The notes below the pieces were generated by a model. The model saw only the letters and a list, made by a program, of their open reading frames with translations, did no database searches and had not been told where the DNA came from. The position numbers were made by a program, and so were the translations under genes. From NCBI GenBank assembly GCA_037482015.1, contig JBBFKT010000005.1, positions 62,001 through 126,000 of the forward strand: 64,000 bases of DNA, given 5' to 3'. This document shows positions 1-64,000 of the stretch, one piece after another (the first letter of the stretch is position 1; every line of letters starts with the position of its first letter). Source of the stretch: Thermodesulforhabdaceae bacterium. Lineage in GTDB: Bacteria; Desulfobacterota; Syntrophobacteria; Syntrophobacterales; Thermodesulforhabdaceae.

Positions 1-823
1 ATGACTTGAGTTCGTCTTCATTTATGGCAAGTCTAGCCATTTCTTCACGTTCCCAGGGTTCTAGGGGCAACACGTCATCATAAAACCCTGGTATGGTTAT
101 GCGTCCTTTATCGTCTTTAAGTTGAGCTAGGAGTTGAACCAGAGTGTTTATCGGGTTTCTAACGATTCCACCGTAGCTTCCCGAATGGAGGTCAATCCGT
201 GGTCCTACTACTTCGACTTCCAGGTAAGAAAGACCCCTGAGCCCGTAGGTTATAGCTGGAATGTCGTGGGAGTACTTTGACCCATCAGATATAGCTATAG
301 TATCTGCAGAAAGAAGTTCTTTATGTTCCAGAATAAAACCGTGAAGGTTGGGACTTCCTATTTCTTCCTCACCTTCTATGAGGATTTTTACATTAATAGG
401 GATGTTACCTGTTACTTCTTTTACTGTCTCCAGAGCCTTAATCCAGGTAAATAACTGTCCCTTATCGTCCGTTGCTCCTCGAGCGTAGATTAAACCGTTA
501 CGGATTGATGGTTCAAATGGTGGGGTTTCCCACTCCTCCAGTGGATCCTCAGGTTGGACATCATAATGTCCGTAGATCATAAGAGTCGGACGGTCAGAAT
601 ATTGGCACAGCGAAGCAAAAAGGATGGGATGCCCCTTAGTTTGATAAATGTTGGTTTTCATACCCAGAGAGTCAAGCTTATTTTTTAGCCATTGAGCGGC
701 GTTAAGAATATCGGCTCGGTGTTCAGATTTAGCACTTATGCTGGGAATTCTAAGGAATTCGCAAAGTTCTCCTATGAATTTATCAAGGTTTAAATCGATC
801 GCTTTCAAAATTTTATCTTCCAT
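1..823 (-). CDS. M20-family metallopeptidase (dipeptidase-like), 3' end outside window
   Basis: The first 274 codons of a dinuclear zinc peptidase of the M20 (ArgE/DapE/CNDP2-like) family; the gene runs off the left edge of the window. Visible signatures are the metal-binding YGHYDVQP (His86, Asp88), RGATDDKGQ (bridging Asp119) and the catalytic/metal EGEEEIGS (Glu153-Glu154). A dimerisation-domain part follows, with LHSGSYGG around residue 205. The family hydrolyses dipeptides or N-acyl amino acids in the cytoplasm; the exact substrate cannot be told from this fragment. The ATG at 823 follows a GGAG ribosome-binding site, about 48 bp after the RNB ribonuclease gene, so it is probably the last gene of the mutS operon. 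The start and family are secure; the C-terminal lid and remaining ligands are unseen. Confidence 0.9.
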   Translation of the reverse strand, partial: MEDKILKAIDLNLDKFIGELCEFLRIPSISAKSEHRADILNAAQWLKNKLDSLGMKTNIYQTKGHPILFASLCQYSDRPTLMIYGHYDVQPEDPLEEWETPPFEPSIRNGLIYARGATDDKGQLFTWIKALETVKEVTGNIPINVKILIEGEEEIGSPNLHGFILEHKELLSADTIAISDGSKYSHDIPAITYGLRGLSYLEVEVVGPRIDLHSGSYGGIVRNPINTLVQLLAQLKDDKGRITIPGFYDDVLPLEPWEREEMARLAINEDELKS

Positions 824-871
824 GATTGCTCCTTCGTTCGTAAAGTTCCTGCTTGCATGTGCTTTGTCTGA

Positions 872-2926
872 TCATTGCGGAATAACCGCTACCGTTTCTT
901 CTCTTGGGCGGACTTTATCAATTTTTACAGGCACAATTTGCCCGAGAGCTAGAGATCTAAAAGCCTTTTTGGGAATGAAAGTTTCCAGCATAAAATCCGG
1001 TAGAACTACGTGAACGCTTCGGTCGTTGTAATCCAGTATCAGCGCAGATGTTTCACGAATGCTTTCTTGTTCAATATAACGGAGGAGCCAGTATCGGTTC
1101 CATCGTCGAGTGATCTGAAAGGCTTTAGGGATGATGTCGTTCATTTCAGTGATGATGGTTTCGAGTTCGTCCATGGTGTAAGCTGGATGTTGTCCTAAAA
1201 AGTAAGATCTAAACTGTCTTTGAAGCACAAGGTCCATGTATCTTCGAATAGGGGATGTGATGCTGGAGTAGTATTCTACTCCAAGGTTACAGTGTCGTTC
1301 TGGTGTTGTAGAGAGTTCGGCTCTGGCAAAAAGTCGTCTCTGCCGAAGGAGAACAAACAGAGGATGCACATTATCTCCGTAAGATTCATCTTCCTGCTTG
1401 GCTTCTCCCTGAGTTCGATACAGGGCAGGGATGTCATGTTCCGCGAAAAATTTTGCCGCCATAGCGTTCGCTGCAATCATGCACTCAGAAACAATTGTCT
1501 GGCTAGGTTCTTCTTGACTGTATTTTTTTAGGTGTATTAACCCCTGATCATCAACCATAGCATACACTTCGGGCACGTGAAGAATAATGGCGCCATGGCC
1601 TTTCCGTTCTTCTCTAAGAACGCTTGTCACTTTGTGAAGAAAATTAAGACGTTCGTCGCCAAGATTGAGCCTTTCGTTGACTTCTTCGTAGGTTAGTCTC
1701 TCCTTTACTTGAATGAATGAGGGCGTTATTCGAGTTTCCAAAACGGAGCCGTGATGATCCACGGTGATGAAGAAAGTGATAGCTCGTTTGTTTTCGTGGG
1801 CTATCAGGCTACAGAGATTTTCTGAAATGATGGGCGGGAGCATGGGAATTTTTTCGTCGGGTAAATATATTGAGGTCATGCGAGTTCTCGCTTCAGCGTC
1901 CAGAGGATCACCCTGTTCAATATAAGCCGCCACATCTGTGATGTGAATTCCGATACGAAATAGCCCGGAATCAAGTTCTTCTAGTGAGATAGCATCATCA
2001 ATATCTTTGGTTTCTTCACTATCTATGGACACCGTCCATAGATGCCTCAAGTCTTCACGGTGCTCATCCAGAGGATCTACCGTTACATTGGGTTCTGAGG
2101 AGCCTTTTTTCTTAACCAAGTCTTCAGCATAAGAAATCACTTCAGGAGGAAAGTAACGAGGGATGCCAAACTTGTGTATCAATAAATTTTCGTCGGCCTT
2201 CCACACTCCAAGGCTAACCAGAAGGCGAAAAGCTACCTGTGGGTCAACATTAAGATCCGCTCTTTTGAAAAGTTCTTTTATTGTATTCAAATGTTCCGAT
2301 TCATTTCCGGTTACGGCGAAGTCTTTGAGCTTTTCAATAATGTCTTGCTGTTCTTCAGAAAAGTCACGGTGGGAGGAAGGTTCGGATTCGCTTTTCCAAA
2401 CTTCTTTAAGCCACAGGCTTCCTGACTGTAACATTAGTTCTCTTCTGACTTCCTGCTCCGCCTGAAACTTTAGGTGCTCCACATTTTCTTTAGATCTTGG
2501 TATGTAAAGGCTGTCTTTGTTTTGGAAATGAAATCGATCGGCAATAAGGGCTCGCTCCAGGGCTGCAAGCTGGTGGTGGTCAGGTTCGGTAAAAATAAAG
2601 CTGGCTAGTGCTTTGAGAGAATAGCTTCCGCCTTCCTCTTCAAGCAGTTCCCATAGTTCTTCAATGTTGATTTGGTGAGCGAGTTCTCGCCTCTTTTCAC
2701 TGATTTCTTTAAGCCTTGTTACGAGTTTGTCTCTATCTTCCTTTGCATCCAGAACTGGACCAATAGTTTCCATAATGCGGTTCTGGGAGATGTTCATTTC
2801 CCTGTTTTGTTCAGAAAGGACAAATAGTCTTTGCCCTTTTGTGCCCAGTACCACTCCCGTGCAGATATTCTTTTCATTGAAAAACTCAACCACTGTTCCG
2901 CAGATAAGTTCTTGCTGTTCTCGCAT
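872..2926 (-). CDS. RNB-domain 3'-5' exoribonuclease (RNase II/R family)
   Basis: A 684-residue protein with an RNB catalytic domain. The acidic magnesium site is the run DSEETKDIDDAIS near residue 300, which matches the family's D-x5-D-x-D-D arrangement. Downstream are the usual RNB blocks (IGIHITDVAAYI, MLPPIISENLCSL, YSSITSPIRRYMDL). The N-terminus is short and lacks a clear pair of cold-shock domains, and the C-terminus is short, so it resembles the compact RNase II-like enzymes of deltaproteobacteria more than full-length RNase R. Expected role: processive cytoplasmic RNA decay. It lies 48 bp after the amidase gene and is preceded by a GAGGTGG ribosome-binding site. Its family is certain; calling it rnb or rnr would be arbitrary. 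Confidence 0.92.
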   Translation of the reverse strand: MREQQELICGTVVEFFNEKNICTGVVLGTKGQRLFVLSEQNREMNISQNRIMETIGPVLDAKEDRDKLVTRLKEISEKRRELAHQINIEELWELLEEEGGSYSLKALASFIFTEPDHHQLAALERALIADRFHFQNKDSLYIPRSKENVEHLKFQAEQEVRRELMLQSGSLWLKEVWKSESEPSSHRDFSEEQQDIIEKLKDFAVTGNESEHLNTIKELFKRADLNVDPQVAFRLLVSLGVWKADENLLIHKFGIPRYFPPEVISYAEDLVKKKGSSEPNVTVDPLDEHREDLRHLWTVSIDSEETKDIDDAISLEELDSGLFRIGIHITDVAAYIEQGDPLDAEARTRMTSIYLPDEKIPMLPPIISENLCSLIAHENKRAITFFITVDHHGSVLETRITPSFIQVKERLTYEEVNERLNLGDERLNFLHKVTSVLREERKGHGAIILHVPEVYAMVDDQGLIHLKKYSQEEPSQTIVSECMIAANAMAAKFFAEHDIPALYRTQGEAKQEDESYGDNVHPLFVLLRQRRLFARAELSTTPERHCNLGVEYYSSITSPIRRYMDLVLQRQFRSYFLGQHPAYTMDELETIITEMNDIIPKAFQITRRWNRYWLLRYIEQESIRETSALILDYNDRSVHVVLPDFMLETFIPKKAFRSLALGQIVPVKIDKVRPREETVAVIPQ

Positions 2927-2974
2927 TTATTTACACCACCTCATGAAGGCATGCCCCGTATCTTTCATTGTTAA

Positions 2975-4351
2975 TTAAGGACCTGGGTTTTGAAGAGATT
3001 CTCTAGTCAATGGCTTTTCTAGTTTGTCCTTACGTTCTTTTTCCTGTGGAACTTCCGCAGACTCTTTTTTCTTAACAACTCTACCTTCTCTTTCCAGATT
3101 GTCTCGGTTTATTTCTTGCGCATATAGTTTTACTCCCTGAAGAATGCTTTTTGCAACAGCCTGAGTGAACTCGGGAGATCTAATCATATTTAGTTCTTCT
3201 TTGTTGCTGATGAAGCCAGCCTCTATTAAAACACCAGGCATGGTAATTCCAAAGAGCACATAAAAAGGTGCGCTCTTAACCCCCAAATCTTTAACGTCAG
3301 GAAAGGATGGTTTCAAAGCTTCCATCATTTGTCCATGCATTGCTCGAGCAAGTTTTGCCGATTCGGCTATGGAACTGGCTTTTAGAAGATCCTGAAGGAT
3401 TGCTTCGAGGTCGGACATTTTCTTTTTTAGAACGGCATTTTCTATGGCGGCGACTCGAGCCGCTTCCTTATCCTGAGAGATATTCAGGTAGTAAGTTTCA
3501 ATACCTCTCACAGAAGGATTTTCGTGGGCGTTGAAGTGAAGGGAGACAAAGAGATCTGCCTTGAGAGAGTTGGCTAATTTTACTCTTTGTTCAAGCGATA
3601 GATATTCATCACGGTATCGTGTGAGTTCAACCTTTACGTCGGGTAAAGTCTCTTCAATGATACGTTTTAAAGAACGAGCCATTATAAGAGTAAGGTCCTT
3701 TTCATAGACACCGCCAAAACCGGTAGCTCCCTTGTCCTTTCCACCGTGACCCGGGTCTATAACTATGAGCATGCTTCTCTTGACTTTGTCAGATGGATCG
3801 GACCTTGTTGGTTTCCCTTCAGGGGTGGATAAAAAGCCAACCTTTTCGGGAGAAATTACTTTGTTATTAGAAGTTGCCAGCGACTGATCGCCTGTAATTT
3901 TAGGCGAAGGTGGTTCTTTTTTAACCATTGTCACGACAATTCGAAAGGGATTTGGTGTCTCGGACCAGCTAAAGCCGACTTCTCGATAGGAAGAAATAGT
4001 TATAAGGGCTGACATCCCGGATCTGGCATTATAGCGGCTTGTTGCATTCAATGAAGCGATAAAATTCCTGTCTGGTCCAATGCGTTCAATCCGTGGATTT
4101 ATCACGCAGTTTTGGATCAAAATAGTCAATTTTTTGCCTCTTTTGCCATGGCTTTGCTCGGAGATCTGGTAAGTGACCGGAGCGTCGAAAGAAAGAACAA
4201 GCTTAGCTGAATCGGAAGTCTTGGTGAAAGTCACATCTTTAAGATAGTGTAACGACCTGGGAGGTGAAAGCTCACTCGCCCCTTGAGATGTTCCACACAT
4301 AAGCGAAATTGTTATCAGCAATACGACAGCGATTCGAGGAAGTCCTGTCAT
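2975..4351 (-). CDS. N-acetylmuramoyl-L-alanine amidase with AMIN domain (AmiC-like)
   Basis: A 458-residue exported cell-wall hydrolase. Residues 1-25 form a signal peptide. Residues about 30-145 look like an AMIN domain, the part that targets septal peptidoglycan in AmiC. An Amidase_3 domain follows from about residue 190. Zinc ligands are seen in DPGHGGKDKGA (His near 198), YEKDLT and SLHFNAH; the catalytic glutamate is in LIEAGFISN near residue 379. The insert between the last two blocks is the position of the blocking helix in division amidases. The C-terminal 50 residues are charged and low in complexity. Its start overlaps the mutS stop by 4 nt. Family knowledge: such amidases split daughter cells and need an EnvC/NlpD-type LytM activator. 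A candidate activator lies at 13008 in the ftsEX operon; the pairing is inferred. Confidence 0.93.
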   Translation of the reverse strand: MTGLPRIAVVLLITISLMCGTSQGASELSPPRSLHYLKDVTFTKTSDSAKLVLSFDAPVTYQISEQSHGKRGKKLTILIQNCVINPRIERIGPDRNFIASLNATSRYNARSGMSALITISSYREVGFSWSETPNPFRIVVTMVKKEPPSPKITGDQSLATSNNKVISPEKVGFLSTPEGKPTRSDPSDKVKRSMLIVIDPGHGGKDKGATGFGGVYEKDLTLIMARSLKRIIEETLPDVKVELTRYRDEYLSLEQRVKLANSLKADLFVSLHFNAHENPSVRGIETYYLNISQDKEAARVAAIENAVLKKKMSDLEAILQDLLKASSIAESAKLARAMHGQMMEALKPSFPDVKDLGVKSAPFYVLFGITMPGVLIEAGFISNKEELNMIRSPEFTQAVAKSILQGVKLYAQEINRDNLEREGRVVKKKESAEVPQEKERKDKLEKPLTRESLQNPGP

Positions 4352-7026
4352 GACCCTTTTTCCTTTTTTAACCGTTCTTGTATTGCGTAAAGTATTTGAA
4401 GAGCGGCAAGAGGGGTTATACGGTCAAGATCCAGGGCTAAGAGTTCCTGTTTAAGCCATTCTTCGCTTAGAGCCATGATAGGAAGCTGAAAGCCAGCTTT
4501 TGGTTTTTTGACTGTTCTGGGATAAACTTTTTCAAATTCCCCTGTTTGTTGTTCTGGTTCAGCTTTGGATTGTGGTTCTTTCAAAGTATGATGGTCTTCG
4601 AGTTCTCTAAGAATGACCTGGGCTCTCTTTATGATACTTTCTGGAAGACCTGCCAGCTTTGCCACATGAATGCCGTAACTTTTGTTAATCTTTCCTGGAA
4701 CCAATCGATGGGCGAATACGACCTGATCTCGCCATTCCTTTACTGCTACGCTGAAATTTTTAACTCGCGGAAGACGTTCCGCCAGCTCTGTAAGCTCGTG
4801 GTAATGAGTGGCACAGAGAGTTTTTACGCCGGCATTTTGAACATCGTGCAGGTATTCAATTACAGCCTGAGCTATGCTCATGCCGTCGTAAGTGCTTGTT
4901 CCCCTTCCGATTTCGTCCAGTATAACAAGGCTTTTGGGGGTTACTCGATGAAGTATTGAAGCTACTTCCTGCATTTCGACCAAAAAGGTGGAGCGTCCTC
5001 TTGCCAGATCATCGGAAGTACCAATACGAGTAAAGATACGATCCACAAGTCCTATGGTTGCTGCCCGAGCCGGGACAAAGCTTCCTACATGAGCAAGTAA
5101 CACAATAAGAGCTGTTTGCCGCAGGATTGTAGATTTTCCCGCCATATTGGGACCTGTAATAATCAAGATCTGCTGGTCGGTCATGTTAAGTTCGATGTCA
5201 TTGGGCACGAAAGAACCTCTGGGAAGATACTTTTCAACAACAGGATGTCTTCCTTCTTTGATGATGATTGACCCGTCAGTGGTAAGTATAGGCTTGGAAT
5301 ATCTTTCAGTGATGGCTAACTCAGCAAACGATGCAATGCAATCTACGGTAGCGATAAGGTTTGCCATTTTATGAATACGATCCTGGTAAGATAGGATCTC
5401 AGCTTTTAGTCTTTCGAAATATTCTCGTTCAATTTCCTGACGCCTGTATTCTGCTTCAAGCACTTTAGTTTCAAACTCTTTCAATTCTTCGGTTATAAAC
5501 CGTTCTGCGTTTGTAAGGGTCTGCTTTCGGTAATAGTTAGGAGGTGCATAAGTTGCCTGAGTTTTCGAAAGTTCAATAAAGTAGCCAAATACCTTGTTGT
5601 ATTTGATTTTTAGAGAGGAAAGCCCCGTTTTTGCCCGTTCTTGCTGTTCAAACTTTAGTAGCCATCCTTTACTGTCTTTCGCTATTTGACGATATTCGTC
5701 CAGTTGAGGATCTACGCCTTCTTTGATTATGGAGTGGGAAGACCAATTAAGGGGAGGATTGTCAACAAGTATTGAATCTATCAGAGATACGACATCCTGG
5801 AGATTATCCCATTGATCTTTTGTTCGTCTAAAAAGGGCGCTGTTACATGAATCTATAAGATCACGAATAACTGGAAGAGGCAAAAGGGACGTTTTAAGAT
5901 TTTGGATGTCTCTCGGGGTTGCTGATCCAACTGTTATACGGCTTATGATTCTTTCAAGGTCGCCAATAGCTTCGAGTTGGTGACGAAGTTCCCGCAGTAG
6001 CTGAGGATTTCGAACCAACTCTTCTACTGCATTTTGACGGTCAAGAATATCGGATTTTTTGACAAGAGGATAGCGGAGCCATCGGTTGAGCATCCTTCCA
6101 CCCATGGCCGTGCAAGTGCGGTCAATGATTTCAATTAGAGATCCTTTACGGCTTCTGAAGCTTTGGGAATAAAATATTTCAAGATGTTTTTCGGTGTTTT
6201 CGTCCAGTGTCATAAAATCGGAGCGGTTATAGGGAGTGAGGCTTTTCAGATGAGAAAGAGGAAGGCGATTGTCTTCGGCATAACGCACAGCGGCTCCCGC
6301 CGCACCTATGGCGGCAGAAAATCCATCCAGACCAAAACTTTCAAGGGAATATACCGAGAAAATACGGCAAAGGCGTTCTCGGGATAATTCTTCATCAAAG
6401 TATTCTGGTGGAAGGGTTTGTATCGAAGTCTGAAGAGTTGTTTTTATTTCTTCCAGTGCTGCTTCGTTGAAGTTTTCAGGTATAAGAAGTTCTTTTGGTT
6501 CAATTCTGTGGATCTCTTCCAGAAGTTCTTCGATTTTCGATACTTCAACTGCTCTGAATTCCCCTGTTGATACATCCATGAAAGCGATACCCCATGTGCG
6601 GCTATTGTGAGCTATGGCACAGAGGTAATTAGGGAGCTTTGCTGTAAGGTTCTGTTCTTCTACTATCAGACCCGGGGTTATAACTCGAACGACTTCTCGT
6701 TTTACTATCCCCTTTGCTATCTTTGGGTCTTCAACCTGTTCGCAAATAGCCACTTTGTATCCTGCGGATACAAGTCGAGCAATGTATTGTTCGGAAGCAT
6801 GATGCGGAACTCCGCACATGGGCACGGCGTTTTCACTGTTTTTGTCTCTGGATGTAAGAGCAATATTGAGTATGCGAGATGCTGTAATGGCGTCGTCCAT
6901 AAAGAGTTCGTAGAAATCGCCAATTCGGTATAAAAGGAGAGCATCAGGGTACTGAGATTTTATAGCAAGATACTGTTGCATCATCGGAGTAAGAAATGTC
7001 GCTATTTCTTGGGCTCGCTCTTCCAT
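4348..7026 (-). CDS. mutS: DNA mismatch repair ATPase MutS
   Basis: A full-length 892-residue MutS. The N-terminal mismatch-recognition domain contains the DFYELF motif whose Phe stacks on the mispair. Connector, core and clamp domains follow. The C-terminal ABC ATPase has Walker A GPNMAGKST near residues 626-634, Walker B VILDEIGRGTSTYDG and the ATHYHELTEL switch, then the helix-turn-helix dimer region. It detects mismatches and insertion loops after replication and works with MutL, which is not in this window. It is second in a minus-strand operon after a 178-residue gene (15-bp gap), and its stop overlaps the amidase start. Nothing suggests inactivation. Confidence 0.98.
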   Translation of the reverse strand: MEERAQEIATFLTPMMQQYLAIKSQYPDALLLYRIGDFYELFMDDAITASRILNIALTSRDKNSENAVPMCGVPHHASEQYIARLVSAGYKVAICEQVEDPKIAKGIVKREVVRVITPGLIVEEQNLTAKLPNYLCAIAHNSRTWGIAFMDVSTGEFRAVEVSKIEELLEEIHRIEPKELLIPENFNEAALEEIKTTLQTSIQTLPPEYFDEELSRERLCRIFSVYSLESFGLDGFSAAIGAAGAAVRYAEDNRLPLSHLKSLTPYNRSDFMTLDENTEKHLEIFYSQSFRSRKGSLIEIIDRTCTAMGGRMLNRWLRYPLVKKSDILDRQNAVEELVRNPQLLRELRHQLEAIGDLERIISRITVGSATPRDIQNLKTSLLPLPVIRDLIDSCNSALFRRTKDQWDNLQDVVSLIDSILVDNPPLNWSSHSIIKEGVDPQLDEYRQIAKDSKGWLLKFEQQERAKTGLSSLKIKYNKVFGYFIELSKTQATYAPPNYYRKQTLTNAERFITEELKEFETKVLEAEYRRQEIEREYFERLKAEILSYQDRIHKMANLIATVDCIASFAELAITERYSKPILTTDGSIIIKEGRHPVVEKYLPRGSFVPNDIELNMTDQQILIITGPNMAGKSTILRQTALIVLLAHVGSFVPARAATIGLVDRIFTRIGTSDDLARGRSTFLVEMQEVASILHRVTPKSLVILDEIGRGTSTYDGMSIAQAVIEYLHDVQNAGVKTLCATHYHELTELAERLPRVKNFSVAVKEWRDQVVFAHRLVPGKINKSYGIHVAKLAGLPESIIKRAQVILRELEDHHTLKEPQSKAEPEQQTGEFEKVYPRTVKKPKAGFQLPIMALSEEWLKQELLALDLDRITPLAALQILYAIQERLKKEKGS

Positions 7027-7041
7027 CTCCGTAAAGAACTC

Positions 7042-7578
7042 CTAGCAGGATGAAAGTATCTGCTGTTTTAGGTTGTTCCATCTTCTTTCGTAGTCTTTAG
7101 TGAGAGACATGAAAGCTGGCGTTTCTTCTGGGATTACGAAAACTGCATCTCCGCTTATATTTTTTTCTGCAAGTCGGGCTGTAATTTTGAGGTTTATTTC
7201 TTCTTTAAGTTTTTCAGCTTTTTCTCCATACTTATGCTGGATTTCACGGAGTTCCAGGATCTGATGCGTCAAAGGATCTTTTTCTCCAAGAAGTTTTTGA
7301 AGTAACGCGAATATAGAAGGTGCCGTTTCTAAGTCGATTCGTTCTAGCGTGGCTTCTAAGACCTTCTTCCTTGCTTCTTTACGATAAGCTTCGGGAATTT
7401 CTCTGTAGGCAGATATGACGGCTTCTTCGGAGATGGATCTATCCAGAAATTTTTGTATATGCCCCGGAATTTTTTCTATGACATCCATAGCCTGCTGACG
7501 TTCCTTTTCTTCACTGCTCATTATGAGATGCTTTGTGCGTTCCATGACAAGTTCTATGGTGCTCTTTATTTCAGCCAT
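7042..7578 (-). CDS. Conserved-looking hypothetical protein upstream of mutS
   Basis: A 178-residue soluble protein that I cannot assign to a named family. It is predicted to be almost entirely helical and highly charged. Lys/Glu-rich stretches at about residues 15-50 and 110-140 are compatible with a coiled coil. There is no signal peptide, membrane segment, zinc motif or nucleotide loop. The ATG follows GGAGGAATAGAGAAAT, a strong ribosome-binding site. It is the first gene of the mutS-amidase-RNB operon with only 15 bp to mutS, so it is co-transcribed, but that alone does not show a role in repair. Confidence that it is a real gene is high; function is unknown. Confidence 0.8.
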   Translation of the reverse strand: MAEIKSTIELVMERTKHLIMSSEEKERQQAMDVIEKIPGHIQKFLDRSISEEAVISAYREIPEAYRKEARKKVLEATLERIDLETAPSIFALLQKLLGEKDPLTHQILELREIQHKYGEKAEKLKEEINLKITARLAEKNISGDAVFVIPEETPAFMSLTKDYERRWNNLKQQILSSC

Positions 7579-7864
7579 ATTTCTCTATTCCTCCTTAACA
7601 TTGTTGCTTTTTTATCTTTAATACAGCATGGATGAATACGAAAGCAAGATAACCCCGCCATCGTTTCCGACTAGATTTACGACATGCTGTTAGGAAAGTC
7701 CATCGTTTAGTATCTGGTTACGGGAGGGGGATGGTCTCTTGATGAACTATCGCTTTCTGCGATTTACGTAAAAAAGTTAAAGGGACAGAAAATTTCTAGC
7801 CCCTAATTAAATCTGGGCGTTTTTGCTATTCCAGGAAAAGGTTTTGGGAAAATCTCTTGCTTTT

Positions 7865-8593
7865 TTATAACCACTCAAAACTCTGAACCACTATGATGCC
7901 TATCCGTTTAGCCTTTTCCATAACGTTTGGTTTTGCAAAATGGGTTATTATTATCGGGACGACTTCTCCCCCAAACTCATTCTTCACTGCTTCAACTTGA
8001 TCCCATACCTGAGAAATTTTAGATATATCGTCAAGTTTCAACACAGCATCCCCAACTAAGTAGAGTTCTTTACCTTCACGAATAGCCTTGCCAAAAACAT
8101 TTGTTTCCAAATCGCCGATGTGAGTGCGAATGAGACGGTCTGTTACTTCTATTCCGTAATTCACCTTCAAAAACTCTGGCAGCTTTCGATATGCCTGGTT
8201 TTCTAGGTCAAAAGCCATGCTTCTTGAAAGCCCTCCAACCTGGTGACGAAGAATATCAACGGACGAAGCAAGTTTTGCAACTTCAATCTCGGTTTTTTTC
8301 TGAGCTTCCGCCAGTTCATCTACTCTCTTTGCTAAAGCCTCAAGTCGCTGTTCAGTTTTCTTTTGGGCTTCCGCCAGTTCATTTAGTCTTTCTTCAGTGC
8401 GTTTCTGTGCGACAGCTAATTCTTGAACTGTTTTGCCAAGTTCTCGCACAATCTCCTTAAGTTCGAGAAATTCCTTTTTTGTTACAGACTCCTCCCTTTG
8501 CCTTTCGAGCTCTTCCAGCATTGCAAGAAGAACTCTGCGCAGTTTAGGATCTACTGTGTCCAGTTCCTTAATGAAACTAACACTTACCGGCAT
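7865..8593 (-). CDS. Coiled-coil protein with degenerate PD-(D/E)XK nuclease-like C-terminus
   Basis: A 242-residue protein. Residues about 30-115 are a long coiled coil built from imperfect 14- to 18-residue repeats of the type ELAEAQKKTEQRLEALA. The C-terminal ~110 residues resemble the PD-(D/E)XK-like domain of the DUF3782 type of prokaryotic coiled-coil proteins. Where that fold usually has an E-x-K signature on the central strand (as in xxVGEVKxxL), this protein reads LYLVGDAVLKLDD, so Glu is Asp and the catalytic Lys appears to be Val. It is therefore perhaps not an active nuclease. The ATG follows AAGGAAATAGC. It is monocistronic, flanked by about 290 bp of non-coding sequence and by a half mobile element. 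The family call comes from pattern recognition and is moderately secure; the biological role is unknown. Confidence 0.72.
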   Translation of the reverse strand: MPVSVSFIKELDTVDPKLRRVLLAMLEELERQREESVTKKEFLELKEIVRELGKTVQELAVAQKRTEERLNELAEAQKKTEQRLEALAKRVDELAEAQKKTEIEVAKLASSVDILRHQVGGLSRSMAFDLENQAYRKLPEFLKVNYGIEVTDRLIRTHIGDLETNVFGKAIREGKELYLVGDAVLKLDDISKISQVWDQVEAVKNEFGGEVVPIIITHFAKPNVMEKAKRIGIIVVQSFEWL

Positions 8594-9160
8594 TTAGCTA
8601 TTTCCTTCTGTTTCAAAATGTATTTTGCTTTAAGATTATACGCTAAAACTCAAAAATTCAAGTCTTGTGGGAGGGTGTTCTAAAAACCCCCTTACATTTC
8701 CCTATAACGGAATCATTATTATTGTAGGGGCAGGTTAAGAACCTGCCCCTATGGCATGCCCCCAAAAGTGTAGAGCGTATAGAAATGCCAGGCAGATCTG
8801 CTTATGCAATGATCTTGATTATCTGGTCAAATGAAAACTTATTAGGTCTCATACATTTTGTATCCTTATTTATGCCTTTAAAGTGCTACATAATTGGTGT
8901 CTCACTTTTGGGAACACTTCAAACGAAGATATAGCCAGAAAAGCTTGCCAGGATTCGGAGAAACCGTTTCTAAATTCAGTAAAGCCTTTTTCCCTGCAGA
9001 GATACTTGGCTAAACACTGTGTAAAAATGCAAAGCGATTGTTTTTATTTACTTGAACTTTGTAGATACGTAGAATTGAGCCATGTATGGGGATGATGAAA
9101 GGAAAGAAAAGTAACATTCCAGGGGTTTAACTATATTGTTTCAACGAGCGAGGGGAGCCT
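8594..9160. other. 567-bp intergenic region with a half mobile element
   Basis: Between two divergently placed genes. Positions 8671-8757 hold a partial palindromic mobile element, listed separately. The remaining roughly 400 bp are AT-rich, with stop codons in all frames and no RNA-gene-like fold that I can recognise. A sequence at 8906-8920 (TTTTGGGAACACTTC) could be a decayed right terminus of the element, but it is weak. The diguanylate cyclase start at 9161 is preceded by GAGGGGAGCCT, a usable ribosome-binding site. No clear sigma-70 or sigma-54 promoter was found. Confidence 0.6.
8671..8757 (+). mobile_element. Truncated copy of TIR/palindrome element (left half only)
   Basis: It begins with the exact 15-bp terminal repeat GAGGGTGTTCTAAAA (8671-8685). 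About 38 bp later comes the palindrome 8724-8752, with outer arms GTAGGGGC and GCCCCTAT and inner arms AGGTT/AACCT. The body module and right terminal repeat seen in the copies at 54.0 and 63.6 kb are missing, so this is a deletion derivative or solo half. It has no coding capacity. Confidence 0.7.
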
Positions 9161-10837
9161 ATGGACGATCGTAGTGTTTGTTTGGATGTGAGCCAGGAGT
9201 TGGCTGCGCTGCGGGCAGTATTCGATAGCCTTGCGGAACACGTGGCCGTACTGGACCGAAATGGCATTATAGTGGACGTCAATGATGCCTGGCGCCGTTT
9301 TGTGTCTGCCAATGGTGGGGACGTGGAAAAGATCGTGGGAACTAACTATCTCGAGGTGTGTGATACGGCTAGTGGTAGGGATTGCGATGAAGCTAGCCGG
9401 GCGGCCCATGGTATCCGGGAGATTATTTCCGGAAATTTAAAGGAATTCTACCTGGAGTATCCGTGCCATTCTCCCATGGAAAAGCGCTGGTTTTTGATGC
9501 ACGTCCGGCCGTGGATGCAGGACGGCCAGATCCAAGGTGCCGTTGTGTCCCACATCCCCATCACTCAGCGCAAATTAGCCGAGTTGACTCTTAAACGTTA
9601 CGAAAGGGTCATATCATCATCCCCGTTCCTTATCAGTCTTGTAGATCGCAATTATACATATTTACTGGTAAATGATGCATATTTACTCTACCATGCACGA
9701 AAAAGAGAAGAGATAGAAGGACATAAAGTCCAGGAGATTCTGGGAAAGAATGCCTTTGAAAAACTAGTCAAACCCAATTTAGATAAATGTCTTGCTGGTG
9801 ATACGGTCCAATATGAAGCCTGGTTCCAGATGGCTGGAATGGGCAGACGATATATGCAGGTTACCTATTATCCTTCCCGTGAAGAAGATGGGACCATTAG
9901 CGGTGTCGTCGTTGCAGCTTACGATGAGACTCGTAGAAGAATCTTAGAAGAAGAGATCAAAAGGACAGCAGAACTATTATCCGAAGCCCAAGAGCTTGCA
10001 CATGTGGGAAGTTTTGAGCACAACATCGCCCTGGGTACAGATTTTTGGTCCGATGAACTGTACCGGATTTTAGGTTATATGCCCAACGCTGTTGCACCGC
10101 AGTTTGAGCTTTTTTTTAAGCATATCCACCCCGACGACCGGGATCGTCTCCTGCACGGTATGGCGCAGGGTTCTGGTGAAAAAAATCCGTTGAAACTGGA
10201 TCTCCGATTGCGGACTCAAAAGGGCGAGAATCGCTGGGTCTCAGTGTTTTTGGTTCGTAACCGTGATGAAAGTGGTGTGGTGACCCGTATCCATGGGGCA
10301 GTAGCAGATATTACGGAACGCCGCTTAGCAGAGATCAGACTTCAGGAGATGGCTACCACTGATGCCCTCACCGGGCTGGCAAATCGCCGCCGATTTTTTG
10401 AGCTTCTTGCCGATGAGGTGAATCGGGCGAAGCGGTTTGCCCGACCACTGTGTGTGGCTATGCTGGACATTGATAACTTCAAGGGCGTGAACGACACTTA
10501 CGGACACAGTGTGGGGGATGCGGTGCTGGTGGCTGTTGCCAGGATCCTGCGTCAAACATTGCGGGCAGTTGACCGAGCGGCCCGGATTGGTGGAGAGGAG
10601 TTTGCGGTGATCCTGCCTGAGACCAATGGCTTGGGGGCTGTTCAGGCTATGGAGAGAGTGCGCCAGATGGTGGCTATGTCTCCCGTGACCGATTCCCATG
10701 CCAATGTCTCCGTGACCCTCAGTTGCGGGGTCGCATCCTGGAAGGATGGCGAGGACGGGGAAAGGACTCTTGCTAGGGCTGATGCCGCCCTGTATGCTGC
10801 CAAAGGAAGAGGCAAGAACCAGGTAGTGCTTGCCTAG
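9161..10837 (+). CDS. PAS-PAS-PAS-GGDEF diguanylate cyclase
   Basis: A 558-residue cytosolic signalling enzyme with no membrane segment. Three PAS-type sensor domains lie at about residues 15-145, 150-270 and 280-395; the third includes a WSDELYRILGY start and ends in ADITERRLAE, typical of PAC motifs. The C-terminal GGDEF domain (about 395-558) has DALTGLANRR, DIDNFKGVNDTYGHSVGD and the active-site signature GGEEF near residue 477, so it should make cyclic di-GMP from two GTP. I see no RxxD inhibitory site just before the signature. Base composition is uneven: roughly 9161-9590 and 10340-10837 are GC-rich, while 9600-10000 resembles the rest of the window, suggesting a mosaic origin. It stands alone and is possibly a motility regulator, given the PilZ and HD-GYP genes at 35-37 kb. 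Confidence 0.93.
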   Translation: MDDRSVCLDVSQELAALRAVFDSLAEHVAVLDRNGIIVDVNDAWRRFVSANGGDVEKIVGTNYLEVCDTASGRDCDEASRAAHGIREIISGNLKEFYLEYPCHSPMEKRWFLMHVRPWMQDGQIQGAVVSHIPITQRKLAELTLKRYERVISSSPFLISLVDRNYTYLLVNDAYLLYHARKREEIEGHKVQEILGKNAFEKLVKPNLDKCLAGDTVQYEAWFQMAGMGRRYMQVTYYPSREEDGTISGVVVAAYDETRRRILEEEIKRTAELLSEAQELAHVGSFEHNIALGTDFWSDELYRILGYMPNAVAPQFELFFKHIHPDDRDRLLHGMAQGSGEKNPLKLDLRLRTQKGENRWVSVFLVRNRDESGVVTRIHGAVADITERRLAEIRLQEMATTDALTGLANRRRFFELLADEVNRAKRFARPLCVAMLDIDNFKGVNDTYGHSVGDAVLVAVARILRQTLRAVDRAARIGGEEFAVILPETNGLGAVQAMERVRQMVAMSPVTDSHANVSVTLSCGVASWKDGEDGERTLARADAALYAAKGRGKNQVVLA

Positions 10838-11398
10838 TGGTTCTCATTACAAAAAGTCCTGTAGACCTACTTAGTGAAGTTGTCTGTTATAGCGTTTTCC
10901 TGGTCAAATTCCTTTTCCATTGTGGGGATGATCTCTTTCAATTTGGGAGCGAACCCATAGAGAGAGGATGTTCTAAAACTTCTCTTATGAGTTGGCGAAA
11001 CATAGAAAAGGCAGGGACAAAACTCAGCTTGGAAGACCTTCCCAGACTCAGGTGGCTAAAAACGACCTCAATATATGATTCACCACATAACTGTAGGGGC
11101 GACGCATGCGTCGCCCCTACAATTCTTACGGATTTTTTTAGAACACCATCAATAAAGCTTAGTTTTCCTAATTTTAACATCCCTCCCAATATTAAACCTT
11201 TTATTTGCCCCACTGTTTCTTAGAGTTCATCCACAAATTTATACCATAAATCGCAATTTTAAAACATCCCCAACAAGGCGGAATTATCGAGTACTTTTTG
11301 TTGGACATTGTATAAGCTTAAATAAATAGTGTAAATTAAAAATTGTTATTTGCTAAGCGTTTTTGGTAGCAACTTACAAAGAAAGTTATGAAGCGGTG
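10838..11398. other. 560-bp intergenic region, mostly a mobile element
   Basis: Positions 10964-11150 are a complete copy of the TIR/palindrome element. The flanks (10838-10963 and 11151-11398) are AT-rich and carry no gene I can support. An open frame across 10837-11223 lies on the element and has no ribosome-binding site. A promoter for ftsE must lie in 11220-11390, but no sigma-70 match is good enough to mark. Confidence 0.6.
10964..11150 (-). mobile_element. MITE-like element with 15-bp terminal inverted repeats and internal palindrome
   Basis: A 187-bp non-coding element. Its left end GAGGATGTTCTAAAA (10964-10978) is inverted-complementary to its right end TTTTAGAACACCATC (11136-11150). 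Inside, 11093-11120 is a perfect 28-nt palindrome with outer arms GTAGGGGC/GCCCCTAC around GACGCATGCGTC. Reading the minus strand, the order is terminus, palindrome, then a body module matching the copies at 53985-54161 and 63463-63822 almost base for base. No matching 12-bp duplication is visible in its flanks, so it may be older or rearranged. Confidence 0.75.
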
Positions 11399-12097
11399 AT
11401 GGACGCAATCGTATACGCGGAGAATCTTTATAAGCGATATCCTGGGGGAAATTGGATTTTCGAGGATGTGAACTTTTCCCTTCATGCGGGGGATTTTCTA
11501 TTTCTTCTGGGATCCAGTGGTTCCGGTAAGACAACCCTTATAAAAGTCATTTCGGGACAAGAAACTTTCGATAAGGGGACTGTCCTTGTAGCTGGTAAAA
11601 ACCTGAAGAAACTCTATCCCAATAAAATTCATCAGTGGAGACGCCATATAGGAATAGTTTTTCAGGATTTTAGGCTTCTTATGGATCTATCGGTCGAAGA
11701 AAATATTGCTCTTCCTTTAGTTGTTATTGGATTCTCAAAGGAAGAAATCCAGAAACGAGTTTCGGCTGTTTTACGATTAATTGACCTTGAATTGAAAAGA
11801 AAAACAAAGTGTCGTTTTCTTTCGGGGGGAGAGAGACAGTTGGTAGCTATTGGACGGGCTATAGTCCACAGTCCTATGTTAATACTTGCTGATGAACCAA
11901 CCGGTAATCTTGACGATGATCATGCCAAGCGAATATTAAAGCTTTTTTCAGCATTTCATAAACGAGGACAAACTCTAATCGTAGCCACACACGATCGCCG
12001 CCTGCCATTGTGGGTCGATGGAGTCAAAATTGTTATGATTCATAACCGAAATATTGTAGAAGCTGTTCCAGTGAGAAAGGAAGAAAAGGCGCTGTGA
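11399..12097 (+). CDS. ftsE: Cell-division ABC transporter ATP-binding protein FtsE
   Basis: An ABC ATPase of about 232 residues. It has Walker A GSSGSGKTT (about residues 37-45), the Q-loop FQDFRLL, signature LSGGERQL, Walker B LILADEPTGNLDD and switch ATHDR. With the FtsX permease it forms the membrane machine that uses ATP hydrolysis to gate peptidoglycan hydrolases at the septum. The first ATG at 11399 gives the usual start (short leader, then YAENLYKRYP); a TTG 36 bp earlier would add an unconventional extension. A 4-nt overlap with the next gene and the ftsX/envC/ctpA order secure the call over other ABC ATPases. Confidence 0.9.
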   Translation: MDAIVYAENLYKRYPGGNWIFEDVNFSLHAGDFLFLLGSSGSGKTTLIKVISGQETFDKGTVLVAGKNLKKLYPNKIHQWRRHIGIVFQDFRLLMDLSVEENIALPLVVIGFSKEEIQKRVSAVLRLIDLELKRKTKCRFLSGGERQLVAIGRAIVHSPMLILADEPTGNLDDDHAKRILKLFSAFHKRGQTLIVATHDRRLPLWVDGVKIVMIHNRNIVEAVPVRKEEKAL

Positions 12098-13020
12098 AAA
12101 TTCCGTGGGGAGTTATATTTCAGCGAGTTTATCAAGATATTGTTGGTGAACCATTAATTTTTATTACAGCCATTTTGTGTATAACTCTTGCCTGCCTTGC
12201 GGGACCTCTTGCTTTGGGTAGTAAGGGGATTGAAGCTTGTTTGATGCCCCCATGGGCTAATCGAGCTGTGGTTATGGTTTCGTGGAAAATGAAAACATCG
12301 GTGCAAGATCGACAGAAAGTTCTCGAAACAATTAGATCGTCTGCGTGGTGTGAATCTGTCAGAGAAGTGTCCGGAAAAGAGATTGCAAAGGAAGTGGAGG
12401 GACTTGCAAAAAGCTTTGGACAGGGATTTTCTCTGGGAGATCTATCAGAGGTGACCGGTTATGTAGAGATTATCTTAAGCGGGAAATGTCTCGATCATCC
12501 CCAGAAGTGCCAGGCTTTCGTAGATAGCCTTGGAGCCGATCCGGCTGTCGATAGTGTCTATTCTGGTATAGCATTGGCAGTTGAAGCAAGAAATTGGTTT
12601 AGTTTTGTCAGGCATTCCATGATAACTTTGACCGCCTTTTTATTGCTTCTAATGTTGGTAATGCTTTTCTTGCTTTATAGACTTTCTTTTTATCGTCGGA
12701 TGAAAGAAATCTATTTGTGGGATCTTCTGGGGGCTTCACCTTCTTTCAAACGTCTTGCCTGTTATATGCAGGCACTTCCAATGATTGCTATAGCATGGAC
12801 CCTGTCGCTTTTTTTGCTTTATAGACTTAAAAAATACTGGCAACACTTAGAGCATTTTTTCGGAACCGAACAGAATTGCCTCCCTTCTTATGGGACTCTT
12901 TTTGGATTTTCCATTATCACTCTTGTTTTGGTAATCTTTATTGTGTTTGTCACTGTAGAGTGGGTTCTTAAAAGAAATTGGGTTGTATCAAGCAGGACAG
13001 ACTGGATATGGAGCGATTGA
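12094..13020 (+). CDS. ftsX: Cell-division permease-like protein FtsX
   Basis: A 308-residue inner-membrane protein with the FtsX plan. There is one N-terminal membrane helix (about residues 22-42), a periplasmic loop of about 120 residues that would bind the EnvC-like activator, then three membrane helices (about 172-195, 225-245, 265-290). The periplasmic loop contains two cysteines (LSGKCLDHPQKCQ) that may form a disulfide. A GTG start overlaps the ftsE stop in GTGA and follows AAGGAAG. It transmits FtsE ATPase cycles to the envelope hydrolase system. FtsX sequences are poorly conserved; the call rests on topology and neighbours. Confidence 0.88.
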   Translation: MKIPWGVIFQRVYQDIVGEPLIFITAILCITLACLAGPLALGSKGIEACLMPPWANRAVVMVSWKMKTSVQDRQKVLETIRSSAWCESVREVSGKEIAKEVEGLAKSFGQGFSLGDLSEVTGYVEIILSGKCLDHPQKCQAFVDSLGADPAVDSVYSGIALAVEARNWFSFVRHSMITLTAFLLLLMLVMLFLLYRLSFYRRMKEIYLWDLLGASPSFKRLACYMQALPMIAIAWTLSLFLLYRLKKYWQHLEHFFGTEQNCLPSYGTLFGFSIITLVLVIFIVFVTVEWVLKRNWVVSSRTDWIWSD

Positions 13021-14090
13021 ACTCAAAATTGGTTCATCTTTGCCGGGATGGTTCAACCTTACCATTTTCCTGTCTGGTTTTGTCGATGTTTATCGTGGTT
13101 TTCCTTACTTGTTGTGATTCAGCCTATGCTCAATCGCAAAGACAAGCAGAGTTGTCGTCACAGGAAGAAAAAGCAGTTGATGAAATGGCAAAATTGGTTA
13201 ACGAAAGTGAAAAAAGAAAAAGGGAAATTGCTCGAGCTCTTCAAGAAAACAAGAAAGCTTACGATCAGCTTGAAAGAGAGTTGTCTTATGCTAGAAAATC
13301 TGCCACCGAGAACTTAATAAAACTTCAACGAGTGATAGCCTTTAGGCGTCTTATGGCGGAACAGAATATAGTCTATGAGAAAGCCTGGTGGAATGCCGAG
13401 ATGGCTTTACGGGCGGTCATTGAAGACAGCCTCAGAAGGCAGGCTACCTGTAGGGCGCAAATGGAAGAACTCGATCGCTTAGAGAAAGTTTTGGAAAGAA
13501 ATTTACGGGAAATGGTGGAGGCTGAATCATCTTTTAGAAAAAACCTTCAGCGTCTTGTGTCGGTAAGTAGAGATATTCTAAAAAAGCGTGGAACTCTTGA
13601 ACATAGTGAAGACAGTTCGTTAGGATTGTTCTTCAGTGAGATACCCCCATCACAAGCATCTTTACCACAGCAAAAGCTGCCTAAACTTATCATTCCAGTA
13701 GATGGTGTTGTGGAGTCCAGTGTGGAATTAAAAAAAGATGTAGATTCGATCCCTTTGGTGTATAGTAAAGGTGTCTTTATAAAAGCTCGAGAGGGAACCC
13801 CTGTTCGAGCGGTTGCTGATGGACGGGTAATGTTTGCGGGGTGGTTTCGAGAGTTTGGAAGGACGGTGATAATTGATCACGGGAATCATTATTTTAGTGT
13901 AACGACGTATCTTGGATCTTTACGAGTCCAGGAAGGTGGTCGAGTAATGCGAGGTGATGTGATCGGAGATGTTGCTCAGTCAGAGATATTAGGTGAAAGC
14001 GGTATTTATTTTGAGTGGAGGCATAATGGGAAACCGTTGGATGTTATACAATGGTTCGCCCTCAAGACTAATGAAAAGAAAGGAGAGTAA
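13008..14090 (+). CDS. EnvC-like murein hydrolase activator (coiled coil plus degenerate LytM domain)
   Basis: About 360 residues. A signal peptide ends near AYAQ, a long charged coiled coil spans about residues 40-190, and a C-terminal M23/LytM domain covers about 255-355. Active M23 peptidases need an H-x3-D site and an HxH motif. Here the second motif region reads SVTTYLGSL where active enzymes have a YAHL-type His, so metal binding looks incomplete, as in E. coli EnvC, which activates amidases rather than cutting peptidoglycan. The ATG at 13008 overlaps the ftsX end by 13 nt and has AGGA ten bases upstream; a TTG at 12978 is a weaker choice. The ftsE-ftsX-envC order strongly supports the role. 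The likely client is the AMIN amidase at 2975-4351 (inference). Confidence 0.85.
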   Translation: MERLNSKLVHLCRDGSTLPFSCLVLSMFIVVFLTCCDSAYAQSQRQAELSSQEEKAVDEMAKLVNESEKRKREIARALQENKKAYDQLERELSYARKSATENLIKLQRVIAFRRLMAEQNIVYEKAWWNAEMALRAVIEDSLRRQATCRAQMEELDRLEKVLERNLREMVEAESSFRKNLQRLVSVSRDILKKRGTLEHSEDSSLGLFFSEIPPSQASLPQQKLPKLIIPVDGVVESSVELKKDVDSIPLVYSKGVFIKAREGTPVRAVADGRVMFAGWFREFGRTVIIDHGNHYFSVTTYLGSLRVQEGGRVMRGDVIGDVAQSEILGESGIYFEWRHNGKPLDVIQWFALKTNEKKGE

Positions 14091-14099
14091 TTCACGGGT

Positions 14100-15488
14100 A
14101 TGAAAAAGGGCAAAAAAAGTTTTATAGCAATTATTAGCTTGGTAGTGCTTCTGGGAGTGTGGGGGGTTTTTCAAAGCATTACTGCTTATTGCTCCGAAGA
14201 AAAAAAAGAAAAAAACAGGACAGACACCATTTTTAAGCAACTTAAGCTGTTCAGCGAAGTTCTTAACTTGGTGGAAGATCAATATGTGGAACCGGTTGAT
14301 GACGCCAAGCTGATTCAAGGAGCAATAAAAGGTATGCTCCAGTCTCTAGATCCCCATTCGACCTATATGAACCCTGATGAATACAAGGAACTTCAGGTAG
14401 AAACCCGTGGAACTTTCGGTGGTATCGGTATTGAGATTACGGTTAGAGATGGAGTGCTTACGGTTGTTTCTCCCATTGAAGGTACCCCCGCAGATAAGGC
14501 GGGTATAAGGGCAAACGATCAGATTATCAAGATAGATGGTGAATCAACAAAGGATATGAGCATAACCGAAGCAGTTAAGAGACTGAGAGGTCCTGAGGGG
14601 ACGAAGGTGCGAGTCACCATTATTCGTGAAGGTGAGACAAAGCCATTAGAGTTCGAACTGGTGCGAGCTTTAATCCATATTCAAAGCGTTAAATACCGCA
14701 CTCTTGAGCCCGGTTTTGGCTACGTAAGGATAGCCAGCTTTCAAAGCGATACTTCTCAGCAACTTCGCAAGGCTCTTGATGCCCTGGAAAATGAGAACAA
14801 ACCCCTTAAAGGGTTAATCCTCGATTTGCGTAATAATCCCGGCGGACTTTTAGATCAGGCTGTTCAGGTTAGCGACGAATTCATAGATAGCGGGTTGATC
14901 GTTTATACTAAGGGAAGGAAAGAAGAACAGCAGATGAAGTTTGAGGCTCACAAAAAGGACAAAGTGCACAAATACCCCATCATAGTTATAGTCAATGGAG
15001 GCAGTGCAAGCGCATCGGAAATAGTTGCTGGAGCTCTTCAAGACCATAAAGTGGCACTGATCCTTGGTGAGCCTACCTTTGGTAAAGGTTCTGTTCAGAC
15101 CGTAATACCTCTTGAAGATGGATCTGCCGTGCGGCTTACAACGGCTCTTTACTATACACCTTCTGGGCGTTCAATCCAGGCAAAGGGCATCCAGCCGGAT
15201 ATTTATGTGCCTAGAGAGGAAAAAGTAGCGGCTGTGGATCAATCTAAAAGTCGTTTTTCCATAAAAGAAAAGGATCTGCCCAGACATATGGAGAACGCTG
15301 GTGAGGGTGAAGTGGTGCCCAAAAAAGGTGAGCGTAGTTTTAAGAAAGATAGTTCACAGGGAGGTGCTCCTGCAGCAGATAGCAAAGATAAACAGTCAGA
15401 AGAAGTTCAAAAAATACTTGCTCAGGACAATCAACTTCAAAGAGCGCTTGATCTCCTAAAAGGTTTGACCATTCTCGCTAAGCCTTAA
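14100..15488 (+). CDS. Carboxy-terminal processing protease (S41, CtpA/Prc family)
   Basis: A 462-residue exported serine protease. An N-terminal membrane/signal segment covers about residues 8-28. A PDZ domain at about 95-170 contains the loop GTFGGIGIEI. The S41 catalytic core carries the nucleophile in GGSASASEIVAGALQ and the general-base lysine in GEPTFGKGSVQ, a Ser-Lys dyad. A charged, low-complexity tail (about residues 385-435) precedes a final helix. It would trim or degrade periplasmic proteins, including murein enzymes in other Gram-negatives. It starts 9 bp after the envC-like gene; a hairpin at 15497-15519 follows its stop. Confidence 0.93.
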   Translation: MKKGKKSFIAIISLVVLLGVWGVFQSITAYCSEEKKEKNRTDTIFKQLKLFSEVLNLVEDQYVEPVDDAKLIQGAIKGMLQSLDPHSTYMNPDEYKELQVETRGTFGGIGIEITVRDGVLTVVSPIEGTPADKAGIRANDQIIKIDGESTKDMSITEAVKRLRGPEGTKVRVTIIREGETKPLEFELVRALIHIQSVKYRTLEPGFGYVRIASFQSDTSQQLRKALDALENENKPLKGLILDLRNNPGGLLDQAVQVSDEFIDSGLIVYTKGRKEEQQMKFEAHKKDKVHKYPIIVIVNGGSASASEIVAGALQDHKVALILGEPTFGKGSVQTVIPLEDGSAVRLTTALYYTPSGRSIQAKGIQPDIYVPREEKVAAVDQSKSRFSIKEKDLPRHMENAGEGEVVPKKGERSFKKDSSQGGAPAADSKDKQSEEVQKILAQDNQLQRALDLLKGLTILAKP

Positions 15489-15496
15489 AATAACTC

Positions 15497-15519
15497 AGGG
15501 GCGAAAATCTTTCGCCCCT
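15497..15519 (+). terminator. Hairpin after ctpA
   Basis: A perfect 10-bp stem AGGGGCGAAA / TTTCGCCCCT with a 3-nt loop lies 8 bp after the ctpA stop. It is followed by CGTTTAAAAAG, a poor T-run, so it may be only a partial terminator or an mRNA-end stabiliser before the deacetylase gene. Confidence 0.55.
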
Positions 15520-15625
15520 CGTTTAAAAAGAGTTCCGCATAATTATATGGTTAGTTGCGTCTAATGGTTATTTTTAGCGGCTTATTAGACGATGGATTTC
15601 CTTTTTTAGAAATGTCCATAAAAGG

Positions 15626-16759
15626 ATGTTTTTTGAAACGATGGCAAAGATTTTGAGAAATTCGGCTAGGGAAGTGAAAAAAAACAAAAAAGGTGATAGT
15701 GACCAGGTTAGACATGCCTCAAAAACCAGTCTTAGAAGGTTTTTAATAAATTTGTGGATCCTTGGAGCAATTATCTGGGTTGGACTTCTCCTGTGGGCTT
15801 ATAATTGGTCATCCAAAAAGTCTGAACTACGTCAAAAAGTTGTTGAGGAATATTCAAGTAAAGACACATCTCAAGGGAGTTCTGGAGTTAAAGAGTCTAA
15901 AAATTCTTCCCCTCTTGAGAATCGTCATTCACTTCCTTCAACTACATCTTCATCGAGCCTTATGGAAAGTCAAAACACTACACCGTCTAGCTCTTATGAT
16001 GCCAATAAGCCTGAGAAGGATGATGGTAATAATTTGGGGTTGAACGGCAAGAACTCACCCAAAAACATTTCTACAACTCATTCTGCTGTATTTAGCACCC
16101 AGAGGAAGATCAGCATCATTATAGATGACATGGGAGGCAGTATAGATATTGCTAGAAAATTTATAGCACTCCCATATCCTATTGCTTTTGCGGTATTACC
16201 CTATGAGCCCTATTCGCGAGAAGTTGCTCGACTTGCCAAAGAACATGGCAAAGTCGTGCTTCTTCACATGCCTATGGAACCTCACGGTTATCCTGAAAAG
16301 AACCCCGGCAAAGGGGCTTTACTTATGGGACAAGATAAGGAAACGCAGAGGAGGCTTTTTTTTAAAGCTTTGGAGCAAGTTCCCGGAGCGGTTGGTGTCA
16401 ATAACCATATGGGCTCCAGATTTACTGAAAATCGAGAAGCTATGAGTGTTTTTCTAGAGCTAGTTAAGGAAAAGAAGCTGTTTTTTATCGATAGTGCAAC
16501 AACCGATAAAACTGTTGCTTGTGATGTGGCTCGTGAAGTTGGTGTGCCCTGCCTTAGAAGAGATGTTTTTTTGGATCATGAAGTTACTGTGTCTTTCACT
16601 CGCGCCCAGTTGGTAAGACTTTTTGATGTTGCGAAGACAAAGGAGTTAACCATCGCCATTGGCCATCCTCACAGAGTTACTTTAGAATTGTTGCAAAAAG
16701 GACTTACGGAGACTCGCAGTAAAAATCTTGAAATAGTCTCTCTCGATGTCAGAAGGTGA
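15626..16759 (+). CDS. Divergent polysaccharide deacetylase (YibQ-type)
   Basis: A 377-residue protein. One membrane anchor lies at about residues 45-65, followed by a Ser/Asn-rich linker of about 85 residues. A YibQ-type divergent polysaccharide deacetylase domain covers about 160-377. Domain signs are IIIDDMGG, FAVLPYEPYS, LLHMPMEPHG, VNNHMGSRFT and FFIDSATT. The Asp/His set resembles a metal-dependent NodB fold, but the substrate of this family is not established. Its place after envC and ctpA is a frequent order in Proteobacteria, which suggests envelope maintenance. Two starts are possible: ATG 15626, used here, and ATG 15641, which has an AAAGGA upstream. The stop overlaps the next start by 4 nt. 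Confidence 0.87.
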   Translation: MFFETMAKILRNSAREVKKNKKGDSDQVRHASKTSLRRFLINLWILGAIIWVGLLLWAYNWSSKKSELRQKVVEEYSSKDTSQGSSGVKESKNSSPLENRHSLPSTTSSSSLMESQNTTPSSSYDANKPEKDDGNNLGLNGKNSPKNISTTHSAVFSTQRKISIIIDDMGGSIDIARKFIALPYPIAFAVLPYEPYSREVARLAKEHGKVVLLHMPMEPHGYPEKNPGKGALLMGQDKETQRRLFFKALEQVPGAVGVNNHMGSRFTENREAMSVFLELVKEKKLFFIDSATTDKTVACDVAREVGVPCLRRDVFLDHEVTVSFTRAQLVRLFDVAKTKELTIAIGHPHRVTLELLQKGLTETRSKNLEIVSLDVRR

Positions 16760-17589
16760 TAACAGCAATGACACGTCAAAACAGCTTATTGCTCTCCCTT
16801 GTTATTGCGCCTTTTTCTCGCTGGCAACTCATTACAAGCCTTGTAAAGAAGGATCTGGTGGGGCGTTATACAGGATCTTTTCTTGGATTCTTCTGGGCAA
16901 TTCTGCATCCAGTTGTTCTGGTTGGGATTTACTATTTTGTCTGTTCCCTTGTATTTCGCCTGTCCATAAAATCGGGAGCATACGGCTTTTTTGAGTTTCT
17001 GATTTGCGGGTTGATTCCATGGATTGCTTTTAGTGAAGGTATTTCCCGTTCCTGCACGGCTGTTGTTGAACAGAGTTATCTAGTCAAAAAAGTTTTCTTT
17101 CCTTCGGAGGTTCTTATACCAGTCGCTGTAATAAGTAGTATGGTTCAACTTGTTATTGGATGCGGAATATTTCTGATTTATCTCTTTATAGCGAAATTGG
17201 ATACGCTCAGGAATTACTGGTGGCATTTATTCTTGTTACCCCTTCCTTTCATAATCCAGTTGTCTTTTTCGATAGGTCTGGGATGGATTGTTGGTGCTGT
17301 AAATGTTTTTTGGAGAGATGTAGGGCATGTTTTACCTCTTCTCATGACCATTTGGTTTTATGCAACCCCCATAGTTTATCCTTACGATCTTCTTCCCGAA
17401 GCCTTTAAACATATTACTCAATTAAATCCGCTTTTTTGCTTGATTGAAAGCTACCGTTGGGTGCTTCTTGGGGTCGGGCAATTTGATATGTGGCATTTGA
17501 CGTATATCCTGTTTGTTTCTCTCGCTTTATATGTTTTTGGTGGGTTCTTTTTTGGAAAACTTAAAGAGGATTTTTCTTCGGTGATGTAA
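16756..17589 (+). CDS. ABC-2 type polysaccharide export permease (Wzm/KpsM/TagG family)
   Basis: A 277-residue integral membrane protein with about six helices and the typical N-terminus (LVKKDLVGRYTGSFLGFFWAI) of permeases exporting O-antigen, capsule or teichoic acid. Other family marks are LVKKVFFPSEVLP-like text in the second loop and YATPIVYP before the last third. The GTG start overlaps the deacetylase stop (GTGA). The required ATP-binding partner (Wzt/KpsT) is not adjacent or elsewhere in the window, so the permease must pair with a distant ATPase, or its partner was lost or separated. The family call is secure; the exported glycan is unknown. Confidence 0.88.
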   Translation: MITAMTRQNSLLLSLVIAPFSRWQLITSLVKKDLVGRYTGSFLGFFWAILHPVVLVGIYYFVCSLVFRLSIKSGAYGFFEFLICGLIPWIAFSEGISRSCTAVVEQSYLVKKVFFPSEVLIPVAVISSMVQLVIGCGIFLIYLFIAKLDTLRNYWWHLFLLPLPFIIQLSFSIGLGWIVGAVNVFWRDVGHVLPLLMTIWFYATPIVYPYDLLPEAFKHITQLNPLFCLIESYRWVLLGVGQFDMWHLTYILFVSLALYVFGGFFFGKLKEDFSSVM

Positions 17590-17637
17590 TGATAGACTCA
17601 ATTAGATAGCTAAATTATTTGTTCAATAGAGTAGCCT

Positions 17638-18402
17638 ATGTGGTGGACATATGATAACAGAGTCTTAATTGAACCTAGACGTGGTCAAAAGGAATCTCTT
17701 CTCCCTTCAAAGGCTCTGATGGTCATTGTGCCGGAAGATCTTGATGAGCTTGTTTCTATAATGAAAGGGGTTCGTCAAAGTAGAAGTATTTTCTTGAGCC
17801 GGCTTTACCATATTGAAGATAACAATAAAATATGTATTGTGGGGCCTTTGCTAGGATCTCCACAGGCGGTGATGATCCTCGAGAAACTTATTGCTCTCGG
17901 GGTTCGGGAAGTTATCGTCTTGGGGTGGTGTGGATCTCTGCAAGATTATGTGAGAATTGGTGACGTGGTTATTCCGACCGGAGCCTATTCTGAAGAAGGG
18001 ACGTCCCATCATTATGTTGTTTCATGTGAGCACGGAAGTATAGGCGATTTTGGTGGTTTTATCACAACTCCGAAGATCCCCGAAGAATTTAAGCTTCTTG
18101 TTGATTACATGAAGACTCAGGATGTTAGATGTCATTCGGGCAGTGTATGGACTACTGATGCCCCCTATCGGGAAACTATCTCGAAGGTTATTTTTTATCA
18201 AAACCGTGGAGTCCTTGGAGTAGATATGGAAACTTCAGCTCTAATAAGTGTAGCGAGGTTTAGAGGAATATCCTTGGGTGTAATGCTTTTGGTTTCTGAT
18301 AGTCTAGCTAATCTTAAATGGAAGCCAGGCATGAAATCATCGGAGTTTTTAAATTCCAGGAATATTATCCTTGGGGCATTTAGAAACTTTGCGCAGAAAT
18401 GA
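17638..18402 (+). CDS. Nucleoside phosphorylase family protein
   Basis: A 254-residue member of the PNP/UDP phosphorylase superfamily. It has GPLLGSPQAVMILEKLIALG, VIVLGWCGSLQ (phosphate/ribose site region), GDVVIPTGAYSEEGTSHHY and the ribose-binding VDMETSAL with the conserved Glu. The reaction would be reversible phosphorolysis of a purine or pyrimidine nucleoside; base specificity is not readable. The ribosome-binding site is weak. It lies 48 bp after the ABC permease and just ahead of ligA, so it is probably in a nucleotide-salvage or housekeeping stretch of the same transcript. Confidence 0.88.
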   Translation: MWWTYDNRVLIEPRRGQKESLLPSKALMVIVPEDLDELVSIMKGVRQSRSIFLSRLYHIEDNNKICIVGPLLGSPQAVMILEKLIALGVREVIVLGWCGSLQDYVRIGDVVIPTGAYSEEGTSHHYVVSCEHGSIGDFGGFITTPKIPEEFKLLVDYMKTQDVRCHSGSVWTTDAPYRETISKVIFYQNRGVLGVDMETSALISVARFRGISLGVMLLVSDSLANLKWKPGMKSSEFLNSRNIILGAFRNFAQK

Positions 18403-20505
<2,103 letters not shown>

Positions 20506-20536
20506 TCTGGAACATTAGGAGGAGGTGCTAGGGGCT

Positions 20537-20812
20537 ATGAAGAAGAGAGTTCATGTATGGATTGATGGTAGAGTTCAGGGAGTCTTCTTTCGAGCTTATA
20601 TGAGAGATGCAGCTAAGAAGGAAGGAGTAGGAGGGTGGGTTAAAAATACACCTGACGGTAGAGTAGAAGCTGTTATGGAAGGGGATGCTGATGCAGTGGA
20701 CCGAATGATTAAATGGTGTCATCGTGGTAGCCCCCTTAGCAGAGTTGACGACGTGGTTGTAGAAGAGGAACTTTTCAAAGACGAATTTTCTGATTTTGTT
20801 ATATTGCGTTAA
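20537..20812 (+). CDS. acyP: Acylphosphatase
   Basis: A 91-residue small alpha/beta enzyme hydrolysing carboxyl-phosphate bonds of acyl phosphates. The signature GRVQGVFFRAYMRDAA contains the catalytic Arg, and GGWVKNTPDGRVEA contains the catalytic Asn. The ATG at 20537 is preceded by AGGAGG eleven bases upstream; a GTG at 20525 is possible but falls on the ribosome-binding site. It sits 31 bp after ligA in the same direction. Confidence 0.95.
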   Translation: MKKRVHVWIDGRVQGVFFRAYMRDAAKKEGVGGWVKNTPDGRVEAVMEGDADAVDRMIKWCHRGSPLSRVDDVVVEEELFKDEFSDFVILR

Positions 20813-20838
20813 GAAATAACGAGGAGGTGCTTCCTTTT

Positions 20839-21177
20839 ATGGAAAGCGTAAGCAAATTTTTTTCTAACGTCTGGGAAATAATTAAAACTTACGATATTCA
20901 AAAAATTCTCGACCTTATTCACAGTATTAACTGGCTAGAGATGTCAAAATCTCCCATTACATGGGTTGTAGCGGGGATTATTATTCTAACAATAATAATC
21001 TCAAAGCGTTATCGATATATTATTGTTGCGATTTCCGCTGTAGCTTTCGTCTATCTTATAGATAAAACCTTGCCAGCTCAGTTGGACAATGTGGAACTTA
21101 AAAATCTAATTGGCTTTTTCCTGGGAGCTGTGGTTATCGTAGGGATAAATTTTTATTTCCTTGTCGTTCGAGAGTAG
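20839..21177 (+). CDS. Small membrane protein of unknown function
   Basis: A 112-residue protein. An amphipathic N-terminal 40 residues is followed by two or three hydrophobic segments (about 42-60, 64-80, 92-110) separated by short basic or acidic turns (SKRYRY, DNVELKN). There is no signal cleavage site or known motif. The ATG at 20839 follows GAGGAGG. It is co-directional and close to acylphosphatase (26 bp) and the next glycosyltransferase (26 bp). I do not recognise a family. Confidence 0.75.
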   Translation: MESVSKFFSNVWEIIKTYDIQKILDLIHSINWLEMSKSPITWVVAGIIILTIIISKRYRYIIVAISAVAFVYLIDKTLPAQLDNVELKNLIGFFLGAVVIVGINFYFLVVRE

Positions 21178-21203
21178 GTATCGTTAGTTCAGGGTTTTTG
21201 GAA

Positions 21204-21986
21204 ATGGTTCAACCTTCAAATATTTCCGCCTTTGTTATTACGAAGAATGAAGAAAAATCCATCGAAGGATGCCTTTTATCGCTTTCTTTCCTTGACGATG
21301 TCGTGGTTGTGGATGACTTCAGTAGTGATGGCACAGAAGAGATCTGCAGATCTTTTAGTAATGTGAGGTTCTATAAGAATAAGTTCGAAAATTTTACTTC
21401 CCAAAAAGCCTTTGCTATGTCTCTTACCAGACACGACTGGGTGCTGGAGATCGACGCAGATGAGAGAGTTTCAGACGAAATGAAGAAAGCAATTCTTCAA
21501 CTCTCTGATGCTGACCTCTCCTTTTACAATTGCTTCATGTTTAGGCGAAAGACTTTCTTTTGCGGCAGGTGGATACGGCACGGCGGGTTTTATCCAGATT
21601 ACAAGGGCAGGCTTTATAATAAGAATAAGGGACGCTGGAGTGCGTTGAGGGTTCATGAAAGGTTTATTGTAGATCCCCCCTGGAGAAAACTGCCTGTGGA
21701 CATCTTGCATTATCAATGTGGCGATTTGAAGGCGTATTTACTAAAGCAAATTCGCTATTCTGAAATGAGCGCCATGGATCTTTACGAAAGAGGTGTGAGA
21801 GTTCGCTGGTATCACTATACTTTGCGACCTCTCTACACCTTTTTGTATCGATATTTTTTTAGGCTCGGACTTTTGGATGGATTCCATGGTTTTGCCCTTG
21901 CGACTATTGGTTCAATAGCAACCTGGGCAAAATACACATTCCTTAATTCTACAAAGTGTAATCAAATTTCTATTCGACCCCACTAA
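21204..21986 (+). CDS. Family 2 glycosyltransferase (WaaE/LgtF-like)
   Basis: About 260 residues. A GT-A fold begins SAFVITKNEEKSIEGCLLS, has the nucleotide-binding VVVVDDFSSDGT and the metal site EIDADERV, and the later HERFIVD block typical of WaaE/KdtX-type transferases that add a sugar to lipopolysaccharide inner core. It has a short hydrophobic C-terminus and no true membrane helix. The ATG at 21204 was preferred over the TTG 6 bp upstream. It converges with fliS (9-bp gap), so it borders the flagellar island but belongs to the ligA-side transcript. An LPS role is more likely than flagellin modification, though the latter cannot be excluded. Confidence 0.85.
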   Translation: MVQPSNISAFVITKNEEKSIEGCLLSLSFLDDVVVVDDFSSDGTEEICRSFSNVRFYKNKFENFTSQKAFAMSLTRHDWVLEIDADERVSDEMKKAILQLSDADLSFYNCFMFRRKTFFCGRWIRHGGFYPDYKGRLYNKNKGRWSALRVHERFIVDPPWRKLPVDILHYQCGDLKAYLLKQIRYSEMSAMDLYERGVRVRWYHYTLRPLYTFLYRYFFRLGLLDGFHGFALATIGSIATWAKYTFLNSTKCNQISIRPH

Positions 21987-21995
21987 ACTAGCAAA

Positions 21996-22400
21996 CTATG
22001 CCGTAAACGAACCTGGACTTAGCGGTTGAACCTGTTGCTGACTAGCTATTTGATCCCACGCTTCCTTCAGGCTTTCCATGATCCTTATGAGAGGATCGTA
22101 ATATTCAGGTTTGGTTCTTGTGTTTACGGTGATAAGTTGCCTTAGCACAAAGTTATAGATTCTCCCAAGATTTACAGCAATTTCACCGCCTCGTTCATAA
22201 TCAAGTCCAACAAGTAGTTCTGTGATTAAGTCCTGAGCGTGTCTGACTTTGTCGTAGGATCCTTCGATGTTTCGCTCCTGGTGAAACTTTTTAGCATCCT
22301 GTAAGTCTTTTATGATCGCTTCGTAACACATAACTATAAGTTTTAAGGGATCTATCGTTTCAAGTTTGGTTTTGCGATAGGCATCAATAGGGTGTGTCAT
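21996..22400 (-). CDS. fliS: Flagellin export chaperone FliS
   Basis: A 134-residue all-helical cytosolic chaperone with the FliS start (AYRKTKLETIDPLKLIVMCYEAIIKDL). It binds the disordered C-terminus of flagellin and prevents premature polymerisation before export. The ATG follows TAAAGGAGGATCTTT. It is the last gene of the fliD operon and converges with the glycosyltransferase gene across 9 bp with no room for a hairpin. Confidence 0.95.
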   Translation of the reverse strand: MTHPIDAYRKTKLETIDPLKLIVMCYEAIIKDLQDAKKFHQERNIEGSYDKVRHAQDLITELLVGLDYERGGEIAVNLGRIYNFVLRQLITVNTRTKPEYYDPLIRIMESLKEAWDQIASQQQVQPLSPGSFTA

Positions 22401-22417
22401 AAAGATCCTCCTTTATT

Positions 22418-22837
22418 TTAGAATGTCCTGTGTTTTTCGTAGCCTCGAATTGCTTTGTTGGTTTGCCTTATGCGAGTCATAGCTTTATCAAGCTTTTCCA
22501 TATTCAGATTGAGGTTGTGCATGGCTCGTAGAGTAATATCTTGGGCTTCTCTAAGTTTTTCCCGGAAAACTCTATACCATGTCCTTAAGTCATTGTCTTG
22601 ATCAAAATATTTAGAAACCGTGGCAAGGAGTTTATTCATTTCTTCAAGGGTCTTGTCAATTTCAGTTCTGAGCACCTGGCATCTTTTGACAAGTTTTTCT
22701 AATTCTCCTATTTCACCATAGGCATCATCCGCAATGGCTTCAGTGCAAGCTTTGAGTTCCTCGATTTTTGCAAGCGATTCTTCGAATAGTGTATGTAACC
22801 GACTTTTTTGTCCGATATAAACATCCTCATTGCCCAT
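22418..22837 (-). CDS. Hypothetical helical protein between fliD and fliS (FliT-position)
   Basis: A 139-residue, highly charged, wholly helical protein with coiled-coil character at about residues 15-75 and 90-130. The sequence does not match FliT closely enough for me to name it. However, its size, helical content and position between fliD and fliS are those of FliT, the FliD export chaperone. The ATG follows GGAAAGAAAA. Gaps are 20 bp to fliD and 17 bp to fliS, so all three are one transcript. Role is inferred from context. Confidence 0.65.
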   Translation of the reverse strand: MGNEDVYIGQKSRLHTLFEESLAKIEELKACTEAIADDAYGEIGELEKLVKRCQVLRTEIDKTLEEMNKLLATVSKYFDQDNDLRTWYRVFREKLREAQDITLRAMHNLNLNMEKLDKAMTRIRQTNKAIRGYEKHRTF

Positions 22838-22857
22838 TTTTCTTTCCAGTCGGTTTT

Positions 22858-24153
22858 TTATCCAGCTCTACTAAGGCCCGCCAATTGAGCACCTAGCCAA
22901 TTAGACTGAGCCTGCATTTGCGAAAAAGCCGATTCCATAGCTTCAAATTGCTTTCTCATTGCTTCGATTTGTCTATCAATTCGAGTTTGCTCCGAATTTA
23001 TCCGATCATCAAGTCTTTTTATCATATTTTGAAGACTATTTTCTTTTAGCGTCAGAGTTCCGTCAATTGGATCTGTCAATCTGTTAAGCTGGTTATACAT
23101 GTTGGTTGCGAAGGTCTGTAATTTTGACGTTGAACCGTCAAAGTCAGATTGGATAGCCTGATTAAAGGTTGTTTCATCAAATTCCAGACGATTGTTATCG
23201 TTTATTGTTATCCCAAGCTTAAAAAGCTCACCTTTCAAATATACATTCTGGATGTTGGATTTTACTGTCTGAAGAGTAAAGTCCGAATTAAGAACCCCTG
23301 ACTTAGCTCCAACCGTAGTGTTGCCCGTAATATGCTTTCCAATTTCGTCCAGAACGGCGTTGTAAGAATCGACAAACTTTTTTACCTTATCTTTTATTGC
23401 TGAATAATCTCGATCGACTGAAAGAGTTACAGTCGTTGACGAATCAGCTTTGTTTAACTGGAAGGTAACTCCCTGTATGGCATCAGATATTGTGTTGGTG
23501 GATCGTTGTATTGTGAGACCATCTATGGAAATAATCGCATCCTGACCTGCCTGGTGAGTAAAGGTCATGTTGGAATTTGAAGCATCAAAAGAAAATCCCT
23601 CTGCACCTGTGTTCTTGCTTACGAGAACAAGCCTGTAGTCGTTATCTGCCACTTTTACAATATTTGCCGATACACCTGCATTAAGAGCATTAATGTCTGA
23701 TCTGATTTGGTTAAGGCTTTTACCGTCTAGAGATACGTTTTGACCGCCGATTTGCAGATAACCTGTTTTCCCAGCGTCTTGATCCAGGGATGTAAAAGAT
23801 TCGCTGAATTCCTTTTGGTAATCTGCAGTCTGATGCACCTGAATTTGGTAAACTCCGGCTGACGCCGTTGATCCTAGACTGACAGAAAATAAAGAATCGG
23901 GAGAGACCGAAGCATTTGAAGATGTTGTCTTTGCCGCAAACGCATTGTAATCCCAGGGGTCTCTTAAGTCGTTTGCGGCATTCTTAAGTTCCGAAAGTTT
24001 TGATCCTAAATCCTTCCATGCAGTGAGTCTGTCGTTTAAAGTATCTTGCTGATTTTTAATAAGGTCTATTTTTTTCTGCATGGTGGACTGGAGCTTGTCC
24101 AGAATGTCCTGCCAGTTTATTCCGCTGCTGAGACCACTAACGCTGATACCCAT
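22858..24153 (-). CDS. fliD: Flagellar filament cap protein FliD
   Basis: 431 residues, a short FliD. The N-terminal D0/D1 region begins GISVSGLSSGINWQDILDKL. A central beta-rich domain contains the FliD_N/FliD_C text (SIDGLTIQRSTNTISDAIQGVTFQLN). The C-terminal coiled-coil segment (about 375-415) ends ANWLGAQLAGL-like. It caps the filament and directs flagellin folding outside the cell. The gene is preceded by a strong ribosome-binding site (GAGAGGAGGG) and by a near-perfect sigma-54 promoter at 24235-24250. Confidence 0.96.
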   Translation of the reverse strand: MGISVSGLSSGINWQDILDKLQSTMQKKIDLIKNQQDTLNDRLTAWKDLGSKLSELKNAANDLRDPWDYNAFAAKTTSSNASVSPDSLFSVSLGSTASAGVYQIQVHQTADYQKEFSESFTSLDQDAGKTGYLQIGGQNVSLDGKSLNQIRSDINALNAGVSANIVKVADNDYRLVLVSKNTGAEGFSFDASNSNMTFTHQAGQDAIISIDGLTIQRSTNTISDAIQGVTFQLNKADSSTTVTLSVDRDYSAIKDKVKKFVDSYNAVLDEIGKHITGNTTVGAKSGVLNSDFTLQTVKSNIQNVYLKGELFKLGITINDNNRLEFDETTFNQAIQSDFDGSTSKLQTFATNMYNQLNRLTDPIDGTLTLKENSLQNMIKRLDDRINSEQTRIDRQIEAMRKQFEAMESAFSQMQAQSNWLGAQLAGLSRAG

Positions 24154-24234
24154 GATGTGGCCCTCCTCTCATAGTCAATCCAATCCGTTTATATATTCGG
24201 CATTGTTGTTCTTCTTCTTCAATTATTTTTTAAA

Positions 24235-24250
24235 AGCAATGACTGTGCCA
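24235..24250 (-). promoter_or_regulatory. Sigma-54 (RpoN) promoter for fliD operon
   Basis: On the minus strand: TGGCAC-AGTCA-TTGCT, matching the -24/-12 consensus with exact 5-nt spacing, about 80 bp before the fliD ATG. Its -24 element directly abuts the A/T run of the flagellin 1 terminator. Confidence 0.88.
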
Positions 24251-24257
24251 AAAAATA

Positions 24258-24279
24258 AAGCGGGCTCGAAAGCCCGCTT
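24258..24279 (-). terminator. Rho-independent terminator of flagellin 1
   Basis: A perfect 9-bp GC-rich stem AAGCGGGCT / AGCCCGCTT with a 4-nt loop, followed on the minus strand by TTATTTTTT. It lies 34 bp after the flagellin stop and separates flagellin mRNA from the fliD operon. Confidence 0.88.
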
Positions 24280-24313
24280 GCGTGCATTATGTCTTGGTAA
24301 GTTAAGTTAGAAC

Positions 24314-25138
24314 TTAGCCCAGAAGTTGGACCAGTCGCTGAGGAGCCATATTGGCTTGAGCAAGCATTGCAATACCGGATTGCTGGAGAATCATGAATTT
24401 AGTGAACCTTGTAGCTTCCTCTGCCATATCCACATCTCTTATGGTCGATTCGGATGCAGAGAAGTTTTCAATGCTGATTTCAAGGTTTTCCATCGTGTAT
24501 TGCAGTCTGTTCTGATTGGCTCCGATCTGGCTCATATACTGGTTGATGCTGGTAATTGCGCTGTCAATGGCATCCATAGCTTCTCTTGCACTGGCAGCGG
24601 TTTCAATTGAAATGTCCTCAACTCCTAGAGCATCAGCGTCAGCAGTAGCTAGTCTGATGTTCAATTGAAATTCAGCACCATTTGTCTGACCGATCTGGAA
24701 GGTAAGACCATCCGTAGCAATGTCTCCACCGCTAATAAGAACAGTGGTATTATACTTAGTAGATTGAGCAATACGAGTAATTTCAGACTGAAGGTTCATA
24801 AATTCAGATGTAAGCTGCGTCTGGACAGTTTGATCAGAAGCTGCCTGAGTGGCAAGTTCTTTCATCCTGACCAAAATGTCGTAAATTTTGCTGTAAGCTC
24901 CATCTGCTATTTGAAGCATTGATTGTGCTTCCGATGCGTTCTGGCGGGCTACCTTAAGTGATGCAATGTCAGCTCTGAATTTGTTAGCAACAGCAAAACC
25001 AGATGCATCATCCTTGGCAGAGTTGACTCTATAGCCGGAAGAAAGTCTCTTCATAGAGTCAGCAAGGTTTTTGTTAGTTAGCAAAAGGTTTCTGTGTACA
25101 TTTATTGCTTCTATGTTTGTGTTAATTCTGAGTCCCAT
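24314..25138 (-). CDS. fliC: Flagellin (copy 1)
   Basis: A 274-residue short flagellin consisting of the conserved D0/D1 ends (RINTNIEAINVHRNLL ... NQNRLQYTMENLEI ... IAMLAQANMAPQRLVQLLG) and almost no variable D2/D3 insert. It is secreted unfolded through the flagellar channel and polymerised under FliD. It is very similar to the copy at 32845, including at DNA level. The ATG follows AAGGAGGTATAACT. A FliA-type site is proposed at 25233-25260. Several Ser/Thr in the middle (for example STKYNTTVL) could be O-glycosylation sites for the adjacent transferases (inference). Confidence 0.96.
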   Translation of the reverse strand: MGLRINTNIEAINVHRNLLLTNKNLADSMKRLSSGYRVNSAKDDASGFAVANKFRADIASLKVARQNASEAQSMLQIADGAYSKIYDILVRMKELATQAASDQTVQTQLTSEFMNLQSEITRIAQSTKYNTTVLISGGDIATDGLTFQIGQTNGAEFQLNIRLATADADALGVEDISIETAASAREAMDAIDSAITSINQYMSQIGANQNRLQYTMENLEISIENFSASESTIRDVDMAEEATRFTKFMILQQSGIAMLAQANMAPQRLVQLLG

Positions 25139-25232
25139 AGTTATACCTCCTTGTTTTGCTGGTAACGGTGACTTTCCTGTTCACCGCCTTTTTGTTCTTG
25201 GTTTTGTGTTTAGCATGTCCTTTCAATCCCTA

Positions 25233-25260
25233 AAATCGGACGAGTTATCGGAAAACTTTA
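25233..25260 (-). promoter_or_regulatory. Candidate FliA (sigma-28) promoter for flagellin 1
   Basis: On the minus strand, TAAAGTTT, a 12-nt spacer and TCCGATTT. The class 3 flagellar consensus is TAAAGTTT-N11-GCCGATAA, so the -35 is exact, the -10 partial, and the spacer one base long. It lies about 95 bp before the flagellin ATG, and no sigma-54 site is visible in this gap. Confidence 0.5.
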
Positions 25261-25275
25261 GTAATTTTCTGAAGT

Positions 25276-26895
25276 CTAAAAGGCTTTTTTTATAATTTTC
25301 AGAATAAGCCTTATAAATGGAAGAGTTTCGGGTCGTCCTTCTTTTTTTGCCTGTTCTAAGGCAACAATCAGATTGTTCAACAATCTGGTTTTCTCCCATG
25401 ACATTTTAATCTGATAATCTTGGAAGTTTGTCTCTTCGGGTTGTTCAAATCTTCTAAAGGTTTTTTCGAAAATTTCTATGTTCTGCCCATTTTTCATAAT
25501 ACTGCAGAAAAGCCCCCCAATGATTACGTCATACTCTAAGACACCACTTAAAACCAACTCTTTATAGAGTCCCAGGGCTCTATGGTAGGATCCGTTTAGA
25601 AGATACCCCAGAGCTAATCCTCGTTTGCAATGTTTGTTCTCTCTGTCTTTTCTAAGGCTGGCATGTAGATTTTTCATAGCTTCTTCTATGTTTCCCGAAA
25701 AAAGAGACGTGATGCCCTTATAGAATTGATGCTTGTCTTCTGGTATTTTCCTATCATGGCCCAGCTCACCAATAACTTTTTCGGAAGTTGAATATTGTTC
25801 CAGGGCTATAAGATGCCACATTAACCAGTCGAAAGCTCTATCCTTCGATAGATCATTTGTTGCCTCTTTGAAAAAGTTTTTAGCTTCTTCATATTTACCT
25901 AACCCCAGCAAAATCCCCGTTATTCTGAGGTTAACTTCCCATTTGGGAGGATCCGGGATGGTTGGAACAGGGCGGATCGAATATGGTGCGTCAAGAGAAA
26001 GCTGGAAGGATCGCAAAGCTCGTTTAAACTCTCCGAGAGTTTCATAAAAACACCCCAGTCTGTATAGCTCCGCTTTCCCCAACTCTCCAATCGCTTCTGC
26101 TCTTACAAACCAGCGTAGAGCTTCTGCTTTGTTGTTTCTCAGGGATTCTATGTGTCCAAGCATTTGATAAATCTCGCCTAAAGCGACCCTATTTACAGTA
26201 TTAAAGGAATGTTGTTCGATATAGTCCTTCAGCACAGATAATGCTTCGTCGTGTCTTTCAAAGTAAAGATAGGAAATAGCAAGCAGCAGGATATAGTCCG
26301 CACTGTGACGCCTAAAATCAAAGTCTTTTAGTAGAAGTTCAAGATTTCTTTTCATCTTTCTCTTAAGAATAACTGGATCAGTATAACCGTAGTGGCGTAT
26401 AACAATATCAGTGGTAGCCCCTTTACAACCAGCTTCTGTTAGAGATGATAGGAGTTCTTCATGGACTCTATGTCGAAACCGAATATCCTTTCTCAAAGGT
26501 GCACATCTTATTTGATAAAAACAGGAATTGACCTTTTGGTTTTTGATATCTTCAAGGATGAACAGAAAAAAGGTTTTTCTGTCAAAGTATTTTTTCAGTA
26601 ATGAAAGTTTTTTGACACTATCTTCGGGCAAACGATCGTCGGCATCCAACCACAGAAAGTAATCCCCGTGAGCATGCTCTAGAGCAAAGTTTCTAGCAAG
26701 AGCAAAATCATCCTTCCACGGGAACGAAAATACAAAGGGGGTATAACGATTAGCAATTTCCACAGTGTTATCTTCCGAACCAGTATCTACAATGATAATT
26801 TCATCTACTGCATCTTTTACCTGGTTTAGGAGTTCTCCCAGTTGATGAGCTTCATTTTTTACAATCATGCAGAGCGATAGTTTTTTATCGCCCAT
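25276..26895 (-). CDS. Family 2 glycosyltransferase with TPR region
   Basis: 539 residues. The GT-A domain spans about residues 5-230: SLCMIVKNEAHQLGELL, IIIVDTGSEDNT, and the metal motif WLDADDRL. The remainder is a helical array of TPR-like repeats (about 240-500; for example YEEAKNFFKEA, YHRALGLYKEL). GT2-TPR fusions resemble SunS-like and flagellin glycosyltransferases in which the TPR part recognises the protein acceptor. Start ATG 26895 overlaps the previous gene by 31 nt with GGAG upstream. It is the last glycosyltransferase before flagellin 1; the final 24 nt of the gap hold the FliA-like site. Likely role: glycosylating flagellin or extending its glycan (inference from position). Confidence 0.85.
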   Translation of the reverse strand: MGDKKLSLCMIVKNEAHQLGELLNQVKDAVDEIIIVDTGSEDNTVEIANRYTPFVFSFPWKDDFALARNFALEHAHGDYFLWLDADDRLPEDSVKKLSLLKKYFDRKTFFLFILEDIKNQKVNSCFYQIRCAPLRKDIRFRHRVHEELLSSLTEAGCKGATTDIVIRHYGYTDPVILKRKMKRNLELLLKDFDFRRHSADYILLLAISYLYFERHDEALSVLKDYIEQHSFNTVNRVALGEIYQMLGHIESLRNNKAEALRWFVRAEAIGELGKAELYRLGCFYETLGEFKRALRSFQLSLDAPYSIRPVPTIPDPPKWEVNLRITGILLGLGKYEEAKNFFKEATNDLSKDRAFDWLMWHLIALEQYSTSEKVIGELGHDRKIPEDKHQFYKGITSLFSGNIEEAMKNLHASLRKDRENKHCKRGLALGYLLNGSYHRALGLYKELVLSGVLEYDVIIGGLFCSIMKNGQNIEIFEKTFRRFEQPEETNFQDYQIKMSWEKTRLLNNLIVALEQAKKEGRPETLPFIRLILKIIKKAF

Positions 26896-28397
26896 TTTTG
26901 AATCTCCGTAAGCTGCTGTATAATTTTAACCACTGTAAGGGGAATATCTTCAGCACAGCCGCTGTGGATGCTGAGATTAAAAAAATCAATCAACAATGAA
27001 GATACCCGAAGTAAATCTGACGTGTTAACAATATGTTTCTTAAATACGATAGCATCACGGACTTCTTCAAAAATTGCCTTTGTCTTTAAAGACCACCTTT
27101 TTATTTCATCCTCAGGTAGTGAAGAAAGTATTGAAAAATCCGACGGGATTCCCAAAGGACCGTCCCAAAGAATCCTAAGCAAGTTTTTGCGGAATAATGA
27201 CTGTTTCAGTTTATTTTCAGAAATATCGTAGGGTTCATATATAAGAGTTCCATTTGACAGAAATCTAGATTTGAGAATGGTAGCTTCTTCCTGGTGAATC
27301 TCTTCGGTAGTGCTGTCACCTGTGAGCACTTTTGTGGCTATTTTAAACACGGTTGATGGAGTAATGGCGTCTCGGCAAGTAATTCCACAAGGAAAGCCCG
27401 ATGCTTCATCCATACAGGGGTAGCATTCCATTTTCGGACACACAACGTAATGTCCTTCACCATATGGAGCTGTTTCGCCAGGGTATGCCGTAGAGAGATA
27501 AATGCCTATTGTAGAAGTTCCCACACTGGCTGCAATGTGGATTGGACCTGTGTCATTACTAACAAGTAGTTTGCATCGCTTAAGAACAGCTATTAGATCC
27601 TGCATTTTTGTGGAACCTATCAAGCTGAATATGTGGCCTTTCTCGATGAAAATCCTGGGTATTTTGGCGGAGAATTCTTCAAAGAGAGTTTTTTCTTGGG
27701 TTGATCCTGTGAGTAAAATTTGAGCATTGTGATGTCTTATAAGAAGTTCGGCAAGTTGAGAAAAATATTCAAGTTTCCAGGTTCTGTGAAGTCTGTTTGC
27801 ACCCATGTGAAAGGCTATTAAGGGGCGATCGCGAGAGATTGAAAGCCATGCAAAGAGCTTTTCGATACGTTCTTCAGTTTTTTCATCTGTTTTTAGATAG
27901 CGTCTTACGGGAGAGTGTCGAATTTTTCCCATCCCTATATGAATGTCCACAAGATTAAAGGAATTTTCTTCCCTGTTACTAACAGACGCAAAAAGATAAC
28001 GTCCCCATGTATCTTTGATTACCAAATAAGCCGATCCGTTTTCTGCTATTGCTCCTGTTTTTTCTTTCGCATTGATACGATTAGCTATGATGGCTGAAGA
28101 AAGATCATGAGTCAGGTTTATCACTAAATCGTAAGACTCTCTTAGAAAAGGATGAGCTAGAAGGTTAAGAATTTGATCCATGTCGGGAAGCTTAAGTTTT
28201 ACAGCCTCTTGAGGTTGAATCTTTACATATCGGTTTACCAGCGGAACCGCTTTCATGATTTCGGCAAAACGATCTACGCAAACGAACGTCACATGCACTC
28301 GGGGAATTTCCTCGTGAAGTCTAACCAACAATGGCATCGTCTGTATGATGTCCCCCATTCTGGTTAACTGAAGAATCAGCACCTTGTATGGAATCAT
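26865..28397 (-). CDS. Family 9 glycosyltransferase (heptosyltransferase-like)
   Basis: 510 residues. Residues 1-360 show the ADP-heptose transferase plan: LILQLTRMGDIIQTMPLL at the N-terminus, FHMGANRLHRTWK, and the nucleotide site SNDTGPIHIAASVG. A cysteine cluster (CPKMECYPC ... FPCGITCR) is typical of GT9 enzymes. The last 140 residues are helical and unassigned. Start ATG 28397 overlaps the preceding gene in ATGA. In this cluster it may transfer a heptose-like sugar to flagellin, as known for protein heptosyltransferases, or to LPS; context favours flagellin (inference). Confidence 0.86.
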   Translation of the reverse strand: MIPYKVLILQLTRMGDIIQTMPLLVRLHEEIPRVHVTFVCVDRFAEIMKAVPLVNRYVKIQPQEAVKLKLPDMDQILNLLAHPFLRESYDLVINLTHDLSSAIIANRINAKEKTGAIAENGSAYLVIKDTWGRYLFASVSNREENSFNLVDIHIGMGKIRHSPVRRYLKTDEKTEERIEKLFAWLSISRDRPLIAFHMGANRLHRTWKLEYFSQLAELLIRHHNAQILLTGSTQEKTLFEEFSAKIPRIFIEKGHIFSLIGSTKMQDLIAVLKRCKLLVSNDTGPIHIAASVGTSTIGIYLSTAYPGETAPYGEGHYVVCPKMECYPCMDEASGFPCGITCRDAITPSTVFKIATKVLTGDSTTEEIHQEEATILKSRFLSNGTLIYEPYDISENKLKQSLFRKNLLRILWDGPLGIPSDFSILSSLPEDEIKRWSLKTKAIFEEVRDAIVFKKHIVNTSDLLRVSSLLIDFFNLSIHSGCAEDIPLTVVKIIQQLTEIQKWAIKNYRSA

Positions 28398-30022
28398 AGC
28401 TTCACACCCTTGATTCTTTCAACCATTCTAACAAGTGATGAAGCTTCCCGCTTTTTGCCTGCATAAATTAAAAGTCCCACGTGTAGCTTTAATATTTCTT
28501 GCTCTTCAGGAGAAATTTCCGGTTTGCTGAGAATAGATTTTACCTGGTAAAGGCTCTGTCCTATCGCTTCATCAATGTTTCCGCTTTTTATCGCCAAAAG
28601 CATTCCAAGCCTTTTGTTACTTAAGTCGTTTGGGTCATCTTTTTCGACCAATCTAAAAAACCAGGAACTTTTCTTTTGAGAAACTATGATGTCCACAAAT
28701 GGTGATAGAGTCTTCCTCCAATCCGGTCTCAATCCTAGAAGTTTCAGGAATTTGTTAATGCCTTGCACCACATGGGATGATGTATCGGATGCTTTAGATA
28801 GAATTCTCTCGAAAGATTTAAGTATATGTTCTGTAGGAAAAGTAAGCTTATGATGATCTAGGTTGGCAAGATATGCGATGGCTCCTTCAATGTCTCCCTT
28901 ATCCATAGCTATAGTTGCAAGAACTGGGAGAATTTCAGCATTTTCATCGCTAATCATAGCAATAGCTTTTTGGTGTTGACCTGTATTTGCGTAACAGCGA
29001 GCCAGTAAATTTTTTATGTCTCTGGACGGTATTGTAAGTTCCATGCTCAGACTAGATGGATCTTTGAGTGGATCTCCTGCTAAATTTTGAAAATAAAAAG
29101 CTTCTTCAAGCCATGGTATAGCTTCATCCCATTTGTGTAGAATAGTATAAGCTACTCCTTTGATGATCCTTGCGCTCCTTTGTTGGGGGATCAAAGAAAG
29201 AGAATTCTCAGCGAGTTCTATAGCTTCTTGATAGTTTCCTTTTTCTAGCAATATCCTGGATTTAAGATTCAAGATAAAGCAGTGAAGGTGCTTGTCGGTA
29301 ATGTTTTTAGACTGTTTGATAATCTGGTGAGCTTTGTCGATGACTCTTAGAGCAGTTCGATGTCTTCCTAGCTGAAATGCTGGAAGTGCAAGGTGATAGA
29401 GAAAATAGGGGTCTTTTGGGGTTTTACGGATTTGTTTTAGAGCGAGTTTGAAGTTTCTTTCAAGCTTTAGACGAAGCTTATCCTGACTAACTTCGTAGCC
29501 GAAATGATCTATGATAAAAGGAGCCTGTTTTATTATGCTTCCACGTTTTAAAAGCGATGGAAAAACACTTTCATGTATGATGCCAGAAAATTCCACATCG
29601 GGGAGCTTTTTAAATAAGCGAACTGCCCAATCGAAAGAGCCTGAAATTTTATCGTTATCTAAATGGAAGCTTCTAATCCTCACACTATAGGCATCTACAC
29701 CTTTAACTTTTATAAGTTCTCTGATGATGTTCTTTCGCCCTAAGGGGTTTAGCCTTTCGTCGGCATCTATTGTGAGAACCCAGGATCCTTTGGCTTCTCT
29801 AAGAGATACATTGCGGGCTTCGGCAAAGTCATCTCGCCATGGAAATTCAATAATTCGCACCTTTGGTCCGAAGGACGTGACTATCTCTTTGGTTTTATCT
29901 GTAGATCCTGTATCAACTACAACAATTTCATCCACTTCATGGATTAGGCTTTGGAGACAACCTTTTATGTGGGCTTCCTCGTTTTTAACAATCATACAGC
30001 ATGATATTTCCACAGCGCTCAT
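28394..30022 (-). CDS. Family 2 glycosyltransferase with TPR region (second copy)
   Basis: 542 residues, a paralogue of the 25276-26895 protein. GT-A at about 5-230 has CCMIVKNEEAHIKGCL, IVVVDTGSTDKT and TIDADERL; the rest is TPR-like (for example YQEAIELAENSLSLIP, WDEAIPWLEEA). The ATG sits in TGATG with the previous stop, implying translational coupling. The duplicated architecture suggests that two linkages or two acceptor sites are modified in the same pathway. Confidence 0.86.
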   Translation of the reverse strand: MSAVEISCCMIVKNEEAHIKGCLQSLIHEVDEIVVVDTGSTDKTKEIVTSFGPKVRIIEFPWRDDFAEARNVSLREAKGSWVLTIDADERLNPLGRKNIIRELIKVKGVDAYSVRIRSFHLDNDKISGSFDWAVRLFKKLPDVEFSGIIHESVFPSLLKRGSIIKQAPFIIDHFGYEVSQDKLRLKLERNFKLALKQIRKTPKDPYFLYHLALPAFQLGRHRTALRVIDKAHQIIKQSKNITDKHLHCFILNLKSRILLEKGNYQEAIELAENSLSLIPQQRSARIIKGVAYTILHKWDEAIPWLEEAFYFQNLAGDPLKDPSSLSMELTIPSRDIKNLLARCYANTGQHQKAIAMISDENAEILPVLATIAMDKGDIEGAIAYLANLDHHKLTFPTEHILKSFERILSKASDTSSHVVQGINKFLKLLGLRPDWRKTLSPFVDIIVSQKKSSWFFRLVEKDDPNDLSNKRLGMLLAIKSGNIDEAIGQSLYQVKSILSKPEISPEEQEILKLHVGLLIYAGKKREASSLVRMVERIKGVKL

Positions 30023-31047
30023 CAGGCGTGCTCCTTAACAATCCTAATGAGTTCAGCCATCCTGTGAAGATAGGTGTGTTCTTTTAGAGTTCTCCTATAT
30101 CCTTTGGAAGCGATTTCCAATCTCCATGCTTCGTCTTTTATTGCACTATCAACAAGATGCTTCATCTCTTCCACCGTTCTGCAAACAGCTAGCTCATCTT
30201 CAGCATATAGCTCTCCAAGAAGCGATCTTGAGTCAACAACTTGGAAGGCTCTGCATGCCGCTATTTCAAAAGTTCGGGGGTTTACAAAATCACCTTTTCC
30301 TATTTCTTGGGGGTTTGTAGAAGAGTGAAGATTCAGGTTTACGACTGAAGCATTAAAAATTTTAACATATTCTTCCACAGAAACTCTTGTCCCGTTTTTT
30401 TGTATAACTTTGATAAGGGGAGAACCGGGGGTAAGGTTCCAATCGGAGCCCCAGATCTTGAAATCTTTAAAATCTAGTCTTTCAAAAATGGTAATACGGT
30501 TTGGGTAGCCCGCTCCCACAAAAGACACGGTGGAACCATATTCACGCCTTTCGTCTTCCGATAAAAGAAGCGGGCGATGGATGGAAACGTCGGCTGCTAG
30601 TGGAAGGTAAAATGGCCGTGTGCCCAACTTTTTTAGCATGTTAATAAGCGGCTCTTTTTGGATCACAAAGAAAAAGTCGTAAAGTGAGGCTATTTTTTGC
30701 CAGTAGGCGAACCGTTCAAAGTCTTCAACAAACCAGAAGACTCTAAGTATTCCCCGCTGCTTGCATAGTCTGAGAACACTGGAAAAGATGGGTGCCTGTG
30801 CAATGCCGAACAGGATGTCAGGGTGCACGTTATCGATAGCCTCGAAAAGAGTCCTGGAAGCTGTTTCTTTAAGAAGTCTGGCTGCAGCTGAATCGCTGGT
30901 TGTTTTTATATACTGAAATAGGGAAAGTAAAGGAGAGAAATCAACCACTGTGACATCATGTCCGAGCTGTTGTAAAGCCCGGATGGCGTAACCCATAACT
31001 GGATAACTGCCGCCGTATATAGGCTTAACAGCCAGTATTTTTGCCAC
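30022..31047 (-). CDS. CgeB-family glycosyltransferase
   Basis: 341 residues of GT-B type. The N-terminal half begins ILAVKPIYGGSYPVMGYAI and contains VFWFVEDF. The C-terminal half contains the CgeB/Glyco_trans_1_2 text (VSFVGAGYPNRI, NLNLHSSTN, VNPRTFEIAACRAFQV, DELAVCRTVEEM). A GTG start follows TAGGAG. CgeB-like proteins occur in spore-coat and flagellar glycosylation clusters. It is probably a cytoplasmic transferase acting with its neighbours; the sugar is unknown. Confidence 0.83.
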   Translation of the reverse strand: MAKILAVKPIYGGSYPVMGYAIRALQQLGHDVTVVDFSPLLSLFQYIKTTSDSAAARLLKETASRTLFEAIDNVHPDILFGIAQAPIFSSVLRLCKQRGILRVFWFVEDFERFAYWQKIASLYDFFFVIQKEPLINMLKKLGTRPFYLPLAADVSIHRPLLLSEDERREYGSTVSFVGAGYPNRITIFERLDFKDFKIWGSDWNLTPGSPLIKVIQKNGTRVSVEEYVKIFNASVVNLNLHSSTNPQEIGKGDFVNPRTFEIAACRAFQVVDSRSLLGELYAEDELAVCRTVEEMKHLVDSAIKDEAWRLEIASKGYRRTLKEHTYLHRMAELIRIVKEHA

Positions 31048-31056
31048 AACTTGCTC

Positions 31057-32784
31057 CTAACTAAGATTTAGCTCATCCATAATGAAAGAAAGGCGCTTTC
31101 TCAAACTATGTTCCTTAAGGACTTTTTCGTATCCTTTTTGAGCAATTTCCTTTCTTTCATCTTCGTGTTTCAAATAATACTCACATATTGAGGGGATTTG
31201 GGAGATTTTTTTGAAGGAAATAATTTCTTCGCCTTTTCTAAAGAGTAAGTTCAACTCAGGAGAATCGTCCGCAAGAACGAAGGCTTTACAGGCAAGAATG
31301 TCAAAAATCCTGAGAGTGACAATATCTTTCTGATAAAGTCTATTTATGTCGAGGTTTATCCGGCTGGCGTTGTATATAACGGGAAGTTCGTGGAAATGCC
31401 CTGCTGGTCCAGCATAAATTATGGGCGGAGATAGTCTTTTGCGCCAGCCTTCATCACCCCAGACCTTTACGACTTTCTCTTTTGCAAGTCCGGCAAGAGT
31501 GTTCACGGCCTGGATGCGACGTTCTGATGCCGCCTTTTCGCTTAAACATGTTTCAATGTTTATTTTTCTGCCCTTTTCATCTGTAACAACCGATGAATAA
31601 TAACTCATCTGGTGGAGCATATCATGGATAAGCTTAGGCAAGACAAATGCGTCAGGATAGGCAAGTTGGGCATTTATCATGTTAAAGACAATTTCTTCGA
31701 CATTAAGTTGCGGGTTTAGTCGTCTTAACAAGGAAATAGCTTTTTCCAAAAGCCAATCTCCCTGTAACTGCATGGAATTTCCAACGAAAGAAACATCTGC
31801 TTCGTATCCTTTGTAAATGTTGAGATCTATTTTCATAGGACGGTATTTTCTGGTGTTGGCTGCAAGGGGCAAATATTTTGCGTGTCGAAATCCTGTTTTT
31901 GTGTAGTCGGTTACAAGACTTCGCTTGTAGGTATAGATGCGAACCGTGTTCCTAACGGCTTCTGAACTGATTTCATCATCGGGAAGTAATTCAATTCTCG
32001 GATCAATTTCCCATATAACTAGGGGAATGCCCAGTCTAGCGCAAATTTTTGGAAGTCCTTTTACATGATTTATCGTCATAAGGAAGTGGGGAGATAACTT
32101 TTTAATTTGCGAGGTTATTTCTGATGGAGACAATGCTTCAACATCGATGGGATAGGCATTGATTCCCATACTCAGGAATTCATCCAGGATATCTCTTGCT
32201 AACAGCCCCTTGGAATTTACAAGGCAGGTAAGAGGCCTTTGGAAACCGGCATGGTGTTTTTCCCACCAAAGACATTCTTCCTGATAGATTGTTCCAAGTA
32301 TTGGGTGAAAAATTAATCCTGGCAAATTTTCATGATCCCATGGATAGGCTGCAAGATCAGAGCCTAAAAGGAAGATAATACGGTTGGAAAAAATTTCCCT
32401 TGAATAATCTCTCATGCTGAGGGCAAGTTTGAGCAACTCCGGGTAGCGCTCATAGGCAAAAATTTTTATTTTTGAAGAAGTTTCGCTCAATATAGCATCG
32501 AGTTCAAAACCCAATCCTATGCCTAAAAGAAGAATAGAGGATCGAATGAAAGGATCATTTTTTAGCTTTTCTTTTATTTTGGGGATGGTCTGCTGGTCAT
32601 GTAACCATGGATGGTGCCATCCGATAAAACGAACATTTATTTTCCCGGAAGGATCTTTAAGAACTTCTATAGGAGCCCCACCTGCCGGCGATTCTAAACG
32701 TTTTACTAAGTCGCCGTGCCCTACAGCTGAGAGAGCATGGAGGTTTTTAACCAATATGCCAGTAGATGGAGCATCAATTAGCAT
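31057..32784 (-). CDS. Two-domain glycosyltransferase: Maf-like N-terminus and CgeB-like C-terminus
   Basis: 575 residues. The first ~200 residues carry a Rossmann-like block (SILLLGIGLGFELDAIL, FAYERYPELLKLAL) reminiscent of the N-terminal region of Maf/DUF115 flagellin nonulosonate transferases. Residues about 210-575 are CgeB-like, with DVSFVGNSMQL, RINLDINRLYQKDIVTLRIFDILAC split over the domain and a C-terminal helix. It is the first gene after flagellin 2 (60-bp gap with a hairpin). No good ribosome-binding site precedes ATG 32784, so translation may depend on the upstream flagellin or a later start. Likely the initiating or main flagellin transferase (inference). Confidence 0.78.
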   Translation of the reverse strand: MLIDAPSTGILVKNLHALSAVGHGDLVKRLESPAGGAPIEVLKDPSGKINVRFIGWHHPWLHDQQTIPKIKEKLKNDPFIRSSILLLGIGLGFELDAILSETSSKIKIFAYERYPELLKLALSMRDYSREIFSNRIIFLLGSDLAAYPWDHENLPGLIFHPILGTIYQEECLWWEKHHAGFQRPLTCLVNSKGLLARDILDEFLSMGINAYPIDVEALSPSEITSQIKKLSPHFLMTINHVKGLPKICARLGIPLVIWEIDPRIELLPDDEISSEAVRNTVRIYTYKRSLVTDYTKTGFRHAKYLPLAANTRKYRPMKIDLNIYKGYEADVSFVGNSMQLQGDWLLEKAISLLRRLNPQLNVEEIVFNMINAQLAYPDAFVLPKLIHDMLHQMSYYSSVVTDEKGRKINIETCLSEKAASERRIQAVNTLAGLAKEKVVKVWGDEGWRKRLSPPIIYAGPAGHFHELPVIYNASRINLDINRLYQKDIVTLRIFDILACKAFVLADDSPELNLLFRKGEEIISFKKISQIPSICEYYLKHEDERKEIAQKGYEKVLKEHSLRKRLSFIMDELNLS

Positions 32785-32795
32785 GCTTAAATGAT

Positions 32796-32830
32796 GGGCA
32801 GGGCAATCGGCAGGTCAATTAACCCTGCCC
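32796..32830 (-). terminator. Hairpin between flagellin 2 and the glycosyltransferase genes
   Basis: The arms GGGCAGGG and CCCTGCCC pair across a 19-nt loop that contains a competing GGCAGG/CCTGCC stem. There is no long T-run on the minus strand. It could act as a partial terminator lowering downstream glycosyltransferase expression relative to flagellin, or protect the flagellin 3' end. Confidence 0.45.
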
Positions 32831-32844
32831 GCCAAAGAGAACTT

Positions 32845-33672
32845 TTAGCCTTGCAGTAATCTAAGAACCTGCTGAGGAGCCATATTAGCCTGAGCAAGCA
32901 TTGCAATACCAGACTGCTGGAGAATCTGAAGTTTGGTGAAGTTTGTTACTTCTTCTGCCATGTCCACATCTCTTATGGTCGATTCGGATGCGGAGAAGTT
33001 TTCAATGCTTATTTCGAGATTTTCCATCGTGTATTGGAGCCTGTTCTGATTGGCTCCGATCTGGCTCATATACTGGTTGATGCTGTCAATTGCGCTGTCA
33101 ATGGCTGTCATGGCCGCTCTCGCGCTGGCGGCAGTTTCAATTGAAATGTCACCTATATCTACACCAAGAGCGTCGGCATCGGCAGTGGCTAGTTTGATAT
33201 TTAATTGAAATTCAGCATCGTTTGTCTGACCGATCTGGAAGGTAAGACCTTGCGTAGCAATGGTACCACCATTAATAAGGACAGTAGTATTATACTTGGT
33301 AGATTCAGCGATACGGGTAATTTCGGATTGAAGGTTAATAAATTCGGATGTAAGCTGTTCATTAACAGTTTGATCAGAAGCTGCCTGGGTGGCAAGTTCT
33401 TTCATTCGAACTAAGATGTCATAAATCTTGCTGTAAGCCCCATCTGCCACCTGAAGCATTGATTGGGCTTCCGCCGCGTTCTGGTGAGCTACCTTAAGTG
33501 ATGCAATGTCAGCGCGGAATCGGTTTGCCACAGCGAGTCCTGAAGCGTCATCTTTCGCTGAATTAATACGGTATCCCGAGGATAACTTCTTAAGTGACTC
33601 CGCAAACTTGCGGCTGTTAAGAGTTAAATTGCGATATACATTGATTGCAGGCACATTGGTATTGACTCTCAT
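32845..33672 (-). CDS. fliC: Flagellin (copy 2)
   Basis: About 275 residues with the same compact D0/D1-only plan as copy 1. It differs mainly at both termini and in a few residues of the middle (GTIATQGLTF, GVDIGDISIE). Start ATG 33672 follows AAGGAGATAAGCCT; an in-frame start seven codons earlier lies inside the ribosome-binding region. A consensus sigma-54 promoter is at 33746-33761. It leads the glycosylation island. Confidence 0.96.
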   Translation of the reverse strand: MRVNTNVPAINVYRNLTLNSRKFAESLKKLSSGYRINSAKDDASGLAVANRFRADIASLKVAHQNAAEAQSMLQVADGAYSKIYDILVRMKELATQAASDQTVNEQLTSEFINLQSEITRIAESTKYNTTVLINGGTIATQGLTFQIGQTNDAEFQLNIKLATADADALGVDIGDISIETAASARAAMTAIDSAIDSINQYMSQIGANQNRLQYTMENLEISIENFSASESTIRDVDMAEEVTNFTKLQILQQSGIAMLAQANMAPQQVLRLLQG

Positions 33673-33745
33673 AGGCTTATCTCCTTCAAACAAATGTGAA
33701 TTTGCCGTCCTTGGCTAAACACTATTAAGTTCGCATTTATGATTT

Positions 33746-33761
33746 AGCAATAAAAGTGCCA
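33746..33761 (-). promoter_or_regulatory. Sigma-54 (RpoN) promoter for flagellin 2
   Basis: On the minus strand: TGGCAC-TTTTA-TTGCT, a full -24/-12 match with correct spacing, 74 bp before the flagellin ATG. Transcription could read through the weak hairpin into the glycosyltransferase genes. Confidence 0.9.
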
Positions 33762-33870
33762 TTTTGATAAAAACTGGCTAGTTATTTCCATCTTTCAGAC
33801 ATTACTTTAATCTTGGACGAAAACTTTCTTCAGTGTATTTTAAAGAAGTCTTTCTGCCGGGAGAATAACT

Positions 33871-34482
33871 ATGATTGGACGCAATCCTTCGACATTCATC
33901 GCTAATCTTGTGATAATTGCTTTGATAATTAGCGGATGTGCTACTTTGGGCTTTCGGACTCTTTCGCTTACTTCGCCTAGAGTATTAGTGTCTCTTGATG
34001 AATCAATAAACGTTAATGCGTCAGTTATTTGTGCAATTCCTTTTTCATCTCAAGAAAATATTCCTTCACAATGGCTACTTAAAATTGGAGAAAACTATGC
34101 TAGAAGTCTCCAAGCCAGAAATATTGGCGCTATGGTTAGGTTTTTTGACAGTTATCGAAATTTTCTCGTACACCGTAGGGAATGTCATCTTCTTCTTGAA
34201 GGCTCGGTTGAACGTATGGTAGCCACAGGGGGTGGACAACCACAAGAACTTGCTGTTCTGGTGCAGATCAGGGATGTAGCCACTGAACGTGTTGTTTTTT
34301 CCGTCCAGCAGGAAGGAATTTCCTACCCGGGCAGGGATACAGATTTGTATTGGTCCACAAAGTTAGGGGAAGCCAGTTTCCCCATACGGACAATTATCAG
34401 AGCTATGAGTGATCAATTTGGAATTTTTTTACAGGAAGAAGTGGTTAAAAATTTAAGAAAGTCTTCCAAAATCCGAATTTAA
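33871..34482 (+). CDS. Putative outer-membrane lipoprotein
   Basis: 203 residues with a lipoprotein signal: a hydrophobic core, then the lipobox LIISGCATL, with the acylated Cys at about residue 23. The mature part is a mixed alpha/beta domain of about 170 residues with the text LLLEGSVERMVATGGG and VLVQIRDVATERVVFS. This loosely recalls FlgO/CsgG-like lipoproteins that form strand-rich domains on the periplasmic face; I cannot confirm that. The ATG follows GGGAGAATAACT. It is divergent from flagellin 2 and upstream of flaG, so a flagellum-associated role is plausible. Confidence 0.72.
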   Translation: MIGRNPSTFIANLVIIALIISGCATLGFRTLSLTSPRVLVSLDESINVNASVICAIPFSSQENIPSQWLLKIGENYARSLQARNIGAMVRFFDSYRNFLVHRRECHLLLEGSVERMVATGGGQPQELAVLVQIRDVATERVVFSVQQEGISYPGRDTDLYWSTKLGEASFPIRTIIRAMSDQFGIFLQEEVVKNLRKSSKIRI

Positions 34483-34527
34483 TAATGAAGCTTGTTATCT
34501 TGGCATACAATTAAAGAGGAGTAAGCC

Positions 34528-34923
34528 ATGGAAGTAAAAGTTCCTGAAATACAACCAGTTACGCTTGAACAATGGATTAGGCCGACTGGGGAATTGAAAA
34601 AGGAAGAACTTGTAAAGCCTGTGGAAGCATCTGAGGGACAGACAACCCAGGATGTTAGAACTTCTAAAGCAGGTGTTCAAACTAAACTCCTTAAAACGAG
34701 CATTGAAGAAACCAAAAAGCTTGCTGAAGAGATACAGAAGTATCTTTCAGAAATGAACGTCAGTCTCTCCTTCGATGTGGACGATAAAACACACGACATT
34801 GTGGTGAAGGTTATAAACCGTGAAACTGGTAAACTAGTTCGGCAGATTCCGCCGGAGGAACTTCTCAAATTGCGTCAAAAACTTGAAGAATTAGTGGGGG
34901 TGTTATTGAATAAAAAGGTCTAG
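34528..34923 (+). CDS. flaG: FlaG family protein
   Basis: 131 residues. The disordered N-terminal half is followed by the FlaG domain at about 65-131 (LSFDVDDKTHDIVVKVINRETGKLVRQIPPEELL). FlaG proteins influence filament length in polar flagellates. The ATG follows AAAGAGGAGTAAGCC. It lies 45 bp after the lipoprotein gene and is probably co-transcribed. Confidence 0.92.
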   Translation: MEVKVPEIQPVTLEQWIRPTGELKKEELVKPVEASEGQTTQDVRTSKAGVQTKLLKTSIEETKKLAEEIQKYLSEMNVSLSFDVDDKTHDIVVKVINRETGKLVRQIPPEELLKLRQKLEELVGVLLNKKV

Positions 34924-35215
34924 CTGGTTTTGTTCAAGCTAAAGACCTTATTAAATTAATATGGTTTTGAAATTTTGCCTTTGATCGCAAAGTTTAGTTG
35001 GATAGATACTATATTGTCTTTTTATTGCACCCTTCCATTTATCTACTTTTTTCTAAACAATACAGGCCTATTTAATAAATACTGCTTTGTGAATAATGCT
35101 GGCGAACCAACTTCCATTGATGGGCCGATTTTTATCTACTGTCCAAAAGGTTTACATATTGGCACACTCAAGTTATAAAGGTTATGACGAAAACTGGCTT
35201 GGTGAGGTCTTTGAT

Positions 35216-36763
35216 ATGAAGATAATTATCGTAGAAGATGATCTGGTTCTTGGTGGATTGTTAAAGGGTTATCTTTCTCAGATCGGGGGATACGAAGTCC
35301 ATCATGTGGAAAAAGGAAAGGCAGCTTTGAAATCTCTAGAAACATACCGGTATGATTGCGCCTTTGTAGATCTTCAGCTTCCCGATATGACAGGAATCGC
35401 TGTGCTGGAAGCAATTAAGTCAAAAGACCCGACAGTGTCTGTAATAATGATGAGCGGTCGAGTTTCGATGGATGCTTCTATTGAAGCCATGAGATTAGGT
35501 GCTTCCGATTTTCTTGCCAAACCTTTTACTTTTCAGCAACTTGCCTTTAGTCTTGAGAGAGCTTTTAGAGAGCGTCAGATCCTCCTGGATAATATTTCCC
35601 TTATGTTGGAGATTGAGGCAAAAAAGGAACTTGAAAGGCTGAATAAAGAGTTAGAGCAAAACCTGGCTCTTCAAAAACTGTTGTTTGATATATCACGAGA
35701 ATTTGATGATGTCAGGTCCAGTGAAGAACTTTACCAGTTGCTTGTTAGGTGGGCTTTGAATCTAACTAATGCTAAGGAAGTGGGTTTCTTTGTTATTCTT
35801 CCTTCTAATGACGCCTTGTTCTTGCTTGCAAGAGAAGTAGCCCCAGGAGGGAAGGAATTGTTTCCTAAAGTCATAAATCTGTTTCATGAAACTCACATCA
35901 TAATAGTGCCGGATAATTCCTCGCCTTTAAGTAGTATATCTTCACACTTACACCCCAAATTGGATCTAATCCTTGGTGCTGTAGCTAATAGTTTGAATGT
36001 TTCTTCTGACGAGATATCTTTGTGGCCTGTAGTAGTTAGAACGGAAGTTTTTGGTTTTGTCATTGCGTATGATCTTGAATATAAAAGCAGAATCTGGGTT
36101 GATGAGAATCAGAAGCATGTCTTTGAATTTCTTCTAAAAAAGGCATCTCTTGTGATTGAAAACCTTGCGTTATATGAAAGTCTTATGGCCAACTTTTACA
36201 GCATATTACGAACTTTAGTAAACGCCTTAGAAGCAAAGGATATCTACACAGGAAAACATTCGGAGCGTGTAACGAAAGTAGCGGCCATCATTGCAAAAAG
36301 TATGGGTCGTTCTCTGGAAGAAATGGAAGCTATTAACACGGTAGGTTACCTCCATGATATTGGTAAAATAGGAATCCCCGACCACGTGCTTAACAAGCCA
36401 GGAAGATTGAATAACGAAGAATTTGAACTTATTAAACGCCATCCTGTAATTGGCGAAAGCATCGTTGGCGAACTGGGACTTAGTGATATCGAAAGATCGA
36501 TTATTCGTAATCATCATGAAAGATGGGATGGAAAAGGATATCCCGATAAGATAGGCGGCAATGATATTCCTTTGATAACCCGTGTTATCACTGTTGCCGA
36601 TGCTTACGATGCTATGGCTACTAACAGACCATACAGAAAGGCGCTTAGTAAAGACGCTGTATGGAATGAATTTGCCAAGTATAAGGGGTCTCAGTTTGAT
36701 CCGCAGGTAATTGATGCGCTTTTTGATGTTTTTGATGAAGTGCATCACGAGGTTCAAGAATGA
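35216..36763 (+). CDS. Response regulator with HD-GYP cyclic-di-GMP phosphodiesterase domain
   Basis: 515 residues. The REC domain spans 1-120 (acid pocket EDD at 7-9, phospho-acceptor Asp52, Lys in LAKPF). A helix (about 125-150) leads to a GAF-like region (about 160-330). The HD-GYP domain (about 335-515) has YLHDIGKIGIPD near residue 378 and HHERWDGKGYP near 435, i.e. the full metal set plus GYP, so it should hydrolyse cyclic di-GMP. The ATG at 35216 has GGTGAGG upstream; earlier in-frame starts would add a non-conserved leader. The stop overlaps the PilZ gene by 4 nt. It is probably phosphorylated by the kinase two genes downstream. Confidence 0.93.
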   Translation: MKIIIVEDDLVLGGLLKGYLSQIGGYEVHHVEKGKAALKSLETYRYDCAFVDLQLPDMTGIAVLEAIKSKDPTVSVIMMSGRVSMDASIEAMRLGASDFLAKPFTFQQLAFSLERAFRERQILLDNISLMLEIEAKKELERLNKELEQNLALQKLLFDISREFDDVRSSEELYQLLVRWALNLTNAKEVGFFVILPSNDALFLLAREVAPGGKELFPKVINLFHETHIIIVPDNSSPLSSISSHLHPKLDLILGAVANSLNVSSDEISLWPVVVRTEVFGFVIAYDLEYKSRIWVDENQKHVFEFLLKKASLVIENLALYESLMANFYSILRTLVNALEAKDIYTGKHSERVTKVAAIIAKSMGRSLEEMEAINTVGYLHDIGKIGIPDHVLNKPGRLNNEEFELIKRHPVIGESIVGELGLSDIERSIIRNHHERWDGKGYPDKIGGNDIPLITRVITVADAYDAMATNRPYRKALSKDAVWNEFAKYKGSQFDPQVIDALFDVFDEVHHEVQE

Positions 36764-37326
36764 AGACCTCAGATGAAAAGAGATCTTATCTACGAATGCC
36801 TATTCCTGGTCTGAAAGTTAAATACAATATTGTTGGAACAGAAGGGATTCTCATTCCACGACTTCCTCGCCCTAGAGACGCTTACACAATGCTACCTGAG
36901 AACATTGAGAATATTGAACCAATTTTCCAGCTCATGTTTGAACGCCTTGAGCGGATTGAGATGAAGTTAGATTACCTGTTGAGGATGATGAGTCGAGGGG
37001 GCCAAGAAAAGATCTTCAAATACGACAGTGCAGTTATTGATATTAGTGGAGGAGGTCTTTCTTTTACTCACTGTCAAGGTTTATCAGTTGGTGATGTGCT
37101 GGAACTCTGCATTTATTCAACCGCTGGGGAAATTACACCAATTTTCGCTGTAGGAAAAGTTTGCCGAGTTGAGTATAAAGATGATGGAAAATATTGCCTT
37201 GTAGGGGTAGAGTTTTCCGATATTTACGAAGAAGACAGGCAGCTTATCATCAGGATGATTTTTGACACCGAAAGAAAAAGTAGGCGTCGTGTGAATACCG
37301 ATGAAAGCAGTAGCAGAAATCCATGA
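36760..37326 (+). CDS. PilZ domain protein
   Basis: 188 residues. It contains the two-part PilZ ligand signature: RxxxR at Arg8/Arg12 (RSYLR) and the D-x-S-x-x-G loop DISGGGLSF near residue 94, both needed for cyclic-di-GMP binding. A helical insert (about 50-80, FERLERIEMKLDYLLRMM) lies between them, which places the RxxxR unusually far from the barrel. It overlaps both neighbours, so it is translationally coupled with an HD-GYP phosphodiesterase and a kinase. Likely a cyclic-di-GMP receptor for motility. Confidence 0.85.
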   Translation: MKTSDEKRSYLRMPIPGLKVKYNIVGTEGILIPRLPRPRDAYTMLPENIENIEPIFQLMFERLERIEMKLDYLLRMMSRGGQEKIFKYDSAVIDISGGGLSFTHCQGLSVGDVLELCIYSTAGEITPIFAVGKVCRVEYKDDGKYCLVGVEFSDIYEEDRQLIIRMIFDTERKSRRRVNTDESSSRNP

Positions 37327-38077
37327 TAGTGAAGCAATTCTTTTGCTGTATTATTACGCCTTTAAAGGGAAGCTGTTAAGTGGCTTAATTCATAATGTTG
37401 GATCTCCTCTGCAGAGCGTGATGTTTTTAGTGGAACTTATGGGATCAACTGTAAATTTGCTTTCTGATTTCGATGAAACCGCTAAACCAAAGCTCGATAT
37501 CATTTCTCGCGAAGTTAAAATTATCGCTGATACTTTTAGCGATTTCCGCATATTACAGCAATTGGCTGATTCAGAAGAAGAGGTTCTTGATGTTTGCGAA
37601 TTTTATCATCTAATTACTAGGATTCTTAAAGCTGATATATTTTGCAAGCATAACGTTTCTATATCGATAAAATCATCGTTACGTGTAGCGATTCCCCAAA
37701 TGCCTTCAAGGGTCTTTGTGATTATGTTTGTTGAGTTGGTAAGAAATGCCCTTAAAGCAATAAAAAGCAGCTCGGATAAAGGCGGAGTAGAATTTTGCAT
37801 CGATCCTTCCACGCTGTCCAAGCATGAAATTATCGTGAGGGTTATAGATACTGGTTGCGGATGGGATCCAGACTTTGATTCTTCTTTGTTATTTCAACCA
37901 TCATATTCGTCGTGGGATTTTCCAAAAGAAGATTTTGATGAAATACCATCTTTTGGGCTTGGACTTTGTTGCATTCAGGATTTGTTATCTATTTATGGAG
38001 GCAGTATTTCCGTAAATCGAGATAACAATTTTACCCAGGTTGAGATGAAAATTCCTGCTAGAATGATAATTCCTTAG
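37301..38077 (+). CDS. Cytosolic sensor-less histidine kinase
   Basis: 258 residues. A DHp-like region with a candidate phospho-His31 (LIHNVGSPLQS) is followed by an HATPase_c domain: N-box ELVRNALKAI, G1 DTGCGW, G2 GLGLCCIQDLL. There is no membrane segment and no PAS or other sensor domain, so it must receive its signal from a partner. It starts inside the end of the PilZ gene (26-nt overlap). The most economical partner is the REC-HD-GYP protein at 35216 (inference). Confidence 0.82.
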   Translation: MKAVAEIHDSEAILLLYYYAFKGKLLSGLIHNVGSPLQSVMFLVELMGSTVNLLSDFDETAKPKLDIISREVKIIADTFSDFRILQQLADSEEEVLDVCEFYHLITRILKADIFCKHNVSISIKSSLRVAIPQMPSRVFVIMFVELVRNALKAIKSSSDKGGVEFCIDPSTLSKHEIIVRVIDTGCGWDPDFDSSLLFQPSYSSWDFPKEDFDEIPSFGLGLCCIQDLLSIYGGSISVNRDNNFTQVEMKIPARMIIP

Positions 38078-38153
38078 GAAAAATTTTCTTTCTGAAGAGT
38101 TGAAATTTTGCCATCTTCTTAGAAAATAAGGCTTTTTAAGTAGAACAGCCTAT

Positions 38154-38169
38154 TGGCAATATAATTGCT
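38154..38169 (+). promoter_or_regulatory. Sigma-54 (RpoN) promoter upstream of 38217
   Basis: TGGCAA-TATAA-TTGCT matches the -24/-12 consensus in all but one base with exact spacing, 48 bp before the ATG at 38217. It places the two unknown genes, and possibly cheR, under the flagellar sigma-54 regulon. Confidence 0.82.
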
Positions 38170-38216
38170 TAGAAGCTATGATGAGATGTAAATAAACCAT
38201 CAGGGAGGATGTTTTT

Positions 38217-38666
38217 ATGAAGATAACAAAAGTGCAATTATCCCCGGATGACCGAAACATTACGCCTTCTTCAACTCAGAAACCCGCCGATGATTTTTCT
38301 TCTTACCTTAGAGAAATTTTAAGCCAGGAAAAGAGTGAAAGTGTAGGTGCTGTTATGGCAAATGAGATTAGCCCTTCTTTGAGCAACGATGGTCTTGATA
38401 GTCTATTGAATGCCAGGGAATCTTTTGAGAGAATTGCTGAGAATTTGAATTCCGCCGTTGATCAACTTGAATCTATTGCGAGTCTTCTTGGTTCTCCTGA
38501 GACTGATCTTAGACAGATTGATGATCTTGTAGATGTAATGGCTAAGTTGAATTTCACAAGTAAAGATACAACTTCGACCGATACCTCTTTAATGTCAATT
38601 GAAGAGGAAATAAAAATGTGCTCTTTCCTGGAATCTATTAAATGGAAGCGGGGTGATTATCTGTGA
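38217..38666 (+). CDS. Hypothetical protein under a sigma-54 promoter
   Basis: 149 residues, acidic, Ser/Thr-rich and largely disordered at both ends. A helical core (about 60-120, SLLNARESFERIAENLNSAVDQLESIASLL) is present. There is no signal peptide or membrane helix and no family I recognise. The ATG follows GGGAGGATGTTTTT. Its stop overlaps the next start in GTGA. Its sigma-54 promoter and position before cheR suggest a flagellar or chemotaxis role. Confidence 0.75.
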   Translation: MKITKVQLSPDDRNITPSSTQKPADDFSSYLREILSQEKSESVGAVMANEISPSLSNDGLDSLLNARESFERIAENLNSAVDQLESIASLLGSPETDLRQIDDLVDVMAKLNFTSKDTTSTDTSLMSIEEEIKMCSFLESIKWKRGDYL

Positions 38667-38917
38667 AAAGGTGGCTTTGTTTGTCTATCCTTGTTACTTT
38701 CGTATTAATGTTGCCCTTTAGATCGCTTGGAGGTGAAGTCTGTGAAGATAGGAATGATGAAATTGTTTGTCGTAGCGGCCCTTCTAACGAAGATGTTGAG
38801 CTTAACCGCCTTCGCTCTTTGACAAGGGAAGAGCGGGCCTGGGAAATGCTTCAATCTATGGATGTAAAGATAAAATTAAAGCTTGAGAAACCTCACGGAG
38901 AAACCCTCCGTAAATAA
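38663..38917 (+). CDS. Small secreted hypothetical protein
   Basis: 84 residues. An N-terminal signal peptide (about 1-23, ending SLGG) leaves a charged mature part of about 60 residues. Two cysteines near its start (CEDRNDEIVC) could form a disulfide. The GTG start overlaps the upstream stop by 4 nt, so the two are translationally coupled. No family recognised; possibly a small periplasmic partner of the flagellar system. Confidence 0.68.
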   Translation: MKRWLCLSILVTFVLMLPFRSLGGEVCEDRNDEIVCRSGPSNEDVELNRLRSLTREERAWEMLQSMDVKIKLKLEKPHGETLRK

Positions 38918-38989
38918 CTTGCCCACCTGGTAACATCCACATATAATGCAAAATGAGTTCATTTAATATATGGGGTTAGGAGTTGTTAT

Positions 38990-39832
38990 ATGGCGGATCA
39001 GGAGTTGAGTGATTCCTTATTCAGGAAATTCAGTGAGCTAATATATGAAGCGGCTGGAATAAACATTCATGAAGGAAAAAAACCTCTTCTTCAAGCGAGA
39101 CTTAGCAAACGTCTTCGAGCCACGGGAATAAAGAGCTTTGAGGACTACTATCGATACCTGACTAATCCCAACAACTTTGCAGAGTTTATCAATTTTATAG
39201 ATGCTATTTCAACAAATCTCACATATTTTTTCCGTGAAGAGCAGCATTTTGTTTTTCTCGAAGAAGTTGTTTTGCCGGAACTTGTTTACAAGAAGGAGAA
39301 AGAACACGATCGACGGATTAGAATGTGGAGTGCGGCATGCTCTTCTGGCGAAGAGCCATACAGTATAGCCATGTGCGTGTTGGAATACCTGGAAAAAAGA
39401 CCGGTTAAACCAGGTTGGGATTTTAAGATTTTGGCGACAGATATATCCACAAGAGTTCTTCGTTTAGCTATTAGTGGAGTTTATTCTGGGGAAAGAGTTC
39501 AAAAGGTTCCACCAGCCCTTCGGCAGAAATATTTTGAAAAGATTCGCCAGAACAATGAGCATGTTTATCAGGTGTCTAATAAGTTAAAGGATGTTGTAGT
39601 TTTTAGAAGACTTAATCTCAAGGAACCTTACCCTTTTAAAGGACCTTTTGAAGTTATATTTTGTCGTAATGTTATGATCTACTTTGACAAGCCCACCCAA
39701 CAAGACATCATAAACCGCATGGCCTCCTACCTTGCGCCGGGGGGATATTTTTTTGTCGGGCATTCGGAAAGTCTTGCAGGTCTTAAACATGATCTAATTT
39801 ATGTCCGCCCTGCGGTATATCGTAAGCGATAG
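38990..39832 (+). CDS. cheR: Chemotaxis protein methyltransferase CheR
   Basis: 280 residues. It has an N-terminal helical domain and a SAM-dependent methyltransferase domain with IRMWSAACSSGEEPYSIAMC (SAM loop), ILATDIS and IFCRNVMIYF. It methylates glutamates of chemoreceptors. It is the first of the che genes, 72 bp after the secreted hypothetical gene, with an AGGAGTTGTTAT ribosome-binding site. Confidence 0.96.
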   Translation: MADQELSDSLFRKFSELIYEAAGINIHEGKKPLLQARLSKRLRATGIKSFEDYYRYLTNPNNFAEFINFIDAISTNLTYFFREEQHFVFLEEVVLPELVYKKEKEHDRRIRMWSAACSSGEEPYSIAMCVLEYLEKRPVKPGWDFKILATDISTRVLRLAISGVYSGERVQKVPPALRQKYFEKIRQNNEHVYQVSNKLKDVVVFRRLNLKEPYPFKGPFEVIFCRNVMIYFDKPTQQDIINRMASYLAPGGYFFVGHSESLAGLKHDLIYVRPAVYRKR

Positions 39833-40020
39833 CATTTTGGTTTGCGTTGACACTGATTGAGCGATCAAGAATCTTGCCCCCGCTATGTTAAACAGGTTGG
39901 CTGTATATTAGAAAATCTTTAAGTAGGTTAGGAGTCAAAGATCTTGACCCTTTTGCTGAATATCTTTAAAACCACAACTAGAATAAGTTGCAAATTTATT
40001 TCTGGGCAGGAGAAAGATTT

Positions 40021-40503
40021 ATGGCAAGAATTGTTGTTGGTGTAGGGGATATGGCGGTGAGCAATAAGTCTGATGATGTGCTCATTACCTATTCCCTTGG
40101 ATCATGTATTGGAGTGGCAGTTTACGATCCCGTGGTAAGAGTAGGGGGGCTTCTCCATTACATGCTTCCGGAATCATCAATAGATCCTGAAAAAGCCAAG
40201 AAAAATCCAGCTATGTTTGGCGATACGGGTATTCCTCTTTTATTTAAGATGTGTTACAGTCTTGGAGCAACAAAGGCTAACATGATTGTTAAAGTTGCCG
40301 GGGGTGGACAAATACTTGATGAAAATGGAGTGTTCAATATAGGCAAAAGGAATTACATGATCCTAAAAAAGCTCTTTTGGCGTAATAATGTCAGAATTGC
40401 TGCAGAAGATGTGGGTGGGTCTGTTAATAGAACAATGCGGTTACACATTGATTCAGGAAAAGTTTTTCTAAAAATATCTGGAGACGGAGAGATTGAGTTT
40501 TAA
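40021..40503 (+). CDS. cheD: Chemoreceptor glutamine deamidase CheD (catalytic copy)
   Basis: 160 residues. It carries the catalytic set in the spacing of characterised CheD: Thr23, Cys29 (SLGSCIGV) and His46 (GGLLHYMLP). It deamidates receptor glutamines and in other species is bound by CheC. The ATG at 40021 follows GGAGAAAGATTT; an earlier TTG at 39988 is not supported. The region upstream (39860-39960) contains two related inverted repeats. Confidence 0.94.
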   Translation: MARIVVGVGDMAVSNKSDDVLITYSLGSCIGVAVYDPVVRVGGLLHYMLPESSIDPEKAKKNPAMFGDTGIPLLFKMCYSLGATKANMIVKVAGGGQILDENGVFNIGKRNYMILKKLFWRNNVRIAAEDVGGSVNRTMRLHIDSGKVFLKISGDGEIEF

Positions 40504-40521
40504 AGGGTAAGGTGGAGTGTT

Positions 40522-40941
40522 ATGTCATACAATATTTTGATCGTAGACGACTCCAGTTCTATGAGAAAGGTTATTCGTAAGGTTTTGCAGATTTCTGGTT
40601 TTGATGTAGGAGAAATTTTTGAGGCATCCAATGGCAAGGAAGCTCTTGAAGTGCTTGATTCAAACTGGGTAGATCTTATTCTTTCAGATATTCACATGCC
40701 TGTTATGGATGGTTATCAATTTCTGGAAGAGCTTCGGAAAAAAGAAGATTTTAATAATGTGCCAGTAGTTTTGATAACAACGGAATCTGACGAAACGAGA
40801 TTACAAAGAGCTATGTCTTTGGGAGCCCAGGGATATATAAGGAAGCCCTTTGAACCCGATCAGATCAGGGAATATCTTAAAGGAATAATGGGAGAACCTG
40901 TCTATGCAGTGGGTGGAATTAGCGAAGGAAGCGATTTTTAA
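40522..40941 (+). CDS. Single-domain response regulator (CheY-like)
   Basis: 139 residues. A REC domain has DDSSS near the N-terminus, phospho-acceptor Asp in LILSDIHMP (about 56), Thr in ITTESDE and Lys in IRKPFEPDQI. The tail of about 15 residues beyond the REC fold overlaps the next gene by 38 nt. Position next to cheX suggests it may be a CheX substrate. It is less typical of flagellar CheY than the copy at 43012. Confidence 0.9.
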   Translation: MSYNILIVDDSSSMRKVIRKVLQISGFDVGEIFEASNGKEALEVLDSNWVDLILSDIHMPVMDGYQFLEELRKKEDFNNVPVVLITTESDETRLQRAMSLGAQGYIRKPFEPDQIREYLKGIMGEPVYAVGGISEGSDF

Positions 40942-41344
40942 AACCCTCGAGAAAATGTTTTATACTATGCCCGAACTTGATTCTTCGGGTGAAGACCCAT
41001 CTTACAAAGGCAAAAACAAGATTACTTCTCATATAAAGCTGTCAGGTGATAACTCCAAGATATTTATTGTGATTACTCTTAGTGAACCTTCTGCTTATCA
41101 AATGGCGGCTGACTTTATGGGAACGATCGTGGATAAAATAAAGCGTGAAGATGTAGAAGACTGTCTTAAGGAATTAGCTAATATGGTAGGAGGATACTGT
41201 TTGGGCTCGGCTGGTGGAAAATATATGTTAAGTCTTCCTCAGATTGGAAACCCTGAGGAATTAAAAAAAGTCGAACAGTGTCAATCCTTCCCTCTTTTTG
41301 TGCTTGGGGAAAAGTTGGGTGAAGTAACCGTCTGCGTTTTATGA
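40904..41344 (+). CDS. cheX: CheX-type CheY-P phosphatase
   Basis: 146 residues, CheC/CheX/FliY superfamily. A single active-site ExxN motif is visible (KELANMVGG), as in CheX, which uses one motif per subunit, whereas CheC has two. It dephosphorylates CheY-P. The start lies inside the 3' end of the response-regulator gene (38-nt overlap), arguing for coupled expression. A long CheZ is also present in the cluster, so two phosphatases coexist. Confidence 0.85.
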   Translation: MQWVELAKEAIFKTLEKMFYTMPELDSSGEDPSYKGKNKITSHIKLSGDNSKIFIVITLSEPSAYQMAADFMGTIVDKIKREDVEDCLKELANMVGGYCLGSAGGKYMLSLPQIGNPEELKKVEQCQSFPLFVLGEKLGEVTVCVL

Positions 41345-41378
41345 TCAAGAGAAATTCCCAGGAATCTATAGACTAGCT

Positions 41379-42991
<1,613 letters not shown>

Positions 42992-43011
42992 GGATAAAAG
43001 GAGGTAAAGCT

Positions 43012-43398
43012 GTGCCGTCCTATAAGGATATGACAGTTCTTGTTGTGGATGACTTTGCTACAATGCGAAGGATAGTTCGCAATATATTACGTGACCTGGA
43101 GTTCAAAAAAATACTTGAAGCTGAAGATGGAACCGCCGCCGTAGATATTCTAAAAACTCAAAAAGTGGATCTAATTATTTCAGACTGGAATATGCCTAAA
43201 ATGACAGGGCTGGAACTTCTGAAATGGGTTCGTTCTAATGAAGACACAAAAGACATTCCCTTTCTTATGGTGACAGCCGAAGCTCAGAAAGAAAATGTTA
43301 TCGAGGCTGTTAAAGCAAAGGTTAGCAATTATATCGTTAAACCATTTACCGCTCAGACTCTCGCAGAAAAGCTAGAAAAGATTATTCCTAAAGAATAA
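43012..43398 (+). CDS. cheY: Chemotaxis response regulator CheY
   Basis: 128 residues, canonical CheY: VVDDFATMRRIVRNIL, Asp in IISDWNMPKMTG, Thr in MVTAEA and Lys in IVKPFTAQTL. Phosphorylated by CheA, it binds the flagellar switch. A GTG start is preceded by AAAGGAGGTAAAGCT. It lies directly before cheA. Confidence 0.96.
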   Translation: MPSYKDMTVLVVDDFATMRRIVRNILRDLEFKKILEAEDGTAAVDILKTQKVDLIISDWNMPKMTGLELLKWVRSNEDTKDIPFLMVTAEAQKENVIEAVKAKVSNYIVKPFTAQTLAEKLEKIIPKE

Positions 43399-43408
43399 AG
43401 GGCATCCT

Positions 43409-45652
43409 ATGAGTGGACGATCGAAACAAGAATTGCTGGATAGAATAGCCACCAGCGTTATAGCTGGTATGGACGATCTAATGGGTATGGGTGAGATACT
43501 CAATCTCCTCGATGAACTGGAAGCTTTTAGCCTTTCCGCTCAAGAGACCGAACTTGTTAACCAGCTAAAAAGTATCTTCAAAAAGCTTATACTTGAGGAA
43601 TCTTCGGACCCTCCAAAAGACTGGGAAACCATACATGAAACAATTCGTATGCTTTGCGATCGTGCATCTGAGGAATCCGTCATCTTAGAAGAAACTGATG
43701 TTCCACCATCTTTTACTTCTTTTCAGCAGTCGGATCAAATACAGTCCGATGAAAGAGACATAGAACCCATTACGATTGACCTAATGAGTGAAACGCCAGA
43801 AAAGGAATCATCTCTGGAGATTTCTCTCGATAAGGATAAACAGGATGAAGAGAGGGCAGCTCAGTTGGTTTCTATACCAGTTGAAGACCCTGATCTTTTC
43901 AAAGACTTTCTTGAAGAATCTCGAGAACATCTAGCATCTATAGAACTCAACATTATTTCGCTTGAGGAAGATCCCGAAAATAAGGAAGTCATCAATGCTA
44001 TTTTTAGACCCTTTCACAGCATTAAAGGGGTTGCCGGCTTTCTAAACTTGAAGGATATTCACGAACTCAGCCATGAAGTTGAAAATCTGCTAGATGGTGC
44101 CCGATCGGGAAACTTTCCTGTCACTGAGTCAGTCATAGATATTGTTCTTCAAGCCGTGGATATACTCAAAGAACAGTTGACAACCCTCGAGGCTGGTCTG
44201 GCAAAAGGGGAAATAACCGTTCAGGGGGATGCTAGAGTAAGTAAGTTCCTAAAATACGTAAGAAACTTTGACCCAACCCAGGCTAATCCTCCTATAAGAA
44301 TCCCCAAAGTGGGTGAAATACTTGTTGAAAAAGGCGTTGTAGAAGAAGAAAAGATCGAAGAAGCGCTTCAAGAAGCTAGGCAAGAGGGCAAGAGAATTGG
44401 CGAAAAGCTTGTAGAAAAAGGTGCTGCAGCACCTAAGGACGTGGCACTTGCTATTAGAGAGCAGAAACAATTGAAAGAGTCTGTTGCTTCAATAAGAGTT
44501 GATACTCATAAGCTCGATAACCTCGTGGATATGATTGGTGAGCTGGTTATTGCTCAATCTATGGTGCTTCAGAATCCGGAGGTTCAGAAGATAAAGGATC
44601 AAAAATTCCAGAAAGACATCGTTCAACTCCGACGTATTACCGGTGAGCTTCAGCGCATAAGCACATCTCTTAGAATGGTGCCCATAAAGGCAACGTTTCA
44701 AAAAATGATTCGCCTTGTAAGGGATCTTTCTAGAAAATCAGGAAAAGAAGTTGTCCTTCAAATGTCGGGAGAAGAGACCGAGATAGATCGTAACATGGTT
44801 GACCAGATTTATGAGCCTCTTGTTCATATGATACGTAATGCTGTGGATCATGGCATTGAACCGCCGGAGGAGCGAGTTAGGTCTGGAAAGCCACCGCATG
44901 GAACGATATTTTTATCAGCGGAACAGAAAGGTGGGAATATCGTCATTGATATCAGAGACGACGGCAAAGGATTAGACGCGGAAAAAATTCGAAAACGAGC
45001 GATTGAGCGAGGGCTTGTCCAGCCAGAAGATAAACTAGATGAAAGTGTTCTATTCGATTTAATCTTTCATCCCGGCTTTTCCACCAAAGATGAAGTAACC
45101 GATGTATCCGGTCGTGGAGTCGGGATGGATGTTGTAAAGCGCACAGTAGAGGAACTGCGGGGTAAAATAGAAATAAAAAGTAAACGCGGTGAAGGAACCC
45201 TCTTTCAGCTAAAACTGCCTCTCACAATGGCAATCATAGACGGAATGATTATCAAGGTGGGATCTGAACGTTATGTAGTTCCAACAGTTTCTTTGCAAGA
45301 ATCGTTCCGCCCGTCTGTTGATGATTACAGAACGGTGCATGGCAAAGGTGAGATGATTAACGTTCGAGGCAAGCTCATGCCGCTTGTGAGGCTCCATGAA
45401 CTTTTGGGGCTTGAACCACTTAACTACAATCCATGGGAGGCTCTGCTCCTTGTTGTTAGCGAAGATGGACGTGATTACTGTCTTCTGGCTGATGAAATTA
45501 TTGGAAGACAGGAAGTAGTAATTAAAAGTCTTGGAAGTGCCTTAAAACATGTAATGGGGATTTCAGGTGGTGCGATTCTTGGCGACGGTAGAGTCGCTCT
45601 AATCATAGATGTAAAAGGCATCGTTACAGCTTTTGAAAGGGGAATCAGGTAA
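43409..45652 (+). CDS. cheA: Chemotaxis histidine kinase CheA with an inserted two-helix repeat domain
   Basis: 747 residues. A poorly conserved, acidic N-terminus (1-165) is followed by the Hpt domain with phospho-His203 (FRPFHSIKGVAGFL). At about residues 300-352 is a duplicated helical unit (VGEILVEKGVVEEEKIEEAL, IGEKLVEKGAAAPKDVALA) that resembles the MshEN/GspE N-terminal repeat, an unusual insert between Hpt and the dimerisation helices (about 355-425). The HATPase domain follows (HMIRNAVDHG, DDGKGLD, GRGVGMDVV), then a CheW-like domain (about 610-745). No P2-type CheY-docking domain is evident. It phosphorylates CheY and CheB. Confidence 0.94.
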   Translation: MSGRSKQELLDRIATSVIAGMDDLMGMGEILNLLDELEAFSLSAQETELVNQLKSIFKKLILEESSDPPKDWETIHETIRMLCDRASEESVILEETDVPPSFTSFQQSDQIQSDERDIEPITIDLMSETPEKESSLEISLDKDKQDEERAAQLVSIPVEDPDLFKDFLEESREHLASIELNIISLEEDPENKEVINAIFRPFHSIKGVAGFLNLKDIHELSHEVENLLDGARSGNFPVTESVIDIVLQAVDILKEQLTTLEAGLAKGEITVQGDARVSKFLKYVRNFDPTQANPPIRIPKVGEILVEKGVVEEEKIEEALQEARQEGKRIGEKLVEKGAAAPKDVALAIREQKQLKESVASIRVDTHKLDNLVDMIGELVIAQSMVLQNPEVQKIKDQKFQKDIVQLRRITGELQRISTSLRMVPIKATFQKMIRLVRDLSRKSGKEVVLQMSGEETEIDRNMVDQIYEPLVHMIRNAVDHGIEPPEERVRSGKPPHGTIFLSAEQKGGNIVIDIRDDGKGLDAEKIRKRAIERGLVQPEDKLDESVLFDLIFHPGFSTKDEVTDVSGRGVGMDVVKRTVEELRGKIEIKSKRGEGTLFQLKLPLTMAIIDGMIIKVGSERYVVPTVSLQESFRPSVDDYRTVHGKGEMINVRGKLMPLVRLHELLGLEPLNYNPWEALLLVVSEDGRDYCLLADEIIGRQEVVIKSLGSALKHVMGISGGAILGDGRVALIIDVKGIVTAFERGIR

Positions 45653-45655
45653 ATT

Positions 45656-46987
45656 ATGGGAGAGCTAATAGAAATTTTTGCTACTTTAGAAGCGTCATGC
45701 TCGACTGCTGGAGCTAATTATAAAAAGGACGACTTATTAAACCAGCTTGATAGACTCTCTTTTGTATCGTCAAATAAGGGATTCAAGAATCTTGCCCAAT
45801 TAGCTATTTCTGTAAAATCCTTTGTTCAATGGCTTGATTGGGACGATCCTTCTAGCGCTGAAATTAAACAGCTTTTGCAGTTCGCCTTTGCAACGCTTAG
45901 AGAAAGGCTGGGATCTAACGGCGAAAAGCCAGCCCCAGAACATCTGGCTGAATTTTACGAACTTACAGGTATCGATCCTAATGCTGGCTATACAGCCAGG
46001 GAAGGCGAAAAAGAAGAAAATGAAAATGTCAAAATCGAAGCCATACTAGAGTCTTCACCAGAGTACGATGAAATTAAGTCTGAAGTGTCGAGCCTTAAGG
46101 TTTTTGTAGAAAGAGCCGGGGGTGAAATATTTGACTTAAGTGGGGATGGCTTTGTTTCCATCCGATTCCCTGCCAAAAGTTCCATCATTTCATACCTTAA
46201 GCGTGTATTTGCCCTTTCTGACCCTGATGAAGATATTCTTGAAAAAAGCAATTATGTCGATCCAAAGTTGTCCTGGGTTGTAGGAAAAATCAAGGAATTT
46301 ATGTTTGCCTTTGCTCATGGCAATGTTATTCGAGCAAGAGAAATTCTTAAGGAACTTGCAGAAAATCAGTGTTCGAATGAGAGTTTGTATGATGAAATAG
46401 GAAAATTAGCTAGACAGCTTCATGACGCTTTGAAAAATCTATCTCGGTCTTTAGATCCTCAGCTTAGAGAGTTTGTAGAAGAAAAGCTTCCAGATTCGGG
46501 AGATCGGTTGGAACATATTCTTAAGCTCACAGAGCACGCCGCTAACACAACCTTGGATCATGTGGAGTTGTTACAGAATCGTAAGAACGAAGCGGAAACC
46601 ACCCTGGCTAGAATGAGGACCATCTTGAAAGTTCTTTATCCTCTTGGAGATAATGCTAAAGCGAATCTTCAAGAAGTTATGAACTTGCTAGATACTTTAC
46701 AGGTTCAGCTTCAAGCAGATCAGGAAGATCTCCTAAAAATTATGACGGCTCAGGACTTTCAGGATCTGACCGGTCAGATCATTATAAAAATCATGCGTCT
46801 TCTGAAGGACTTAGAATTGAGCTTGATAAATCTCATCACAAGCTTTGGTATTCCCGTTTCTGGAAGAAAGAAAGAAAAGGATAAAGCTCCTAAAGAGTTT
46901 CTTTACGGACCTGCTCACGAAAAGAAAGAGGATGCTCTAAAATCCCAAGAAGACGTGGATGCTTTGCTTGCTGAATTCGGTTTTTGA
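45656..46987 (+). CDS. cheZ: CheZ-family CheY-P phosphatase with long N-terminal extension
   Basis: 443 residues, about twice the length of E. coli CheZ. The C-terminal 200 residues hold the diagnostic CheZ block MTAQDFQDLTGQIIIKIMRL in the long helical hairpin and the terminal CheY-docking peptide DVDALLAEFGF. The first ~230 residues are unassigned and partly helical. A beta-rich stretch at about 145-185 could be a regulatory domain. It starts 3 bp after cheA. With CheX nearby, the cluster has two unrelated CheY-P phosphatases. Confidence 0.86.
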   Translation: MGELIEIFATLEASCSTAGANYKKDDLLNQLDRLSFVSSNKGFKNLAQLAISVKSFVQWLDWDDPSSAEIKQLLQFAFATLRERLGSNGEKPAPEHLAEFYELTGIDPNAGYTAREGEKEENENVKIEAILESSPEYDEIKSEVSSLKVFVERAGGEIFDLSGDGFVSIRFPAKSSIISYLKRVFALSDPDEDILEKSNYVDPKLSWVVGKIKEFMFAFAHGNVIRAREILKELAENQCSNESLYDEIGKLARQLHDALKNLSRSLDPQLREFVEEKLPDSGDRLEHILKLTEHAANTTLDHVELLQNRKNEAETTLARMRTILKVLYPLGDNAKANLQEVMNLLDTLQVQLQADQEDLLKIMTAQDFQDLTGQIIIKIMRLLKDLELSLINLITSFGIPVSGRKKEKDKAPKEFLYGPAHEKKEDALKSQEDVDALLAEFGF

Positions 46988-47107
46988 TGGTGTGTTTAAA
47001 AAAGTTTGTCGCTATGGATTTGGAGAAAGACGCTAGGCTTTGCTCTTTTCAAGGATTGCCAGGAGCTACCTGAAGCGGTTTCCAAATGAAAGGATCTGCG
47101 CTAAACT

Positions 47108-48118
47108 ATGTCCAAACTTCTTAAAAGCACTGCTGGCATTCGTTTCTGGGTTGGTTTTAATGGAACGACCTGGAATGATGAACTTAGATCACTTATAAAC
47201 GAATATCAGATTGGGGGCTTGGTTCTTTTCAGACGAAATATTGTGGATTCTGGACAGCTTTCCGAGCTTATATCGACCATCCAATCTAACGCATTAGCCC
47301 ATTTAGGAAGAAAGCTTTTCATTGCGGTAGATCAGGAAGGGGGAACGGTAAGGCGACTTCCTTTTTTGGAAAATCCGGCCCCCTGGCTTATGGTAACAAC
47401 CGGGAAAACTCCTGAAGAGCGGCAGATGAATATATCCCGATCGTCATCGGAAACGGCTCAAGTTCTTAGATTTCACGGTATTAACGTTAACCTTGCCCCC
47501 GTCCTTGATAGGGTCCACAACGAAAAAACCCATTTTCTTGGGACCCGCTCCTTCGGTAGCGACCCGGCTGAAGTTGGACTTTTGGGTTCTCTCTGGATTC
47601 AGATCCATAGGAAACAGGGCGTCCATTCAGTAGCTAAACATTTTCCCGGACTTTCCCGTGGTTTGGTTGATCCTCATGAGAAAAAGCTTTCTGTAGTATG
47701 GCTTTCTCCTTCAGATATGAGAGCCGATCTTCAACCCTTTGAAGCAGCTATCAGAGCTGGAGTGTGGGGCATAATGATTTCTCACGGAATATATCCACTC
47801 TGGGATCCTCAATGGCCAGGTCCTCTGTCAACTACTGTGTGTCGAGAATGGCTCCGAAAACGCCTTTCATTCGAAGGGCTTGTGTTAAGCGATGATCTGG
47901 ATATGAAAGCCATTTCTGATCACTTCTCGCCAGAAATTATAGTTGAACGTTCGACTCTTGCAGGCATAGATTGCCTCCTTGTTTGTAATGATCTTGAACA
48001 TTTTGACAGGCTTTATGGAGCTCTTTATCGCCTTGTTGAAACAAATTCTTTTGCAAGGGATGCTCATTACGAATCCGTATGCCGCATTGAGCAAAAGTTT
48101 CAGCGACGGTTGCAATAA
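47108..48118 (+). CDS. nagZ: Beta-N-acetylhexosaminidase NagZ (GH3)
   Basis: 336 residues, a single-domain GH3 enzyme without signal peptide. Recognisable parts are GLVLFRRNI, AVDQEGGTVRRL, the acid/base loop AKHFPGLSRGLVDPHEK (Asp-x-His dyad kept, neighbouring residues divergent) and the nucleophile Asp in VLSDDLDMKAI. It removes GlcNAc from muropeptides during wall recycling. Its 3' end overlaps the convergent phosphofructokinase gene by 19 nt. Confidence 0.92.
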   Translation: MSKLLKSTAGIRFWVGFNGTTWNDELRSLINEYQIGGLVLFRRNIVDSGQLSELISTIQSNALAHLGRKLFIAVDQEGGTVRRLPFLENPAPWLMVTTGKTPEERQMNISRSSSETAQVLRFHGINVNLAPVLDRVHNEKTHFLGTRSFGSDPAEVGLLGSLWIQIHRKQGVHSVAKHFPGLSRGLVDPHEKKLSVVWLSPSDMRADLQPFEAAIRAGVWGIMISHGIYPLWDPQWPGPLSTTVCREWLRKRLSFEGLVLSDDLDMKAISDHFSPEIIVERSTLAGIDCLLVCNDLEHFDRLYGALYRLVETNSFARDAHYESVCRIEQKFQRRLQ

Positions 48119-50301
48119 GGGAAGGGGAGAGCGAGTTTATCTGCCACGTCTATTAGTTCAAGAAACCATTGATTTTTTGGTCTGTCGTTTTCCCTATCCA
48201 TTTCGTTCATAGCTTCTTCTAAAGGTGTTGCTGCAATTCCCCGCCCTCTTATACCCAATACAACAGCGCTTTTAGATTGATCCTTTTCGTTAATGAACTC
48301 TGTCATTAGAGAAGCTGCATAGGCGCCGAAACGACAGGCAAGCACACGATCAAAAGCTGTTGGCATTCCACCTCTCTGAATGTGTCCCAATATAGTTGTT
48401 CTTACACCAAATTTTCCACCACCCTCTTCTTCAAACACCCTTCGGATAAAGTCAGTTGTGTAATATCTTGATGAAGCCTCGTTTTTCAAAAAGACCACCA
48501 TTTTTTTGCCACATTCAAAACTTTCTTTAAGCATTTCAACATCATTTACGAGATCCTTTAGGGAGATACCCTGTTCGGGAATGTAGGCTTTTTCGCCTCC
48601 AGAAGCCATGGCTCCCATAAGAGCTAAAAACCCGCTCTGGCGTCCCATAACTTCAACTATGAAAGCTCGACGGCTGGCTCCTGCTGTGTTCCTGATTTTA
48701 TCCACTGCATCAACCACAGCGTTTAGAGCGGTATCGGCTCCTATGGAGAATTCAGTTCCTGGCAGATTATTATCTATTGACGCTGGAATAAGAATAACGG
48801 GAATGTTGAAACTTGGGAATCGTTCTCTCAAAGTTACAAATTTCTCCATGTAGTAATAAGTTTTAAGTCCTCCCACTGCCACAATGCCTATAATTTTATG
48901 ACGCTCCAGTTGTTCAGATATTTTTGCGTAATCGCTGTCTTTGAGTTCTATTCTCATTGTGCCAATTTCGGAACTTGGTCTGTTAATCCATTTTACCAGT
49001 TCATCCCATGTTAGAGTGGAAATATCCCCCTGAATTAGCCCAAGGAAAGTGTTTCTTGCCGCAACTACTCTAATGCCATGGTTTAATAGACAACGTCCGA
49101 GCACGCTCAAGAGAGTGTTCATTCCAGGGGAGTCGGCTCCTCCTGTGAAGACGAGAACAGAACCTTCATCGGAGCAAGTTTTGGCGGGATGTATCTGAGA
49201 TAACATTTTGGCAAGCTCTAGAGCCTTTCTGAAACTTTCGCCTCTAAGTTCTTGAGCACGTTTATAGTCACCGTTTTCAACAGCTTCCCCCACTTCTCTG
49301 CTCTTGGAAATTACCTCCTCAAGTGGTGTAAAGGCAGGTTTATTTTTAATAAGCCCTACCATATGACAAACCTGGCTATTCTGATTTTCCACAAGAAAAT
49401 CAACAGCTGCAACACCTAGCCTTGTTGCAAGAATCCTATCAAAAGCTGTCGGAGCCCCTCCTCTTTGGATGTGACCTAAAACGGTTAACCTGACATCTAG
49501 CCCAAGCTTTTTTGAGATGAGTTCTTTAATTTCTTCGGATTTGATTTTAAGTCCATCTGGGTGCCTTGCTCCTTCGGAAACCACTATCATTTGGTGAGAT
49601 CTTCCAGCTTTGCGAGACTTATCTATGGCTTCGATCATTTTCTGATGCCACCGAATATCTAGTTCCTCTTCGGGAATAAGTATCCATGATGCTCCACCAG
49701 CCAGTCCAGCCATAAGAGCCAGATATCCACAGTGGCGGCCCATGGTTTCTATGACGAAGGTTCGCTGATGAGAAGCCGCCGTAGATGTGAGATCATCCAT
49801 AGCCCTGATAATATGGTTTAAGGCGGTGTCGGCACCAATGGACATATCAGTGCCGTAAAGATCGTTATCGATTGAACCAGGAAGTCCTAAGATCTTTAAT
49901 GTGTTCACCTGACTTGTATCAATTCCCTCGGCTTGAAAGACTTTTATATGCTCTTCCCACTCATCTGCTAATACCTTGGCGCCCGTGAGTGATCCGTCGC
50001 CTCCAATAACAACCAGCGCGTCAATCTGAAAGCGAACAAGATTCTTAGCAGCTTCCCGTCTTCCTTCCAGGGTCCTGAATTTTTCGGATCGAGCTGTGCC
50101 CAGAAAAGTTCCGCCACGGTTAATGATGCCGCCGACATCATGCCAGCCGAGGGATCTTATCTGTCCTGATACAAGCCCTTCAAAGCCGTTTTCTATACCA
50201 AACACTTCTATGCTGTGATTAAGAGCCTGACGAACTATGGCTCTTACCGCCGCATTCATTCCTGGAGAATCCCCACCGCTTGTCATAACGCCTATCTTCA
50301 T
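48100..50301 (-). CDS. Tandem-fused 6-phosphofructokinase (two PFK domains)
   Basis: 733 residues made of two consecutive PFK-A folds, as in eukaryotic PFK. The N-half (1-365) has TSGGDSPGMN, GGDGS at 100-104, the catalytic PGSIDND and HIQRGGAPTAFDR, so it looks active. In the C-half (about 383-733) the same positions read TGGADSPGMN, GGLKTY (near 476) and PASIDNN (near 508). The Asp of the Mg/ATP loop is lost, and one catalytic-loop Asp has become Asn. The C-half therefore probably cannot phosphorylate and may be regulatory. Substrates are fructose 6-phosphate with ATP or possibly pyrophosphate; the second Asp-dependent loop (GGDGS) is of the ATP type. Start ATG 50301 has GCGAGGGGTAAAAT upstream. 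Confidence 0.93.
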   Translation of the reverse strand: MKIGVMTSGGDSPGMNAAVRAIVRQALNHSIEVFGIENGFEGLVSGQIRSLGWHDVGGIINRGGTFLGTARSEKFRTLEGRREAAKNLVRFQIDALVVIGGDGSLTGAKVLADEWEEHIKVFQAEGIDTSQVNTLKILGLPGSIDNDLYGTDMSIGADTALNHIIRAMDDLTSTAASHQRTFVIETMGRHCGYLALMAGLAGGASWILIPEEELDIRWHQKMIEAIDKSRKAGRSHQMIVVSEGARHPDGLKIKSEEIKELISKKLGLDVRLTVLGHIQRGGAPTAFDRILATRLGVAAVDFLVENQNSQVCHMVGLIKNKPAFTPLEEVISKSREVGEAVENGDYKRAQELRGESFRKALELAKMLSQIHPAKTCSDEGSVLVFTGGADSPGMNTLLSVLGRCLLNHGIRVVAARNTFLGLIQGDISTLTWDELVKWINRPSSEIGTMRIELKDSDYAKISEQLERHKIIGIVAVGGLKTYYYMEKFVTLRERFPSFNIPVILIPASIDNNLPGTEFSIGADTALNAVVDAVDKIRNTAGASRRAFIVEVMGRQSGFLALMGAMASGGEKAYIPEQGISLKDLVNDVEMLKESFECGKKMVVFLKNEASSRYYTTDFIRRVFEEEGGGKFGVRTTILGHIQRGGMPTAFDRVLACRFGAYAASLMTEFINEKDQSKSAVVLGIRGRGIAATPLEEAMNEMDRENDRPKNQWFLELIDVADKLALPFPYCNRR

Positions 50302-50471
50302 ATTTTACCCCTCGCTTTCTATGGATTGCCTTAACAACAATGTTTATTTCGATCAGTGGTTCACGGTATCTTGTGTTAATAGTTACCTTATACGGCTAAA
50401 CAGCATTACAGTTCTTTACATTTTGCACACAATTGGTTGAATCTTTTTACGTTAGTAACCCTTTGCCTTAA

Positions 50472-51221
50472 TTATGTCCTCAATCCCATAGAATTGATTA
50501 GCCTGTCAAGCGTGTCAGGAATGTCCTGTCTTTCCCTGGGATATCTTAGTCTTACAGTTACCTGTTGTTTTGTGCCTTTTATGATATGGGGATAAAGTCC
50601 TATATAAGCTTCTGGGTGTTGCCTTGCAAAATTTTCTATAAGTTCCCCAATCTCGCCCTCACTTATGGGTAACAACCATTCTTTTGTTACCAAGGGAGCT
50701 CTGGCAAGATTTTTTGCAAGTATTTCATGGAAAACCCACTGAAACATTGGCTTTAACATTTCGGGAAAGCCTGGGAAGCAGAAGATATTATCCACCATGA
50801 ATCCCGGTGCACCTATAGGATTTGGAATAAGGGACGATCCTTCGGGGAGCCATGCCATCCGTTGACGTTGTTCTGTAAATCTTGAGCCGTATTTTTCCGC
50901 GAGAATACGGAAACATTCCTCATGTTTAATAAGTTGCTTCCCAAGGGCAATCGCAACTCCCTGACGAGTTCTGTCGTCATGAGTGCCTCCAATGCCTCCG
51001 GATACGAAAATTGGGCTACATTGATAAGCCTTGAGTTCGCCGATCCATTGCCCGATAATTTCTTCATCATCTGGGAGGCTTACAGCTATATTAGCTGATA
51101 GGCCTTGCAGGCGTAGCTCATTTAACATCCACAGTCTGTTGTCGTCCGGGCGTTCTCCCCAGATAATTTCATTTCCAACCGTGACTACAGCAGGTTTTAA
51201 CATACTACCTGTTGTTTGCAT
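50472..51221 (-). CDS. CinA/MoaB-like MoCF-domain protein
   Basis: 249 residues. It has the competence/damage-inducible CinA N-terminal (COP-like, MoCF_biosynth) fold: VVTVGNEIIWGERPDDN, FVSGGIGGTHDDRTRQGVA, GAPGFMVDN, FCFPGFPEM. There is no C-terminal deamidase domain, so it is a stand-alone member. In the family this domain acts as an ADP-ribose pyrophosphatase or a molybdopterin-binding domain; which applies here is not visible. The ATG lies after GGAGGTCAGTC, divergent from ilvE. Confidence 0.87.
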   Translation of the reverse strand: MQTTGSMLKPAVVTVGNEIIWGERPDDNRLWMLNELRLQGLSANIAVSLPDDEEIIGQWIGELKAYQCSPIFVSGGIGGTHDDRTRQGVAIALGKQLIKHEECFRILAEKYGSRFTEQRQRMAWLPEGSSLIPNPIGAPGFMVDNIFCFPGFPEMLKPMFQWVFHEILAKNLARAPLVTKEWLLPISEGEIGELIENFARQHPEAYIGLYPHIIKGTKQQVTVRLRYPRERQDIPDTLDRLINSMGLRT

Positions 51222-51243
51222 GACTGACCTCCTAGATTTTCTC

Positions 51244-51272
51244 TTGAAAACTGTGCCTCATAGTCTTATCAA
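51244..51272 (+). promoter_or_regulatory. Candidate sigma-70 promoter for ilvE
   Basis: TTGAAA, a 17-nt spacer and TATCAA lie 65 bp before the ilvE start in the gap between divergent genes. The -10 match is only partial, so this is tentative. Confidence 0.3.
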
Positions 51273-51336
51273 TCTGTATCGTAATTGAGAATTTATTTTT
51301 GAAATATCAACAATTATGTTAACGGAGGCTTTGCTG

Positions 51337-52413
51337 ATGATACAAATTCAGATTTCCCCCGCAAGTGAAGGGCAACGAAGACCCAAGCCGCAAGATGAGA
51401 ATAACCTTGTCTTTGGCAAACATTTCAGCGACCATATGTTCCTTATGGATTACGAGATTGGTAAAGGCTGGCTCAACGCTCGTATAGTACCTTATGAGAA
51501 TCTAAGCCTAGATCCAGCAGCTATGGTTTTGCATTATGGTCAGGGTATTTTTGAAGGTCTGAAAGCTTACAGATGTGCCGATGGCACCATACAGCTCTTC
51601 AGGCCTTACAAAAACTTTGAAAGATTCAACCGCTCTGCCAGGCGCATGTGTATGCCGGAAATTGATACCGATGTTCAAATGCAGGTTTTGGAAACGCTCC
51701 TTAAACTTGACGCAGACTGGGTGCCAAAAAATCGGGGAACCTCGCTTTACATTCGTCCAACCATGATAGCGACTGAACCAGCTCTGGGCGTGAGGCCTGC
51801 CCATAAGTATCTTTATTACATTATCACCTGTCCTGTGGGAGCCTATTACGCAGAAGGGTTCAACCCGGTAAAGATTTATGTAACCGACGAATATGTTAGA
51901 GCCGTCCGCGGAGGTGTAGGCGAAGCTAAAACAATGGCAAACTACGCAGCAAGTCTTTACGCCGCTGAAGAGGCAAAGAAAAAAGGGTTTACTCAGGTGC
52001 TATGGCTTGACGCTGTTGAGCGTCGCTATGTGGAAGAAGTAGGGACAATGAATATATTTTTCCGCATAGGCGATGAACTTATCACACCGCCTCTTAGCGG
52101 TTCTATCCTTCCTGGGGTAACCAGAGATTCTGTAATTCACATGGCTAAACACTGGGGAATCAAGGTCAGCGAACGGCCTATTACCATAGATGAAGTGATA
52201 GAAACCGCTCAATCCGGTGAGATGAAGGAGTGCTTTGGAACTGGAACCGCTGCCGTTATATCTCCTGTGGGCGAGATTTGCTATCGTGATAAAAGCTATG
52301 TTGTAAGTAACGGTCAGGTGGGTGAATGGTCCAGGAAGTTTTACGATGAAATCGTGGGAATTCAATACGGAGAAAAAGAAGATATTTTCGGCTGGATTCG
52401 TAAAATAACGTAG
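51337..52413 (+). CDS. ilvE: Branched-chain amino acid aminotransferase IlvE
   Basis: 358 residues, class IV PLP aminotransferase. It contains LHYGQGIFEGLKAYR, the PLP lysine in GEAKTMANYAAS, EEVGTMNIFF, TPPLSGSILPGVTRDS and ECFGTGTAAVISPV. It transfers amino groups between glutamate and the keto acids of Val, Leu and Ile. ATG 51337 follows ACGGAGGC at ideal spacing; an ATG 21 bp earlier overlaps this site. Monocistronic. Confidence 0.95.
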   Translation: MIQIQISPASEGQRRPKPQDENNLVFGKHFSDHMFLMDYEIGKGWLNARIVPYENLSLDPAAMVLHYGQGIFEGLKAYRCADGTIQLFRPYKNFERFNRSARRMCMPEIDTDVQMQVLETLLKLDADWVPKNRGTSLYIRPTMIATEPALGVRPAHKYLYYIITCPVGAYYAEGFNPVKIYVTDEYVRAVRGGVGEAKTMANYAASLYAAEEAKKKGFTQVLWLDAVERRYVEEVGTMNIFFRIGDELITPPLSGSILPGVTRDSVIHMAKHWGIKVSERPITIDEVIETAQSGEMKECFGTGTAAVISPVGEICYRDKSYVVSNGQVGEWSRKFYDEIVGIQYGEKEDIFGWIRKIT

Positions 52414-52488
52414 AGAAAAAATAAACTTCCGCTTTGTTTGATAGCGTTCAAAAAATATCCCGGTGATAACTCTCGCGGTTGCCATATG

Positions 52489-52516
52489 GTAGGGGCATGG
52501 CATTTTATGCCCCTAC
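52489..52516 (+). repeat. Solo GTAGGGGC...GCCCCTAC palindrome
   Basis: A 28-nt unit with 10-bp arms GTAGGGGCAT/ATGCCCCTAC around a non-pairing centre. It has the same outer arms as the units inside the mobile elements but no terminal inverted repeats nearby. It lies 75 bp after ilvE. Confidence 0.75.
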
Positions 52517-52638
52517 CCATTAGGTATTATTCCAACGATCTTGTTCCAACTTCATAAAAACGTAGGGAGGTAAAAAGATCTCAAATAAAGGACAATTTTC
52601 GAACAACTTCACTTTGTTCTGCTTTTAATAAAGCAATT

Positions 52639-52667
52639 GTGGGAGCATAGCAATGCTGGGCTCCCAC
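52639..52667 (-). terminator. Hairpin after the flagellar rod/hook gene
   Basis: On the minus strand, stem GTGGGAGC/GCTCCCAC, a 13-nt loop, followed by AATTGCTTTATT, 32 bp after the stop of the flagellar gene. A moderately good rho-independent terminator. Confidence 0.55.
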
Positions 52668-52698
52668 AAACACGGGTCAGAAAGTTTCAATTGTTGGT

Positions 52699-53457
52699 CT
52701 ATGTTTTTATGTCAAGGAGAGCCTTATTCATGTCGTTTGCGGTAGAAATAACCTTGGCGTTTGCTTCGTAGGCCGTTTTAGCCAAAATTGTTCCAACCAT
52801 TTCTTCTTCAATTCTTACGTTAGATCCTTCTATAAATCCGCTTATCAGTAAACCTCTGCCATCAGAACCAGGTTGTCCCATATCAGGCGGGCCGGACTGA
52901 GGAGATGCCATGTACAGGGTTCCTCCTTCGGATACCAATCCTGATTCGTTTGGAAATTTTGCAACACCTATTTGATAGTCATTTCCTAAGTTTTGAACCG
53001 TGCCGTCTGATCTAATTCCCCATATATGTCCCTGATCATCGACCTGAAAAGCATTATATGAGGAAGGATCTAGCGATGGGATAGGATTTCCCTGAGAGTT
53101 CATCAACCTGTAGCCCTGATCGTTTACGAGAAAGCCCTGGTCATCAAGATGAAATGATCCGTTTCTTGTATAGTGAACCTTCCCACTAGGGTCCTGAAGG
53201 GCAAAATACCCTGATCCGTTCAGAGCTAGGTTGCTCCAGTCGCCGGTTTCTATAATTGGTCCTGGCGATGTGGAATGGCTAAGAGCGAGGAGTGATACTC
53301 CAGCCCCTTCACCGCTTCCTGTTACCACATCGGCAGAATGCACTCTCTGAGCTTTAAAACCCGGTGTTTGTGTATTTGCGACATTGTGAGATATTACGTT
53401 CATGCGCTGAGCAGCATTAATCATACCGCTCAAACTGATAGACATAATGCGAGACAT
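52699..53457 (-). CDS. Flagellar hook/rod-family protein (FlgG/FlgF/FlgE-like)
   Basis: 252 residues. It has the flagellar basal-body rod signature at the N-terminus (GMINAAQRMNVISHNVANTQTPGFKAQRV), the central FlgE/F/G segment (LNGSGYFALQDPSGKVHYTRNGSFHLDDQGFLVN) split by a short loop, and the C-terminal helix VGTILAKTAYEANAKVISTANDM. It is too short for a full hook protein and not diagnostic for FlgF or FlgG. It is isolated from other flagellar genes. The ATG follows CGGGAGATAAAAA and the small Cys-rich gene lies just upstream. Confidence 0.88.
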   Translation of the reverse strand: MSRIMSISLSGMINAAQRMNVISHNVANTQTPGFKAQRVHSADVVTGSGEGAGVSLLALSHSTSPGPIIETGDWSNLALNGSGYFALQDPSGKVHYTRNGSFHLDDQGFLVNDQGYRLMNSQGNPIPSLDPSSYNAFQVDDQGHIWGIRSDGTVQNLGNDYQIGVAKFPNESGLVSEGGTLYMASPQSGPPDMGQPGSDGRGLLISGFIEGSNVRIEEEMVGTILAKTAYEANAKVISTANDMNKALLDIKT

Positions 53458-53479
53458 TTTTTATCTCCCGCTCTGTTTT

Positions 53480-53677
53480 TTACGTGCTTTGTTCCTCGTA
53501 ATTTTCACATTCTCCACATGTAAACCCCGGCCACATGGCACGAGCGGCTTTATCGAGACAGTCGTCGTAATAGGGACAATCAAAATTCCTTACTCCTTTT
53601 CCTTCTTTGCATCGAACTGGGTTAGGCGCTGGTTTTTTAACGACCTGCTGATCAACTTTTTTCTTAGCCGCAGCCAT
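53480..53677 (-). CDS. Small cysteine-rich protein
   Basis: 65 residues. A Lys/Ala-rich N-terminus is followed by a C-terminal motif with five cysteines (C-x10-C-x5-C ... FTCGECENY). The arrangement looks like a small zinc- or metal-binding fold of a kind common in deltaproteobacteria; I do not know a function. ATG 53677 follows AAAGGGAGG; a longer upstream start has none. It lies 22 bp before the flagellar gene and is probably co-transcribed. Confidence 0.68.
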   Translation of the reverse strand: MAAAKKKVDQQVVKKPAPNPVRCKEGKGVRNFDCPYYDDCLDKAARAMWPGFTCGECENYEEQST

Positions 53678-53759
53678 GAAGCGTAACCTCCCTTTAGTAT
53701 TCGGTAATTTACGTTGCATTCTTAAAACTTTTACTTAGATTTTCCGCTAGTCAAGAATT

Positions 53760-53822
53760 TTATTTAAGCAGCCACAAAATTATTAAACCTACAAGGGCAA
53801 ATCCCCAACTTGCTAATTCCAT
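53760..53822 (-). CDS. Possible 20-residue membrane micropeptide
   Basis: A 20-codon frame giving one hydrophobic helix: MELASWGFALVGL followed by IILWLLK. The ATG is preceded by CCAGGATAAAAAAAT (AGGA nine bases upstream) with a further GGAGG behind it. Single-helix peptides of this length occur as subunits of membrane enzymes, but no partner gene is adjacent. It lies between the Cys-rich gene and a mobile element. It is short enough to be chance; the ribosome-binding site and consistent hydrophobicity are the only evidence. Confidence 0.4.
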   Translation of the reverse strand: MELASWGFALVGLIILWLLK

Positions 53823-54287
53823 ATTTTTTTATCCTGGCACCTCCAAGCAGATAGGATTTTTACGGAAAAAAGCTTCCTAATAAAGCTTAGAATCTTCGTC
53901 AAGAGAAAAGAAAGAGGGTGTTCTAAAAAATCGCGACGATAACCCGAGCCGTATCGTAGGGGCATGGCATGCCATGCCCCTACTGAGGGTGTTCTAAAAA
54001 ACTCCGCACCAAATTGTAGGGGCGCAAGGCCGTGCGCCCCTACAGTCACATGGTGAATAATATTTTTAGCTACCCGAGTCTGGGAAGGTCTTCTAAGCTG
54101 AGTTTCGTCCCTGCTTTTTCTATGTTTAGCTACCCCATAAGGGAAGTTTTAGAACACCCTCAGAGAAAAGAAAGGATATTTTTCTAATAACCGTGTCGTG
54201 GCATTGTTGAAGTTGGCGGTGTTCTTAAGTAAATTAATACGGCTATTCAGATCCTTAGGAAAAATTCTTGAGCGAAAGGAGATGTTT
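53823..54287. other. 465-bp intergenic region dominated by a mobile element
   Basis: Holds the composite TIR/palindrome element 53914-54161 and its 12-bp flanking duplications. No conventional gene is present; open frames on the minus strand across 53813-54049 cover the repeats and lack ribosome-binding sites. The hisS promoter is expected in 54175-54275 but is not obvious. Confidence 0.6.
53914..54161 (+). mobile_element. Composite MITE-like element with 12-bp flanking duplication
   Basis: Starts with GAGGGTGTTCTAAAA (53914-53928), repeats the same terminus at 53985-53999, and ends with its inverted complement TTTTAGAACACCCTC (54147-54161). It contains two palindromes. The one at 53956-53983 has a perfect 28-nt fold with inner bases ATGGCATGCCAT; the one at 54016-54043 has inner GCAAGGCCGTGC. 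The sequence AGAGAAAAGAAA occurs exactly on both sides (53902-53913 and 54162-54173), a perfect target-site duplication. Non-coding. Confidence 0.82.
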
Positions 54288-55562
54288 GTGAAACAGCCGT
54301 TGCAAGCCGTAAGAGGCATGATGGACATCCTGCCCGAGGAAGTGGGAAAATGGCGTTTTTTAGAGGAAACGGCAAGGTCTATATTCCAGCGTTTTGGATA
54401 TCGTGAAATTAGGACACCTCTTCTGGAAGCAACCGAACTTTTCGCCAGAAGTATAGGAGAAGCCACAGATATTGTTGAAAAAGAGATGTACACCTTTTAC
54501 GATTCTAAAGGGAGATCCCTTTCGCTTCGTCCCGAAGCAACAGCTTCTATCATAAGAGCTTTTATCCAGCATCAGCTCCATACAACTCGCGACCTTAAAT
54601 TCTTCCTCATTGGGCCTATGTTCAGGCATGAAAGGCCTCAAAAGGGGCGCTATCGGCAATTTCATCAAATTGACGTGGAAGCCTTTGGAGTTCGAGATCC
54701 GATACTAGATGCAGAGCTTATGTTTATGGCAGTGCAGTTTTTACAAACGCTGGGGGTAAAGGATATCTCGCTCGAATTGAACACTCTGGGATGTCCTATT
54801 TGCAGGCCTCAATTTAGATCCGTCCTTCAGGATTATCTCAAAGAGCGAACGGAACTTTTATGCCCGGACTGCGTTCGAAGGATTACTCGAAATCCCTTAA
54901 GATGCTTTGATTGTAAAGTTTCTCAATGTAAATCAGCTCTTCAGGATGCTCCACGTCTCATAGACTTTGTGTGTAAGGACTGCGAAACTCATTTTGGGCA
55001 TGTTAGGTCCTATCTTGATGATCTTGGAGTTAGCTATGTAGTTAATCCGGTTATGGTGCGAGGGTTAGATTATTACGTTCGCACTGCCTTTGAGATTGTT
55101 ACACAACACCTGGGAGCTCAAAATGCCGTGGGAGGTGGAGGGCGATATGACGGTTTGATGAAGGATTTGGGAGGACCAGACTTGCCAGGTATAGGTTTTG
55201 CCCTCGGTATTGAACGTATAATGCTGCTTATGGATGACTCGAGAGCTTTATACCAGAAGCCTAATATTGACGTTTTTATGGTTCTTCTTGGAGAAGCCGC
55301 TCGTAGAAAGGGATTTCTTATTGCTCAACAACTTAGAGAAGCTGGTTTGTCTGTGGAAATGGATTACGAACCCAAAAGCGCGAAAAGCCAGATGAGATCA
55401 GCCGACAAGTCAGGAGCGATGGTATCTGTGATTATAGGGGATGATGAACTGAACCAATCTGTCGCGCAGATCCGATTTATGAAAATGGGATCTCAGAGAA
55501 TCTGCGAGCTAAACGAGCTTGTTTTCGAACTGACTTCGATCTTAAAAGATCAAACTTTATAA
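54288..55562 (+). CDS. hisS: Histidyl-tRNA synthetase
   Basis: 424 residues, class II synthetase. Motif 1 and 2 text is visible (RGMMDILPEE, SLRPEATASIIRAF, FRHERPQKGRYRQFHQ), and motif 3 near the end of the core (GIGFALGIERIMLLM). The histidine-specific loop LDYYVRTAFEIV and a C-terminal anticodon-binding domain (about 330-424) follow. A cysteine-rich stretch at about 180-230 (CPIC ... CPDC ... CFDC) suggests a zinc-binding insert. GTG 54288 is chosen because AGGAG lies six bases upstream; ATG 54282 is too close to that site. Confidence 0.93.
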   Translation: MKQPLQAVRGMMDILPEEVGKWRFLEETARSIFQRFGYREIRTPLLEATELFARSIGEATDIVEKEMYTFYDSKGRSLSLRPEATASIIRAFIQHQLHTTRDLKFFLIGPMFRHERPQKGRYRQFHQIDVEAFGVRDPILDAELMFMAVQFLQTLGVKDISLELNTLGCPICRPQFRSVLQDYLKERTELLCPDCVRRITRNPLRCFDCKVSQCKSALQDAPRLIDFVCKDCETHFGHVRSYLDDLGVSYVVNPVMVRGLDYYVRTAFEIVTQHLGAQNAVGGGGRYDGLMKDLGGPDLPGIGFALGIERIMLLMDDSRALYQKPNIDVFMVLLGEAARRKGFLIAQQLREAGLSVEMDYEPKSAKSQMRSADKSGAMVSVIIGDDELNQSVAQIRFMKMGSQRICELNELVFELTSILKDQTL

Positions 55563-55611
55563 AATTCCAGGGGTAGAAGGGTTATTCGAAAAATCCCTTA
55601 TTCTTTGTAAT

Positions 55612-55641
55612 GTAGGGGTAACCACACAGGGTTACCCCTAC
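55612..55641 (+). repeat. Solo GTAGGGGT...ACCCCTAC palindrome
   Basis: 12-bp arms GTAGGGGTAACC/GGTTACCCCTAC around ACACAG, 50 bp after hisS. It belongs to the palindrome family but with a compensated change (C to T on one side, G to A on the other) in the outer arm. Followed by AACAATTTTT, so it may also serve as the hisS terminator. Confidence 0.75.
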
Positions 55642-55731
55642 AACAATTTTTCTTTCAGAAATTCCCTCAAGGTGAATGAATATTCGGTTTGTTCCTGCCT
55701 TATTTATGTATAGCCTGTGTTTACCATCCTT

Positions 55732-57093
55732 TTATCTTCGCAACTTAGGAAGATTTTCTATAGCTTTCAACGTTTCGGAAATTTCTTCTTCAGAAAGAGA
55801 ATAATTTGTTAATTTGCCTTCCATATAAGCCTGATAAGCTGCCATATCGAGAAGGCCGTGACCGCTCCAGCAAAATAGTATCACCTTTTCTCGTCCTTCC
55901 TCTTTAGCTTTTAGAGCTTCTTCAATCACAACTGATATGGCATGAGTCGTTTCGGGTGCAGGGATGTAACCTTCTGTCCTTGCCCAGGTAATTCCGGCCG
56001 GGAAGGTGTCAAGTTGTTGAACCGCCTTTGCTCGAATTAACCCATCCGCAAAAAGTTTGCTCACCAGTGGAGCCATTCCATGATATCGCAATCCTCCTGC
56101 ATGTAGTGGAGGTGGAACAAAATGATGCCCCAGAGTATGCATGGGAAGCAGAGGAGTTTTTTTAGCGGTGTCGCCAAAGTCGTAGGTGTATGGACCTTTG
56201 GTAAGAGTAGGGCACGAAGCTGGCTCCACGGCTATGATATCAATATCTTTCCCGTAAATCTTGTCTCTCACAAAGGGAAAGGCAAGACCCGCAAAATTGC
56301 TTCCTCCACCTACGCAGCCTATAACTACGTCAGGATGTTCTCCTAGAAGTTTCATTTGTTCCTGGGCCTCAAGCCCAATGATTGTCTGATGGAGCAATAC
56401 GTGATTCAGAACGCTTCCCAGTGCATATCTAGCCCCTTCGTGGGTTATTGCTGCTTCTATGGCTTCGCTGATAGCTATTCCTAGACTTCCGGGTGAATCA
56501 GGATCATTCGCCAGAATGGATCTTCCTGTGTCCGTCTTGTCACTTGGGCTCGGTATGCATGTGGCTCCCCACGCCTCCATCATGATCCTGCGGTATGGTT
56601 TCTGATTGTAACTTACTTTAACCATGTAAACTTCGCACTGGATTCCAAAAAAGGATGTGGCAAAGGCTAGAGCGCTTCCCCATTGGCCTGCTCCGGTTTC
56701 GGTGCATATCTTTTTTGTGCCGTCTATTTTGTTGAAATACGCCTGAGGAATGGCAGTGTTGGGTTTATGACTTCCTGGGGGGCTTACGCCTTCGTCCTTG
56801 TAGTAAATGCGAGCAGGGGTATTCAAATAACGTTCGAGATTTAGAGCTCGTCTCAAAGGTGTCGGGCGCCATATAAGATACTTCTGTAAAACAGGTTCCG
56901 GTATATCAATCCACCTTTCTTGACTTACTTCTTGTTCAACAAGACTTGGCGGGAAAATGGCAGCAAGGTCTTCTGGCTTTACAGGTTGTCCGGTAGCTGG
57001 ATGCAAAACCGGCTCTAAAGGACTGGGTAAATCAGCAACTACATTATACCATTTTTTTGGGATTTTATCTTCGGGCAGCATAATTTTGAACAT
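55732..57093 (-). CDS. TrpB2-type tryptophan synthase beta-like PLP enzyme
   Basis: 453 residues, longer than the usual 400-residue TrpB and of the TrpB2 group that can act without TrpA. The PLP lysine is in [23 protein letters not shown] and the glycine loop [15 protein letters not shown] bind the cofactor phosphate. It condenses indole with serine to tryptophan, possibly for indole salvage. ATG 57093 follows GAGGAGG; the ATG at 57111 covers that site. It is downstream of the dsr terminator in the same direction, so it has its own promoter or is read through. Confidence 0.9.
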
Positions 57094-57117
57094 AGACTGA
57101 GGCCTCCTCATAAAATA

Positions 57118-57145
57118 AACCCCGCCACTAAAATCTGGCGGGGTT
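57118..57145 (-). terminator. Terminator of the dsrMKJOP operon
   Basis: A perfect 10-bp stem AACCCCGCCA/TGGCGGGGTT with an 8-nt loop, followed on the minus strand by TATTTTATG. It lies 29 bp after the dsrP stop and just ahead of the TrpB2 start. Confidence 0.88.
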
Positions 57146-57173
57146 ATTTGAAAAGAATATTGGTTGAACTCTT

Positions 57174-58334
57174 TTATGCTCCTAATTCTTCTTTAATGCT
57201 TACGGCTATCTTATACAGCACAGCTAGGATAAAGAATCCTGCTGACCAGACCCCAAGAGTAATAAACACTTCGGGAATTGTCGGTATGTAGCGAGTAATG
57301 GTTTCAAATGTGTTGGGGATAAAACCTGTAATAACAAGCGTAATTCCTTTCTCGATCCAGAGCGAGAAGAAAGTGGCAAAACATGCAATCTTAAGGGTCT
57401 TTTCCTGTTTTCGAGTGTTGGGATTGATGAGAAGCGCAAGAGCAACCACAGCAAGGATGTTTGACAGCCATGTCCAGGGCACAAGTTCAGCGTGACCGTG
57501 AAGACCAAACAATAGATAGTTAAAGTGGTTCGTATGACCTGGAACCTGGCTGTAATAAGCGGTGAAAAGTTCCAGGAGCACGAAAAAGACGCTGATGATG
57601 AGAGCATAAGTTACGATTTTTGCCAGAGCCTGGATAGCTTCTTCGCCGGGATCAAATTTAGTTCTCTTCTTGATGAAGAGAGCAAGCAGTATCAAAAGAG
57701 CAGGACCTGAAGAAAATGCCGAAGCAAGAAATCTCGCAGCCATAATAGCCGTCAACCAGAAATGACGTCCTGGAAGACCTGCGTAAAGGAAGGCCGTTAC
57801 AGTGTGAATACTGACTGCCCAGGGTATGGAGACATAGATAAGAGGTTTTACCCATTTTGGAGGTGCAACGCCCATGCGTTCTGCATCAAGCACATTCCAG
57901 CCGATGAGTATGTTCAGGAGTAGGTATCCGTTTAGAACCACCATGTCCCAGAAAAGTATGGAGTTGGGAGTGGGGTAACGAAGCACATTGAAAAGACGAT
58001 GAGGCATTCCAAGGTCAACGATAATGAATAGGAGACACATGGAGACGGCGGCTATAGCCAGGAATTCTCCAAGAATGGTAATCCTACCAAAGGCTTTGAA
58101 GTTATGGAGATAATAGGGGAGCACCACCATAACAGCGGAAGCTGCAACTCCAACGAGGAAAGTAAACTGGGCGATATACAATCCCCAGGAAACATCACGG
58201 CTCATGCCCGTGATGCCCAAGCCTCGGTAGTATTGAAACAGGTAACATATAAATCCAAGCCCTATAAACACGCTAAGCAACTTTAACAGCTTCTTAAAAT
58301 CATCCCCTGATTTAGTGAAAACTCTGTCAAACAT
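57174..58334 (-). CDS. dsrP: Sulfite-reduction-associated membrane protein DsrP
   Basis: 386 residues, NrfD-type with about ten membrane helices and few polar stretches. It is the menaquinone-interacting membrane subunit that pairs with DsrO in the DsrMKJOP complex, linking periplasmic or quinone electrons to the cytoplasmic DsrC/sulfite reductase step. The start [17 protein letters not shown] is cytoplasmic. It is last in the operon, 28 bp after dsrO, and followed by a strong terminator. Confidence 0.95.
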
Positions 58335-58362
58335 GGCTCTACCTCACTGAGAGAAATATGGG

Positions 58363-59157
58363 TTACACCAGGTAATACACATTCGGTTGTGTTCCAACCT
58401 CTAGCTTCCTGCGAAGGCTGAGCCGCTTACTAAGTATGCGACGCACTTCAGATGATGGATCATCTAGATCTCCAAATATTAGAGCTTTTGCAGGGCAGGC
58501 CTCTACGCAGGCAGGAAGCAATCCCTCTCCCAAACGTTCATCGCAGAAGGTGCATTTTTCTACCACGCCTCGACGTCTTATCGGGTAGTCATAGTTAAGC
58601 TGGGTAAGATATAGCTTTGGATCACGCCAATTAAAGCTTCTTGCTCCAAAAGGACATCCCGCCATGCAGTATCTACAGCCTATACAGCGATGATGATCCA
58701 TCATAACAATACCATCGGCTCGCTGAAATGTGGCTTTAGTCGGGCATACTCTGACGCAAGCCGGGTTAGAACAATGGTTACAAAGCAAAATAAAGGGCCC
58801 TTCGTGGAAATCCTCCGGCACGTATTCATGAGCTGTGCCCGGGAATGAATGTTCAAAATTGTCTTTCCAGATCCACTTGATTTCTTTCTCGTTTGGAATT
58901 GTGGGCACATTATGAAGGCTATGACAGGCTTCAATGCATTTTCGACATTCGCCTTTTTTGTTTTGTTCCTGGCAACGCTTAACATCCACCACCATAGCCC
59001 AGCGTTTCCCATGAAGAGCCTTTGGATGCGCTTTATAAGTTGGTCCCTTTTCTTCTGTGACCTTTTTTGCGGCTGATACTTTTAGCGCAGGTAGGAGCGA
59101 GACTCCCAGAACGCAAGCACCTGTTATCTTAAGAAAATTCCTTCTTTTTTCATCCAT
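58363..59157 (-). CDS. dsrO: Periplasmic iron-sulfur protein DsrO
   Basis: 264 residues. A twin-arginine signal (RRNFLKITGACVLG) is followed by a ferredoxin-like protein with several cysteine sets: CQEQNKKGECRKCIEAC, CNHCSNPACVRVCP, CIGCRYCMAGCP and CTFCDERLGEGLLPACVEACP. These support multiple [4Fe-4S] clusters. It moves electrons between DsrJ and DsrP on the periplasmic side. The ATG lies 16 bp after dsrJ with GGAGAAGAG upstream. Confidence 0.95.
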   Translation of the reverse strand: MDEKRRNFLKITGACVLGVSLLPALKVSAAKKVTEEKGPTYKAHPKALHGKRWAMVVDVKRCQEQNKKGECRKCIEACHSLHNVPTIPNEKEIKWIWKDNFEHSFPGTAHEYVPEDFHEGPFILLCNHCSNPACVRVCPTKATFQRADGIVMMDHHRCIGCRYCMAGCPFGARSFNWRDPKLYLTQLNYDYPIRRRGVVEKCTFCDERLGEGLLPACVEACPAKALIFGDLDDPSSEVRRILSKRLSLRRKLEVGTQPNVYYLV

Positions 59158-59172
59158 TGTCTCTTCTCCTCT

Positions 59173-59592
59173 TTACTTCTTGGTTGCCTGAGCTGTTTCC
59201 TGTTTCGGCGGCAGATGGCAGTCCCAGCAGTATGGTGCCAGCCCTATATAGTTATGACAGGTATCGCAGAATTGAGCTTTATTGGAGTGGCATCTCATAC
59301 AGGCACGCTGCAGACTGGCTGGATAAGTAGTTCCTCCTGCAGTTACGTAGTAACGTTTTGCGTTGCGAACCGCCTGAGTTCTCCAATCGTTAAGAACCAC
59401 CATGTGGGCTTTTCTCATGTAGTCTTTGCTCGCCACACATTCCTTCTTCTCAAGAATTTGTATTGCTGGTGTGTCGAGCTTGGGATCGGGCGGAGGGGAA
59501 GCCTTGCCGCCGTTTAGCCAGAAGGGCAGGCTAACAAAGCCTATGAATATAACTAAACCGATCAAAATGGGTTTTGCATCATAGATCTTCAT
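59173..59592 (-). CDS. dsrJ: Triheme cytochrome c DsrJ
   Basis: 139 residues. One N-terminal membrane anchor (about 8-28) and three CxxCH heme sites at Cys98, Cys109 and Cys122. Cys52 (KKECVASKDYM) is in the place of the unusual His/Cys axial ligand described for DsrJ. It is a periplasmic electron carrier of DsrMKJOP. ATG 59592 is preceded by GGAGGAAGAAACCG inside the end of dsrK (14-nt overlap); an earlier start at 59655 is not supported. Confidence 0.94.
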   Translation of the reverse strand: MKIYDAKPILIGLVIFIGFVSLPFWLNGGKASPPPDPKLDTPAIQILEKKECVASKDYMRKAHMVVLNDWRTQAVRNAKRYYVTAGGTTYPASLQRACMRCHSNKAQFCDTCHNYIGLAPYCWDCHLPPKQETAQATKK

Positions 59593-61204
59593 CGGTTTCT
59601 TCCTCCATACCTGGCAAAGGTTCACCACGCAGGTTGGTTGTTCGTTCCTGTTCACCGGTCATAATTAGAGCATTACCAACCAGTTCGTGAACTCCAGTAA
59701 CCTGAACGCCGGGGACCCAATAGTTCATAAGAGGTGTAAGAACAGCACGGTCTATGGCGCAGATACAGGCGAGCATATTAACGCCGTGTTTTTCATTTAC
59801 ATATTTTACAGCGTTTGCTCTTGGTAACCCTCCCCTCATTCTCATTTCCATATATTCGTCAGTGTTCAATCCAGATCCGCTTCCGCAGCAGAAGGTCTGC
59901 TCTCTTGTAGTTTCAGGTGGCATCTCGTAGAAATTATTGCACACGTTCTTGATTACGTATCTAGGTTCTTCAAACATTCCCATGCCTCGAGCCACATTAC
60001 AGGAGTCGTGGAAAGTGACCACTAGATTGTCGTTTCTGCTCGGATCGAGTTTTAGTTTTCCATGTTTGATAAGATCCGCGGTGAATTCAACAATGTGGAT
60101 CATCTTGGTTGACTTAGCGTGTTCAAAGCGGGTTCCTGTTATAGGAGATACAGGGACCTCCAGATTTTTTGGTGGAGCCCACCAGGTAGATAAATACTGA
60201 TGAATGAGACGCCACATGTGGCCACATTCGCCGCCTATAATATATTTTACCCCGAGGCGTTCCGCTTCTGCATAGATCTTATAGTGAAGCCGCTTTGCCA
60301 TTTCGTGAGAGGTGAAAAAGCCAAAGTTACCACCCTCCGATGCGTATGTGCTCCAGGTGTAGTCGAGACCCAATTCATGGAAAAGCATAAGATATCCCAT
60401 ACAGGTATAAGTTCCCGGGTCGGCGAATACGTCACCTGATGGGGTTACAAATAGGATTTCGGCGCCCTTACGGTTAAAGGACGGTTCGGGTCGAACGCCT
60501 GTAACACCTTCTATTTCGTCGCAGAAGAATTCAATCATGTCACGGAATGCATGAGGCTGAATACCCAGATGGTTTCCCGTGCGGTAGCAGTTGGATACGG
60601 GTCCCATGATCCAGTCTATGTTGCAACCGAGAAGATTCAGGAGTTCCCGACCTATGATGGTGATTTCAGCTGTGTCAATGCCGTAGGGACAAAATAGAGA
60701 GCAACGGCGGCATTCGGTGCACTGGAAGAAGTAATACCAGAGCTCCTTAAAGGCTTCCTCTGTTAAATCTCTCGCTCCAGCCTTCCTTCCAAGAAGTTTC
60801 CCTGATGTTGTGAAATAACGACGATAAATCGAGCGGAGCAGTTCTGCTCTAAGAACAGGCATGTTTTTAGGATCGCCACTTCCAATGAAAAAGTGACATT
60901 TATCAGCACATGCTCCGCATCGAACACAAATATCCATGAAAACCTTAAACGTCCTGAAACGCTCAAGGCGTTCCTTTATGCCGTTTATGTAGATTTCTTT
61001 CCAGTTTGGTGGAAGCTTCCAATCATCGTCGGTTACTCTCCATTCTCTTGCAAAAGGAAAACCCACAGCTTCAAGATATTGTGGTCGTGAAGCATTACAG
61101 AAAGTTCCGGGACGGAACTCCACCGGCTTATCCATCCACCACGTTTCAGGTGGTGTATGGTTAATGCTTTTAAGAAGTTCGTTTGGTTTAGGAACGCTTG
61201 CCAT
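59579..61204 (-). CDS. dsrK: HdrD-like iron-sulfur catalytic subunit DsrK
   Basis: 541 residues. Two [4Fe-4S] binding sets, CVRCGACADKCHF near residue 92 and CTECRRCSLFCP near 160, are followed by CCG-type regions with the non-cubane cluster signature FCCGSGSG. It is the proposed DsrC-trisulfide reductase on the cytoplasmic side of the complex. The start follows AGGAGATATGG. It lies 19 bp after dsrM. Full length and intact. Confidence 0.96.
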   Translation of the reverse strand: MASVPKPNELLKSINHTPPETWWMDKPVEFRPGTFCNASRPQYLEAVGFPFAREWRVTDDDWKLPPNWKEIYINGIKERLERFRTFKVFMDICVRCGACADKCHFFIGSGDPKNMPVLRAELLRSIYRRYFTTSGKLLGRKAGARDLTEEAFKELWYYFFQCTECRRCSLFCPYGIDTAEITIIGRELLNLLGCNIDWIMGPVSNCYRTGNHLGIQPHAFRDMIEFFCDEIEGVTGVRPEPSFNRKGAEILFVTPSGDVFADPGTYTCMGYLMLFHELGLDYTWSTYASEGGNFGFFTSHEMAKRLHYKIYAEAERLGVKYIIGGECGHMWRLIHQYLSTWWAPPKNLEVPVSPITGTRFEHAKSTKMIHIVEFTADLIKHGKLKLDPSRNDNLVVTFHDSCNVARGMGMFEEPRYVIKNVCNNFYEMPPETTREQTFCCGSGSGLNTDEYMEMRMRGGLPRANAVKYVNEKHGVNMLACICAIDRAVLTPLMNYWVPGVQVTGVHELVGNALIMTGEQERTTNLRGEPLPGMEEETDEDL

Positions 61205-61223
61205 ATCTCCTCACTCCTTGTTA

Positions 61224-62249
61224 TTACTCGGCTTTTTCTTCTTCCATCCCTTCCAAAGGTTTTTCTACGGGAAGCCCGGCTTCGACCATCTTTTCACGGA
61301 ATTCTTCCTCATAATCTTCATACTTATGAACCTTTACAGGGTAATCCCATGGATTTACATGTCTTACCATGCGGTTGTTATTTGGAAGATTTCTGGTTGG
61401 GCTAAGGAATATTCCACCCATGTGCATGAGTTTACTGAAGGGGAAGTAGGCAAACAACGTGCTTACCAAGAAAAGATGAACGAAGAACAAAACACCCAGT
61501 CCACTTGGGACTGTAGGATGGAAGGTTGCAAGCCCCATCGTTAGCTGCTTAATGGATACAATATCTACTCTCCATACGTATCGCATAAGCATACCAGTAA
61601 GTGCAATACCCAGAATGAGGAATAAAACAAAGTAATCGGCTGGAAGGGATACGTATTTAACCTGAGGAATGATGACTCGTCTGATAAAAAGATACGTTGC
61701 GGCTGCTACAAGAACAAAGTCTGAAAGAAGAATTCCTGGAAGTCCCATTTCAAAGAAGGTGTCGGCTTTTTCAAGCCATTGAATAAGTCCTGGAACGGGA
61801 TCCGCAAAAAACCTAAGATGCCTTAACAAAATCACCAGGAACGAGTAATGAAAAACGAGAGCTGCCAACCATAACCACTTTTCCCAATGATAAGTAAGCT
61901 TCCCACCTTCTCTAAGTTGCATTTTGGTATTTCGGAAAAGTGAACGAAAGACTAAGATCTCAAGCGCCATCCTGACAACAACACCTAGCTTGTTATAAGG
62001 GCTGTCAAACTTGGATGGCTTGATCCAGGGTAGAGAAGAATACTGTTGTCCTGCAGTCGTTGGAATCCTAAAGGGAACAGGCGATCTGGCCCAATCTATG
62101 ATCCGGTAAATAAAACCCACGAGGAAAATAGCGAAAGCTGAGTAAGGAACAATAACCCCGAAAACATACTGAAGTCCTAGCAACTTTACTCCAACGATTA
62201 CTGCAAGAGCTAGGCCGAGCACAATACTTAGAGCAAACTTCATTCCCAT
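61224..62249 (-). CDS. dsrM: Membrane cytochrome b subunit DsrM
   Basis: 341 residues, NarI-like. About six membrane helices contain histidines suited to two b hemes (FHYSFLVILLRHLRFF, FVHLFLVS). Oxidises menaquinol and passes electrons to DsrK. The ATG has GCGAGGTGAGATGTT upstream. A 95-bp gap separates it from the RsbRD gene. It is the first gene of the complex operon; no convincing promoter could be marked in the gap. Confidence 0.94.
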   Translation of the reverse strand: MGMKFALSIVLGLALAVIVGVKLLGLQYVFGVIVPYSAFAIFLVGFIYRIIDWARSPVPFRIPTTAGQQYSSLPWIKPSKFDSPYNKLGVVVRMALEILVFRSLFRNTKMQLREGGKLTYHWEKWLWLAALVFHYSFLVILLRHLRFFADPVPGLIQWLEKADTFFEMGLPGILLSDFVLVAAATYLFIRRVIIPQVKYVSLPADYFVLFLILGIALTGMLMRYVWRVDIVSIKQLTMGLATFHPTVPSGLGVLFFVHLFLVSTLFAYFPFSKLMHMGGIFLSPTRNLPNNNRMVRHVNPWDYPVKVHKYEDYEEEFREKMVEAGLPVEKPLEGMEEEKAE

Positions 62250-62344
62250 AACATCTCACCTCGCTCTTTTAATGTTTAACACTTTAACTATCCACACCCC
62301 TATTCTTGCAATCGAACCACTGACAATATATTATTCTTAAAGGA

Positions 62345-62893
62345 CTATTGTCCTTCATTCCCCTTTTCAGGATCTGTTTCAGAATTGGGTGAAATCTCGT
62401 AGAGCATCCCCGCTCTCTGAAGCAACCGAAACGTTCTGTTTTTTACTTCTTGAAGTCTCACTTCGTAAAGATCTTCACGACATTTTACAAAAACATCGAA
62501 ACTTTCCATTATAAGTCTATCCACCAATGCATCAAATGATTCAAAGGAAACAGTCGATTCTTTCTCTTTGCCCTTTAGACAAATGTTTCTTGTGACCGTT
62601 TTAAGGTCAACTATGAACTGGAGAGCCTCTGAAGGTTTAAATTCCTGGACAGCTCTGATCCTTATAATCCTGTCCAAAAATGGAATAAGTTCCTTGGATG
62701 TTCCTCCAGATATAACCCATTCCAATATGCCTTCCAGACCTTCCCGTATTGCTGCTCCTACCGGGTTAAGAAAAGGATTTTTCTGACTTTTAATGAATTT
62801 TGCAGTTTCCTCCGGGTAAGTTTCGATAACTCTCTGAAACCAGGTTTCAATGACCTTTTGTTTATTGCGCTCCAGCAACTCAATCCATTCCAT
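62345..62893 (-). CDS. RsbRD N-terminal domain protein
   Basis: 182 residues, wholly helical, matching the RsbRD_N sensor domain (ELLERNKQKVIETWFQRVIETYPEET, ending FRLLQRAGMLYE). In RsbR-type proteins this globin-like fold senses stress. Stand-alone versions are often found next to dsrM in sulfate reducers (general knowledge). Heme or ligand binding is not evident here. ATG 62893 precedes the dsr operon in the same direction, so it may regulate or tune the complex; the function is unknown. Confidence 0.8.
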   Translation of the reverse strand: MEWIELLERNKQKVIETWFQRVIETYPEETAKFIKSQKNPFLNPVGAAIREGLEGILEWVISGGTSKELIPFLDRIIRIRAVQEFKPSEALQFIVDLKTVTRNICLKGKEKESTVSFESFDALVDRLIMESFDVFVKCREDLYEVRLQEVKNRTFRLLQRAGMLYEISPNSETDPEKGNEGQ

Positions 62894-63014
62894 AAGACAT
62901 CACCGAAGTTTTCCAATGTTGCTAAAATACAACACCCCGTAAGCCTCTTCCCTTTTAACACCCCTTATTAAACTCGGTCAAGATAATTCGTGCTAATAAG
63001 CACATCCAATCCTT

Positions 63015-63281
63015 TTACCTGGCTTCCAAAATTTCCAGGATTTTATGAAATATTTCGTTCTGTTCTTCAGTCTTTCGGCATATTTCCTTTAGTAGTTCGC
63101 TTATTTTCTCATAGCCCATCTCTTCAGCCTTTGCTGCCCACTCTCTATAGCTTTCAAGATGGTCTTCGTTGTGGTGCTTCCAATGAGAGATTCGCTTTGC
63201 AAACCTACCTTTTAAATCCTGGCTTTCCTCCGAATTATGACTATGGTGATGATTGTGATGATGTTCATCGTGGTGATGCAT
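63015..63281 (-). CDS. His-rich small helical protein
   Basis: 88 residues. Eleven of the first 15 residues form a His/Asp/Asn-rich leader that looks metal-binding, followed by a charged helical bundle (ISHWKHHNEDHLESYREWAAKAEEMG and on). There is no signal or membrane segment. I associate similar small His-rich proteins with nickel or zinc handling, but this is not shown here. The gene has AAGAGAGGGAT before ATG 63281. It lies 121 bp upstream of the RsbRD gene in the same direction, so possibly co-transcribed with dsr. Confidence 0.68.
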   Translation of the reverse strand: MHHHDEHHHNHHHSHNSEESQDLKGRFAKRISHWKHHNEDHLESYREWAAKAEEMGYEKISELLKEICRKTEEQNEIFHKILEILEAR

Positions 63282-63462
63282 TGGTATCCCTCTCTTTTGA
63301 GTAAAGGTATTTATTTCCCTTGGGCAATAATTGTGAAATCATACACTACATGCCTTTGTCAATCTCTTTTTCCCGGGAAGGTAAAAAACCAATAATTAGA
63401 GCACAGTATGCTATACCTTATAATAATTTATTCAACTTTTCTGAACAAACTTCTATCTATCT

Positions 63463-63822
63463 GAGGGTGTTTTAAAAACTCCGTAATAAATTGTGGGGGC
63501 AACCCATGTGTCGTCCCACAGTTATGCGGTGAATCATATATTGAAGTTGTTTTTTAGCCACCTGAGTCTAGGAAGATTTCCAAACTGAATTTCGTCATTC
63601 AAGGCATCATCGTAGGGGCAACCCCTTGTGGTTGCCCCATAATAGGGTAGGCACAAGGCCTGCCCCTACAAACGGCCAGAACTTTCTCCTCCCCCTGTGA
63701 GGTTGTTTTACATGTAGGGACGACCGGCCGGTCGCCCCTACAATATCCCCTATATGCACATCAACCAATATCGTAAAATGGCCGGCGCTACGAACATATC
63801 AACCACTTTTTAGAACACCCTC
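63463..63822 (+). mobile_element. Long MITE-like element with four palindromes
   Basis: 360 bp. The left terminus GAGGGTGTTTTAAAA (63463-63477) pairs with the right terminus TTTTAGAACACCCTC (63808-63822). Palindromes: 63493-63519 (decayed), 63612-63640, 63647-63669 (one arm shortened) and 63714-63741 (inner GACCGGCCGGTC). The first 140 bp match the body of the copies at 10964 and 53985. The flanks TTCTATCTATCT (63451-63462) and TCCTATCTCTCT (63823-63834) agree at 10 of 12 positions, a decayed target duplication. Non-coding. Confidence 0.8.
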
Positions 63823-63833
63823 TCCTATCTCTC

Positions 63834-63862
63834 TTGACATTTTCTCTGCCGATTAGTAGATG
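63834..63862 (+). promoter_or_regulatory. Candidate sigma-70 promoter next to mobile element
   Basis: TTGACA, a 17-nt spacer and TAGATG lie about 55 bp upstream of the FAD-protein start. The -35 is perfect, the -10 weak. Its first base lies within the proposed target duplication of the adjacent element. Confidence 0.4.
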
Positions 63863-63917
63863 TAACGTGAAGTCTTTGGAGGGGGTCAAAAGATAATCAC
63901 TATTACAGGAGACTTAG

Positions 63918-64000
63918 ATGTCATCTGTGGCAAGTCATCTCACAGGTGCGGTTACTGTTGTAGGTGGTGGTATATCTGGCATTCAGGCGGCTCTGGATCT
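63918..64000 (+). CDS. FAD-binding HdrA/QmoA-like protein, 5' fragment
   Basis: The first 27 codons only. The leader is followed by the dinucleotide-binding strand-turn VTVVGGGISGIQAALDL (GxGxxG). With sulfate-reduction genes just upstream, an HdrA or QmoA flavoprotein is likely, but other FAD oxidoreductases begin this way. The ATG follows ACAGGAGACTTAG. The rest lies beyond the window. Confidence 0.7.
   Translation, partial: MSSVASHLTGAVTVVGGGISGIQAALD

Follow-up and report, generated by a model that had tools for sequence, protein, structure and literature searches.

The non-coding element at 53914-54161 of the window (the whole stretch of DNA analysed, 64,000 nucleotides) belongs to a repeat family whose members appear, from the sequence, to insert exactly at the upstream edge of promoters. 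It is very probable that these elements are MITEs of an ISAae1-like insertion sequence, moved in trans by a DDE_Tnp_1-type transposase and inserted in a site-directed manner at the -35 box of sigma70-type promoters. The initial annotation recognised the mobile element; it overlooked the most informative feature of the locus, which is that the target-site duplication ends at a -35 box.

Elements in the window and their family

Element 1 is 248 bp long and has perfect 15-bp inverted ends, GAGGGTGTTCTAAAA on the forward strand at 53914-53928 and its exact inverse on the reverse strand at 54147-54161. A perfect 12-bp duplication, AGAGAAAAGAAA, adjoins these ends exactly at 53902-53913 and 54162-54173, and has no further occurrence in the window on either strand. 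The ends and flanks are as initially described. Element 1 is composite, since its interior holds a third copy of the end (53985-53999). Element 2, a 360 bp MITE at 63463-63822, has the ends GAGGGTGTTTTAAAA and GAGGGTGTTCTAAAA and the 12-bp flanks TTCTATCTATCT (63451-63462) and TCCTATCTCTCT (63823-63834), which agree at 10 of 12 positions, again as first noted. An older and more diverged element, with one mismatch in each end and flanks that are no longer alike, is present at 10964-11150, and a lone family end at 8671-8685 on the forward strand. Palindromes of about 28 bp, GTAGGGGC...GCCCCTAC, recur inside the elements (53956-53983, 54015-54044 and 63713-63742 in the window, and many others) and seem to form a small palindromic repeat family of their own, carried by the elements.

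In the genome to which the window belongs (2.7 Mb in 32 contigs; genomic positions are given here as contig:position), exact GAGGGTGTTYTAAAA ends occur 44 times and the reversed pattern not at all. With up to two mismatches there are 175 ends, against 31 for the reversed control, an excess of about 144. The ends are therefore not chance repeats, and the family amounts to roughly 70 elements. Its members are short and non-coding, with terminal inverted repeats, a flanking duplication and many copies, as is characteristic of MITEs.

Duplication lengths were read from those of 33 candidate pairs that have clear flanking repeats, and span 9-12 bp (10 bp in ten, 11 bp in six, 9 bp in six and 12 bp in four). 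Perfect examples include AATTGGTTAAT (11 bp), TGTCCAATAAAT (12 bp), ATAGAACTTG (10 bp) and TTTTTCTGTGT (11 bp). The initial proposal that 12 bp is a property of the transposition was thus right in that the duplication is real, but the length varies and is mostly 10 bp; element 1, at 12 bp, stands at the upper limit of the family range. The reading first offered, in which an uncommon DDE transposase makes a fixed 12-bp duplication at no particular target, drew on the two window copies with 12-bp flanks. Given the range of lengths and the strong target specificity described below, it now has almost no probability.

A few loci carry additional features. Within an 813-bp element (C2:67728-68540, locus L041), group II intron sequence is present at 1875-2147 of the locus (C2:67874-68146; Rfam RF02001, 103 bits, and RF01998, 50.7 bits), and is an intron or intron remnant carried inside the MITE. 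A similar but shorter group II intron-like stretch is seen by eye in L045 (C3:72940-73330). Several contigs end inside an element end or within a few hundred bases of one (near C2:441, C16:433 and 25988, C20:19738, and C23:222 and 16917), which suggests that the assembly collapsed longer, nearly identical copies that may be intact insertion sequences.

A fixed register with the -35 box

One side of the duplication is usually adjoined directly by GTCA (on the left) or TGAC (on the right). Across 110 ends, GTCA lies 9, 10, 11 or 12 nt from the end in 4, 24, 10 and 6 cases respectively, or 44 in total, and the remaining 76 distances together yield 13 matches. GTCA was also considered as a part of the element, and was rejected on account of its position outside the duplication. 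When the outside sequence is aligned on this motif, it reads TTGAC(A/T), followed about 17 bp on by a TA-rich signal at the -10 position.

The same register emerges when no motif is required. Twenty-nine empty targets were rebuilt by joining the flanks and keeping a single copy of the duplication, and a sigma70 matrix was scored at every offset in both directions. The matrix uses E. coli-like frequencies, and the promoters are predicted ones. With the first T of the -35 hexamer as the last base of the duplication (T|TGACA), the score averages 7.36 bits; at every other offset within 25 bp the mean is between -3.0 and +0.4. This register scores highest among about 236 positions in 18 of the 29 targets. 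Most of the hexamers contain TTGAC, and most of the others are TTG followed by a variant (TTGCC, TTGTC, TTGGC, TTGAT, TTGAA or TTGCA). Among all 110 ends, 47 pass the promoter threshold in register, whereas shifted registers give 1-4. A spacer of 17 is the commonest optimum for the -10 box, and the element end stands 8-11 bp from the -35 box. A few elements (L036 at C1:577271; L054) have no clear promoter in register. Two further elements (C8:70531-71022 and C1:926253-926512) have GTCA at 10 nt on either side and no matching duplication, and may well be products of recombination between two copies.

In the window, a candidate -35 box, TTGACG, lies at the duplication edge of element 1 on the reverse strand (53897-53902), reading away from the element, with a weak -10 candidate, TAGGAA, at 53874-53879 on the same strand. 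For element 2, TTGACA at 63834-63839 and a -10 candidate, TAGATG, at 63857-63862, both on the forward strand, point towards an ORF beginning near 63918.

Many sites, the two window promoters among them, have only a weak -10 match, and TTGAC is nearly invariant, whereas ordinary promoter sets show the opposite pattern. Together with the position of the cut within the hexamer, this lends some weight to a simpler reading, in which the transposase recognises bare TTGAC (GTCAA) and promoters are struck because an intergenic TTGAC is often a -35 box. Such a reading is plausible, though we hold it to be somewhat less than an even prospect. Against it, the -10 scores at element TTGACs exceed those at other intergenic TTGACs (1.36 versus -0.37, p=5e-5) and those at TTGACs upstream of same-strand ORFs (1.47 versus -0.34, p=9e-4). 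In addition, sites with TTGGC, TTGAA and TTGAT have strong -10 boxes (TATCAT, TATAGT and TATAAT). The evidence that a strong -10 makes up for a weak -35 box is only anecdotal, and no overall anticorrelation between the two scores was found at the element sites.

Genes and RNAs downstream

Of 46 predicted promoters, 39 read in the same direction as the nearest downstream ORF (p=2e-6). Four downstream RNA features whose 5' ends are known provide independent anchors: a tRNA gene begins 52-55 bp away from the edge of the element at three loci (L049, tRNA-Cys; L083; and L099, tRNA-Met, which is one of the seven exceptions in ORF orientation), and a cobalamin riboswitch begins 43 bp from it at L090. 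Taken together, the register and the tRNA and riboswitch anchors strongly support insertion at what would be functional promoters.

An ISAae1-like transposase

In the absence of a transposase gene in the window, the initial annotation proposed mobilisation in trans and a genome search for a gene bracketed by the same termini. Such a gene is present at C5:143096-144068, where a 288-aa ORF matching DDE_Tnp_1 lies between two exact family ends. The copy is degenerate: it has no duplication, and an internal deletion has removed about 24 residues relative to a second remnant at C1:72401-72880. The latter adjoins the end TAGGGTGTTCTAAAA (C1:72345) on its 3' side and is interrupted by another element, so that neither coding copy found in this genome is intact. 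At the same locus (L064, 1346-4001; C1:72345-75000), the interrupting element is IS1595-like by eye, and an apparent CRISPR array, with a unit that translates as KSNHCGIET and is repeated many times, lies beside the remnant.

The MITEs and the C5 coding copy have more than their exact ends in common. By inspection, the MITE subterminal sequence ACTCCGTAATAGAAT resembles ACTAGATAATCGAGG of the coding copy on the left, and CTTCCCTTATGGGG resembles CTTCTTTTATGGAGA on the right. The elements are best read as having arisen by deletion from an ISAae1-like insertion sequence whose transposase is of the DDE_Tnp_1 (IS5/IS4-like) type, and we infer that this transposase performs the insertion.

An uncommon enzyme had been suspected from the long duplication, but the transposase is of no unknown kind; it is a relative of that of ISAae1 (tblastn E=2e-20), and transposases of this type are 32-36% identical to their homologues in ISAae1 and other Aquificales elements. 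PF01609 (DDE_Tnp_1, IS4/IS5 type) is matched at 25.9, 62.9, 57.8 and 66.1 bits, all above the gathering score of 23, with full-length relatives at 57.8-62.9 bits. The NCBIfam IS5_2 model gives 56 bits for the host genome's copy, 97 for ISAae1 and 105 for the transposase of locus L112, all below its cut-off of 140, and the enzyme would accordingly be akin to IS5_2 but not filed there. The AlphaFold model of the L112 transposase is poor (pLDDT 49), and no conclusion was drawn from it.

Where a promoter is recognisable beside a coding copy, in this genome and in Aquificota, it lies at the 3' end of the transposase gene. MITE ends show a corresponding bias, with types B (right-like) and C promoter-proximal in 23 of 35 cases and the left-like type A in 8 of 30 (p=0.003). 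Since the promoter-proximal end is usually the right-equivalent one, on the side of the transposase 3' end, insertion appears to be oriented.

It may be asked whether the MITEs are instead moved by a Mutator-like transposase of the ISLre2 or ISKra4 type, with the ISAae1-like genes as bystanders, as these are known promoter-targeting families (PMC3942029). However, the duplications are 9-12 rather than 8-9 bp and the distance to the -35 box is 8-11 rather than 13-17 bp, and in several genomes these ends, with the same register, are found on or next to ISAae1-like genes. All Pfam and NCBIfam matches of the transposase are to other families. A search of the genome gave no ISLre2 or ISKra4 match, although this search was a weak one in which the ISLre2 control gave no match either. 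We regard mobilisation by a Mutator-like transposase as very improbable.

Empty sites and other lineages

In a genome of the same genus (G001), the promoter of element 1 is present without the element (TCTTTTTCTCTTGACTAATGGATCTAATTTACATTAGG, compared to TTTCTTTTCTCTTGACGAAGATTCTAAGCTTTATTAGG in the window). The possibility, raised initially, that the AGAGAAAAGAAA pair was a pre-existing repeat is thereby removed, and the pair stands as a duplication. The tRNA-Cys promoter likewise has TTGACA and no element in G001, G002 and G004. In G003, the orthologous promoter carries a different element, with the end GAGCCTGTTCGAAAAAA, in the same register (GCAAAGATCT|TGACA). The G003 genome also has a degenerate ISAae1-like fragment next to the corresponding family end. 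At two G003 loci (L168 and L173), the element interiors match DUF6444 (PF20042), by eye part of an IS66-type transposase; it would seem that a further mobile element is nested in these copies or has been captured by the family.

The register rule was found and tested on the same loci of the host genome, and loci of other lineages are independent of it. There, the ends in register are 7 of 24 for related ends in a Thermodesulfobacteriota MAG (G340), 10 of 18 for the pooled relatives G001, G003 and G004 (nearly all from G003), and 6 of 10 for Aquificota families with related ends, with mean counts of 0.2-0.7 at other registers in these sets. Loci L128 and L130 read TTGACA-N17-TATAAT exactly. By inspection, ISAae1 itself has the duplication AACCAAGGT followed by TTTACA-N16-TATACT.

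Copies of the family are mostly intergenic, as would also be the case if elements landed at random and selection purged those that break genes or promoters, leaving those just upstream of promoters. Selection of this kind would tolerate any place upstream of the -35 box, yet the signal is confined to one base offset, and the same register recurs in unrelated genomes. The single-base register contradicts an explanation by selection only, and we give that explanation hardly any credence.

A possible mechanism of insertion

In the site-directed insertion that we favour, an ISAae1-like transposase would act in trans on the non-coding MITEs, cutting one strand at a fixed point within the -35 box (T|TGACA) and the opposite strand at a point 9-12 bp upstream of it. 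Filling of the gaps would then duplicate roughly the region from -35 to -46, and the core promoter, along with the 9-12 bp immediately upstream of it, would be rebuilt intact on one side. By landing at the upstream edge of a promoter, the family could spread without breaking genes.

Because the target would survive insertion, the same promoter could be hit again, and the order after a repeat insertion would be promoter, duplication, new element, duplication, old element. At least eight copies (L041, L043, L046, L052, L053, L082, L088 and L090) do have an older inverted end after the duplication on the promoter-distal side. It was considered whether this old end is itself the target signal; the idea was rejected, since repeat insertion at one promoter explains the arrangement better.

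We infer that recognition rests mainly on the -35 hexamer. That TTGAC hardly varies and that the cut falls within the hexamer both speak for the transposase reading it directly, to which we would give an even chance, while the enrichment of -10 signals favours a contribution of the real promoter. Recognition by way of RNA polymerase at the promoter is a serious but somewhat weaker candidate.

Comparison with known systems

The closest relatives are ISAae1, from the Aquifex aeolicus plasmid ece1 and annotated as IS5-like, and its kin in Aquificales. These have similar ends (GAGCCTGTTGAAAAAAT, compared to GAGGGTGTTCTAAAAAA here) and a homologous DDE_Tnp_1 transposase, and the right end of ISAae1 faces the -35 box in the same register. 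Unlike the MITEs described here, they are transposase-coding elements of about 1 kb, and their duplications are slightly shorter (9 bp in ISAae1). No report on the target preference of ISAae1 or its Aquificales relatives was found among the papers searched, none of which names ISAae1.

Promoter targeting as such is already known. In the TnGBS, ISLre2 and ISKra4 group, studied by Guerillot and colleagues (PMC3942029), Mutator-like transposases place the element 13-17 bp ahead of the -35 region of sigmaA promoters; the duplications are 8-9 bp long, and asymmetry between the ends determines the orientation. Those elements resemble the present ones in their fixed distance upstream of promoters and in being oriented where the ends differ. 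However, they belong to another transposase superfamily, whereas the elements here stand 8-11 bp from the -35 box, have duplications of 9-12 bp and imply a cut inside the hexamer. IS1202-family elements (PMC10132070) target dif/pdif sites at a fixed distance and orientation, with the XerC binding site 5 bp away; this is likewise fixed spacing from a cellular DNA site, but the site is that of XerC and not a promoter.

As far as our searches show, three aspects are new: the involvement of another transposase superfamily, the geometry of insertion, and the occurrence in both Aquificota and the group to which the window belongs. No report of promoter targeting by the ISAae1-like lineage was found in a search that was thin on subscription journals, so an earlier description is possible. 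It may be, and we put the chances just short of even, that an IS5-type, ISAae1-like transposase reads the -35 hexamer directly, as sigma region 4 does, and cuts within it, and that it represents a second lineage, present in at least two phyla, that has evolved promoter targeting independently and with a geometry of its own. In practical terms, each copy would flag a promoter to within a base, also in uncultured bacteria for which there are no expression data. Site-exact promoter targeting in bacteria has otherwise been described, as far as we found, only for Mutator-like transposases, and a second, unrelated lineage, whose geometry differs and is sharper, would point to convergent evolution towards a low-cost landing site. 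The insertion of Ty3 at tRNA gene promoters in yeast is a parallel.
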